DNA from: Progne subis subis
Taxonomy: Eukaryota > Chordata > Aves > Passeriformes > Hirundinidae
NCBI GenBank assembly: GCA_022316685.1
Contig: JAKJHU010000067.1
Location: forward strand, 3,048,501-3,112,500
Direction of reading: 5' to 3'
Length of the DNA: 64,000 nt
Positions 1-64,000 of the stretch are shown here, one piece after another. The notes beneath the pieces were generated by a model. That model made no database searches. It was given only the letters and a program-made list of their open reading frames with translations, and had not been told where the DNA came from. The first letter of the stretch is position 1. Each line of letters begins with the position of its first letter. Made by a program: the position numbers and the translations under genes.

Positions 1-496
1 CACCTTCAATGCTGCATTCAGTTCTGGGGTCCTCAGAAAAAGGATATTGACCTTTTGGAATGAGTCCAGAGGAGAGGCACCAAAATGATCAGAGGGATGA
101 AACAGGTCTCCTATGAGGACAGGCTGAGAAACTTGAGTTGACCAGTGTGGAGAAGAGAAGGCTCTGGTGAGAGGTTACAGCAGACTTCCAGTACATAAAA
201 GGGGCTTACAAGAGAGCTGGAGAGGGAATATAGTGACAGGACAAGGAGGAACTGAAAGAGAGTAAGTTTAGATTAGATATTAGGAGGAAATTTTTTACTG
301 TGAGGGTGGTGAGGCACTGGAACAGGTTGCTCAGGGAACTCATGGATGCCACATCCCTGGAAGTGTTCAAGGCCAGGTTGGATAGGGCTTTGAGCAACCT
401 GAACTAGTGGAAAATGTACCTTGCCCATGGCAGGGGGGCTGGAAGTAGATGACCTTTTAGGTCCCTTCTAACACAAATCATTCTATGACTCTATGG
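1..496 (+). mobile_element. CR1 LINE, 3' end fragment
   Basis: This is the 3' part of a CR1 non-LTR retrotransposon in sense orientation. It shows the end of the reverse-transcriptase reading frame (decayed) and the CR1 3' untranslated region: the stretches around 'gaggcactggaacaggttgctcaggg' type sequence near 310-340, the 'ggttggatagggctttgagcaacctg' type sequence near 375-402, and a tail of ATTCTATG/ACTCTATG units at about 480-496. The 5' end lies outside the window or is truncated at its edge. It is degraded by many substitutions, so it is an old, inactive copy. CR1 is the dominant LINE of birds and is one reason for assigning the window to a bird. Confidence 0.9.
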
Positions 497-3400
497 TATT
501 CCAAAAAACCCAGCTGACCATAATTCTCACTTTATCCTTAGTATAGAAAATACCCTCTTTTTTGTTACTGTTAAGGCAGCGGTTTCCTAAAACATTAAAT
601 ATCTTTTAAAATAAGTTGACACCAAAAGTTTTGAGGAGAACATGGTAATAATGCAATTATATTGTTTACTTTATTTTTAGCTCTTCATATATTTAAGTGT
701 TTTACCTCAATTTAACTCTTATCTAGGCTAATGTAAAATAAACCTTACTGAATTCATTCACTCTACCTGATAATTTCCAGTTAATATTAATGCTTTGAAC
801 CACAGAAATAAAGGCCAAAAGGACCTGTTAGGTCATTTAAACTGACTGTCTGCATATGAATGGTGATTATATTTCATCTGGTTCTTTTCAAAACTGAACA
901 AAAAGTTTGCATATGACTACAGTATATCTTCATGAAAAGTCTTAATCTGAGGCAATGAAAATATAGTTCATGATGTGTCTCTTTCCTCTGTAGCTGGCAA
1001 TCCTGACCACCAGATTGTTGTATGTTCTTCAACATAGTGTCATCATCTTTTGCATAACTACAGTGCAACAGGTGGAAAGTAGCTATAGCCTACCACATGA
1101 CAGGTAGAAACAGCTGATTTGATTCCCTCAGGTACTACAGACAAATGAATCTCTTGTTCTCTTGATATTTGTTATCATTATATATGCTTGTTAGTGAATC
1201 AGAATGCTGAGTTTCTGCCACTCCAAAATGGCAGAGTTTTAAATAAAGATTATGAGCTTTATGTCATCCTCATTTGCCTGTGGCTCTTCAGTAGACAAAG
1301 TTACGTTCTTGCACTGTTATTGGGATATGCAGCAGGTGCCATTTGGGGATTGTTCCTGTACCTGGTGTTTAGAGGCTCCCTCAGGAAAGCTTTCCCATTA
1401 GAAAGCTGACTTTAAGCTACAATTCGTTCAAGGTGCTGACTGTGTGGATTTTTTTTCCAAAGTGCCTCAGAGAGTGTGCACAGGAAAGTGTATTATTATG
1501 GGATGTGGAATTCTGAAGGACCATGACCATAATACTTAGGCATTCGACAGGTAAACTTGAAGACCCACAACCCTGTCCTGGATCTTGCACAGTGAGCCTT
1601 TGCAGTTCTGCACTTTTGTAAAATACGATGCACACACTTAAAACTATTTTTGGGCTAGGAAAAATTCAGACCTGAAGGCATTTGGTGTCATCCTGACAAG
1701 TCAGTGCCTACACTAACATTTTCTCTTCCAGTCCTTTCAAGTAAAATTAGCTAATTCAGCAAAAGTTCAGTTTTGACAGTACAACTGTTTGTATAATGGA
1801 AGATTCTGCTGTCAACCAAAGATCAAATCCTTGATGATGATCACTGTGCTGGCAGATGCTGCTACAGCAGACACAGAATAAATTGCATTCACTGTGAAGT
1901 GCTTTGACAAGCGTAAATGGTCTGGGCCTAAATGTCTGTATTGCAATTGAAAGAGTACTTGAAAAGCATTTAAACATTTTCAAAAATATTACCTGGTATC
2001 TCATAACAAAGTGTTTTGGTTTAACTCCAACTGGCAACTAAGCACCATACAACTGTTCACCAACTTCTCATGAATCAAAATGAGGGAGGAAATGAGAAAA
2101 GCAAAAGTGAGAAAACTCACAGGTAAAGATAAAGGCAGTTCAATCAGTAAAGCAAAGCTTTTGCTTTTTGCACAAGCAAAATAAGAAATTCTTTCACCAC
2201 TTTCCACAGGCAGACAGGTGTTCTGCCATTCCCAGGAAAGCAGGGCTCCATCATGTGTAATGGTGATTTAGGAAGACAAATGACATCACACCAATATCTC
2301 CCCCTTCCTTCTTTTACCCCCAGCTCTATATGCTGAACATGATGCCATATGGTCTGTAATTTCCCCTTGGTCTTTTGAGGTCAGCTGTCCTGGCTGTGTC
2401 CTCTTCCAGATTCTTGTGCATACCAAGCATCCTCACTGCTGAGGTGGGGTGAGAAAGAGAAAAGGCCTTGAGAATGCTCAGCAGTAACTGAAACATTGCT
2501 GTGATACTAACACAGTTTTGGTCACAAATCCTTAACATAGCTCCAAATCAGCTACTCTGAAGGCACTATGCCAGCCAAAATCAGCACACAGATTTAACAA
2601 TTAAAAACTTCTATTATGTTTCCGTTTTACTGACTTGTAAGAATATTTCGATTGATTTGGGTTTTTTTCAGCCTTATCTGAATAGATACAGCTACCTAGG
2701 TAAAAAACCAGGGCTTCATTTTTCTGCCACTCAGCACTCACCGATTCTGCTGGTGATTTACAGCTGTGCAAACTGTAAGTACAAAGGTAGTCACACCACC
2801 TGCCATTTGCACCTGTCTCAACTATCATAAATAACAGTGTCAAAAGGTAAATAATAAAGAATTCCAAGCGTCATGCCCTTTCTTACTGAACGGCACAATA
2901 AGCATATTGTGCCTTGAATGTTCTCCTAAATTTGGGAACTCTTCTGTTCATTCTAATAACTCCAAAACTCCCTGGAGTTAAACATTATGACTCTCACAGA
3001 ATTCTGTAATTTCGTGTCACACACAAATTATTGACTGCTTTTCCCTCAATGAGGTTGTTCTGTCCTCCGGTTTTATTACCATTTGATCCTAGCTATTTAA
3101 TGGACCTGGCATTTGTTACACGTAGAGGAACAGACCTTTAAGGCAGCACTTGCTTTACTGATTCTACAAAAGCAAAAGAGGAAAGAATGTGGCTTATCAC
3201 ACAGACCCAGAAGACAATATAAACACAAGATCACATCCAGCCAACACATTCTCTCTACTTCTGGAAAAAGCTATAGGCTAGCATCTGGGAGACACTAAAG
3301 GAGAAACACTTTATTAGTGCATACTGCTATGTATACATTCCATGGCCTTACCACTTTATGATGTTATCAAACAAAATGTCACAAGCAGAGCTAGTTTGGT

Positions 3401-6396
3401 ACTTGGCCAAAAGAACCCCAAGGAGACCACAGCTACTGTGGGAAATTATGTTAGCAATTCTTAGCATGGCGTTTTCCTTTGAGCAAGCAGCTGAGTGTAA
3501 TAAAAGGGGTGACTGCTTGTAAATTGTCATCAGTGTATGAGGCAAAAATTGGTTTCTGAGAACTTACTCAAAGTAAGAGGTTTAGCTTAGCACCAGCTTT
3601 GGTAATTATTTTCTGCCTATGCAAATTTTCACAACTTTTCAAGTAGACATAATTTCATATCAGTTCTGATCAAGCTGTTCATGTGCAGTAGCATCGAATT
3701 AATAAAAATCATGCAAAAATTAATGGCAATGCTTTTTGGTGAGCTGAATTCATTAATTTTGCTGATGCATAGTGGAATCCTTCTCAAAATTAATAAAATA
3801 CAGAAGATTTGAATGGCAGATTATCTTCAGCAAAATTTTGATCACATGAAGGAGAAATGAGCCAGTAGGGAGTCTATTCTCATTTAGTATTGCAATATTT
3901 TTGACAAATATTTTTTTTTAATAATTAAATTTGTTTCAGTCAAAAACATTCTGCTTGATCATATAGAAATTTTTGGGGAAGGAAGTTGGCTTTACTGAAA
4001 AATATCAACAGATCTTTTTTTCCCACAAATTATGTACTAAAAGATACTGGTACAATGATCTCAGTCTTTTACACAGTTACCCAAGAACAAAAGTATTTAT
4101 CCAATATATGCAAGATCAAAGTTCAAAATCTTTCCTTGTTTCTTGATGTCTGGGCCCCCGGTTCAGATAAATGCTTTCATTCTTGCTTTTTGGAATATTC
4201 TGCAAAGGGTTATGTTCATCTTTTCCCGTGTATTACATGAAATTGTGTCAATTGTGAAATTGTGTCAGTTGTGAAATTGTGTCAAACTACACGTAGCCAG
4301 GAGCTAGTCTGAGAGCCGCCTTTTAAGAGATCTCACTTAACATCTTGCCATAGAGGTAAATAGAGGAACCTCCACAGAGCAATTCATTCCACCCGTAAGT
4401 AAGGAAGGGGATGCTGTTCATCCTGATGGACTTAACTGTGTACAATGGAAAGACAGGATGCAGTTCACCTATATTTAATTGTCTAAACACATATATCAAC
4501 ATATAAGCTAGGAACTTGGGTTCCCATTTATGTCAAAGGAAATCATAGCCAATATAGAAAATGAACCCCTGAAATCTGTTAACCTTTTCATTTCAGTAAA
4601 AAAAAATTAAAAATAGAAGAATCTTTGTTTGCTTTCAATCAGACTAATTATTTGATTACAAAACTGAAAATCAATTACTTATCAACCACTGTTGTTGACA
4701 ATCATTTATTTCCCCAGACCTCCCATTAACACATTATTTGCACCAATTCACTCAAAAGACTGCTGTGTTTCAGTTTCAAGATCTTCACTTTTGAATCTAT
4801 TTGCAAAGGTAATTTGGGTGAAATTCTTCCAATTCTTTAATGCTTCATTGCTAATTGCTAATTCATTTCTCACAATTGACTCAAGAGAAAGATGAAACCT
4901 TGAAATGAGGGGGTTTTTTTAACTTTCATTTTTTTATAGAGATTGTATGTGCAGACTAATTTGATGCAGCGTTTTATATGCTTAGTGGAAGGAAATGACA
5001 GCTTGCTAAGGCATGTTATGATGAATTTGAGCTGCATTTGAATTTGGATTTTATATTAGTTTGTTCACTGACATGTTAGCAAAAAAGATGAAAATAGAAC
5101 AGTGAGATGAAAGACTGACTTAATGCCATCTTTTCTACCAATGACTTGAAGGATAAAACAACATTCTCATTGGATGTTATTTCTTTATAAGTATTAAATG
5201 AAATAAACAGTATGTTTAAAAGCAATATGACAGAACAAACCTCAGGCATGATGAGCAACATGTTGATCTTACTGAGCACATTTCACCTCATATTACTTGT
5301 GGTTCTAGTAAAGATAATAATAGCTGAGTCTGATGATACCTTTTAATGCCAGTGTTATCAAAAAGAATCTTTTAACACACTTTGATTATATGGTAGCTGA
5401 GGAGGCTGTGGGTAGTAGGTTTAATGGGGCCTTTTGACAGTCTTATGTAACCATCTCATTTGATCAGGACATATTCCCAAAGTAAAGCAATTTATAGAAA
5501 GACCTTTCCTCCTTGTTCCAGCTTGTTTACTTTCATTTAATCAGAATTGCCTTCTCAAATTCCATTTTTCTATCTTTAGGATGCTTTTTATTTTTGTTGA
5601 TGTTTAGTAAACATCTTTTATTCAGTTTCTTTTTACAGATCCTTCATTTGACATCTTGTCATTTAGTACATTCAAAATTCTCTTTTCCATGTCTTTTAAT
5701 AGCTTACTTTCATTCTAATATTAAAATCCTTATTGCTAGTATTCCACAGAATTTAGTTCTTCTCATACATTGTTTTCTCTGTGTTATCTCATCATAAGTT
5801 GTTACTGTAGGACTTAACTTTCTGTATTATGCGATGACAGACTAATTTATTGTTGTTTTTATGACTTGTGGACAAATCATATTTTCCCTTCATCATAGAT
5901 GAATGCAAATAGCTTGGCCTTAATGCTTTGAAAACAAAATCATTACTGGTTGGTAATCCAATTGCCCTGAAAAACTATTATTTTTTAAGCTTTTCCTTTT
6001 TAAAGAGACAAAAAAAAAAACCAAAAAAACCACAAAAAAACCACCACCACAGATCAGAGTGTTTTAAGTTCAAATGCTTATATAAAAGTATGCCTGGTTT
6101 TGTTTGCTTCTTAGCAACAGTTTATCTCAGAGCTTTGATTCTTTGCTATCCTGGCTTGGACAATTCTTTTATCTTGTACACCCACTAGTGAGGGCTTTCT
6201 CATTTGTCTTCCTAACTGTCTCAAAGAGAGAAATTTTTCAGAATGCAATCAAATGAGTTGGCTAGGAAATTTCAATAGTATGGTAAAAAAACACCCTATT
6301 ACAAAAACACCTAATTATCCATGTTTAAAACTCCTGAAATTACAGTCAAAATTACAAGGTTTTGTGTAAATCATAGAGAATCTTTGTGGCCTCAGT
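497..6396. other. Anonymous AT-rich stretch, no gene recognised
   Basis: About 5.9 kb of AT-rich sequence with only short open frames and no recognisable exon, RNA gene or large repeat. It holds a 17-bp tandem repeat near 4239 and an A-rich run with CCA units at about 6009-6050. A short frame at 1188-1409 encodes hydrophobic residues but has no family I recognise and no clear splice sites. Confidence 0.5.
4239..4287. repeat. 17-bp tandem repeat, about 2.9 copies
   Basis: The unit GAAATTGTGTCAATTGT occurs at 4239-4255, again with one change at 4256-4272, and as a partial third copy at 4273-4287. It is a small minisatellite with near-identical units, so it is a recent local expansion. Confidence 0.85.
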
Positions 6397-7410
6397 GAGT
6401 GAGAAGACTACTTGACGAGCATTCAGAGGATTTGGGACCTGCTTCATGTTCTTTGTGAACAGAGAAGGGTCGGTGGGTGATGCAGGGTGGTTGGAGGCCA
6501 TCTTGGACAAAATGATCATGAAATAGATCAGTTCTTGGAGAAGTAAGGAGGGAGCTTATCAAAACTATCACCTTGAACTGCAAGAGCAGACTTTGGCTTG
6601 TTTAGGAGCCTGATTGAGAGTCCCTCAGAAGGTAGTCCTGAATAGCAAAAAGGCTCAGGAAGGCTGGACGTTTTTCAAGAGGAAATCTTGAAGACATGGG
6701 AGCAGGCTGTCCCCCCATGCTGAAAGATGACCTGGAGGGGCAGACTGGCCTGGCTGAACAGGGAGCTTTGGCTGGGACTCAGAGAGAAAAATGGAGTGCA
6801 TCACCTCTCTAAGAAGGGGCAGGCAACCTGACCTGTATCAGAAACAATGTGGCCATTGGACAAAGGCAGTGATTTTCCCTCTGTACTAGGCACTGGAGAG
6901 GCCACACCTTGAGTCCTGAGTCCAGTTCTGGGTCCCTCACTACAGGCAGAAGATTGAGTTTCTGGAGCAAGTCCAAAAAAGGACAGCAAAGCTTTAAAGG
7001 GTCTAGAGAGTGAATCCTGTGAGGAGTGGCTGAGGGAGCTGGGGTTGTTTACGCTGGAGAAAAGGAGGTTTGGAGGTGACATCACTCTTTACAGTCACGT
7101 GAACAGAGAGTGTAGCAATGTGAGGGTCAGTCTCTTCTCCCAAGAAACAAGCAATAAGAGGTAAGGAAATGACCTCCAGTTGCATCAAGTGGGGGGTTAG
7201 ATTGGATATGGGGAAAAAAAATCTCCTCTAAAAGGGTTGTCAAGCTTTGTAACAGACTGACCAAGGTAGTCACCATCCATGGAGACATCAAAAAGATATG
7301 TACATGGCACTAAGGGATACAGTTTAGTGTAAAACTAAGATAAACAGTTGGACATGATGATCTTAAAGTTCCTTTCCAACCTAAATATTTCTCTGACAGT
7401 ATGATTTAGG
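6397..7410 (+). mobile_element. CR1 LINE, rearranged sense copy
   Basis: Two parts of a CR1 element lie head to tail in sense orientation. About 6397-6810 resembles the CR1 ORF2 region between endonuclease and reverse transcriptase (sequence on losing an 'ilvdkma' like frame, then a segment about an 'ELWLGLREKNG'-like frame near 6765-6795). About 6880-7410 resembles the 3' end: the 'gagtccagttctgggtccctcac' type sequence, 'ggagaaaaggaggtttggaggtgac', and 'cttaaagttcctttccaacctaaat' near 7362. The middle of the reverse transcriptase is missing, so this is an internally deleted copy or two adjacent insertions. The terminal octamer tail is eroded. Frames are broken throughout. Confidence 0.75.
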
Positions 7411-8361
7411 ATGCAATTTGCTGTCTATTACTGCTGCTGAATCAAGACCTGTATGCTTGGGTGGAAGCTTTGGAGATGATCATGAATACCCAGTCCTCCA
7501 CCTCCCATGGACAGAGAATCCCCAGCTGTGAGAGACAGCAAGGCCATTTTGAAATACTGGTGACAGGAATGTAGGATCTAAGGCCTTTCTTCAGTGAAAG
7601 AATTCATGAGACAAAGATAATATGCCATAATGTCACCTACTTCCTTCCCTAGCAAGAGCAACACAACTTGCTGTTAACTCATACCATGCACCTGCAACTT
7701 ACCTCACCCATGGAGCTTCCGTATAAAAATCAGAGCAGTCATAATGCCTTGTGGTCACCTAAGAGCCATTTAAAGAAGGCTTCTTTATCCCAGTGATGTT
7801 CAATTTATTTGAGACACGTGTATAGAAAATGGACAACAGTGCTTAGGCTGCCTAGACACTGAGAAAATATCAATATAAGAGCAGAGCTACATCAAAAAAA
7901 GTCCTTTTATCCATGTGTTTCTAAGGATAGCACCCGATAGCAACAAAAACTGGCCTTAGGCAGCACAGGAACATCATTAATTTCCCTCACTAATTTCCCT
8001 TGGTATGAGTACAGCTTTGGTAAAATTTCTCTAGGTTGCCAACAAAAAAAATCAAAAGCAGTGTCATTATTTTTTATAATATTTTTTCACTTTTCCTTAA
8101 AAACCATAGACTTGACTTCTTTCGTTTTACAAATGTTACACTACAGAAGAGTTCATTATCTGTTAATTATTCTCTTCGACTACTTGCAGAAAGATTTATC
8201 TCACCTAACCTTTGCTGTCTAAACAGTATAATCTGTTATAAGAGATCATTTAAGCAATAGGGAAGAGACAGGTATATTCATACTGATTCATCTCAAAGAT
8301 AAACAGAACAAACATAACCTCTTCCCATGTGCTAGAGAAAAATATTTATGTAATTGAATTC
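7411..8361. other. Non-coding stretch, nothing recognised
   Basis: About 950 bases between the CR1 copy and the solo LTR. I see no exon, repeat family or RNA gene in it. Confidence 0.5.
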
Positions 8362-8366
8362 ATGAT

Positions 8367-8939
8367 TGTGCTGGCTTGAAGGTAAAACCAGCGAGAGACT
8401 CCAAGTCAGAAAAAACAATTTAATAGGAGAGAAAAAAAAGTAAAACTAAATAAAATAAAACACATGCAATGGTACAAAAGATCACTGACAGAGTCAGAAT
8501 ACAACCTGAAACCGTGGTGGTAGCAGTCCAGATGAGGTGTTCTTGCTGTAGCGGTGTTCTTGCTGTAGCAGTGTTCTTGCAGAAAGGTCTGGTAGCTCTT
8601 CTCCTCTGGGAATCCAGTGGGTAAGGCTGCCTGTGCTGTCCCAAATCCCAGATTATATCCAGGTGGGAATGTCTGGCTCTTCCCCCTGGGTGGAGCATCT
8701 CACAATGGGCTGATACCATTTTATCAGCCTTGCAATGGGTCCTTGATTTCCCATTAAACATAGATAGCTCCTGGAGGGAGTTATCTATGAGTCATGCAGC
8801 AGGGCATTGATGGGCCATTAACAGAAGATAGTCTGGAGGGAGGGGGCAAGGGAAACAGTGCACAACCTAGTTTAAACAGCTCATGTAGATGGTGATAGAA
8901 TACATACTTTGGGCACATTTTACATTGTAACCTAGGACA
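8367..8939 (-). mobile_element. Solo ERV LTR, 573 bp, TSD ATGAT
   Basis: The element begins TGTGCTGG at 8367 and ends GGACA at 8939 on the plus strand, and is flanked by a perfect 5-bp target duplication ATGAT at 8362-8366 and 8940-8944. Read on the minus strand it has an LTR order: a TATA-like GATATAATC (plus 8651-8660), three 17-bp units of the type GCAAGAACACYGCTACA (plus about 8538-8582), a poly(A)-signal-like ATTAAA (plus 8419-8424) and a U5 ending CCAGCACA. No internal viral sequence is attached, so it is a product of LTR-LTR recombination. The 5-bp duplication fits an ERVL-type integrase. The family name is not certain. Confidence 0.85.
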
Positions 8940-10831
8940 ATGATTTAAAAATAAGCTTAAGCCTCAGTGATCACATTGTGGCTGTACTAGTGTCACCTGG
9001 CATTGTCACAGAGCATAGATACTCATCAAGTACATTTGTTTTACATTCCTACAAAAGAACCATTTTTGAGGGCAAAATCAAACAAATAACTAGCCCTCCA
9101 AAATCCCAATATTCCATTGCTATAAAGAGAATATTTTCTAGCTGATGTTCTTCTTAAACCTTTAATATAATCAAATTCATTTAAAATTAAAAAAGATTTG
9201 AAAATAAGCCACTCATACCAAAATTTGCTGATGTTTGCTGTCTGATTTTGAAAGGAACTACTTTAGATTTTGTGTGGGAGAGAGAACTAAGCATTTTTTC
9301 CACTGAATATAGTTGAATAAGAATTATAGGTACAAGTACATCTGCCTACAACAAAGTCTCATTATATAAAGGAGACAGAATGGTTTGGGACTCATTTTTA
9401 AACATTTTTTCAAAAATTTGCCTTTAAATAATGATGAACTCTTTCAGTGTTACCTCTTTATGGCCAAATTTGCAATCATGTCTGTCTGGATCTTCATACA
9501 GGCATGCACTTCAGTGCATCTTAACATCTTACAGTGCCAGTTTCCACCTGGAATTTTGTCACCACACACGTGAGAGGCTTCAGCAAGCAAGAGAAACTTC
9601 TACAGCTTTCAGTGAGTAACACTGATTTTGCAGAACCGACCCTTGCAATTCCTCTGACTTTTAAAAGAATCTTTTGGAGAGTGTCACAGAATGACAGCCT
9701 TTCACCAGTCATCCCTCTAGACATCTCTGTGCTATGATAAATCACATCAGTTTTTAGGGAGATGAAGCTACTTTGAATTCTTGCTTTTATGTTGGGACAA
9801 CAGATCAAAACTACTGATAGACATAGGGTTAACACCAGAGGCAAAAAGACATACACAATAAAAGCAGGACTAACAGCTCCACATGTCAGCTGCTGTAAAT
9901 CACTTTCTACCTTTTTTTGTCATATCCTTTTTGACTAAAAAAAAAAAGCTTCACCTTTGTTTTCACTTAGGATTATTTTTTTTTTTTCCCAGACCCATCA
10001 CATTAGTGAACAAGTCAGTCAAGTCTTCCAGTTACAGAAGACAAGTACTGTAGCTGAAAATGTTGTGAAATGACTGATTAATGTCAAAAACCTCATGTGC
10101 CTTAAAAAAAATCTCATAGTTGTTGTGCTTTCTAATTTCTTTTTGCATTCATACCACAGAGACATGTATGTGCAATTTTTGATGCTGATGCTTAGAGGAT
10201 CTAAAATAACAAGGTGAAATGCCTTTATCTTTCTTCCTCTTCCTTATTTAAGAGAATGGAACTATTTCTTTCACAAAGGTTACTATCTATAGTTCAGTTC
10301 TTTCTAACTGTGCCTTCTGTACTATGTCCCATGGGATTTTAAAGAAAATACTTAACAACCTTGTCAAAGTACACTAGTCTTCAGCCCACAATGCTAGAGA
10401 AATATTGGTGACTACTGAAGTTATTTACCTCAATTATTCTCACCATCACATCATCAAATTATCTACATCCTAAAGCCAGCATCCTGCTTAACTTAGAGTC
10501 CCCCTGAAGTCAGGCAGTTGCACCTTAAGTGTGCAATGTGTTTCCACAGAAATACAACAAAGTGGAACAGAAGGGAAAGGTTTGCTCCTTGCCCTGAAAT
10601 GCTATGTCATGCTATGTGGCACTCAAGTGTCAGTGACAACTTTTACAAAGTGGAACAGTCTTAAAGAACAGTTCAAAATTTTAGCTAGCTGAAAACTGTT
10701 AACATAGTTTCGGGATGACCAGCCTGGGTAATAAATTAAAATTCTGAGTAGTTTTAAAACAAGTAATTCTGTGAGAAACAAAATAATGAACCCTGGTTAC
10801 TACATATGACTGTAGTAAGTCATAAGTAGTA

Positions 10832-10902
10832 AGTCATAAGATATCGATAGTGTCAAATAAGTAAGTAATAAAATAGTCATAAGATATCAACAGCATCAAA
10901 TA
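10832..10902. repeat. 28-bp direct repeat, two diverged copies
   Basis: A unit starting AGTCATAAGATATC is present at 10832-10859 and again at 10875-10902, with four differences between the copies and a 15-bp spacer. A shorter AGTCATAAG copy lies just upstream near 10818. It looks like a local duplication. Confidence 0.75.
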
Positions 10903-11199
10903 TTTCAAAATTGAAATCAAAATATATACATTTTAAGACAAACCAATTAATCAGCCAGCAGATTTACACAATTAACATGCATGCCTATCCTAAGAGTGAA
11001 CTTTATTTCTTAGAAAGTTTAATAATAAAGAAATGGTAACCCAAAATAGCAACTACCAGTGAAAAATATTGTAAGTCCTTCATGCAACACATTGTTAGTA
11101 ATTAGATTGGTGGTATACAAAACAGATGGGAGAATGGTAGAGAAATGTAAATTTATTTTGATGGTGACTTACAATTTAAAAGATATGTGAAGATTCATT

Positions 11200-11219
11200 G
11201 GGGTTGGGGGCGGGGGGGG
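11200..11219 (+). repeat. G-rich tract with quadruplex potential
   Basis: G runs of 4, 5 and 8 bases (11200-11203, 11206-11210, 11212-11219) are followed by a GT run. The 8-G run can supply two G tracts, so an intramolecular G-quadruplex on the plus strand is possible. No gene is adjacent to give it a role. Confidence 0.5.
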
Positions 11220-11923
11220 TGTGTGTGGAGAATAACACACATTTCTAAACCAGGAATGACTAGAGAACTATTGTTAATCAGCACAGACAATGCATGCATA
11301 TTTATCCCAGCATATTTGCACTTACATTCATTGTAAGCATTCAGTTTTGGCAAAGTGCTCTATATAATTCTTCTTTGAAGAGAATAATATTGAAGTATCA
11401 TTCCTATTTAATAATAAAGCAGGAACTTCTAATAAAATTGTAGAAAACAAATCTTAAAAACCATTAGCTAAACAAAAATAAAATATGACAGATTTTTTTC
11501 TATTTGAAAAAGAAGGTAGTAAAACTTTTATTTCATTCTTCTTTTTCCTAGAAATGTTGATTATATTTTGTATCAGCAGTTTTTAAAATATCAGCTGAAA
11601 ACCCCTCAGGATACATGAACATTTCTCCAAGAAATTTGCATGAAAAAAATCTTGTGATGCAGCATTTTTTTTACCTCCTTATAACGAAGTGCAACTTGGC
11701 CATCAAAATACTAAAATTGAACTGAATTTAATTTTGTCAGCTTCTTACCTGCAATAACTGAACTTTTCACCCACTGGATAGAATCTATCACTTATTTTAA
11801 TTTCAAAACATAGGTGACACTCAAGAAATTATTACTGCCCACTAGATTAGATTAACCCCATATTACTATGTCCTTTATTTTGTTGTTTTGTTTTTTGTGG
11901 GTTTTTTTTCCCTTTATTCTTTC

Positions 11924-13389
11924 TGTAATGGTTTTAATTTAATAAAACCAGGCAGAAACACTAATTAATGTAGGGGTTTTAGTGTTAACATTTTTGTGGG
12001 AGGGAGAGATTAGGAGAAAAATAAACAAAGCAGGCTTAAGCTTAAAAATGAACAAAAAATAGTTTTATTAACACACACTAAAAGAATAGGAAAAAAAAAA
12101 AAAACTAAAACAGAATGAAACTTTAAAAACACGCTTCTTTCCTCTTACAAACTATTAACTTTCTTATTAAACAACACAGACACAACTTAGGTTTTTCAGT
12201 CAGTTTCACTACTTAGACATAACAACACATTATTTTAGGAGAAGAGTCCTTCTAAGATCTTTTATGAAGATGTTTGCTTACACACACATCCACTGCTGCC
12301 CAGAGTTTTTGCAGACTGTGATGTTCTATTTGCAGAGGTCCTCAGTGTATCTGGGGTATTATTTACGAATACTTCTTATCTAAAATTATCTTTGTCTCAA
12401 AAGGCTGAGACCTCCTTTTTGACCCAGGAACGGGGGTTTCAAAGTTCTCAAATAAATCTCCATTACACCAGTCCTTAATTTTGATTAGAATAGCATTCTA
12501 CCCAAATAATACTAGATGCTGCAAAGAACAGTTCATTTCTTCATAATTTACCTTAAAAGAGTCCGGTTAAAAACGTCTACTTCTTCAATCCTATTCCAAT
12601 ATTACTAGTTCTTTCAGTTTAGTTAAGTTTAGTTAAGTTTACTCGGGCTTGCAAAGCCACGTGCACACGCTGGGCTGGTAGAAGAAACCAGCAAAAGTCC
12701 TTTTTTCCACCCCTTGGTCTCATCCAGGGCGGTCCAGCTCAGAGTTATCACTAAGCTGCAAAGAAAGGCTTAACCCGAGCTGCTTTCATGCGAGCAGCAG
12801 TTCTCAGAAGGCTCGGCAAGGCCCAGACCAGCCGCCTGTTTTTCTGCACTCAGAGACGCTAGTTGTTTCTCTGCACTTAGGGACGGCAGTTGTTTCTGCC
12901 CACTTAGAGACGCTAGTTGTTGGGGGGCTGCTTGTTGGAGCTTAAATACCCCAGCATTCAGGTGGTTTTAGAGTCTTTTTTGCCCTCTGCAAAGCTCTGA
13001 GCTAAATGCAGGAAAAGACGGAGTCTTCAAGGTTACATGCTTCGTGTTTATTAGTTCTTATCTTACAATTTCTCAGTGTCCTGCAAGACGTTTGCCGCGG
13101 CTCGGACATCTGGTGACTCCCCCCGAACTGGGCAGTCGTTATCTTTTATACTAATTGCTACGCATTCAATACCCACTATCTATTACCAATGTCTATCACC
13201 ATTACTAAAAAGGTCATCTTCTCTCTGATCTAATTCTCACAAACTACTTTGTGCCAACGTCACTGCAGAAATGGAGCGAGGGAAGAAGAAAGGAGACAAC
13301 GCTCTAAATTCTCCATCTTGTCCCCATTCACTTCAATACAAGAAATTCAAACTCACTGTTTTTTCACCCTGTGATGTACTAAACTACAA
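11924..13389 (-). mobile_element. LTR-type retroelement, about 1.47 kb, TSD TCTTTC
   Basis: A 6-bp direct repeat TCTTTC at 11918-11923 and 13390-13395 flanks a segment that starts TGTAATGG and ends CTACAA on the plus strand, one base off a perfect TG...CA. On the minus strand it carries two sets of LTR-like signals: TATAAAA (plus about 13143-13149) followed by AATAAA (plus about 13047-13052), and TATTTAAG (plus about 12942-12949) followed far downstream by AATAAA (plus about 12067-12072). Three diverged 27-bp units (CAACTAGCGTCTCTAAG-like) lie at plus 12845-12921 and a TTTAGTTAAG repeat at 12617-12640. It may be one long LTR, or an internally deleted element with two unlike ends. No retroviral protein is readable. 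Confidence 0.55.
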
Positions 13390-13395
13390 TCTTTC

Positions 13396-13983
13396 ACACT
13401 CTTGTGGCCTGTAATACTTCCTGCAGTGCAAGAAGCCTCTCCCATGGACTGAGATCAAATCCAGTGTCTCTCTGAGCTCTGGGCTGTAGTCCCAGACCCC
13501 CCTGCCCAGGTCTCTGACCCTCCAGGGCAACCAAAGGAATGCCCTGGACTCCAACACCGCCCAGAGACAGAAGGGCCTGACCTAGGCCTCCCCCCTGCAT
13601 TTGGGCATTAGTTTTCAGAAGCCTGGCCGGGCCCGGCCCAGCCAGTAACAGAGGGGGCTAACTTGGCCTCCCCCCGCTCTCCATGCAGGCAGCAGCTTCT
13701 GAAAGCCCGGCTGGGGCCTGCCCGTCCGCCCAGAGGGACAGCAGAGCCTGATCCGGGCCCAGCCCGGGCCCGAGCCCAGCCCTGACTATGTTGTCACCTC
13801 ATGGCCGATCACTGAAGCAAGAGAGCGGGCAGTCAGCTGCAGATAAGTTTTAAATGTTCCTTCCAAAGTCACACTGATACTTCTCATTGGTCAACTCAGC
13901 TGTCAATATCCCAGCCTGCTTTCCGATAGGTCCTTGTCCTCCTACCCCCAACCTACCCCACAGTTAGGGCAGGGAAAAAAACA
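13396..13983 (-). mobile_element. GC-rich LTR-like block, unclassified
   Basis: This block is much richer in G and C than its surroundings, with gggcccgggc-type strings at 13620-13790. On the minus strand it has a CCAAT box-like ACCAATGAGAAG (plus about 13891-13902) and a TTTAAAA box (plus about 13846-13852), in the order expected for an LTR U3 and promoter. Segments of it share the motif 'ggcttctgaaaact' with the neighbouring element at 12790-12840, suggesting a common origin. I could not find matching ends or a target duplication, so the limits are approximate. A CpG-rich host promoter is an alternative but no exon is visible next to it. Confidence 0.4.
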
Positions 13984-16017
13984 TTTTACATTTCTCTATA
14001 TCAAGAAAACAAAATCGTACTAACCTATGATACTTTCACAAAGTAAATATATCTTAGAAGCACAACTTTTCTGCTAGGCACTTACAGACAGAATAGTTTT
14101 CCAGGTTTTCTAGAACTAGTGCCCTAGTCCCTGCAGAAGAAGCCAAGGCCAGCAACGACATTGTCTGACCACCTATTGAACAGTATCTTGTGTGTCACAA
14201 AAAAATAATCTAAAACAAACAAAAGATTTAAATAAATAGATTTTTTTGGAGGAGGAGGAGGAAAAGAGAAAGCATGATGATGTTACCTTTGGGACCATAT
14301 GAATATTATCTGAAAAGCAAATTACCCTCCAGAATACTTGGGGAATACTCCCAAATGAGCCCTTCTCCTTTAGCTGTAACTGCTCTAGTAAGGAACCACG
14401 AACCATTGCTGAATCTCCGGCTCTCATGAACCAAAGTGATACTGTGGTAATGACATGAAAAACAATATATTCTGGCCTCATGCTATCAGGTTAAGGGGTC
14501 CTGCTCAGGTCTGTTCAATTCAGTCATGCGTTGTGCTGCCTGTCATTGCCCGCTGGCCAGGGCGTCATTCATCATCCCTATGTGTCATTAGCAAGGAAAC
14601 CCCTCCCTGTCCAGGCTTTTTGCCAGCCCTGACACCAACAGCCTTCTGTGCCCCTCCTCCTCATGACCAGTTTCCCCATCAGCTGTGGGTAGGCCTAATG
14701 AACCAAACTAGTTGCCCACCTTCATAATTTTTATATCTTAACAGTAGAACAGGAGTGAAGGAGGGCCACAAGATTTTTTTTTCCTTTCCTTTCAGAAAAA
14801 ATATTACCAAGCTTTCCTTGCCTAAAATTTCTGACAAAGCTGTGCCATCAAGTTAAGGTATGTTTTCTATCATTATACATGGGTAGCAATTGGTTTGCAT
14901 TTCTCCAGAATAATTATATAATTATAAATCTCACATTTTCTCCAGCTTTTAAACTAATAGGCTTTAAGAGAAACATCCCCAGATTTTTCAAGACCCATAA
15001 ATCAACATTTTCCAGTGTTCCCATAGGACCATTCTGGCCTGTCTTCCTAGCAGAACTTGAAAGCCCTTACAGGCTTCCAACTCACTGGAGATCAAGAAAA
15101 AAATCAACCATTTCCCTCAGACTTCAAGCTGTCAGGCTTACACAGGATTATTTTTTCACTCTTTGGGAAAAAAAAAAAAAAAAAATCCCAAACAGGTAAT
15201 AGTTTCAAAAGTGGTACTTTCTATGGAGTGAAATTAACAGGTATTCAGTTGATTAATTGGCCGGAGATATGCAAGCACTGTTATGACTCACATCTTGGGA
15301 TGCCTCTCACCAGGGAAAAGTTCATGGAAACTTTTGGTGAAAGTTACGTCATGCTGTGAGACAAAGTCTGGCAACTCCCTGCCATCAGAATAGAATAGGC
15401 ACATTAATTCAAAGGTGAGAAAATTTAGTTTTACAAAAGCAAACCAAAGGCTATATAAAGCAATATATAAAGCATGCACAAAATATGAAATCAATTTCTT
15501 GCATGAAAGACGACTTACCTCACAAGATGAGTAACCCACTGACTGAAGCAATGAAGCAACACACTGCTGCTGAATGCTGGCAAGACTAGGAGAATGAACT
15601 TCATCATACAATGTCATACTGCTCGCATGACCAGGCAGAAAATATACTTCTCATCCTGTGCTGTATTTAGGCACTCCATGAAGATAGTTGTTTTTCTTTT
15701 GGCTCATGTGCATTTTTCTCTTAGTTTATATTTGTTTTGTACAAAAATATTGTGCATGTTTTGGTTTGGTTTTTTTTTTATTTTTTTCCATCTCCCTATA
15801 TGAACAGCTCTAGAAAAAATAGATTTTACTTTTTGAAGCTTTATGAGCAAGGATATAATTGACTACTCTTTCTGTACAAGGATTTGTACTGAAAAGTAAT
15901 AGCAAGAGAAAAAGCAATAGCAAGGGAAAATAATGGACTCATGGTATGAAGTATGTATTTAAATCATAGCAACACAAACTAAAGAGTACCCTGAATCATT
16001 CACTCTGATTCTCAGAA

Positions 16018-16021
<4 letters not shown>
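13984..16021. other. Anonymous stretch, no gene recognised
   Basis: About 2 kb with only short open frames. A run of 17 A lies at about 15169-15185. A moderately GC-rich part at 14480-14730 gives a 90-residue frame with no recognisable family. Nothing else can be supported. Confidence 0.45.

Positions 16022-16080
<59 letters not shown>
16022..16080. repeat. Uninterrupted T59 homopolymer
   Basis: A run of 59 T. On the minus strand this is a poly(A) tract, but the sequence next to it shows no SINE, no processed gene and no target duplication that I can identify. Confidence 0.9.
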
Positions 16081-17061
16081 CCAGTTAAAATGATTAACAA
16101 TAGGGTGAGACCTATAAATTGAAGAATTGCTTTTGTTCTTTGTGGTAAAACAGGCAAAGGATAGTGCTGCTGTGGGTGCCTCCTGCATGGCGGAAAATCA
16201 TGCTCTGAATCCTCTCCTGAGCTCCCCCTTTTCAACACAGACAATGCCTCTGAACACCATCTACCCTGAAAAAGGTGCTCCCTGCCTTCAACATTTACCC
16301 TACTTGCTTTTGTTTTGGGTTGTGCTTTGTGCAATTTTTCAGGATCAGGGAAGGATGGGTTGTCTAAACAAGTTGAACTTATGCCCTGAAGGTTTGTTTC
16401 TTTTTTTTGTTATATTGTTGTTTGGTGGGTTGTGGTTTTTTGTTGTTGTTTTTGGTTTATGGTTGTTGTTGTTGGTTTTGTTTTGTTTTGGTTTTATTTC
16501 TGTAAAATATACAAATGGATTGGAATGCTTAAGAAACAATAACTTGAAGCCAATTGCCCAAAGGAAACATGCTTGGCTACTTCTCAACACTACAAAAAAC
16601 CCTTACAGCAAAAACTATGCAGCTGGATGAAGACTCAAGATGACATGATGAAGCATTTGAATCAACTTGCCACCATCTTGTAGAGCTTTATCTAAAAATG
16701 GGTGAGATAAATACTTAGCTGAATATTTGGTCTGGATTTTTCTCTCTCCCTCATCTGTGGGGATGCAGGCATCCTTCTAAAGCAGAAAAACCTTTTAAAA
16801 GTCTCTGCTGACAGCTTAAATAAGTGCCTTTCCCAAGCCTTTGGTGATCTTTCAATGAATTGAACAGAGGAGCACCTGCACATTTTGTTGTCCTTTTCCA
16901 GAGTGCACCACTGGAATATTGCTTCCTTTCTTCTTGACAATAAACCCAAGTGCTATTCATGATTGCAGGTGGAAAAATGTCAGCAATAAAAACTCATTCC
17001 AACTTTTTCTGATATCTCAGGTATGCAATAAATCTGAATAAATCCATGTTCATACATAAAG
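16081..17061. other. Non-coding stretch with a T/G-rich patch
   Basis: No gene recognised. The part at about 16390-16500 is a T/G-rich simple repeat (TTGTTG and TTTTG units) that produces long false frames on both strands. Confidence 0.5.
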
Positions 17062-17322
17062 AACCATAGAATAACTGATATAAAAAAGACTCTTAAAATC
17101 ATTGAGTTCAAATGTAAACCTACCACTGTCAAGTTTATCACTAAACTATGTGTGTGAGTGCCATGTTGACACAGCTTTTTAATACCACCAGAGACGGTGA
17201 TTCAACCACTTCACTGGGCAGCCTGTTCAAATGTTTGAAAACACTTTGGATGAAAAATTATTTTCTAATATCTGATCTAAGCCTCCTCTGGCACAATCTG
17301 AGGACATTTCCTCTTGTCATAT
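17062..17322 (-). mobile_element. CR1 LINE 3' fragment, minus strand
   Basis: Read on the minus strand this is the CR1 3' region: plus-strand landmarks are 'accatagaata' at the start (the element's tail), 'cactgggcagcctgttcaaatg' near 17211 and 'aatctgaggacatttcctcttgtc' near 17295. It ends abruptly where a second CR1 begins at about 17323, so the two are separate insertions or one interrupts the other. It is old, judging by the mismatches to typical CR1 sequence. Confidence 0.85.
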
Positions 17323-17990
17323 AATCATAGACACAGAATGACTTGGGCTGGAAAGCACATTAAGGTCATCTAGTTCTAACCCCACTGCCATGGGCAGGGA
17401 CATCTTCTCATCGTTCAAAGCCCCATCCAATCTGTCCTCAGACACTTCTAGGGATCCACAACTTCTCAGACAACCTGTTTCAGTTTCTCACAATCCTCAC
17501 AGTGAAGAATCATCCTGTCATTTGTTGGAAAAAGAGACCTAGTTCTTTGTATAGACTGATACGCTCTTGCCTGAGCCTCCTTTCCTCTGGGCTAAACAAC
17601 CCCAACTCCCTGAGCAGCTCCTCATGGGATTTGTGCTGCTGACCCTTCATCAGCTTTGTTGCCCTTCTCTGAACACACTCCAGCACCTCAGTGCACTTCT
17701 GGTAGTGAGGGGCTGAAAAGTGAACAGAGGACCTGAGGTGCAGGCTCACCAGCTCTGCACCAGGTGAGGGAATGTTTCACAGGACAGGGGCACGAGAATA
17801 TCACTGCCCTGGTCCTGCTGGCCACGGCATTGCTGACACAGGCCAGGATGCCGTTGGCCTTTTGGCCACGTGGGCACATGCTGGCTCATGTTCACCCAGC
17901 TGTCGATCAGCACCCCCAGGTCCTCCATGGATGACTGGCTCTATTCCTGACACTCCAAGCACTGAAATGAGCTCTAAGCCAGCTGTCACA
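17323..17990 (-). mobile_element. CR1 LINE 3' fragment, minus strand, longer copy
   Basis: A second CR1 copy in the same orientation. Plus-strand landmarks, read as the complement of the element, are 'catagacacagaatgacttgggctgg' (tail side), 'agcctcctttcctctgggctaaacaacccc' near 17575, 'ctctgaacacactccagcacctcagtg' near 17669 and 'gtcgatcagcacccccaggtcctc' near 17903. The minus strand gives broken reverse-transcriptase C-terminal frames. The 5' end is truncated, which is usual for CR1. Confidence 0.9.
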
Positions 17991-18205
17991 CCGGCTAATA
18001 CTGACAGAGCTGTATTTCTTGGCAAGCAGTGATAACCTACAAGTAGCCATGTGTATTGAACTGATTCAAGTCTATTTAGTTCACAAGATACAAAGAACAT
18101 CAAGAAAATTTTCAAAAGTCTCAAACTGTTATCATTCTGTACCAAGCTATGGTTTCTATTCTGATACTGGTCAAAATATATTTGGATCTCAGTTAATCCA
18201 TCAGT

Positions 18206-18558
18206 GACACTTGTTGTGGTGCATTAATTTGGTTTATATTTGTAATGTTCTTTCCTATCTGTCCCTGCCCAGCAGTGCCCACCCCCCTCACTGAGATGTA
18301 ACCTAATCCTGTTTCCTCCCACTTATCACAGATTGGGCGATGCCTCTGGGTCTCGCCTCTGGGCCCTGCCCCTGGGGGAAAAAGCCACGGCGGGGGAGGG
18401 TCCAGCATTCTCTGGCATCGGCTCTCCATTGGGAAGGTCTCCAAAGCTGAACAGGACATGAGAATAAAAGCAGAACTACCCAAACCAAAGTCAGAGAGTC
18501 AAGACTCTTCCTTTACCTTCGGCGGCCATCTAGTCTCGTGGGGAAGGAAACAGACACT
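18206..18558 (+). mobile_element. Solo ERV LTR, 341 bp, TSD GACACT
   Basis: The LTR runs from TGTTGTGG at 18212 to GGAAACA at 18552, flanked by a perfect 6-bp duplication GACACT at 18206-18211 and 18553-18558. It has an AATAAA signal at 18463-18468 in sense orientation, about 85 bp before its end, which fits an R-U5 of ordinary size. A 6-bp duplication is typical of ERVK-like (beta) elements. There is no attached internal region. The ERVL-like provirus sits only 42 bp beyond its target duplication. Confidence 0.85.
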
Positions 18559-18600
18559 TGTACATCACACAGCTGTCATTGCTTCTCAGTCTTTGAATGG

Positions 18601-19265
18601 TGTCCTGGGGTGACTGTGTATCCCCAATCGTCTGTTGGGTGCAGGGGGGAGGGCAAGCGCGGTTTGTTTTTCCCCAGGAAAACTCTGCTCATCCAAGTGA
18701 CCTTGAAGCGGGGGAGCTGGAACTCGGCGAGACTGAAGAAGCTCTGTTGTTTTTCTCAGGCAGTTAGTTTAGTTTAGTGCTAGCATAGTGTTAGATGCTG
18801 TAGAATAGCTGAAGCTTTTTTGCTTTTTTTGCTTTCTTCTTTTTTTCTTTTTTTCTTTCCTTTTTTCTTTTTTTTTTTTTTTTTTTTTTTTTTGCCCTCT
18901 CCTCGGAACTGTTCCAACCTCTCCGGACTGAGGACCTGGGGAAGCACCGGGGGGCCTCCACAGGGGACCCACCCCACCGAAACCACCAAGACCAGCCCTG
19001 CACTTTTTTTTTCCAACGTCAGCGGAGAGAGAGTGGTGGAGCACACTGACAATCTTCAAGAGGAGAGACTTTCTTTAAGTTTGTTATCCCTCCGTAAGCG
19101 GCACGAAGCTCTTGTCATCGGGTATTGTGCTGGGAGTGCTTTGCCTGTGTAATAAACAGGTTTTTTCCACTTCTCTCTGAGGAAGTTTTTCCCGAACCGG
19201 TTGGGGGAGGGGAGAGGGGGGCCCCTTGGGAGGATTTCTCCCAAAATCTGCCTGAAACCACCACA
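18601..19265 (+). promoter_or_regulatory. 5' LTR (665 bp)
   Basis: Begins TGTCCTGGGG and ends CCACCACA. It contains a polypyrimidine tract of roughly 85 bp at 18815-18900, ending in T26 (18868-18893), and an AATAAA poly(A) signal at 19151-19156 that separates R from U5. I see no clear TATA box; transcription may start from a TATA-less promoter near the pyrimidine tract (inference). Against the 3' LTR it differs at eight bases (18719, 18726, 19024, 19121, 19204, 19206, 19222, 19228) plus one T in the homopolymer. Confidence 0.95.
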
Positions 19266-19272
19266 AACTTCT

Positions 19273-19290
19273 TGGCGCCCGAACGTGTGG
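19273..19290 (+). other. Primer binding site, tRNA-Lys type
   Basis: TGGCGCCCGAACGTGTGG follows the 5' LTR after a 7-base spacer. The first 12 bases equal the known start of a Lys3 primer site; the later GTG and the following GCTCGAA resemble the Lys1,2 type with one extra base and one change. A lysine tRNA is therefore the likely primer. The match is imperfect for either isoacceptor. Confidence 0.75.
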
Positions 19291-19350
19291 CTCGAATCCA
19301 CGAGAGAGTGGAAAAACCCTGAACTGATTAGTATTTAGCGGTCAGTAAAT

Positions 19351-21288
19351 ATGCTGTTTGAACTCATGTCTCTTAGAGTAGGGGCCTTGATGTGTTTTGG
19401 ATCCTTAGGCTTCTTTAAGGTCTTAATACCTTTGTGGTCCTTAAGTTTATTTGCATATCCAGAGATAGCCCCAATATTGTCATTAATACACAGTTTTTAC
19501 AGTAGAGGGACGCGAATTAGAGTAGCTATTGGCCTTAGCTTAATGATAATAATTTGTAGGAAGTTTATAAAGGTGCTGAGGTCTGTTCCTTCTATGTATG
19601 GGTCATAGTTATGGTTATTCACCCTGTTTGTGGGAGGAGGAGCAGAAGATGAAGCGTTGCAGTCTTTTGTTTCCTTCTCCTCTAAATCGGTTAAATCATT
19701 TCTGGAGAATGTTGAGTTTCCCCTGAGTGTTAAAGAGACCATCTTTCTGGTATGTCATCTGGTAAGCCTCCTCTATACAGTCTGCAGCTTCTCTAAAATA
19801 TGGGCTGAGATTTCTAGAGGGGCTGATGAAACTCCCGACCCAGGCAGAGGAAATCCTGAGTGGTGTGGAGAATGGGAGGATATGGGCCAACTCCTCAAAG
19901 AATTCTCTGACCCTGTAGTCTGGGATTTTCCACGGGAACAAATTCAGAATCCAGTGGAGCTGGGGAAATACCTGAAAGAGAGGTACCATGATGGCTCTAA
20001 GGGGGAGAAGGTCGCTGCAGTAAGCTGGGCCCTGGCATATGCTTATCGCACCTTGCTAGAGACTGTAGGGCAGCAGACAGAGGCAGGGGGGAAGGGATAC
20101 AAATCAACAGCTACCCCAGTCACTCAGGCTGCAGCCAACACCCCAGTTATGAATCCAGCAGCTAAACCAGACAGTAAGCCTAAGCCCCTGGCAGTTGCTC
20201 CAGCAAAGAAGCACACACATAAAACCGATCGACCAGTGGACGATAATGACGCAAGAGAAGGACCTTCACCAAAATCAGAAGCCAAATCTTCCAGCACAGG
20301 ATCAGAAGCCAATATTGACTCCTTTTCCCTGAAGGACCTTCGAGGCCTAAGAAAAGATTACCAGCGACAACCTGATGAATCTATAATTAGCTGGTTAGTC
20401 CGTCTTTGGGATGCCGCAGGTGAGGCTACAATTCTAGATAGCACTGAAGCGAGGCATCTGGGATCCCTGTCACATGATCCAGTCATCAACCAGGAGATGA
20501 TGAGAGAGGCTAGTCCTTGCAGTCTCTGGATACGGGTCCTAGGAAGCGTAGCAGAAAGATACCTATGTGCAGATGATCTCTATATGCAGCAAACCCCATG
20601 GAAGACCATAGAACAAGGGATTCAACGCTTAAGAGAAATGGCAGTGGCAGAGATGGTTTTCTCAGATGATATAAACACTAGGAACCCAGACTTAGTATCA
20701 TGTACATCTGTGATGTGGCGAAAACTTATACGACTCGGGCCATTAGAATACGCTTCTGCTTTAGCAGTAATGAAGCGGGAGGACATGGAGGAAACTGTGC
20801 TTGATATAGCGAAGAAGCTCCGAGCATATGCAGATGCTGTGCATGGCCCAACACACGCCAGAATCGCAGCTGTGGAAACACGCCTACAGAAACTAAAGAA
20901 TAAGATAGATAAGAATCATAAGAAACTCAAGGAGGAGATTAGAGAGGACCTTCTCCAAATCTCAGCAGTGCAGATCAGAGGTTCTGGTACCCAACGTAGA
21001 CGCTCCCCGGGTAGGGAGAGAGGGTACACTCCACGCGCTGAGCTGTGGTTCTTCCTGCGGGATTGCGGAGAAAATATGAACAGATGGGATAGAAAATCTA
21101 CGGCTGCCTTAGCACAACGGGTGCGTGAATTGAAGAAAGTCAAGACTCAAAGAGGGAGTTTCACCAAAAGGGAAGTAGCTCCAGTTGCCCGTAGCCGAAC
21201 TGCCAGGTATGACGATAATGACATGTCCGACCCCCTTGAAGGAACCTCTAAGGCATATGCTCAAGGAAAGAAAGATAACCAGGCTTAG
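19351..21288 (+). pseudogene. gag: gag of ERVL-like provirus, interrupted by an amber stop
   Basis: Gag is the structural precursor that forms the particle. The first ATG after the primer site is 19351, and frame 1 is open to TAG 21286-21288 except for one TAG at 19606-19608. The 5' part (19351-19608, 85 codons) and the next 60 codons are unusually hydrophobic, with stretches that could span a membrane. The next in-frame ATG after the break is 19882. The middle is rich in Pro, Ala and Lys (about 20100-20320). A capsid-like helical part follows (20320-20860), then a charged coiled-coil-like segment (20860-20960) and an arginine-rich patch near 20995-21025. I see no CCHC zinc knuckle. At least twelve tryptophan codons survive in this part. 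Identity as gag rests on position and composition more than on motifs. Confidence 0.8.
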
Positions 21289-21780
21289 AGGGGCCCTGCC
21301 TCTAGCCAGGTAGAAGCTAGGAAAAACCGTGTATTTTGGACTGTGTGGATTCGTTGGCCTAGCACATCAGAACCACAAAAATATGAGGCCTTAGTTGATA
21401 CTAGTGCGCAGTGCACATTAATGCCATCAAGACAGGTAAGGGCAGAATCTGTTTCTATTGCTGGCGTGACGGGGGGATCACAGAATTTTACTGTGGTAAA
21501 AGCAGATGTGAGCCTAACTGGAAAGGAGTGGGAAAAACACCCTATTGTGACTGGCCCAGAGGCCCCATGTATTTTGGACATAGACTTCCTCCGAAGTGGG
21601 TATTTCAAAGACCCGAAAGGACTCAGGTGGGCATTCGGGATAGCGGCTGTAGTAACAGAGGGCATCCGGCAATTGAACACCTTGCCTGGACTGTCCAAGA
21701 ATCCTTCTGCAGTAGGACTCTTAAAAGTACAAGAACAACGGGTACCAATTGCCACTTCTATAGTGCACCGCCGACAGTAT
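21289..21780 (+). pseudogene. pro: Retroviral protease region (pro), active site DTS
   Basis: This follows gag in the same frame, directly after the TAG at 21286. The aspartic protease signature lies at 21397-21411 and reads D-T-S-A-Q, where the family usually has D-T/S-G-A. The third codon is AGT, so a G-to-A change at its first base would account for the loss of glycine. An ILDIDFL-like flap or second-half motif lies near 21572-21592. The protease cleaves Gag-Pol; the altered glycine would probably impair it (inference). No stop codon falls within the region. Confidence 0.8.
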
Positions 21781-22845
21781 AGAACCACTCAAGATGCTGT
21801 GATTCCCATTCATAAAATGATTCAAGAGCTAGAGAGCCAAGGGGTGGTTAGTAAAACCCACTCACCCTTCAACAGCCCCATTTGGCCTGTGCGCAAATCT
21901 GAAAGAGAATGGAGATTGACTGTGGACTACCGTGCATTGAATGAGGTGACACCACCACTGAGTGCTGCTGTGCCAGACATGTTGGAGCTCCAGTATGAGC
22001 TGGAGTCCAAGGCAGCAAAATAGTATGCCACAGTTGATATTGCCAATGCATTTTTCTCCATTCCTTTGGCAGCAGAATGCAGGCCTCAGTTTGCCTTCAC
22101 ATGGAGGGGCGTGCAGTACACCTAGAACCGACTGCCCCAGGGGTGGAAGCACAGTCCTACCATCTGCCATGGACTGATCCAGGCTGCACTAGAAAAGAGT
22201 GAGGCTCCGGAGCACCTACAGTATATCGATGACATCATTGTGTGGGAGAACACGGCAATGGAAGTGTTTGAGAAAGGAGAGAAGATCATCCAAATTCTCC
22301 TGAAAGCTGGTTTTGCCATCAAGCAGAGCAAGGTCAAGGGACCTGCCCGAGAGATCCAGTTCCTGGGAGTAAAGTGGCAAGATGGACGGCAGCAGATTCC
22401 TACTAATGTCATCAACAAGATCACAGCAATGTCTCCACCGACCAATAAGAAGGAGACACAAGCTTTCCTAGGTGCTATAGGTTTCTGGAGGATGCATATT
22501 CCCGAGTATAGTCAAATCGTGAGCCCTCTTTACCTGGTCACCCGAAAAAAGAATGATTTCCACTGGGGCCCTGAGCAGCAACAAGCCTTTGCCCAGATCA
22601 AGGAGGAGATCGCTCATGCAGTAGCCCTTGGCCCAGTAAGGACAGGACCAGAAGTGAAGAATGTGCTCTACTCAGCAGCCAAGAACAATGGCCTGTCCTG
22701 GAGCCTTTAGCAGAAGGTGCCTGGTGAGACTCGAGGCCGACCACTAAGATTTTAGAGTCGAAGCTACAGAGGGTCTGAAGCCAATTACACCCCAACTGAG
22801 AAGGAAATCTTAGCTGCCTATGAAGGAGTTCAAGCCGCCTCAGAG
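21781..22845 (+). pseudogene. pol: Reverse transcriptase region (pol), four in-frame amber stops
   Basis: The polymerase copies the RNA genome into DNA. Fingers and palm motifs are readable in frame 1: a VDYRALNEVTP block near 21920-21953, the first catalytic Asp in a TVDIANAFF block (codon 22036-22038), the LPQG motif near 22132-22143, and the YIDD catalytic box at 22222-22233. A FLGVKW block (22360-22377) and a thumb with FLGAIGFWRMHIP (22468-22506) follow. TAG stops lie at 22021, 22123, 22708 and 22753. The one at 22123 falls just before the NRLPQG block, where the family often has an aromatic residue. There are no indels that shift the frame. The catalytic residues themselves remain. Confidence 0.92.
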
Positions 22846-23571
22846 GTGATTAGTACAGAGGCGCAACTCCTCCTGGCACCCCGACTGCCTGTGCTAGAGT
22901 GGATGTTCAAAGGGGAGGTCCCCTCCACCCATCACGCCACTGATGCCACATGGAGCAAGTGGATTGCTCTTATTACGCAGCGTGCCCGTATAGGTAAACT
23001 GAATCGCCCTGGGATTTTGGAAATAATTACCAATTGGCCTGAGAGTGAAAATTTTGGCCTCACAAATGAAGAACAAGAGCAAGTGACACAGGCTGAAGAG
23101 GCTCCACCATACAACCAATTGCCAGCAGAGGAGAGGCATTATGCCCTTTTCACTGACGGTTCCTGTCGTATTGTAGGGATGAACCGGAAATGGAAAGCAG
23201 CCGTGTGGAGTCCCACACGACAAGTTGCTGAAGCCACTGAAGGAGAAGGTAGATCAAGTCAACTTGCAGAACTCAAGGCTGTTCAATTGGCCTTGGATAT
23301 TGTTGAAAGAGAGGGGTGGCCGAGGCTCTACCTCTATACTGATTCGTGGATAGTAGCCAATGCTCTGTAGGGATGGCTGAAGAGGTGGAAAGAGGCTAAT
23401 TGGCAGCGTGAGGGGAAACCAATTTGGGCTGCTGAGGAGTAGAAAAACATTGCTACCAGGGTAGGGAGACTACCTGTAAAAGTCCGCCACGTAGATGCCC
23501 ACATCCCCAAGAGTAGAGCTAATGAAGAGCATCGAAACAACGAGCAGGTAGATCAGGCAGCAAAAATAGAA
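22846..23571 (+). pseudogene. pol: RNase H region of pol, two in-frame amber stops
   Basis: RNase H removes the RNA strand during reverse transcription. After a connection of about 95 codons, the RNase H core begins with a YALFTDGS block, whose catalytic Asp codon is 23155-23157. The catalytic Glu lies in a QLAELKA block (codon 23269-23271), and the next Asp lies in a YTDSW block (23341-23343). TAG stops interrupt at 23368 and 23440. A HVDAHIPKS-like block near 23488-23514 carries the C-terminal His/Asp region. The catalytic carboxylates that I can see are intact, so inactivation is due to the stops alone. Confidence 0.88.
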
Positions 23572-24474
23572 GTGTCAAAGATAGACTTAGATTGGGAACA
23601 CAAGGGAGAGTTGTTCCTAGCTCGATGGGCCCATGATGCCTCAGGTCACCAGGGCAGAGATGCCACCTATAAGTGGGCACGAGACCAAGAAGTGGATCTA
23701 ACCATGGACAGTATTTCTCAGGTTATCCATGACTGTGAGACGTGTGCTGCCATCAAACAGGCCAAGCGGGTGAAGCCCCTATAGTATGGCGGGCGATAGT
23801 CCAAGTATAAGTACGGGGAAGCCTGGCAGATTGACTACATCACCCTTCCCCAAACCCGCCAAGGCAAGCGCTACGTGCTCACAATAGTGGAAGCCACAAC
23901 TGAATGGTTAGAGACCTACCCTGTGCCTCACGCTACTGCCCAGAACACCATCCTGAGCCTAAAGAAGCAAGTTCTGTGGAGACATAGTACCCCTGAGAGG
24001 ATTGAGTCAGACAACGGAACTCATTTCAAGAACAGCCTTATTAACACCTAGGCTAGGGAACATAGCATTGAGTAAGTGTACCATATTCCCTACCATGCAC
24101 CTGCTGCAGGCAAAATGGAGAAGCACAATGCATTGTTAAAAACCCAATTGAAAGCATTAAGGGAGGGATCGTTCAAGAATTGGGAGCAGCACTTAGCAAA
24201 AGCCACCTAGTTAGTCAACACCCGAGGCTCCACCAACCGAGCAGGACCCGCCCAGGCTGAGCCTCTGCATACAACAGATGGAGATAAAGTCCCAGTGGTG
24301 CATGTCAGAGGTCTGTTAGAAAAGACAGTGTGGATCAAGTCTGCCTCAAGTACAGACAAACCCATTCGTGGGGTTGTCTTTGCTCAAGGACCAGGTTGCA
24401 CATAGTGAATAATGCAGAAAGATGGAACAACTCGATGTGTACCTCAGGGAGATCTGATTGTTAGGTGAGAATAA
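23572..24474 (+). pseudogene. pol: Integrase region of pol, seven or more in-frame stops
   Basis: Integrase inserts viral DNA into the host genome. The zinc-binding H-H-C-C is complete: His codons 23632 and 23647, Cys codons 23734 and 23743. The catalytic triad is D (23833-23835), D in a SDNGT block (24010-24012) and E (24118-24120); the last two are 36 codons apart, the classical D,D-35-E spacing. Stops are TAG at 23782, 23797, 24049 and 24208, TAA at 24073, and the adjacent pair TAG-TGA at 24403-24408. The original end is at TGA 24466 or TAA 24472. The C-terminal part has a basic-hydrophobic DNA-binding-like look. The 5-bp target duplication shows that an active integrase acted at insertion, supplied by the parent virus. 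Confidence 0.9.
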
Positions 24475-24786
24475 TTTGTAAACATCACTGTTTGCTGAAT
24501 GCTATTGCCATTGTCTGTACATTAAACCATGCAGAATGAAATAGAAAGAAATGTGTAAGTGAGAAAGTATGTGTTAAGTGTTAAAGGTATGAGCAAGTGT
24601 TGAAGGTATGAGTAAGTGAGAGAGGAACCCTGCTGCCCTGCAGCCTAAGGCCTAGATTCAGTGCCTCAGTGTGGAACATGACAAGAGCATGACAAGTATT
24701 GCTTGTATTATTTTTTTTTTTTATGAGGAGAATAGATAGAAGTTTTATGTAGAATATACATTGGTTCTGTCTGTAAGTCAACGATA
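24475..24786 (+). other. 3' non-coding region of the provirus, no env
   Basis: About 310 bases between integrase and the polypurine tract. There is no room for an envelope gene and no remnant of one. It contains two copies of an AAGTGTTRAAGGTATGAG unit (about 24577-24612) and a T-rich run at 24711-24722. Confidence 0.8.
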
Positions 24787-24806
24787 TGGGGATAAGGGGT
24801 AGAAGA
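24787..24806 (+). promoter_or_regulatory. Polypurine tract (plus-strand primer)
   Basis: The sequence ending GGGGATAAGGGGTAGAAGA abuts the TG of the 3' LTR. It is purine-rich with two T interruptions. Retroviruses use such a tract to prime plus-strand DNA synthesis, and its placement fits exactly. Confidence 0.8.
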
Positions 24807-25472
24807 TGTCCTGGGGTGACTGTGTATCCCCAATCGTCTGTTGGGTGCAGGGGGGAGGGCAAGCGCGGTTTGTTTTTCCCCAGGAAAACTCTGCTCATCC
24901 AAGTGACCTTGAAGCGGGGGAGCTAGAACTCAGCGAGACTGAAGAAGCTCTGTTGTTTTTCTCAGGCAGTTAGTTTAGTTTAGTGCTAGCATAGTGTTAG
25001 ATGCTGTAGAATAGCTGAAGCTTTTTTGCTTTTTTTGCTTTCTTCTTTTTTTCTTTTTTTCTTTCCTTTTTTCTTTTTTTTTTTTTTTTTTTTTTTTTTT
25101 GCCCTCTCCTCGGAACTGTTCCAACCTCTCCGGACTGAGGACCTGGGGAAGCACCGGGGGGCCTCCACAGGGGACCCACCCCACCGAAACCACCAAGACC
25201 AGCCCTGCACTTTTTTTTTCCAACGTCAGCAGAGAGAGAGTGGTGGAGCACACTGACAATCTTCAAGAGGAGAGACTTTCTTTAAGTTTGTTATCCCTCC
25301 GTAAGCGGCACGAAGCTCTTGTCATCGAGTATTGTGCTGGGAGTGCTTTGCCTGTGTAATAAACAGGTTTTTTCCACTTCTCTCTGAGGAAGTTTTTCCC
25401 GAACCGGTTGAGAGAGGGGAGAGGGGGGTCCCTTAGGAGGATTTCTCCCAAAATCTGCCTGAAACCACCACA
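24807..25472 (+). promoter_or_regulatory. 3' LTR (666 bp)
   Basis: The partner of the 5' LTR, ending CCACCACA before the AATGG duplication. The poly(A) signal AATAAA is at 25358-25363 and the T run is T27 (25074-25100). Bases that differ from the 5' LTR are at 24925, 24932, 25231, 25328, 25411, 25413, 25429 and 25435; seven of these are A where the 5' LTR has G, and 25429 is T where the 5' LTR has C. Confidence 0.95.
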
Positions 25473-26235
25473 AATGGCAAGCCTGATTTTAGAGAATCAT
25501 GAAGTGTGTCTTACGTTCCTGAAATAAAAGAAGCAAGAGATTAACCTGCACCTATGACTTTTCAATTTCTTTCCCTCTGTTGTCTCAGGTCTTAAAGAAA
25601 GGAGAGGGGAGACTTTTCTTTGACTGAGTTTTGTTATAGCAGTTGAGAGTGTTTAAGAAAATCTAACTCCTGGGGAGATAAAATCATGATGTTCACAGAC
25701 CTTGCAAGGACATAATTACAATTCTTTCCTGCTGTCTTTAAAATATGCACACCTTCCACTTCATGGCTGCAGATCAGACAAGGAAATGGGCACATTTCAA
25801 AGTGAAAGTAGTGGAAAATGGTCTCATTCCATACAACTTTTGCTTTCATCCTTAACTGTTGCTTGTCACTGTTGCTGGAAACACTAAACCCCAGAAGACT
25901 GAAGCTTTTTTTTGCCCTGAAGATTGAAGCTTAAGCTTATTTTTCTTTCTGAGTTTTACTTTCAATTAAACTTGAGATGTGTTTACTAGTCCTTCATCTC
26001 CCCCCACTTTCTTATATCAACTTTGATACTTGGAGGTTTCCTAGTTATTCTGTTTTCTTGAACAACTATTTCCATAGAGCCCCACAAACAGAGAGTGGCA
26101 AACCCTTTAGAGTTTATGCAAAGTTCTCTCCAAGAAGAGAGGGACTTTTATGTTATTTTGATTCATTGGCTCAGCAGTATCTTCCTTGCTGAACAACCAA
26201 ACAACTTTCTTGAATCTCTTACCCTGAGGCAGGGG

Positions 26236-26330
26236 AAAAAAAAAACAAAAAACAAAAACAAAAACAACAACAACAACAACAACAAAAAAAAAAACCCAAA
26301 AAAAACAACCAACCACCAACCAAACTAGTT
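26236..26330. repeat. A-rich simple repeat with (CAA)n and CAAAAA units
   Basis: Runs of CAAAAA and (CAA)7 grade into A runs and CCAA units. It generates false long frames on both strands. Confidence 0.85.
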
Positions 26331-28329
26331 AGTCTATGAGATTCATGTGTCACTGTGCCAGCAGAGCTTAGCAGAGCAGACCATGGCTGTTGAAATGTTC
26401 CTTTATGCAAGGAGGATTTCAAGCCACATGAAACATTTCTTCTATTGATACAAAAGCTAATCAAGTTCCAGAGGCTTTAAGAAGTCCACATGGGAAATTC
26501 AATTTATAGAGGGGCTTTAATCAATTATGTTAAAAAAGATTCCAAAACAGTAAAAACCTATCCAAGTGAACAATATCCTGAAGAGAACAATAAAGGAAAC
26601 TAAGTATCCGTGGAGCTGCTGGGGCAGAGCTGAAGTTCAGGCCTCCTTTGCTGTTGTGGCTGTTTCCACTATTTACATAATGCAGTTATGAATGCAGTGA
26701 TCCAGGCATGATTTTCGAATAAATAGCAAAGAAAACTGGGGGCTAATTAAAAGTGAGGTGTTTAAAACAGTAAAAGGGATCATCATTACATTTAAAATAT
26801 AGATCATCAATCATCATAATTGATAATCCAGTCACAGAAAAGTAAATTTTATCAAAAATTTATAGTGGTCTCTTCATTGGATTAACAGTACCAGAGAGAC
26901 AGATGGAGTTCTTCTGTTGGAAAACCCATAAGCTGTAGGGAAACTACACAAAACAAAAGAGAACTTGGACACTAACAATGAAGTTAACTCCACAAAAACA
27001 ACCTAAATACAGGACAGTAATTTTCTATTAATTGATTAACTGTTAAAATAAATAGATATTTTTGAATTGTTGTTAAATAGAATAAAAATAATTGTGGTAG
27101 GATTTCATGTCACAATAAGAATTGCAAATAGAGAGAAGATACAGCATTTTATCTTATATGGAGTCCAGAAGAATATCGATAGGTGTTTAAATCATCTCCT
27201 GCAAGATCAATACATATTATGAGAGATGCATAGTTTATCATTCCCCTTGACTAACAGAAGCAATGAAATACACAACAGATAGGTGTAAACATTGAAATAC
27301 TAGTCTTTGAGGGCACAAATATGCCTCCTGAAAAAAGGAAGTCCCCATTTAAAAATAAAGTATCAGAAGTAAATTGATTCACTGAAGTGAGACTATTTTA
27401 AGAAAATTACGACTTTTAAACTGGGAGAGAAAGCCTCATCTAAACAGATCTTCTGGGCTACCAAAAGAGAGTCTAGATCTGCCATGGAGGCTTGTATATA
27501 TGGTATTTCATGTAACTTGTATAAAGTTGGACCAAGCATCAATCTCTGGTATAAAATGGCCCTTCAGAGTGACACTAATGGAAGTATCCTAGAGCTATTC
27601 CCTTCCTAGGCCCCAGAAGAATCATTTGCACTGCCGCAGGTATAGCCTTATCTCCAAAGGCTTATAACTGCATTTGAGCATTTATAAGCATAAAACAAAG
27701 TGCAAACCAGTTGCCCAGAATTTGTGTAGATTTTTGAAATTGTACTAACCATTCTGTTCTCTGCTTTTGACCACTTAAAATTTACACTTTATGTAAAGAT
27801 TTAAGGAATGAAAAAGCAAGCAACCAAAAACAGTGAAAAAAAAATCCTTGTGGGTGAGTTTTGGCTAAGCACTCAATGAGTGTTTTGAAGTTTTTTATGA
27901 AGGCTTAGTATCACAAGAGAGCATTAAGCCAAATGGATGTTGTCTTGAAGAGGTCAAGCTGCCACTGAGTCAGCAATGCAAACTGCCATAAAGTATTTCA
28001 ATATAGATGAATTCAGTCAAGGAGAAAATGGACTCACCTTTCATAGCTGACTTTCTGGTGGTGAGAGAGAAACCCTCTATAAGGTCTATATGGCAGTATG
28101 GACTACATCCCAACCAAGCTCCTAGGAAAGCTCTCCAAGAACTCTAAGATGCAAAAGCAGAGCAGTGCAGGGCTATGGCTGAACTAGCAGCCCAGCTGGA
28201 AAGCAAATTGTCTTAACCTGTGCTCAAAGCTGCCTTGGCCCGTGCAGGCATCACATGCAATGACACTGTGCAGATAAGCTGTCACAACACCTGTGTCCTG
28301 AGCTTTTTGGTTCAGAGGCTCAGAAATGA

Positions 28330-28610
28330 CCTTTAGCCCCATTTCATTTCATGAAGCATATAAAGTAGGAGCTGTAACCATTCCAGCTAACTTGGACACA
28401 ACCTCTTTGACCCACAGAGGACAGAAAGCATCTCCAGAAAACAACTCACTCACACATAAGAGCTGAATGCCCTCTAAAGCTCTGTCTCTGATTCAGTTCC
28501 TCCTTTCCTCCTTCTCAGTCTATCTAACAAAGATGCCTAACTGTGCTGGAATAAATGTGTAACGTAGATTTTAATATCAAATCTGGGGGGAACGCCTCCA
28601 TACTGTTTAC
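28330..28610 (+). mobile_element. Possible old LTR fragment
   Basis: A TATAAAG box (about 28360-28366) is followed about 190 bp downstream by GGAATAAATG (about 28549-28558) and a GGGGGGAACGCCTCCA string, the order seen in LTR R-U5 regions. I could not define TG/CA ends or a target duplication. It could equally be a chance arrangement. Confidence 0.3.
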
Positions 28611-31600
28611 TTTCAATCATGGAGGAAGGAGGTGATTCTTCATAATTTTCAAGAAATTCTGGGCTGTTGGCTAAAAGTACACACTAAGCAATGCTTGCCT
28701 ACCAGTGCAGTGAGCAAACTGCCCTTAAGTGACTGTCAGGCAGCAACAGCTACCACCAAGCCTAATTTAAAAAAAAAAAAAAAAAAAAAATCTTTACATG
28801 CTGGTTATTTAATCAGCAGCCATGCACCTTGTGCTGACTGTATATCACTGATCAACAAATGGATGTTAGTTTTTCCCTGAAGAAAGCAATATAGTGGGAC
28901 ATAAAATTAATACTGAATGTCAGTGCATATGAGTAATAGATTTTAATGTTTTTAGCTCTAGAGGGGGAAAAAAAATTTCTGAATAAAAGTTTGATACTTT
29001 TACACAAAGCCCATTCCTACCAAAATGCTCAAATATTTTAATCTAAAACCAAAAACCAGCAATAACATTTTCACCTAAATTGGCCTAAAATCTTGTTTTA
29101 GGCTTTTTTTCCTGAATTCTTTCTTATAACTTTGATATAATAAAGGCCTAATATCCCTCTTATCAGATGAGTTATAAATAAATTATTGAATGATAGTAAA
29201 AATAGAAATATCTTATTTCTTCAACGTACCATCTAAATACAAAAGGTGCAGGTGTGGGTTTAAGGTTGGCTTGAATCAAAAAATCTACAGATATGTTGCA
29301 AATTTACAGCTGGAAAAGAAAAGGCTTGGCAGATGAGAGTGTGCCCTGAGAGTCCATTCTTCTACTGCAGCTTCCCTCCCTTTATCTTTAGTTTGCACTG
29401 CATCTATCCAGTTTAGATCTTTCCTGCTGTCTAGTTCAGGTATTCATAACACACCTATCATCTTCATATCTAAAATCCTCAGGTCAGGAACTTTGTCCCA
29501 CAGGGCATCTAATCCAGCAAAGTCATACAAGTATGAAACTTCTGAATCACTGTAATAAAGCAAAGGAGTCCGTTGACTGTGACCACTGGCATAAAGGAGA
29601 TAGCAAAGAGATGTAGAGCAACAGAAACCTACAAGAGGAACTGAACAGGAATTATAAGGAGGCAAGTGATATACACCTCCCAGAAACAGAAGGAAGGAGA
29701 CACCAGGCTCTGAACACTAAAGTGTTCAGGTTTGAAGCAAGAAAGCCAGAGCCAAAGAGCTCTTCTCAGAGATGCTGCCTTGGAAAATCTCTATAAACCA
29801 GGTGTTGAACCTAGTCAACAAAGGGCTCTGATAATTAAAGAAAATATTTCAAAATTATTATTTTCCTCACTGAGACACTAGCAATAGTTGTCAACAAAAG
29901 CTTTCCAGATCCATTTCTTTCCAGTTTCTGTTGGAGAAGAACTAAGGGCCAAATGAACTGTACTTATCCTCTTCCCTTCTTTCCCAGCTATAAGCAAGGA
30001 TGAAATGTCACCAGGAAAATGCATGTATAATTGGCATATTTGATTGATGTGTAACTCTGTGGTTCCTGAATATCTGTCTGAGAACACAAGTAGCTTATTA
30101 TCCTGTTAACAGTTAAAAATGCACTGAGGGCTGAGACAAAGGCCTTGTAGAGAAAAAATAGAGGGAACATTAGCACACTATAAGATTTTAAAAAACAACA
30201 ATCCTCAAACATGATGCTAAATCTGATCAACTGTGATGTCAAAATATGCATCTTTCAAAACAGATTTCTTTTGAGAGCTATGGATTCATAAATTCTTTGC
30301 AGAGCAATGTGACATGACTTAGCAAGCAGGGCTGCTCCATGCCTAGCTTTTATGTAAACAGTGGGTTGCAACACATTTTCAAGGAAGCATCTGATCAGAT
30401 TTCTTCCCATTTGATTACAGAATTTAAATGTGTTTTTCTCCTGCGAAATTTGCTCAGGAGGGAAGAGAGAATTTTTTGTTTAGAGGTTATTTCAGTAGTA
30501 ACTTGTTTTATAAAACACTCAGCTGTTTTTCCTGAAAAATTCTATTCCTTCCTCACCTCCTCTTCCTCCCTCAAAATCTTCTGTGTAAAAATAGCTGAAT
30601 AACAGTTCCATACACCTACAACATTGAGATATGTTCAATGAAACAGCCCCTACAGCAGAAGAAATGGTTTGCAGTGTTCAAGCTTAAAATAGCCAGCGGA
30701 CTAACTGGTAGCAAAGGAGAACACTTTGTATTTATAGTAACAGAGTTGTCCGTCATATACTAGATTGAAACTGATTATTAGTCATCTGTTAAAGTCAGTA
30801 TATAATCTGTTCAGACCTTGCCCCTAGACATCTAAATACATCAGAGTTCTTTCCTGGTAAGACAGAAATTAGCACCGTGATAGCAACAAACCCAGTGACT
30901 AATCTAAATTTAATCAAAACCTTCCCCTCAGTTATCAGGGTAGCAGGAAAAAATAGACTGAGCCACATCCTTCACCAATGAAGGACAGTGACCAGTACAT
31001 GTTTTCCTGGAGGAAATGTCATCATAATATGAGAAAAACTCCACACACACAATTAGTAGCAAACACAGCAAAAACTTGACAGCACTACTTTTTCAGTCTT
31101 TTTTTTTTTTTTTTAAGAAATTATAAAAAACAGATAGATGAGTATGCAAACAATAAAATCTGTTTCAAATAGCAGATCTCCTAAAATTGTGAATACGCTC
31201 AAAGATCTGGTTTAACCTGATACTATTCTCAGAATGTGTCTCTGGGAAGCAAAAAGGAGAGTCTACACTCATTAGTCGTATTGCTAATGCAGCTCTTCAT
31301 GGATATTTCCTTGGCTTAAAGCTGCTCCAGCTGTAATGAACTAGGTAAGATCCGTGCAGAGAGGCAACATGTTTTATTCAGAATGGAAATAGGTCGCTGG
31401 GTGAAGAACTTCTGCACAAAAGCATCTCTATTTTGAGGTGTGCCAATTGATTTAAAAAAACACATTACTTGACCATGCAAACACTCACCTCCCTGCAAAA
31501 TCCTCTCAAAACAACCTTGTTTGTGTGGCCTGCATTTTAATAACACCTCTACAAACTTCTCTCAACTTGAAAGTGCACACAACTGACTATTACATAATCC

Positions 31601-32810
31601 TTTGACAGTACCTGTATTTAAATTGTGCTTTTCCAAAATAAAGCCATAGAACCAGGTATATCAATTTATTTCTGGTAGACCAGCTATAAAGAACCACTTG
31701 TAGAAATCTTTTTTACTTCTTCAATATCCATTTTTCTCAGACCTTGACTCAGTTCCATTTGGATACATCAAGTCTGTAGCAGATGTGCCAGAAGATCAAG
31801 TTATAATAGTGCAAGAGAGTCTCAAAATGTATTTCATTAACATCTTCAGTACTTACATTAACATCAGCTTTACTCTTTGAAAAACCCACTACACTATGAA
31901 GGGTCATTCATTGCTGCAGATTTCATTCATCTCCATTGTCTATGGAAACTCTGGGTTGAGCAGGACAAGTAATTTTTCTTCACTTTGAAAGGAATGGTTT
32001 TTGCAGATCTTTTACCTTGGTAAATTACCTAGGCTGTATCATGTGAATGAAACACATGTTTTAGGCATTTGCAATATTGTAAAAAATAGCAAAAGTTTGT
32101 GAGAGCTTCCATTTTTAAGATTTTTTAAAAAACCCACAAAAACACTTTATATAATCTATCTTATTATGTATGAATTAATATATAAATTATATTAGCTTTA
32201 GGAAGTACTAATTTATTCTAAAATTTAGGAGCTCAGCCAGTATTTAGTTGGTGCATCTGCGACAAATTATAAACATATACTGATGCATCGCTGTAGATTT
32301 TGGGACCTAGTCTAGCATGACATATCTACATATTGTTCTTCCTTTCCAGCCTTTGATCTCTGCAGCAGCTGGCAGTTATGCAAGCTACAGACAGCTGAAA
32401 AATTCTGCGAAGTCCTCTGGGACATGGATAGTTGAGTACACAGCAACTCAACTCAAAGCAGAATCTTACTCAAAGCACAAACTTTAAATCTGCCAATTTG
32501 TTTTTCTGATTCAGTTAACATTTCCCATAGACTTCACCCAGATTTAGCCAAATGCCCCAGAAAGGATATTTCTGCAGATACCTCTGTATGGAAAGACAAC
32601 TCTTAATTAGTGGGTAAGTGCTAGCCTTTTAGCATGGAGATGACCCCATTTGCTCATTCTACAGCATTGCCCCAGTATTATCATTAGAGGCCGGTGCTTT
32701 ATATTGTACTGCCATACAGAGTTTTCTTTCTCTGTGAGTTGATGAGAAAGACCACAAAAAGAAATGGTCATCCATTTATTTATTAAGGTCAGATAAATTT
32801 CAGTAACTAC

Positions 32811-32850
32811 GTTTTTGTTTGTTTGTTTGTTTGTTTGTTTGTTTGTTTTT
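32811..32850. repeat. (GTTT)n microsatellite
   Basis: About nine tandem GTTT units, nearly perfect. Confidence 0.95.
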
Positions 32851-35075
32851 AAATATCCAAGAGAATAATATAAAGAAATTGTGCATGTGTTGAATTAAAA
32901 ATTGAATTTAAAAAACCCTAATATGCTGAAAATCTCTACAGTGAGGTGCAGGGCTGTTTGTTGCTCATCTGCCCATTGGACTATGAATGTATTCTGCAAA
33001 TTTCTGTCCAAGTGGGCCTTCAAATATTAGTCCATCAGCACTCCTGCATTCCATGTTGATGGGTTTCTACATGATTTAGGCCAAAAATATAAATTTTTTT
33101 CCTAATGAGCTTCCTGTGTTGCTCTAAGCAGATGTTACTTTAACCCTGTTTCTGACATAAAAACTAACCAAAACTTCATGGAATTCCTGTGTTTTGCTTA
33201 TTGCTAACTTAAATGGTTGATATATATAAACCTTCATGTAAGCTTTTTCCTGAGCATAGTTCCTCCTTTTTCTTTTGACAGGAGCCCTCTTTCCTCTTTC
33301 ATATCCCCCTTTACTATTCAGTGCCACTACATTCAGTACACTACCCCTGCTAATGCCCCCCGAATACATCTCAGTCAGAAAGGAGATTTATGCTTTTCTA
33401 GCATCTTGTTACAAATTCAAACCCTACTTGCCTACTACATAGCTCATAAACTCACATTTCTTACTCTTCAGCTGTATGCATTTGGCATCATTAAAATTTG
33501 GCACTACCAAGTGCAATCACCATTCTGATAAATACATGGTATCTTCAGTGCCTAGAGATAGCTATATGAAAGGAAAGGAATAACATATCTATGGAATCCT
33601 ACCAAATAAAAATCTCTTCAGTCTTCATTTTCTTAACATTTTTCTTTCCTTTTTTTCTGGTTTAAAATATTAGCTGTGGAAAAGAGCAATGGCAGCAACT
33701 TCCAGAGAGGCATTTGAAGAAAGAATGATAAAATTGGTGGTTCACTAAGAAAATGTGCAATCCAGAGTCATACAGTAATGTTATACCTTCAACAAGGTTT
33801 ATAAGACAGCTAATCTCTTTTGGCAAAGCAAGTTTTTCAAAGAAAAAATATTTTTTTTCTTAGTAATCGATCTAATTTTGCGTAGAAGATGTTAACTGTA
33901 TTGTTATGACAATGTTAGTTACGACAGGGAGTCATAACTATTGATAGCACAACACAACAGTGCTAACAATAGTGCTTGCAAGGTTCAACTGATATGAAGA
34001 AAGCAGATAGAGCCTGACTTCATTTATGAAGCATGTATAAAAACAAATTGATTCCTTTTCCTTTAATATCTTTTGTAGGAGGAATTACTTTTTATTAGTC
34101 AAAACATACAAAAGAAAAGTCACTTCATGGATCTAGTTTGAGAATAGTCTTTACAGAATTCCTAAGACTGCTAATGGATCAACCCTGCGCAAGAAAATTA
34201 CAATATAGTCAAGGTTAGTGTGACTTGTTCAAACAAGTTAGTGTAATGGATCAATGTATCTTTTAAAGGTAGCTAACTTACAAAGTCAGGAAAAAAAAAA
34301 ATCAGACACTTATGAGATAACAAAAAAATATTGACAGGGAAGTGATGGAACCAGAAAAGATAACATATTGGATATATGTAGTAACTTATGTGATGTTATG
34401 ATTTAAACTGAGTTAAATCCATCCGTCATCCCAGCCACAAAATCCAACATCTCATAAAGTGAAAAACAAGAAGAGTTTAATAATCCAGAACCTCTTAATT
34501 ATTGACTCAACAAGCTACAATACAATTCACCTGTAAGAAAGGCAGAACAATTTGAAATGGGCTGTTAATTAAAAGCTATGGACCTAAAGATACGTGCATC
34601 GAATTTCACCACCACTTAGTGTTAAGATAACTCTGAAGTGGTGTTACTTAATTGAAAATGTGGCAATAGAATTTGCAAATAAACCTCCCACTACCACAGT
34701 GGGAGAGATAACAGAACTTTCCTAAAAATCTGAAAACTGCAGTAGGCCATGATGAATGGAAAAAGAAAAAAAAAAAAAAAAAAAGATAATTGAAAAGGAT
34801 ATGGTCCTAACTACTCAAAGAAAGGAGCTAGTGGTTTAAAAACAGCCAAATAAGAGTCAGATGTGATATTTCTCAGAAGTACCACAAAAATTTAAACATT
34901 GCACATTCAACTTTTTTCTGGCTGATGTCTCCATGTCTATCTCAATCCCATAGTCTTCCTAATTCATCACAAGTCACGTATTCATAGATATGTCCCAACT
35001 ACTGTCTGATTTTAAACTATTTTTAAAAAGTTCCTGTACAAACAGCTTAACTAGAGTGTTGTGCAGCAAGCAGGG

Positions 35076-35123
<48 letters not shown>
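35076..35123. repeat. Uninterrupted A48 homopolymer
   Basis: A run of 48 A lying about 30 bp upstream of the CR1 tail fragment. It is not the tail of that CR1, which ends in its own octamer repeat on the other side. Confidence 0.9.
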
Positions 35124-35126
<3 letters not shown>

Positions 35127-35149
35127 GGTTGTGTTATTACAGATAGTAA

Positions 35150-35340
35150 ACTCAGAGAATGTGACAGGCACTCCAGGGTGGTCAGATTGCCCAGGGAGGT
35201 CAGGAAGTCTCCATCATTAGAGATCTTCAATATCTGCTTGGACATGGCCCTGGGCTACTGGTGCTAGGTGGCCCTGCTTGAACAGATGGGTTGAAGACCT
35301 ACAGAGGTCCCTTGTGACCTCAATCATTCTGTGACTCCAT
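35150..35340 (+). mobile_element. CR1 LINE 3' tail fragment
   Basis: Sense-strand CR1 3' untranslated region. Landmarks are 'gattgcccagggaggtcaggaagtc' near 35186, 'gatcttcaatatctgcttggacatgg' near 35222 and a tail ATCATTCTGTGACTCCAT at 35323-35340. It is strongly 5'-truncated, as is common for CR1. Confidence 0.88.
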
Positions 35341-35626
35341 TAAATGAGGGGATACAGTAATCCCCCCAAAAAGTTGAAGAAAGTATGTGAAGCTTACCAG
35401 CAGCAAAGTGATAAACACAGAAGATCCTGCAAACCTGAACATTCCTGTTTCATCTTTACCCTACTAAATTTAGAAAGTGTCCTTATGTACATAAAGCTGT
35501 GCTGTTGACAACACATTACTTCTAACTTCTTTAGCATATTGTATTTCTCAAGGCTACATGACCATGTTTATGTAGGTTTGTTGCCATTTTTCACGGAACT
35601 TGCAGAGCTCTTTCCCTGCCACCTCC

Positions 35627-35652
35627 TCCCGCCCCACCCCCCCCACCCCACC
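35627..35652 (-). repeat. C-rich tract, quadruplex motif on the minus strand
   Basis: C runs of 3, 4, 8 and 4 bases are separated by single non-C bases. On the minus strand this is a strong four-tract G-quadruplex motif with one-base loops, and the plus strand could form an i-motif. Confidence 0.7.
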
Positions 35653-38548
35653 ACTTACAGCACTGATTGTGACTCAAGATTTCTTAAGTGATGAGGTCAT
35701 TTTTGGAGTGAATGTTCTCAAATGGTCAATCTGTTTGCTGAGGCAGGCTTAGATAAATCAAAAAGACCCAAGGCTAATATCAATAAATTTATGTAAACAG
35801 AAAAAGTATTAGAGCCTGATAGGTACTTCTCAAGTTAGCTATACATTCATTTTCATTAAAAACTGAGGAACATTCACCAAGGACAGCATGACAGATGATG
35901 GCTCATCATGGTTAGAAAACTAATAAAAGTGGAAACAACACAGTTCCAGTGTCACAGGAAGAAACCTTCCACGTTACATGTTTACAGCCATTTTTCCTGC
36001 AAGATCTAACTTGATTCAATGTCCTAGTGAAATTCTATACAGTATATGTAAGCATTTATTTAATTATTGGATCTCAGACTGATCCCCAGAAGCAGGACAT
36101 TACAACTTTTTCTTGTAGTTAGTAAGTTAGGTAGAGAGTAATCAACTCATTCCCACAGAGAATTCATTGGACACTTTTCATCTTGAGGCCTGGGAAATGT
36201 TATAAAATATATCCAGAACCAGAGCTACCACAACCACCATTGGCTTACCACTCCAAACACTATTTTTCTTTCATTGTGTATGTTATCAATTATTGAAGTT
36301 GTTTTCCTTAGGAATGAAGGGTAGAAATTAAGTTGGTTTAAAATAAGAGAGCATGGTCCATTTTTTTTTAAAATCAGTATTATAACTCTGAACTAAATAG
36401 TAATCAAAGACAGTTCACAAATATTGCATACACTTTCACTGGTTATGGTCATTCATCATGTATCTCAAAATAATCATCTTATACAGCTTTTTGACATTGC
36501 TACTCAATTTTCATCCCTGTTTCTCATTCAGAAGATAATTCACCAAACTAAAAACTCACACTTTGGTAGTCAATATAACATCTTTGGCTATGATTCATTT
36601 AACTGGGAGTGATCCATATCACAAAACCAATCAGTGTAGTGGGCTCAGTTTCAAAGATGAACACAGCAAATGGTACACCTATGTCACCAAGAAATGGAGC
36701 CTTTTCATTGTTTAGCCAGTGTGTTTCAAAGAACACTGTATTTTGAACTACAATCCAGCAAGTATTGCACAATGACCTTTACTATAAAACAGAGCATTAA
36801 GATGGAGTCCTGCAGGTCAGGGAAATCCTCCCAGCTCTGGAGTGACCTAAAGGTGGGGGAGAAGGGGAAGAAGTCTCCAAAGCATCAGGCAGCTGCTCTT
36901 AGATTTTCATCCTATTGGACAGGTTGATGATCATATTTACTGGCACTAAGAAGACTGAGGGATCTTAGAAACTCTGTGGAGCTTAGAACATGGTTCATGC
37001 AAAAAGTAGCTACAGCCTTTGTAAAAGATTACAGAAATAGGAAAGGTACATTTAGAGGAATGTCATTGAAGTGCCAGTGGCTCTTTGTTTTTAACCATTA
37101 CAGCTTAATTTCTGGTCCCACGGATGTGTACAGCAGAGAGATCTTATGCCTTCTGCTCAGGACTAGCCCAGCTCTCCACCGTCCCAAAAGCAGATTTGAC
37201 CTGGACAAAGGTGGCCGAGGGAGTCCACCGAAGAGTGAGGGATTGAGAAGCATGGACAATGAGCATACAAGCACTTGAACACATCGTCAATGTCTTCCTT
37301 TTTCTAATCAAAATAGATGTACTTAAAAGTGTGCTGCAGGAAACAGCTGCAGGAAACAAAATTATTACCCACCCCTGAAGGGGGTCAGACAAGTACAGGG
37401 GAATGTCTTTCTTAAATGTGTCTCAAATCCACTTCGATGGGAGCGCTTCCAGAAGGATGATGAAGCCATTCCCTTTCAGAACTGCTCACAGAATATCACT
37501 GTTCTATACTACATGCAAGAAGTTCATCAAACACAGCCAATAAAAACTGTTGGGGCAGTTTTATGACGCAGGTATCTGTCCCCCAGGAGCAGGTCTGAAG
37601 CCACTGACACAATTTGCATAAACTACCATGTAGTCTTCAGATGGCAATAAATTAAGGTGACAACCTCCTGCTGAAGGCTGGGTGTTCTTTTTACAAACCC
37701 CCTGAGCAACACAAGAGTGTGTGTAGCCTTTGAGACCCTAAATCAAACCTGTAACATTTTGTGAAGATAGGTCCTGGCATTTTGTATTTTATATTGTGTC
37801 AAAGAAGGAAAAGGCAGCAGGTTTAAGAAAGTTTTTTGGGGTGGGGGAGGTGTCAATGACTATGTTAAAAGTTAGCTGAGCATAACACATTATTCTTAAT
37901 ATGCATTCAACAACACACACTGTAATGACAGAGAATGCTGCAAATACTGAATGTAAACTATTGCTAATGTGTTTTACAGGTCCACACCACGGAGCACATT
38001 CAGTCATGTTTCAAGTTTCAGCTGACAGATTGACACATACCCATTGACAGAACACACTGTAGTGGAATTCTTGACATTGGTTGTATCTATCTTAGAGTGT
38101 AGATGCACAACCACAGTAGGACACATTTCCATGAGAAAAATTAGTCACAGGAAGCAGTGCTTTACTGTGTTTCAGCAATGCTGATTGTGTGGAAAATTAA
38201 GGATGATGAAGGTACATTTTTCACTGCAGATTCATAAAATGTTCCTTTAAATGTTGCGAGGACTAATTAAATAAAAATACTGATATGAACCAATAAGCTG
38301 AATTAGTTGATTTACATAATCAATTTCTATCTGGAAAATCAATGTGATGAAAGCAGAAAAGTCAAAGGTATGATTATACCTCAGCTCTTAAAGGTAAGTG
38401 ATTAATTTTCAATTGCAAAGAAGACAGCCCGAGACCTCATGGCTTCTCCTGCTGAAACATGACAAAAGAAAAGTTCCATTGTGAATTTGAATAGGAATAA
38501 GGTAGTCCTTTAAAATTATTTCTCTTCACTAAAGATATACAGATACAC

Positions 38549-38579
<31 letters not shown>

Positions 38580-38600
38580 CACACACACACATATATATAT
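38549..38600. repeat. Compound (GT)n(AT)n(AC)n(AT)n microsatellite
   Basis: About ten GT units, six AT, six AC and five AT units in sequence. The GT and AC arms are complementary around the AT core, so a hairpin or cruciform is possible, and the GT arm can adopt Z-DNA. Confidence 0.92.
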
Positions 38601-40719
38601 GCACATCCTTATGTGTAGGTAAATATATATGTTTACATAATTATGTATGCATACCTGGACAAAAGTCGTAAGGGCAGGGGTTTACAACATAAACTTCTCC
38701 CTGGCTTAGGTTAGAAAAGTTCTGAAATGCTGATTAAAAGCAACAGTCAGCACATCATAACAGTGTAAAGTGCTAAAATATTCCTGCAAGAATTGTTACT
38801 CAAAATTTTCCATGCCATATGGATTCTTGTTCTTTTCTAGATGACTCATATTTATATTTGTTAACAAATTCTCAGAAACAACTGCCACAGGAATGAATCA
38901 AAAGACTAACTCAGGAAGGATGATTTTAGAAGCAGAATAAATAGACATGGGCATGCACAGGATATGCAGTTCCTCAAGAAAGTTTGCATGGAAGTATCAC
39001 AAATATTGTAAAATCAAAGGCTTTTTGTTTTGTAGGAAAATTAATCTCCAAAAAAAAAAAAAATCAGATAGAACTAAATATATCTACATCACTTTAATAG
39101 ATATTTCAGCAGATTGAAAATATTAATTTCTAGGCAAAATATTTTGAGATTTGAATTACAGTGTCACTGCATTATCAATAGAATGATATTGCTTCCAACA
39201 GAAATTTAGATTTCTTGTTATTTGCCACATTTAATTAAAAATTGTTCTGTGACATACATGTATAATTTTCTGGACCTCCTGTGGCTGCCAGTGACAGTCT
39301 ACAGCTGCACAAGGGAATCAGTTCATACAATAATGCATACTAATGAAGCAACTCATGCAGTATTCTCTGCCAGCACAGGAGAAAATGCATAAATGTTGTT
39401 GCCTTAATTGTGTGGATCACTGGGAATTATAACAGGATTTTTTTTCTGTACTAATATATTCTTTAGGATTCAGCTGTACAGTGTGCCCCATCAATGATGT
39501 TAATTCCTTAATGCAAGTTAAATCTCTTCCCATTGAGAGAAAGTCAAAGGCTTTTAAATTGCTTGCCCTCCTATATTATTTCTTTTTTACTTTTCCTTTC
39601 TTTTTTTTTCCTTTTCCTCCATTCTTTTTTTTTTTTTTTTTCTTTTTTCTTTTCACAGTACAATTTAGCATGCTGTAGGTATCTTTCAGTTAAGAGGCAA
39701 TTTTAAAGGTTGTTTTGAAGAAATTAGTTTCCTTGAATCATCCTTAAGGAAACAAAGATACATAGCTAGACACCTTGAGCAGTCTATAAAAGATTTTAGC
39801 AATTAATTTACTGTCTGACAAAGAGATGATTCCCTTACTATAACTCTGTTTCTTATTTCTCTATGCATTTTCACTTCTGGCAGTTTCATATGATAAGGTG
39901 GCATCATATTTGTTAGTATATACTGAGTATTAAGTATAACAAAAAAATCCCCAAACACCTATCAACAAATGTTTCAGCTAAATGACCGTTTTCAAATTTC
40001 CAGCTGCAGCATGTTCTCACTCAGGAGCTGGATATAGAGCAGTTTAATTGAATGGCAATTAATTTTATGGAGGGAAAAAAAAACCCAAAAAACAAACAAA
40101 CAAAAAAAAACACCCCACATAGGTTTTCATGCTGTTTCTTGGAAAAAATGTATGGTGTTCTAAAGTGTGTGCAAAGCAAGAGACAACAGAAATATGTCTC
40201 TAGCAGCAACTGGATGTTCAAAGATGAAAAAGAAACTTAGTTCTTAAAGATGATATTTTGACAAATCCATTCCTCATGGCAGTCTTAGCTGAAACATAAT
40301 AGTTCCTACTCCTAAGGTAGCAGAGCAGAGGTGACTGAAGTGTGGACAGCAGACCAAAACCAGTCCACAGAGCATTTTCCCAGATGTCTTCTGTGAATGC
40401 TGCTGGCCAGCAAATCAGATCACAATATCAACTGACCACCACAGAGATGAAGCTCATGAATAGTAATTCCAGACAGTTTTTAACTCATCTCTATTGGAAA
40501 ATAAGAGCACTCTTCATTCTGCTTCTAGGAGGTTGTCTGGAAGGCCCTATGCAAAGCAAAAGGGCATACTGATCAGACAGAAATAAAGTTGGCCAAGCCT
40601 CAGCTCCTATCTTTGTTGCTGTTCAACCCAGAAAGGGAGACCTGGCTGAGAAAAACCATCTTAGTTTTCTCCTGCTCAAAACCTGAAGTAGGAAGGGGGA
40701 GGAAATGCATGTGTCTCCA

Positions 40720-41560
40720 CAGAGAAGGCCAGCGTTGTAATGTTAAGGGAAGTTGAGTAGTCACCTCCTCCTGCCACCCAGGCTCTAGATCCCTCCTGTC
40801 TGGCTGCTGGAGCCCAGCCCAGTGTCACAGAGACCTGGGGTCTTGCCAGGCTAAAGATTGTCTTCTGCTGACCCCCTCTGCAGGTTCAGCCAAGAGTGAA
40901 GCTGAGCACATAATACAGCAGAAGACAACAGACACAGCTGGTCACACAGAGAGCCACAGAGGAGGCACAGCCCTCTGCAGCCCCTCCATTCAGGACTCAC
41001 CCCTGACGCAGGCACACAGGGGCAGGTCCCCTCCTCCTCTTGGGCAGGCAGAGGCAGAAGGCCACAAGTGCAGCACACACGCCACACTCCCTGGGTTCAC
41101 AAGCACAAACACTCTGGCAGATCCCCTGAGCACCAGCATGGTCCCTCTGCCTTGGCCAACAGCCCCGTTGAGATCCTGGCCCTCCTTACTCATCCCATGG
41201 ATCCCTGACTAACAGGCTGGTCTCGCTGGGTGCTCACTACACACACAGAACCCACACACTTGTCCCCCAGGCATCCGACAATGGCAGATGCCCCAAATAC
41301 AACAGATCCTCCATCTACCTGATACCTCTGCCCAGACCCAGGGCTCCTCTACTCTCCAGGTGGTCCATGGGGTTTATGGGGAAATACACACACACACATC
41401 CCAGACACACTGTTTGGGGCAGATATAGACACCCACAGAAGACAACACTCAGCACAAAGGCTGTGCAGTCCTGATCTAGTCACCAAAACTGAGCCCCTCA
41501 CTCACAACTCTCATGCCTGTATCCCCATATCTGGTTGTCAGGACACCCATTCCCACCCCA
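40720..41560. other. GC-richer block of unknown origin
   Basis: This part is richer in G and C, and in CACA and CCTCC strings, than the DNA around it. The longest minus-strand frames (78 and 67 residues) are cysteine-rich but overlap each other in different frames and match nothing I know. It may be an old unclassified repeat. Confidence 0.35.
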
Positions 41561-41756
41561 GTGGGAAAAATTTTGAAAACCCAATTGGAAATAACTAATG
41601 AATGAGGCCCCATTGGTCCCCGTATGTGACTTTTTCTTTCTATCCCTTTTTATCCATTGGAAAAATCCTTAACTAGCTCCTTAAAGGAGTGGACACTTTC
41701 TTTCTGCATACCTTTGCACAAACCAAGTGTGGTGCTTTTTCTGCCCAAAGCAGATA

Positions 41757-42115
41757 TGATCTCCCCTGAGACTCCTTTTCTCCAGGCTAACCACATCCAG
41801 CTCCTTCAGTCACTCCTCATTAGCCTTGTGCTCCAAACCCTTCACCAGCTTCATTGCCCTTCTCAGGACTCACTCCAGCACCTCACTGCAGTGAGCTGAA
41901 TTGGTCACAGCACTCCAGTGCAGCCTCACCAGTGCCCAGCAGAGAGGGACAATCCCTGCCCTGGTCCCAGTGGCCACACTATTGTTTATACAGGCCAAGA
42001 TGCCATTGGCTTTCCTGTCCACCTTGGCACACACTGACTCATGTTCACCTGGCTGTCAACCAGCACCTCCAGGTCCTTTTCCACCAGGCAGCTTTTCAGC
42101 TGGCCATAGCAGTGA
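41757..42115 (-). mobile_element. CR1 LINE fragment, minus strand
   Basis: Complement of the CR1 reverse-transcriptase end. Plus-strand landmarks are 'tctccaggctaaccacatccagctcc' near 41780, 'ttctcaggactcactccagcacctcac' near 41860 and 'ctgtcaaccagcacctccaggtcc' near 42053. Neither the tail nor the 5' end is present, so it is an internal remnant. Confidence 0.88.
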
Positions 42116-45100
42116 CCAGAAACACCAAATAGCAGTAGTACAGAGGTAGGTAGAAGGTGCAGAAGCCTTATAAACACAAAAATAATGGTTTGCGTAACTT
42201 TATAAAGAAATTGAAATAATGCATATCTTGCTGCTGATAGCTTTTGAGTCATATTGTTTTTGTACTTTTGTACATTTTCTTATATCACAGAATTGGAATG
42301 CAGTTCTTGTCTATTTTCCAACTATTCTCTCTCTTGACAGGAGAGCTTTTTCAGTGGGACACTCATAGATGGACAGCATCAAGTTTTTATCTATTTAGAG
42401 AAAAGGCATAATTAACAAAGAAATAAGTTCCATGTTTTCTCCTGCCAACATCACCAGGCAACTGCAGAATTATTACCTTCTTGATTTGAGGTATGCATTT
42501 CATTTCAGAGTTTTATTTCTTAGTGCCTTTGATCAGCTTGTCCTTGTAAAAATATATCCCATGAAAAATGTCTCTCTGTGGGCTTGAGTGTTTCACTTTT
42601 TCCATACCAATTGCCCAGTGATTATAAAGGGCAATAGGAAAACTAAAGCTAAAGAGCAAAAAACTGGGACAATAAAAATAGCACATATACCATCTGCAGC
42701 ATCACACAGTAGAGCTAATTTATGCTATGATGTTGAAAGTCAGAACAAGGCTCAAATGTACTTGCTTAAACTTTTTCTCCTACACAGATTAATCGGGAAC
42801 AATCAATCCAGTATACTGCTCTTTCAGTAGACTTAATGTACGGTGAATGAATAGCAATTAAACTTTAACTTTCTAAATTGTCATTGTGCTATGATATCAC
42901 TTTTTTGCTACCACTTATAAATTACATGATAATGAATTATTAAAAAGATAAAGGAGACAGATTTGAGATTACAATATCAAAGTATGACAGCAGCAAACAA
43001 GGAGGGCTCTGCTTTCAAAGAAGTTTTTGTTTTACAAGTAAGGTAAAGAGGAGCACATGATGTTTTGCTGGGAGCAGAGAACAAAGTTATATGAGATTAA
43101 AATATCTCAAATGTATGCTAACAAGAGAGAACCCCTTCTGGACTGCATAGCAGAACCAGGTGAAGAACTTCAGACTTCATGTCATGAGCTATTACAGAAA
43201 AATCTCAGAGACAGCTTTAGTCATTACTGCAGTGCTAGATTTACATCCCATGACTAGCAACCTAGATCAGAAAAATAACTCATTTGAAAGCTCCCCATAC
43301 TCTGCTGTGCTCAACATCTCACATCCTCCTTTGCCTACACTTATTTATGCTTAATTTTACTTTACAGGTTTTAATGGTCCAGTTAGTTTTCCAGTTTCCT
43401 CACACTCTCTTTATAGTCAGTAGGAAAAGACAAGCTTCTACAGAGCAATTTGAAGAGGACCCTAAATAGAAGAGAACCTATGAGCAGAATAAGTAACTCT
43501 GCTGACCACGAAGAGGCCAGTGAGAACAGTCCTAGATTAGGTGTCTAAAACTGGGCAGCTCAGTCAAAGCCAGTCTGGCCTAAAACACCCATACATTGCT
43601 ATTTTTGAAATAATGAAAAGCAAATTCCACTTTCAGTCTCTCTGCTCACAGAAACAGTTTCGCACTGGGAAGGAAGCAATTGGCTTTGAATTATAGTGAC
43701 ATAACCTGGACTCTAACAGGACAGGGCCAGCAGCTGGCTCATTTTTCTTTCAGCTGCCCAGGAGAATTCATCCAGCAGCTGATAGACCAAGGCTTGCAAT
43801 CTGATACAAAAAATTTGGACAGACAGAGCTGATTGAATTTGAATGCTGCCCACCAAGGCATAGCTAGTTCTGTGTGAATAGTCCTTGAGGAAGTGATGTG
43901 TGAGAGTGTGGGTGTGTTTATAGCAAAGACTGTAGCAGTAGAACTGAATGTTAGTATTGTACCAAAAGATAAGGTGCTAACATCCTAGAGAGGAAACCAA
44001 AAGATTTGTCAGGAAAGAGAAGAGTTTGCTTAAACTGGAGATGTCATAAGAAATAAACCACCTTCCTTTATCTTCTTTGTTTGACTCCATGGTATAAAAT
44101 TTGCTGCTACTGAGGGTCACCAATGTCAAAGTTCTAGGTAGGCTGAAAAGTAACAGGACAACATCTTGAGGGGGGGGGAGGAATCACCAAGATCTATTAA
44201 ATGCAAAGACATCCCTCAATCCCTAAGTCCATCTGTCATGAACAACTGGAAGTTGAAAGAATATTCTGAAAGATACCAAAGCTGATTTTCTTCATGTACT
44301 CTTCCTTAGGCTACTGTTGGTTAGCAAATACTCACACTGCCACAGTAGGGATACATTTTGTCTTTCTCCTCACAGTCATAAACACACTTAAAAGACTGGG
44401 GGGTAAGACCTGGTCTTACCTGGTACCCTGACTTCCTAGAAAATCTATCACTGGCTCTCTCTGGAGTGAACCCAGATAAGCATGGTAGAAAACCATGTTT
44501 GAAAAAAAAGTCTCACTTGATTGAGGTATTCGAAAGAGAACAGAAGATGAAAAATTTGTTTCCTTCCATAGGCAGAGTTGGTAGAATGAAAAATCCAGCA
44601 AATAGGTCAACAGAAAGAGATTTAATCTGTATCTCTTACACTGACTTTTTATAATCTTAGTGGAGATAAAATCTCTGGATTCAAGACTAGCTACCTAACT
44701 TGTTCAATTTCCGGTTGTCACATTCTTTACCTGGTCATCAAAAGTGTTTCAAAAAGTAAAAGCTGAGATATTCCAAAGAGCTATCAAAATTCCCAAGGGA
44801 TTCCCTTATTTGTTAACCTTCAGCTGTTCTAGTATTTCTTAAAAAGCAGCACAACAAAACATAAGCATATCCTCTCATCCTTGCCTATTCAGCAAACATT
44901 CTACTCTACACACATTTTAGATATTTGCAAAGCAAGGATGAATGGTTGAATCAGGATTCAAGTAGACACACTTCCTTATAAATCAGAGTTTTACATAAAC
45001 TCTGAGATTTAGAGAAGAGGGGCACTGCTGCTATAACAAATTTGTTTCTATTGTATAACACAGGCCACAGATATTAAATCCTGCTTTGAATCCAATAACT

Positions 45101-47287
45101 GTGGATGAGCCAGGGCATATCAAAAGGTTTTAGCAAGAAAAGAATTCAAAAAGAAATGGGACCAAAATACTAAACTTTCCCAAGCTGCTGAGAAATGGCA
45201 GTTCTTAGAGACATAGAAGACAATATATCTCAACAAAGTAGTCTAGAGCATTAGAGAAACCCAAGCTGGAGGGTTGTAAAGACAATTCAGTCTAATGTGT
45301 TTAATCAGACAGAAAGCAATAAAGTACACTAACTATGAGAGACCTAGATATTTCAGTTTAAATTATAAACCTAAATTGGAAATGTTAGTCTCCTTCCAAA
45401 GGCAACCAGAATACCCAAAGCATCTGGCTGCTTTAAATAATGCATGAAGATGGAAAAAAAAATATTTTAACTTCCTTAAAAAAAAAAAAAAAAAAGAGCA
45501 GAATTTTTGTTAGAACTCTAAATTAACATTCTCATTTCAAAAAAAATAAAAATACCTTGAGAGATAAGAAACATTTTTAGGCTAAAGCAATACATATTAA
45601 ATTAAACAATTCATTTTGGTTTTATTCAAAAATTATTGATATAGCATATTTAACTAAGACAAAATATGAACAACTGTTCATCAAAGCATTAAGACACTTA
45701 AAAGCTGATATTATGACATCACTTTTACTTTTAATCACGATTCATTTTAATAAAAGCCTGATATCACAAGTATGTTCTTATGCACTCTGAGTAGTCCTAT
45801 CTGCTCCAATAAGAACACTCACAAAGAATAAAAACAAGCAGTTATGTAAGTCACTCTGAAGGATTAGATTTTAATACATGTGGGAAAAAATAATTTAACT
45901 ATTAGCCTCTGGGTTGAAGAATCTGAAAGGCACTGATCCCAAAAGAGTCCTGAATCTTTTAATTGGAATAAATTAGATTACTATGCAATATGGCAGGGAG
46001 ACGAAAAAGGCAATGCAGTTTTGATTGAAGCATCACATCACAGAAATAAGGAGAAAATAATCCTCTCTGGTTTAGCCAGATAAGAAAAATGGCAACTATA
46101 ATTAGGGAAAAAAAAAAGCCATATAATTATGTTCTTGAAAATTAAAACATTGAATGATTATTAGAAAAAAATATCCTGATAAGGGGAAGTATTACACTGT
46201 GACATCATAGTTTAGAGGAAAGAATAAAAAGCAGAGCAGCACATAGGAACTTTAAACACCATCAGACATAATGTTAGAAAAAGTACTCCCAGGACAACCC
46301 TTTATTGGCTAGAAGGAAAGGTACATAACTTCCTTTTCGTATTTCAATCACTTGTCATTCCATGAGCTTCCTAGCTGTGTGAATAGCACTAGAGACTCTG
46401 TGCCAGATTTGGATGCAGTGGCTCACACAAGATGTAGACAACACTCAGTGTGAATGTATTCCCTCCCTGCGGGCAAGACACCAAAGATATCTCACGGCCG
46501 ACTCTGACTGCTGAATTATGTCATAACTAAATAACTATAATTACTTACATTAACCATAATTTAATGTAATTACCTAAATAATCACAGTAAGTTTGTGACT
46601 CAAATTAGCAACTTTTTCCCCCATTCAAAGACAGATGTCCTTTGCAGCAGCTGTCAGTGATTTGGATTTGTTTTGGTTTTGGTTTTTTCCTATTTGTTAC
46701 AACCTGTTTTCCCTTGACAGTTTAACAGAGTAACAGTTACCTGCCCCTCAGAGAACCTACTTCATTCAAGAGTTTTGAATCCAGCTGAGAATTAAACAAA
46801 TATGGAATTATAGCTCCTGAAAGACTGTAACAGATCAGAAGACTCAGTTTTGCAACACTTTCAATTACAAAAATGTGGGATTTAGTTTTTTATACTTTAA
46901 CAAATAGAACCGTTCCAGCTAAAATTTTCTATGAGCTATGATTTCAATTCTGTTGTTTAAAACCATTAAATACTCTATAAGTACCAAGAAAGCTTTAAGA
47001 GAATTTCTAAGACCAAACAGACTCTACAATTTCCATCCACATGGAAACCTTGACCCTCTCCACTTAGAAGCTGCTGAAGGGATGCTTTATGGAATTACCT
47101 GGGCAAGAAGTAAAAACAAAACAAAACAAAAAACAAACAAACAAACAAACAAAAAAAAAAACCCCACAAAGAATCTAGTCCATCTTGAGTATCAGAGGCA
47201 GACAATTTCAGTTTCCCCTCAATGCAGAAAAGTGTAATGGTCTAGGAAGCCATCTGATTTGACTGCAAAAGTAAGAAAACTTTTGCA

Positions 47288-47340
47288 GAAGAGAGAAAAG
47301 AGAGGAGAGAAAAGGAGAAAAGGAGAGAAAAGAATAAAGA
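47288..47340 (+). repeat. Purine-rich (GAGAAAAG)n tract
   Basis: Almost pure A and G for about 50 bases with AGGAGAAA units. It could form a mirror-repeat triplex. Confidence 0.75.
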
Positions 47341-48037
47341 ATTAAACCACTGCCAAAAATTTAAAAAAAAAAACCCAAAATTTCTGAGCCTGGTAGAAGA
47401 CAAACTGTGAGACAGATGAAAAGAAGATCATGCTTTCTTAGTTAATAATTTTATGGGCAGGAAGATGTTAGGCAAGAAAGCTGTGACTAGACATATGCAA
47501 AGCTGAAGGAAGAGGAAACACTCTCAGCAGAGGCGGTTAAGTATACAGACTGTGAAGCCCAGAGCACAGTATCATACTTGCCAGCCTAACCAACTTTCAG
47601 CAAGTGGTGGGCTGTGTTGGCCCAGGACCTGTCACATTCACATGAACCATTATAAACATTTCTGTTCTTTGAAGTGGTGGGAACCAGTGTGCTGCAGGAA
47701 TGAGAAAGTGAGAAACTGTTTTTGTTTTCTCTCGCAAGGTAATTAGTCCTACAAAGAGAGATTTCATTTGGAAAGCATGTTGCCTTCAGACCTATGATTG
47801 TGGAAAAGGGAAAAGGCGTATTCTCCTCTGTGTGCCCCAAAGAATCAGCCAGAAGGAAAAACCAAGGCACACAACAATGGCATTCTGCAGGGGACCACAG
47901 CAAGGCGTTTGAGAGGGCTGGGCCAAGGAGTGCTGAAAGGAGAGCAGGATCAGGAACTCCAGGCCATGCTAAGACTGTTGTCCTGTGTCTCTGTACCATT
48001 TAGCAAAGCTTTCTTTAACACCATATTTTTCCTGGTG

Positions 48038-48165
48038 TTTTTTTTTTGTTTGTTTGTGGTTTTTTTGTTGTTGTTTTTTTTTTGTTTGTTTGTTTGTTTT
48101 GGGGTGGGTTTTTTTGTTTTTGTTTTGTTTTGTTTTGTTTTGTTTGTTTTGGTTTTTTTTCCCCT
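48038..48165. repeat. T-rich (TTTG)n / (TTTTG)n tract
   Basis: Runs of TTTG and TTTTG units separated by T runs. The phenylalanine-rich frames across it are false. Confidence 0.9.
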
Positions 48166-51100
48166 TAATAAACTAGATCAATTGGTTAGATGACCCAGGG
48201 AGCACCACACAGAGTGAGTACACACACACACCGTGAGTAGAAGCATTGCAGATAAGATTCAGAAGAGCTTTAAAATGATACAAGTTCATATCACCTGCAG
48301 TGAATTTCTATAGCACCACACTAAATAAAAAGACACAGCTGATAGAATCCTCTGCATTGTGAACACAGCAAGTTTCTTTTACCTCTCTACAAGAGCCAGC
48401 TTAATCTGCCTACTAAGCTGAGAATAGGCATTGTCTTCAGCAGTCTTTGGATCAGGTGCCTCCTCTCCGTGCCCAGTAATATCAGGTGTAGGTAGAGTTA
48501 GCGACGTACAACTGCACTTCAAAAACAAAAGCAATTCAACTTTTTTTTCCAGTTTTATGGGAACATGAACTGTCTCTAGCCCCAGGAGACATGTAACCTA
48601 GATCCTACAGTTTAGCATGCAGCCTCCCATCCCACCCCCAAACCCTCCCAAGAAAATGAACTTACATTAGTCATTTCCCCGGTTGCAGTAATAATTTTTA
48701 ATAGCAAAGTGATGATTGCTATAATATCAAACATAAAGAAGCAGAAGTATTGCTTTTTCTACTGTTTTTTTAAAAAGCAGCTTAAAGTGAGTCTCCCTAT
48801 TCTTTATGATTTATGACTTGTGATTCTTCTGCTTGTCAGCTCTTTTCAAAGTCTGCTTATTCTCTGCTTATTCTATGAAAATAGCTTGTGAGGCAGTCTT
48901 AAGTAAAGTCTCTAAGGATTAGAGAGAAATGTTAGTGGATATAATGAACAAACCACCATCTACAAGCAGGAGGTTTAAACCTGTTTGGCAGTAATAGATC
49001 CTAGCACATAAGCTTTTTCTTTTTTTTAATTAAAAAAGGGTTTTGCTAGCTCATACTGGAGTTCTCTCTTAGAAGCTGCCGAACTCCACAGCCTTATAAC
49101 TGTAAGCTTGCTGCACTCTATGTGCCCATCTCTAGTTCAGCAGTCATTCCCAGTAAGCATAAAAGCATCTTATGCAGCGAACAGATAGAGATCTATCTGT
49201 CCTCTCACATGCCACACAGATCAAGGAAGTCAGGGAACACATGACACACAAACAGGCAGCCTGGTCCTCCTCTCCAGCTGATCAAGGTTGAGGGCTGTCA
49301 GTAGAACACCGTGGGTGACCATACATGCAGTTATAAATATGCAATCTGTTATATGTGCATGTGCAACATTGATCCCTCCAGCAGCTGGCCTAGAAACTCA
49401 GCCTATGCATTAGCTGGTCCCTGATCCTCTGGTCTCCCCAGCTGGTGGTCACACAAACCTGTGAGCTCTTGAAGGTTCATGGTTTCTCTCTAGCTGGTGG
49501 CACTAAGATCTCTTTTCCTACTCACCAGCTAGTTCAGTTTTGAATTCATTCATGTTCACACACATGCATACTCAGGACACATATTCATTCACACAGTAAA
49601 AATAGATAAAATATAAGAAGATATGGCAAACTGTGATAGTTAAGCAGAAGATTCTGTCAGACAACTCTATTGACGAGCAAACTGAATACACACAATGAGG
49701 TCCTTTAAACCCTTCTTCTATTTTCCCCACAGCAGTCCTCTCCAATCCATGTGTAAGCCTCACACATTGTAACAATTCCCTTAAAATATCCATAATAAAT
49801 TTTACATAAATACCAAATGCTCTTCTGCCTGCATTCCATGATGAGTCCTATTAGCCCTGTGGACAGTTGCAAAAAATTATAAAGTGAAGGACAATATTTG
49901 TTAATCCTTAAATAAATTCCCTTTGTGCAGGTGACTAATAGTCAATTGCATTTTTTAAAAAACCCTGTTGCCTAACATAATATAGTAACTAGTTTCAGCA
50001 AGTTAAAAAAAAACTTTTGATTTGTCTACAGACAAATAATTACATTAATGTTACCAGTCCTTCTGAGATGGATGAGACAGTGGCTCCAATGCATGTATTA
50101 AAATATCTAATTTAAAGAGGCAAACAATTTACCCACTGAGGGCTAAGTACAGATACTTTACCCCACAACCACGAGGTTTGCATTAGCCACAGAAAAATTA
50201 GCAAACTGTTTCTAGTAGATCATAATCTTCCCATCTTTTTGTAGAATTTATCTTGAAAGTCTGAAATAATCATTGAGCATTCTCTTATGAACATCATGTA
50301 AACTAATCTAAATTAAACTAAAAACTAAACTGAACTAAACAGTTTAGTAAAACTAAATTGAAGCAGATGAGTAATAGATTCTTTTTCCTGGAGCTATTTC
50401 TTTACATCCAAATTATGGAATGGACAAGAACAGGATTTTCTCCCAGAAAGAGTATGCGGACCTTCCCAAATAGAACTTGATTTGCCTTAAAACACAAGGC
50501 TAGTCTGAACCTGGCAGGCAATAAAGACTACTGCACTCTGGTTTGAGTGAATTCACTGCCTAGGAGCTCTGCTTTCCAATTGATTTCTCAGTAAAGCTGC
50601 TGGATTTTGATGTAAAATTTTTACTTTAATCTTTGAGACTCTAAGTGATTACCTTCAAATGATGATATGAAAGACAGCTGACAGCCACAGCAGAGGGTAA
50701 CAAAAGGTCTTTATCTGGATCCCCTTTGCTGTAATCAGGACTTTCTCTGGCAAACAACCATGGTTTTTTGAACCCATTCACCTTTAATCTCAGCACACAG
50801 ATTTGTTTCTGTTTCCAGACATGTAGCAGAGCCCACCACTTTTCAGGTTATTTCTCTAGAGGAGATTGCAGTGATTAACTTCTTAGCCCCTGTCTTTCTC
50901 TCTCCTTAACCCATGAGATTGAATACATTAGACAGATAATAACCCAACTTCATGCTGCAAAGCAAGCAGGCAGAGGGAGATTTCATAGCCACAGCCTGCT
51001 GAACCATTCATACTGGATATTCAAGAAAATGAGGCCATTTAGCTTTGAATGGAAAGTGAGAGATGCACCATGAGCAGAAATTATTAGTGCTCAATCTCTA

Positions 51101-54100
51101 GTTTTCTTTTTCCTCTTTTTTTCTTTTCCAAAAAGATTACTTTTCTGAGCATGTGTCACAATGAATAGTGTTAAAGAGGAAATAGACATAAAGGTTCCTT
51201 ATTCCATCATCTGAGTCCTCCTAGGAAACCATTCTTCAGGTCCATCACATGAAATTCATCAAATACATACTAGGCTCTTGATCCTGAATAGCTTACAATT
51301 CCAAAAGATTTTCACAATCTACTATAGGTAGAAAAAGCAATAATAGGGAATTAGATGGGTTTTTTTTGGTTACTAAAATTCAACATTAAGAAAAATTATT
51401 TAATAACAGAAATTTAAGATTAAATCAAAACAATACACATACAGTCCTCAAATATAACCTAACCACTGCTAAAATGTACAGTAAATGGTAAAATATCTCT
51501 ATTCTGATATGAAAAAGTCAGGTCTCTTGGGAATTATCAAAGTAATGCTGCTTCTCAGAAAATGAATAAGTTCCCATTTCTGTTTTAAATTTTTGCAGCT
51601 TCAATTTCAACAAATTTAAATTTATTTCATTAAAAAATTTGCTAAACATTTTCTTCAGCACAATTCTGACCATAATATGAAAGGGGAAAACACGTTTGTA
51701 TATGGAAGAATGTGTGTGTATGAATATATGTATATATACAGACACATAGAGAAATATTTATAAAATACACACTTCTCTGTGTGTGTATAGAAGTATACAT
51801 ACACATATATGCACACTTACATATTTCTCTGTGTGTGTGTATGCACACAAGGTTCACTGTGCTTCATATAGTTTGCAATTTCATCTTTCCTTATTGAAAG
51901 AATCTATCAAGAATTCCATGAAGCTCAGTAATGAGCAAACTCCTCAAGTTAAAAGTGAACCCTTAACTATTGAAACTATAAAACCCTAATTGCTTCCCAG
52001 AAAAAAATGCTATATCATTTTCATTTCCACAAAGGAAGTGTTAATATACTGTAGTTTTCTATGAATTTGCAATATACCAGTACATAGCAATGCCATTTCC
52101 ATAGGCAGCTAACAAAACTTATCTGGAGCACTCATTCTTTTAATATTCTTTTCCAGATATTGTGGGTAGATGATGATGTGGAGGAGCTGCATTCTTTGTT
52201 AGATCACAGATGATAGCTTCTAGCAATGTACATCATGACCCTGTAACTCCAGAAAAGAAGGCATAAGGAAACAGAGCTTTTATTTCAGCCCAGCAAATCT
52301 GCCAACATTTCATTCTACAGACATCTTAATGAGAGAAAATCATAGAGTTCCTTCCGTCAGTCGCCATTTTTTATTCTTTTCCAATTCTTAAGACGTCTTG
52401 TTCACATAAGTTCAGAAAAGCCTTTAGAGGCCTTTGATACTCCCAGAATTACAGCTTGAGATTCATTGCTTCCAACGATGGTTCTTTCCTTGGCACTCTG
52501 CTCACATAATGTTCTGAAATGCATGGTGTCATTTGGAGGGTAGAGCACAAAACCAAGTGACAAAAAGCATTAGAAGAAAAAAGAGAAGATGTGATTTGAG
52601 GTGGGAGGTTGAAGTTAGAGGAACAGACAGACAGATTAGAAGAGCCCTTATGTTTTTTTCCTGCGCATCAGCAAGCCTTCAACAGTAGGAGAGGAAATAT
52701 TGTCTGTTCAGATGGACTATTGCCTAATAGCTAAGACAATTTGTGGGAGACACAAATATGATTCCCATCAACTGGAGGAGGGATTTTCAGGTTAACTGTG
52801 AATGCTCTCATATCATTAACATCTCCAACTTCTGTTCTGCAACATTTTAAAAAGGGAAACAAAAACAGAAAGTAAAGTGCTTGGAATCTACTCCTCTTTG
52901 GCAAGTGGCAGGCATCATCATGAAAACCAAGAATAAAACATTTCAGGGCATTCTTGAAATTTAGGCTGGCCAAAAAAACCCACACCCTTTCATATCAGGC
53001 AGAAGATTAGTGGATTACAGGCTTGCACTTCAGTGCTGAGATTTTGCTGCATCTTTAGCATAAAGCATTGAGGTTTTTCATTGTTTCTCAACCTTTGGGA
53101 CTCTCCCAACATCAGCAAATCATGGCATTCATAAGAACTCTTCAATAAAATGCACAGCTTCAAGATAGGGCACCACTACAGAGAAAAGCTAACCATACTG
53201 TCAACAAGTTAAAGTGGTGGTTAAGTTGTGACCTTTCAGGGCTATCAAAAATCACTCAAAAACCACTGAAACTGCCTAAAGTTTCTCCACAGCACTGCAA
53301 TATGTCGTATGGCAACCCACCTGCTCTGTGGCAGCTGACTGGTGTTTTGCCCTTCTGCTGCCATGACAGCGCTGGCACTAAAATGTAATCAATACAATTC
53401 TGTGTGTGATCCTGACCTAGCTTCAGAAAGGCATATAATTGGATTATCTATTGAATTGTAACCTCACACAACTGCAGATGGGGCTTTTTTGTATCTTGCC
53501 CAGTCAAGGACAGGTGAAGTATGAGAGCATGTTACTGAAAACAGGAAATTCTATTAATAAATCTACATTTAATATATTTCAATATGACCTGAATCTCCTC
53601 GAGTCTGGAATCTTAATCTTTCCAATTTATTAGCACTGTAGCTTTGAGAACATGAATAAAGGAAAGAATTAATGGAGATAATCTAGTCTAGGAGTAGTCT
53701 TCTTTTCCTTCTCTCCCATCCCTATCTTCAGGGATCTGAGGTTTTCCCTCCATACATCACACAAAGGACTGAAGAGCTCATTAATTATCAGATAACAAAA
53801 TGCAGTCATTTAGCCTATGACATATAAACAAAAATTAGGAATTATGTTAGCATTATAGGTTTCAAACTTACTTCTGGGCTGTGTTGCAATAGCAGCACCA
53901 AAGCACCAGAAGCATTTATCTGATTTACCTTACAAGCTTGTCAGTCAAATTATTTCTGAATTATTCCTGGATCCTTGGCTGGGTACAATATCTGAAGTGG
54001 GGCCCATAAGCAAAACCTTTTATCTTTATTCAGCGCTGCTATCCTTATTTAGGGCTGGGGCAGAACAGAGATCTTCTTTCTTTTGAAGGGCAATAGGAAC

Positions 54101-54464
54101 AACCTATCCCTATTCCATAGGGACACTGATCTTAATAGCCATGAGCTAATTACATAGGACTGGACTTTTCCTGAGTGCTTTAATTAACACATTTCCAACT
54201 AGGAGAAAGGCAATAGACATGGAAATACTACAAATATTTAAAAAGAAAAGCCACAATCAAAGCACTGTCCTTCCCAACCTCAAGCAGCTGAGACCAAAAA
54301 AAAAGTTCAGAGCCCTTGTCTGGAGAGAAAGAAGTAGGAAAGTAAGGAGAGGCTTTTCAGACCAGAAGTTGACAGTTAAATGCAAAACAACTTCCCTCTC
54401 CTGCATCTTTTTTTCCTTCTGTAAAGCTTCTTAGGGGTGTTGGTTGCCCAGCATGTTGTACAGG

Positions 54465-55062
54465 TGTGCTGGGTCTGGCTGAGATGAGTTCATTTTTGCC
54501 ACAGCAGCCCTTGCAGTGCTGTGCTCTGCGTTGGTAGCTGGAAAGCTGCTGCTAACACACCAGTGTTTTGGCTCCTGCTGAGCAGGGCTGGGGCAGCCTC
54601 AGCGCTGTCTCCCCAACATTCCACACTCACCAGCAGGCTGAGGGTGGGCAAGATCTTGGGAGGGGACACAGGGCAGCTGACCCCAACTGAACAAAGGGTA
54701 TTCCATAAAATAGGGTGTCTGCTTAAAGAAAAGAGAAGGGGGAGGAAACAGGGGGCATTCATTATTTGCTATTCATTTGTTATTTATGATGTTGCCCTCT
54801 GGAGTAACTACTACACATGCCAAAGCCCTGCTTCCTGGGAAGTGGGCAAACATCACCTGCCAATAGGAAGTAGTGAATATAATCTTTCAGGTTTTTTGTT
54901 TGCTTGCATGAGCATGACATTTGCTTTCACTTTAGTAAGATGCCTTTATCTTAACCTGCAAGGTTTGTTTCACTCTTATTTTCTGCTCCTGTCCTGCTGA
55001 GGAGAGGAATCACAGAATGATTTGGTGGGTGCCTGGTGTCCAGTCAAGGTCAACCCACCACA
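54465..55062 (+). mobile_element. Solo ERVL-type LTR, about 598 bp, old
   Basis: Starts TGTGCTGGGTCTGGCTG at 54465 and ends CCCACCACA at 55062. The 5' end has the TGTGCTGG...ATGAGTT start and the 'cacaccagtgttttggct' block that I recognise from a common avian ERVL LTR type. The flanks ACAGG (54460-54464) and ACAGA (55063-55067) are a target duplication with one mismatch. An AATATAATC-type signal near 54874 stands where a poly(A) signal would be and appears decayed. The imperfect duplication and decay suggest an older insertion than the provirus. Confidence 0.75.
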
Positions 55063-55067
55063 ACAGA

Positions 55068-58000
55068 GAAGCTCAGTTACCTATTTGGGGACTGTCTTTG
55101 AGTTGTACCATGGATATCTTGTCCAGCATCTTTTCATTTCAAGTAAGATATGGTGTTGAAGAGGAGAAGAAAGAGGATTATGTTTTTCTTTAAGCTTCAT
55201 ACTGTGACCCATTAGCACACAGCTAGGCATTGTCACAGTCCCCCATGCTGACAAGCCTCAATATCCCAGCATATCACAGAGAACTTGTTGTTTAGGCTTG
55301 ATTTAACTACTTTATCCCATAGCTAGCTTTGTTATTTTATATCTACTCTGTTTTAAAGGAAAGAGCGGTGAACATCCCAATGTACATTTTATTGCTGGGT
55401 TATGGCAGGAGCCTGTCAATGAATAACCAGAGCTTTTGGAATATGCCAGGGAGTATTGCTGTGAAATAGTTCTACAGGCAATTGGACAAGAAATGAAACA
55501 AAAGAGTGAAATTCCAGGATGACAATCAAATCCACTCTGTTATTATGTTGTTTATACCAAAGCCCATGCCTCTGCTATTGTTAAGGGTCTTGTCAGCTTT
55601 TCCATTATATGTTCTTATTTTCAGGGATTTGTTTGTCACAGTGACTGACTCATTGCAGGCAAAGTGAAAACATTAGGAGACTAAAATTTGGCCAAAGGCA
55701 AAGAGCATTGTTTACAGCTGATAAAGTCACACTTGGACCAACTCTCTGCTTTAACAATGTCAAAAAATAAATGGAGATGTAACCATGTCTTCCTATAAAA
55801 TTAAACGCTGATAAGATTTTTTTTTTTTTAATAGTATCAGAACCTATTAAGAGCTAAAATGTTGGTGAACAAGACAAAATCTACTCAGAGAAACATGATC
55901 ATTCATCCATCACAGTAATTTTCATTCATCCCCAGGTCAGAATTACAGGGTAGGAGCAAGAGTACTTTGACATCTGTATCCATATGGTCAGATTCTGCCT
56001 GTACATATAAACTGAATTCAGTACATTTTGAACTCAACTAAGTATCTACTTCTATGTCCTCTGAAGAAGCAACAACCTTCTTCAGGTAAAATCAACAATT
56101 TTAAGATATAAACAGAGACCCAAACACCCACAAGCTTTGGATAGTGTCACACTTTGGTTCATATGTTACAACTCATATGAATGAAACCACAAGGACCCAT
56201 GAAGCAACTCCATACAAAAGAGGCATGATTCAAGAATTTCCTCTAGGTAGATCTTAAGATAATAATTATCTTATTTTATTTAAATAACTCTCTCATTAAA
56301 AGATGAGTAATAAACTATGAATAAACACATATTTATGTTTTGATTAATGTTTAATAACCATTGAAAAAAAATTTAAAAGAAAACTCATGTTTTCACTTTT
56401 GCAGAGAAACTCTTCCAATACTTTCATCGTCTGATTCGTAACTAGAAAATGCAGAAATGTTTCTCAACATAATCAACATTTGAATCAATTTTATTAAAAA
56501 AAAAAATAAAAAAGGACAAATTTAGACATATAAAGAACAAACAGCTTTATAAAATAATGGACATTTCTGAATACCTTCTTAATTTCAGAGAAATACATGT
56601 AAGCTTAAAATTCACAGATAATTGGATTTAAATAACTTACCAGGATTTCTTTCGTTATGTATGTACATGGTACTCTTGCCATCAGGGAAAGGAACATAAC
56701 ATAGGGCTGGGAACAAGGAATGTCAGGTTCAGTCTCCAGCTGTGTGTTCACTGCCTGCATGATCCCAAAGAAGATGCCCCACTGTCCCTCTAAAGAATGG
56801 TATCATGAGATGTTCAGAGACAATAGGCAACAAATTCAGCTTTTTAGAGAAAACAAAAGATGATGCAAGGATAGCTTCTGACACTGAAAGACTTATTCCC
56901 TGCTTTGCTCTATAAAGTGATGCCATCAGCTCTTGGGGGGATACACAGAATAGTTTAAGCTCTGAAACATACCTGTCTTTAGTCAGCAAACACATTAAGA
57001 AGCATTCAGCTGAATGTTTTGATTACAGTACATTCCTGCAGTACTCACAAAGACAAGCCATCCCAAAGCTTTGCCAGAAAGTGGCAAATGCTCTTGGACA
57101 GGGCAGCAGTATCAGACCACCACGGCCATCCTGTTAGATTTGAAGCCTGTGCAGTTATTTACATCTTTCCCCCACACCTCCAAGTTCTAAACCTTAAATC
57201 TCCAGTTACTGCAGAGATCTGCAAACACTAGGAGGTCTCATATATGATGCTAATAATTTTGGCAGAGCAGCAGGAGCCACTATAATTGCCACAGCAAAAT
57301 TGCTTAATTTATGTGTCTACATCGCTGAAGAATTTACAGTTTTTAAATAATTGCTGGTGTGTCTTTTAAAATATATTTATAGACCTAACATTTTGTGCAG
57401 CTTACAAACTGTAAACTGCACAGTCTATTCATTATTGTTTTGTATGTTACACTTCACTGACACCACAATATCTCTAATGGAAAAGAATCCTGGTACATTT
57501 ATTGCAGTGTGAAATTTAACAGAGTTCCCAGACAACACAGGTACTCTTCTCCAGCTGTAAAGAGACAACACGAGGTGTTCGATTTCTGGTAGACTACCAA
57601 GATAAAATAGAAATTACAAAGCACACAGGATATCTAAACCAAAAAAGTTCTCCAATATTCCTGGATGATACTCATCATTGCGCTAAAGTTGCCTTCTATT
57701 TAATACACAATCTTAATATGTCCATGCTCAGAATAATTAGAAATGGTTTTCTAGGCTGCTCCCTCTTTAAGTGAAGAACATTAAACATTTTTGATAACTT
57801 TATGTTTTTTAACTGCATATTTTCCTACGTCAGGACAAATTGGAAGTAAATAGTATCAGTAGAGCATTAAGAAGGATGAAGAAAAATTAATTCACATGAA
57901 CTTGCACAATATCCCTTGGTTAAGAACTTAGCTGAACTGGGGAGTTTCACCAATAATAATTTTCCTCACAGCTGAAGACTACTTTGTACAAGTGGAGATT

Positions 58001-59433
58001 TTTACAATTATGATTTGAAATCCCTCTCAAGTAATACAGAAATACCTTAAAAAACCTAATTATTTTTAAATCCCAGAATAAACCTCAACATTTGCAGTGG
58101 GCTGGGGTAAGGAAAAGGCTACACAAAGTTGCTTTATGGAGTAAGAAGTAAGACATACCAGCAAGATGGCTTAGAAGAAATTGTCACCGTGATTAAAAAG
58201 ATGCATTTGAAAGCTTATTTCAAACAGGCAAACCATAGTTGTGAACTTCTATGGGAAAGAATCATGATTTAGAGTCAACAGCCACAGAATTCCTTGTCCA
58301 TCATCTAACAGTCAGTAAGAACAGGCTCAGGGGATCTATAAAAGACAAGACGAAAGATGACCTAGGGACTTTCTTGAAGAAGTGAATATTTGCATCCAAC
58401 TTAAAATTTCACTGTGCAACTGATGCAGGAAAAAGACAATTATGAATTCAAAAGTAACTAGGCACATGAGCTAAATTTCAAGGTAAGCTAGTAAAGAAAC
58501 CAATCTGAAAATAGTGTAAATAAATTAAATTGCCAGCTTAAATTTATTGCGGCAATAAATTAAGAGCAGCTGTTGCAATTGTCACAAAAGTGCACTTATA
58601 ATTACTGAATTTTTCCCAACACGTCCTGTCTCATCTAACTCATTTCAGATGAAATGGAGAAGTGTAGAAATCTATTGCATTGCTGCACACAAAACAGACC
58701 ACTAACTCACCTTGATACACTTTTCTGTGAGATCACTTAAGCTTCCTAGTTAGAGTATTCTTCTAAAGCACTTGACTCCTCAAGACTCAACAACCACCTG
58801 AAATCTCAACAGAAAATTAAAAACTGCTCACGACTTAAATTGAGCAATGATTTTATTTTAACTTTAAATGAAATTAAAAGCAAAACAAGTGAGAAAGAGC
58901 AAAGTAGTCAACTTCAAGTGTAGCCACTTTCCCTTTAGAGTACTTCTAGGTAGTTGGATTGTACTGAAGGCTTCTACTGAAAACTGAAGTACAATAAAGG
59001 AAACAATTCCAGAATAATTGCCATTGCCATTATAAAGCTGTAATCAGTTAAGAAGCAGTGAAGATATCTAGCCAACCTCACTGAGGAATCAACACAAAAT
59101 TCCAAATACAAGTAATACTAAATTCTGAGGTGATTTAGCACATCAGTTTCTTGACAGCAATACTGAGGGCAGTAATTAAAAATACCCACAGAGGAGTGCA
59201 GGAGTGAGTCTTGCACCCACCCACCCACACCCCTCTCTAAACCCATTTCTCCTGCTGCAGGGGAGCAGCTGTGCAATGCACTGCACTGCAGGAAAGAGAC
59301 AGCCATTAAAGAGGAGGATTACTGCAAGTGCTGGGGAGCCCTCCAGTGGGACAGAGTTATCATAGCGATTTCTCAGTTTCTCCAGTGCCTCTGGCTCCAG
59401 CTTTGAGGAAAGTACATTGACATTTTTCATACA
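55068..59433. other. Anonymous stretch, no gene recognised
   Basis: About 4.4 kb, AT-rich, with short open frames only. T and A runs lie at about 55819-55830 and 56496-56506. Nothing else recognised. Confidence 0.5.
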
Positions 59434-59850
59434 GATCACAGAATCACAGACTGTGCTGAGCTGGAAGGGTCTCACAAGGATCATTGAGTCCAACTCCCTG
59501 CCCTGCACAGCACCAACCCTAAATGTCACACCATGTACCTGAGAGTGTTCTCCAAATGCTTCTTGTCTCTGTCAAGGCTTGGTGCTGTGACCACTTCATG
59601 GGGAGCCTCTTCCAGTGCCCAACCACTGTCTCAGTGAAGAACCTTTTACTAATATCCAACCTAAACCTCCCCTGATAGAATTTCAGGCCATGACTCCCTT
59701 GGGTCCAGTAACTAGTCACTCTTCTTGCAGAGCAGAGATCAGTGCCTGGCCCTCCTCCTCCCCTCACGAGGAGGCTGCAGACTGCAATGAGGTCTCCCCT
59801 CGGTCTCCTCTTCTCCAGACTGGAGGAGCACAAGCTCAAGTTCAAGTCCT
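59434..59850 (-). mobile_element. CR1 LINE 3' fragment, minus strand
   Basis: Complement of the CR1 3' end. It begins with the tail 'atcacagaatcacagac', followed by 'gagctggaagggtctcacaaggatcattgag' type sequence, 'caaccactgtctcagtgaagaacc' near 59620, 'taatatccaacctaaacctcccctg' near 59651 and 'aatgaggtctcccctcggtctcctcttctcc' near 59787. The 5' end is truncated. It is one of the better preserved CR1 pieces here. Confidence 0.92.
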
Positions 59851-62634
59851 TGGTCTATTATGGGGTTAAACCAATCACTGTGTGATCTGCTGCAGGGTGA
59901 GGCCAGAACACCCGCTCTATGCTGAAGGACAGAGAAGCAGCTGCATAGGAGGGTTTTTAAAAATAAATAAACTCAGAGCAGAAGAAGACAGGCTGCATAA
60001 GTGTGTAACTACGTAAATACTACATAAGTGTCAAAGCACAGCCAGCCAGTTCTCCTCTGGTTCATTTCTGAGTCCTCACCTCATTTCTTAATAACCACTG
60101 CTGCATTTCTCAGGAAAAGCCATTAACTGTAATGAGTCAGAACAGCATCAGAGAAAATAGAACTTTTTTGTTAGAAGTGCCTGTGGATTAATGCCAACAT
60201 TGATCAGCATTGATCAAAGCATGGATGAGCTCTTATCCTTCTTGTGTCAGGGTACTTAATGAAGCCTAAATTGAGATCCTAATCCACAAGAGAGATCTCC
60301 AGCAACAAGGGAAGCCTCCACAAGAGATACCAAGGGACTTTTTCAGTCAGCTGGCATTACCAGGTAAATTTACAGTGTCCATAGCCCAAGGGAGTAGCGC
60401 TCCTATGAGGATACTTTATCTCAGAGCAAATTTCCTATTTCTGACTACTTAATTTGTTCCCACTCAATTTGATTTTGCCTCGTGCTGACTTTGGGAAGGG
60501 GGTTTGTTTCTAAATATCCCAGGACAAACTAGGTCAAAGAAACAAAATGTGAGATTGTTTGCTTTTCAGGGGTTTGGAGGCATGCAGTTTTCCTAAAACT
60601 TTTTCCTATAATTCCACATATTTCAGTTTGATCTCCAGGCTCTTTAGTCACTTCAGAATATAAACCTCTCCACTAGTGTACATCACATGCTCAGCCCTCA
60701 TGCGGACATCCTTTTGACTTCAACAGAAAGCACAAGTACATTCAAGTGGCAACAGAAGAAAACCTCTGTTGTAGTTTAAATTGCATGATTTACAAAGTAG
60801 AAAAGCATGTTAAATTATTCCTTAATGCTATATTTCTAAAATGTAAAAGCTATGAAGAAATTAGGCCTATCTCAATTTGCAATATTTTGTAAAGCACTGG
60901 AAATGTTGTTAAATTCTAAGAGCAAAGAGGTAGAACATTGGTGTTTCAAAGAAAAGGCAAAGACTAATTACTAGGAAGTCAGAGGAAAAATATGGTTTTT
61001 TTCTGCACTTTCATTATTTTCCATTCAGCAAGAACTAGAACTGATTGTGCTTAAATACTTCATTAAGGCTTGAATTTTCAAAGGCTGAAACAAGCTGTTC
61101 AGTGCTTAAACGCTCACAATACAGGAAAAAAATAGTGTGATCGCTATAATTACAGAGAAAGAATAAAGATGCTTTTCTTTCATTGATGTCAATAAAACTA
61201 ACTTGTGCAAAATGAATGGTTACATCAGCATTATATAAATTTATTAATACTAAACTAGAATACATTAAAAATCATATTTATACAATTACCTCTTCTAAAC
61301 TAAACCCCAAGGAAATTAAAAAAAAAAAAAAAAAATCAATTTAGAGAGAAAAAAAGAGCCTTACTTCACTGTCTAACAAGAAGTTTCTATTTCTTATCAT
61401 ATTCTCAGCACATGCCCCGAACAACATTCCTGCCCATAGCTTTACTTAACAGAATAATTTACAGTTATTATTGCTTAATAATTAATTACAGAATAATTAA
61501 TAGCTATTATTGCAAGGCTATGCTGCAAAGCTTTCCACTTTAATAGAAGAGTACTTTAATATAGAGAGTAAACACTCCTAATAAAATATTATATTCTAAT
61601 AGAAAAGTATTTAAAACAGAAATTAAGGTAAATATATGCATTTTCTAAAAAGGCGATCACACTTACATTAATCTCACAATAAAAACTGTCTGATTCATTT
61701 TACAGAGGGGGAGAGGAATTAAACCCTGTTCTGCTATCAGACCCAGCAGGAAACGAGCATATACACACATGTAGACCCTGTATCCCTGGGGCAAAACCCA
61801 TCATTGAACTGTGGCTAAAATTTAAAAATATTTAACTTCATTACACCCCTGAACACACCTATATACACACATATCATCAAGGAAGGGAGATGGGGCATAG
61901 AGGGGTTTGGGCCTTTAAGGACCAATTTTGGAATTTCAACACCTTTCCTTCCAAAATACAGCAGGACTGGTGAAATCATGTTGTCACATGCTCCTGAATG
62001 ATATTTTGGCTTTACCTGTTGTGGTGTCTGTACGCAGAGCAGCCCTGGCCCTACAAAATGCCATTACCAGAAGGAAGTAGTTCACACCCTTGAGGTTCAG
62101 AGTGCCCCACTGCAAACAAAGAACTACACTCACTGAAACATTTCTCACGCTAAATGCAGAAACAGGGCACTAAGTCAGGCAGGTATTTAAGATTTATAAA
62201 CTATTTGCATGAAAAAAACATTAAAGTATTAACTTACTTTTTAAAAAAATGTTGCTAGAAACTAATTTAATTTATCCAAAAGTCAGCATTTCTTTGGCAA
62301 ATACAACAGTTTTGCCATAATTCATATAATTAGGACTTAAATTTGAATGCATTCAAGTTTGCAGTGTGATTTTTAAAATGTTTTCCAGCAAAGACAAACA
62401 TAATTTTGCTTGATTTTGTTGGTTTCTCTTTTAAAAAGAAAATCCCCATCTTTATGTTTCAAGCATAACAAAGTATGCCACAAACCCCACAATGTCATGT
62501 TGAATAATGAGGAAGGAGTCATCTGAAGGAAAGGGAATGAAATCTTGCAGTTTCCATGAGGATTAATTGGGCAAGCTTCAGTCAATTTCCCTGCACTTCT
62601 TGTCACCCTATTCACATTTGGTTCCAGAGTTTTT

Positions 62635-62690
<56 letters not shown>

Positions 62691-64000
62691 ATTTCATTTC
62701 TTTAGTTTCTTCTCCTGTCTATTTGCATTTCTTCCTTGATTTCAGGATGTGAATTGGAGTAATTTTGGCAAGTTTTGGTCCTTTGCATTGCCCCTCATTT
62801 CATCTCACTCCATTTTGTTGCAATCACTCCATTTCCAAATTTTCCTTTTTTTCAGTGGCAGGGTTTTTGGTTGCATCTCCTTTCCAGAATGTTTGTTAGA
62901 CTTTGTGTCTGATTTCAAGATTTCATTCCCTTTCCTGAAAAGCCCAGCATTGCTTCATCATCCTGATCAGGACTCTTAGAAGGAGTTAACTCACTTGCAG
63001 ACTGCACAGTTACAGCATATGTTCTCTTAATACTTCACTGCTTTATTAATATTAAGATGTGGTCAGGTTTGTAGGAGCATTTGGGAGATGCCGGTGCTTT
63101 CACCAGATGAACTGCTTGCCCTCAGAAAGTGCTCTGTGGTAGATGAGATTATCCCCAGTCTTGAATATGCCAAGTTTCCAACTTTTAGTTGAGATACACA
63201 GTAATACAAATATGCTACAGTGATTCTGGTAACAATTTAATTCCAGATCAGGGTCAGGCAGAAGCAGGAGAAAGGCTGCAGGGAATCAAGTTCTGAGAGT
63301 GCATGAAACCATGATTAGGGTATAGCTCATGTGGAAAAAGCTTGGATTTCAGCTGTACTCTTATTTTATCTGTGACCTGCTCCAACCCCACCAGAGTAAT
63401 TTTGTCCAAAGGTTCACTTGGAGTCCTCTCATTTCAAAATCAGCAGCAAAACAAGAAAGAAATGCACACCTGAGATACTGTCACTTGCTTAAACTGCTTT
63501 TGCTATACCCACTTCAGTGGAGTGTTAGCAATTTACACCAGCTGAGAATCTACCCTGGTGCGTTTCATTTGCTCTTATAGTCCCTTAAAAAACATACCAG
63601 GTCCACCTACTAACTTTCTCCAATTTTTTGAGGTCACCCATACCTACTTCTGAGCCAGATTCTCTCTGAATCAGAATGGGAATTATACAATTTCTCTGCA
63701 TGGAAAGAGATCAATTCTTCCTAATTTACAAAGATTTCAGTGAACAAAGTGATGATTCTATGTATTGTGACATCTCATAAATTAATTTAACAGCAGAATC
63801 AGTGTTGTTGCTGGCTATTCCACAGGAGGTTATCATCCCTACTAACAATATGTCAATATGCTTAATTAAGGATTAGAAGGGAGAAGAAAGATCAAGTTCA
63901 TGGCAGGTTTTCAAAATAAAGATCACAAATGCATATTTGCATCCCAGGAGATAAAGAAATTAATCAAAAGGTAGCAAACTACAGTCCAGGAAAAGCTACT
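59851..64000. other. Anonymous stretch, no gene recognised
   Basis: About 4.1 kb to the window end. It holds a local duplication of AATAATT/TATTATTGC sequence at about 61449-61513, an A run at about 61318-61335 and a 50-T homopolymer. No exon or RNA gene could be supported. Confidence 0.5.
62637..62686. repeat. Uninterrupted T50 homopolymer
   Basis: A run of 50 T with no recognisable retroelement at either side. Confidence 0.9.

What the first reader, a model, noticed from the sequence alone, without database searches (positions are those of the whole stretch)
19351..24474. Provirus in one intact frame, killed almost only by TAG stops: G-to-A hypermutation signature
Seen: frame 1 runs through gag, pro, RT, RNase H and integrase with no frameshift. 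It has stops at 19606, 21286, 22021, 22123, 22708, 22753, 23368, 23440, 23782, 23797, 24049, 24208 and 24403 (TAG), 24073 (TAA) and 24406 (TGA). Thirteen of fifteen are TAG, the product of G-to-A at the middle base of TGG, where the next base is also G. Random decay would also give TGA from CGA, TAA from CAA and frameshifting indels. Catalytic residues of RT, RNase H and integrase survive. Known: AID/APOBEC deaminases edit retroviral minus-strand cDNA and produce plus-strand G-to-A change, and edited ERVs have been reported in bird genomes. Inference: this copy was edited before integration, in a lineage without mammalian-type APOBEC3.
Basis: partly seen in the sequence, partly recalled or inferred. 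Interest (0 to 1): 0.85.

Follow-up and report, generated by a model that had tools for sequence, protein, structure and literature searches.

The report
Songbird provirus edited by host deaminase
A recently inserted virus-like element in a songbird genome was riddled with stop signals by what looks like a host DNA-editing enzyme while it was being copied, and some edits lie on only one of its two ends, which shows when the editing took place, in an animal where the enzyme known for this job in mammals was not found.

Summary
The element is a provirus (18601-25472) with two LTRs and a 5-bp target duplication, in what its genes suggest is a passerine. Of 120 differences private to this copy among 21 copies, 113 are G-to-A: 83 before G, 27 before A, 3 before C or T; the 20 others have 0-20 each.

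New evidence: editing rises 5' to 3' (odds x1.40 per kb, P=1.1e-5). Seven G-to-A changes, all at GG, are in the 3' LTR only. Nine of 10 further candidates show G-to-A excess; in nine copies with both LTRs scored, G-to-A before a purine is 3'-LTR-only 58 times, 5'-LTR-only 4. This fits deamination of re-exposed minus-strand DNA. The genome search found AID, APOBEC2 and two APOBEC1-like genes, no APOBEC3. Songbird ERV editing is known; 3'-LTR-only editing was claimed as new in mouse in 2025. The enzyme is inferred, not shown.

The parts
18596..18600 (.). 5' target-site duplication AATGG
   Evidence: read; identical 5-mer after the 3' LTR
18601..19265 (+). 5' LTR (TG...CA, 665 bp); one private G-to-A, shared with the 3' LTR
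19273..19284 (+). primer-binding site TGGCGCCCGAAC, lysine-tRNA-like in its first 12 bases (tRNA match recalled)
   Evidence: read
19351..21285 (+). gag by position (no Gag model matched) with one private stop (19606); open piece 19609-21285
21286..21288 (+). in-frame TAG between gag and pol, shared by 14 of 15 compared copies: the family's own stop, not an edit
21289..24465 (+). protease-RT-RNase H-integrase frame, interrupted by 13 stops that most compared copies lack
24466..24468 (+). natural end of pol (TGA in 15 of 15 compared copies)
24788..24806 (+). polypurine tract (by position and composition)
   Evidence: read
24807..25472 (+). 3' LTR (666 bp) with seven G-to-A changes, all before G, absent from the 5' LTR
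25473..25477 (.). 3' target-site duplication AATGG

Best explanation
This is a young ERV-L-like provirus of a passerine whose minus-strand cDNA was deaminated (C to U) by a host AID/APOBEC enzyme during the one reverse-transcription event that made this copy. The result is G-to-A in the plus strand, mostly at GG and less often at GA. Deamination followed exposure as single strand: low near the primer-binding site, highest just upstream of the polypurine tract. The minus-strand copy of the LTR was exposed a second time, after plus-strand strong-stop DNA had been copied from it and moved away, so the later edits reached only the 3' LTR. The edited DNA then integrated and is broken by 14 stops. 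Shown: spectrum, context, gradient, LTR asymmetry, and separate recurrence in nine other copies (eight clear, C486 less so). Inferred: that a deaminase did it, and that it is one of the two APOBEC1-like proteins encoded beside AID, because the motif is not AID's and no APOBEC3 was found.
For: Private differences: 113 of 120 G-to-A in the window against 97 of 329 pooled over 20 other copies (Fisher 6e-38). Context: GG 18.7%, GA 5.7%, GT 0.7%, GC 0.3% of sites. Strand bias: 4 C-to-T against 120 G-to-A. Gradient: fitted GG edit probability 7.5% to 34% across the internal region, P=1.1e-5. LTRs: 7 of 8 mismatches are G-to-A in the 3' LTR at GG, where 19 or 20 of 20 other copies have G in each LTR. 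Replication: 58 to 4 for G-to-A before a purine over nine copies including the window, other single-LTR differences 22 to 26; without the window 51 to 4, and without the window and the strongest copy 27 to 4 (P 3e-5). In 20 copies not picked for editing, 18 to 15. Separate events: no pair of copies shares GG edits beyond chance at P<0.001. Host genes: AID, APOBEC2 and two APOBEC1-like exons with intact HAE...PCxxC zinc motifs. Best solved relative of both APOBEC1-like exons is human APOBEC1 (E 9e-34 and 8e-18).
Against: No enzyme was tested and no expression data were available; which deaminase acts is inference. Editing was measured against other copies, not the true parent. G-to-A in the 5' LTR only is not zero: 9 cases over nine copies, 4 of them before a purine; 2 of the 60 3'-LTR-only cases are before C or T. 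Copy C335a shows hardly any 3'-LTR excess (2 to 1), C1113 has none (0 to 2) and is not hypermutated, and C1035 alone gives 24 of the 60. The candidates were picked for two or more G-to-A in a 33-base stretch that lies inside the region then scored. C486 had only 264 aligned sites and 28 other differences. The genome search scores only the best candidates, so a very divergent APOBEC3-like gene could be missed.
Confidence: 0.92

Rival explanations
1. AID, not an APOBEC1-type enzyme, edited the cDNA.
For: AID is encoded in the host genome and is a DNA deaminase (established knowledge).
Against: AID prefers WRC and avoids SYC (PMC5391955, passages seen). On the plus strand WRC means G followed by C or T, the two least edited contexts here: 3 of 599 sites against 115 of 946.
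Confidence: 0.04
2. Reverse-transcriptase misincorporation under unbalanced nucleotide pools gave the G-to-A changes.
For: G-to-A hypermutation was once explained this way (recalled).
Against: 3'-LTR-only changes need the minus strand to be altered, or miscopied, after it had been copied once. GG preference and the exposure gradient are not expected.
Confidence: 0.02
3. Post-integration decay (CpG deamination, drift) produced the stops.
For: Other copies carry scattered mutations of all kinds.
Against: Only 7 of 120 private differences are not G-to-A, and 1 of 8 LTR mismatches. Decay gives both strands and no GG preference.
Confidence: 0.01
4. The TAG codons are read through or recoded by the element and are not lesions.
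For: One TAG, at 21286, is shared by 14 of 15 copies at the gag/pol boundary, as in retroviruses that read through UAG (comparison recalled).
Against: The other 14 stops are missing from most or all of the 15 compared copies, and missense and silent changes occur alongside them (58 and 33 codons). No unusual fold after 21286 (z 0.46).
Confidence: 0.01

Closest known systems
G-to-A edited LTR retrotransposons of zebra finch and other songbirds (Knisbacher and Levanon 2016)
   Same: Plus-strand G-to-A clusters in passerine LTR elements, reported as strongest in birds and oscines; seen second-hand in passages of PMC6523648 and PMC6497032. The original, PMC4866542, is not held.
   Different: Here one family is followed copy by copy in another bird, with context rates, gradient, LTR asymmetry and the host's deaminase genes. 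Whether the 2016 paper reports the same motif was not seen.
Mouse Mtv proviruses hypermutated by APOBEC3 (PMC12548423, 2025; passages seen)
   Same: G-to-A specific to the 3' LTR beside edits shared by both LTRs; the same displacement explanation.
   Different: Mouse has APOBEC3, with GA or G(G/A)A contexts on the plus strand; here GG dominates and no APOBEC3 was found. That paper states the pattern had not been reported for other retroviruses, then adds MLV examples.
Human APOBEC3G editing of retroviral cDNA
   Same: GG preference on the plus strand with a preceding T favoured (46 of 161 against 42 of 305; counts, test).
   Different: APOBEC3G favours CCC/CCCA (PMC5391955, passages), hence GGG on the plus strand; here a third G is not favoured (59 of 200 against 178 of 444 pooled over four copies; counts, test).
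Lizard APOBEC1 (PMC3880073, passages seen)
   Different: Editing there was found in L1 and not in LTR elements.

Membership tests
APOBEC-hypermutated provirus | G-to-A excess over every other substitution, plus strand only | tested here: met
   113 of 120 private differences; C-to-T 4
APOBEC-hypermutated provirus | next-base preference | tested here: met
   GG 88/471, GA 27/475, GT 2/285, GC 1/314
APOBEC-hypermutated provirus | changes absent from related copies | tested here: met
   14 of 15 named stops rare or absent in 15 copies; 21286 fails
APOBEC-hypermutated provirus | gradient with single-strand exposure | tested here: met
   odds x1.40 per kb toward the 3' end, P 1.1e-5
APOBEC-hypermutated provirus | enzyme identified | not testable with these tools
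   two APOBEC1-like genes are candidates only
3'-LTR-specific hypermutation (mouse Mtv type) | G-to-A in the 3' LTR absent from the 5' LTR, not the reverse | tested here: met
   window 7 to 0; nine copies in all 60 to 9, before a purine 58 to 4, but 2 to 1 in C335a
APOBEC3 as the editor | an APOBEC3 gene in the host | tested here: not met
   PF08210 search: 7 matches, being AID exons, APOBEC2 and two APOBEC1-like exons; protein search 4 places. A very divergent gene could be missed.
AID as the editor | WRC context (plus-strand G before C or T) | tested here: not met
   3 of 599 such sites edited
ERV-L-like (class III) element | 5-bp target-site duplication (rule as printed in PMC6523648, passage) | tested here: met
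   AATGG on both sides
ERV-L-like (class III) element | RT phylogeny | not tested
   no tree was built

The most novel reading that the evidence does not exclude
A bird APOBEC1 paralogue has independently taken up the APOBEC3G role: a CC-directed (CCA rather than CCC) minus-strand editor of germline retrovirus cDNA, which has struck roughly one in ten copies of a recently expanded ERV family and leaves a time-stamped record in the difference between the two LTRs.
Probability: 0.5. Interest if true: 0.72.

Novelty: new member of a known kind. Interest (0 to 1): 0.6.

Why it matters
Birds are reported to carry the strongest editing marks among vertebrates (PMC6497032, passage), yet no APOBEC3 was found here. 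This family gives a clean test set: hundreds of copies matching a short pattern (280 and 299), about ten of the sampled ones edited separately, and two candidate enzymes next to AID. The 3'-LTR-only edits separate damage done before and after plus-strand strong-stop transfer, and they inflate LTR dates: here eight LTR mismatches become one once the edit-type changes are set aside, so a naive date would be about eight times too old.

Tried and rejected
1) That the fast-evolving second APOBEC1-like gene is restricted to songbirds. The single-sequence search gave 8 hits, the five named ones all songbirds (songbird status recalled), but the profile search found the same type in pigeon, heron, owl and many others (120 of 195 hits listed). 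Rejected. It does differ more than its paralogue in 6 of 6 pairs among four species, which are not independent. 2) A structured read-through signal after 21286: fold z 0.46, not supported. 3) An empty allele of the insertion: the right flank has one place in the assembly, the window itself, so presence/absence could not be tested. 4) NCBIfam naming of the two APOBEC1-like exons: no match. 5) Knisbacher and Levanon 2016 is not held. 6) Edit motifs of opossum APOBEC1: not found in the passages searched.
Full report
What is there. Window 18601-25472 is a provirus: LTRs of 665 and 666 bp, a 5-bp duplication AATGG on both sides, a primer-binding site at 19273 and a polypurine tract before 24807. 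Pieces of the long frame, searched apart, match Pfam RT, RNase H and integrase core above the cut-offs, and protease and integrase zinc-binding models below them; no Gag model matched. Pol ends at 24466 and the 3' LTR begins at 24807, which leaves no room for env. The window lies in an assembly of 1.17 Gb, and a 342-base piece gave 1748 candidates of which 40 were scored. The host is a bird, probably a passerine: its APOBEC1-like exon is 88% identical to that of Locustella ochotensis, and of the named proteins among the 120 listed (140 found) one is a turtle's and the rest are birds'.

Observation. All 15 stops are as stated. I compared the window with 20 other copies held in pieces; 15 that cover both halves were used for site counts, the 5 with large gaps were dropped from those counts. 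Where all 15 agree, the window differs at 100 sites: 96 G-to-A, 2 C-to-T, 1 A-to-G, 1 T-to-C. Where at least 80% agree, 129 sites: 120 G-to-A. By next base: GG 88 of 471, GA 27 of 475, GT 2 of 285, GC 1 of 314. Of 61 tryptophan codons shared by at least 80% of copies, 14 are stops in the window; besides these, 58 codons have missense and 33 silent changes. So TAG predominates because the middle G of that codon is always followed by G. The TAG at 21286 is different: 14 of 15 copies have it. It is the family's own stop between gag and pol, possibly read through as in gammaretroviruses (recalled; no special fold seen).

Only this copy in the sample. Treating each copy in turn as the odd one out, the window has 120 private differences, 113 of them G-to-A; the 20 others have 1-63 with 0-20 G-to-A, pooled 97 of 329. 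These 20 were among the best-scoring matches to one window piece, so they are not a random sample of the family.

When it happened. Edited GG sites rise toward the 3' end: fitted 7.5% at 19300 and 34% at 24800, P=1.1e-5. That is the order in which minus-strand DNA stays single-stranded between its synthesis and the passage of plus-strand synthesis from the primer-binding site (established knowledge). The LTRs say more. They should be identical at integration, yet they differ at 8 bases and one indel in a T run. Seven of the 8 are G in the 5' LTR and A in the 3' LTR, each followed by G, and 19 or 20 of 20 other copies have G there in each LTR; the eighth is C-to-T in the 3' LTR; one further G-to-A is in both LTRs. 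The minus strand of the 3' LTR is copied once into plus-strand strong-stop DNA, then left single-stranded again; later deamination shows only in the 3' LTR. The same reasoning is given for mouse Mtv proviruses (PMC12548423, passages), where it is called new.

Is it general? Two 33-place patterns with purine at each G found 280 and 299 exact matches genome-wide; 100 of each were listed. In the first list three copies stood out once a common variant was set aside (C76, C335a, C1035). In the second list 83 copies have no G-to-A, 7 have one and 10 have two or more, and 35 of the 39 changes are at GG. Pieces of those 10, which include the three, were fetched. Over 23950-24806, nine of the 10 have 15-52 G-to-A against 1-28 other differences; C1113 has 7 against 13 and is not hypermutated. 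Against the 97 of 329 of the comparison copies, the nine give one-sided P from 7e-18 to 3e-4, C1113 0.38. C486 is the least certain, with 264 sites aligned. The candidates were chosen on a stretch inside the scored region, which helps them a little. Two of the nine (C335b, C486) had no scorable 5' LTR in the piece fetched, and C2 had 262 LTR sites. Over the eight others (C1113 included) plus the window: G-to-A in the 3' LTR only 60, in the 5' LTR only 9, in both 34; before a purine 58 to 4 (P=2.6e-13); all other single-LTR differences 22 and 26. Without the window 51 to 4; without the window and C1035, 27 to 4 (P=3e-5). In the 20 copies not chosen for editing the figures are 18 and 15. The excess is uneven: 24 to 2 in C1035, 7 to 0 in the window, 2 to 1 in C335a, 0 to 2 in C1113. 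No two copies share GG edits more than chance at P<0.001; at weaker levels two pairs out of six reached 0.02-0.04, as shared hot spots would give. These look like separate editing events, not one edited lineage. The fraction, about 9 of 100, rests on the first contigs listed and on copies that keep the pattern.

The enzyme. The PF08210 search gave 7 matches: APOBEC2, four exon matches of AID, and two APOBEC1-like exons about 10 and 22 kb from AID; a second search with one of the APOBEC1-like exons found the same four genes. No APOBEC3 was found. The AID exon's best solved relative is AID (E 1.7e-28); the APOBEC2 exon's best Pfam model is APOBEC2. Both APOBEC1-like exons keep the zinc-binding residues. 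The first resembles human APOBEC1 at E 9e-34, the second at 8e-18. Both kinds occur widely in birds, and the second differs more in 6 of 6 pairs among four species. AID is unlikely as editor: its WRC target would put C or T after the plus-strand G, and only 3 of 599 such sites changed. The motif resembles APOBEC3G in GG and in favouring a preceding T (P=0.0002 in the window, 1.2e-5 pooled over four copies) but a third G is not favoured (59 of 200 against 178 of 444). Mammalian APOBEC1 is said also to leave C-to-T from editing of genomic RNA (PMC5399452, passage); that is not seen here. That an APOBEC1-like protein did it is therefore the best inference, not a result.

What is known. Strong editing of songbird LTR elements was reported in 2016; I saw it only through passages in PMC6523648 and PMC6497032. 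Lizard APOBEC1 is a DNA mutator, and an APOBEC1 homologue was already known in zebra finch (PMC3880073, passages). Searches touching earlier reports of 3'-LTR-only editing or of bird APOBEC1 as editor listed nothing for birds that I could see; I saw listings of the top 6-20 papers per search and passages of nine papers, open-licence papers only, so absence from print is not shown. The kind is known; this case adds LTR asymmetry in a bird, the motif, the recurrence and the candidate genes.

Noticed in passing
21286-21288: In-frame TAG between gag and pol shared by 14 of 15 compared copies: a family trait, possibly suppressed in translation; no unusual RNA fold after it.
   Followed up: partly
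L050 and L051 (G000:C1112:7712976-7735976): Two APOBEC1-like genes about 10 and 22 kb from AID; the second differs more than the first in 6 of 6 pairs among four species, and both kinds are widespread in birds.
   Followed up: partly
L061-L080: Nine further copies of the same family with G-to-A excess, from almost no other differences (C76, C190: 1 each) to many (C909 11, C2 18 in the scored region), so editing may have recurred over a long time or in several subfamilies.
   Followed up: partly
C377, C1654 and many contigs of 35-200 kb in G000: Many of the matches lie on small contigs, some with several copies within tens of kilobases; this could reflect a repeat-rich chromosome such as the W.
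   Followed up: no
18815-18893 and 25021-25100: Each LTR holds a long T-rich tract that differs in length between the two LTRs and between copies.
   Followed up: no
6822-7068, 17558-17924, 41753-42077: Three interspersed repeats about 70% alike, one with a CR1-like reading on the minus strand (family name recalled).
   Followed up: no
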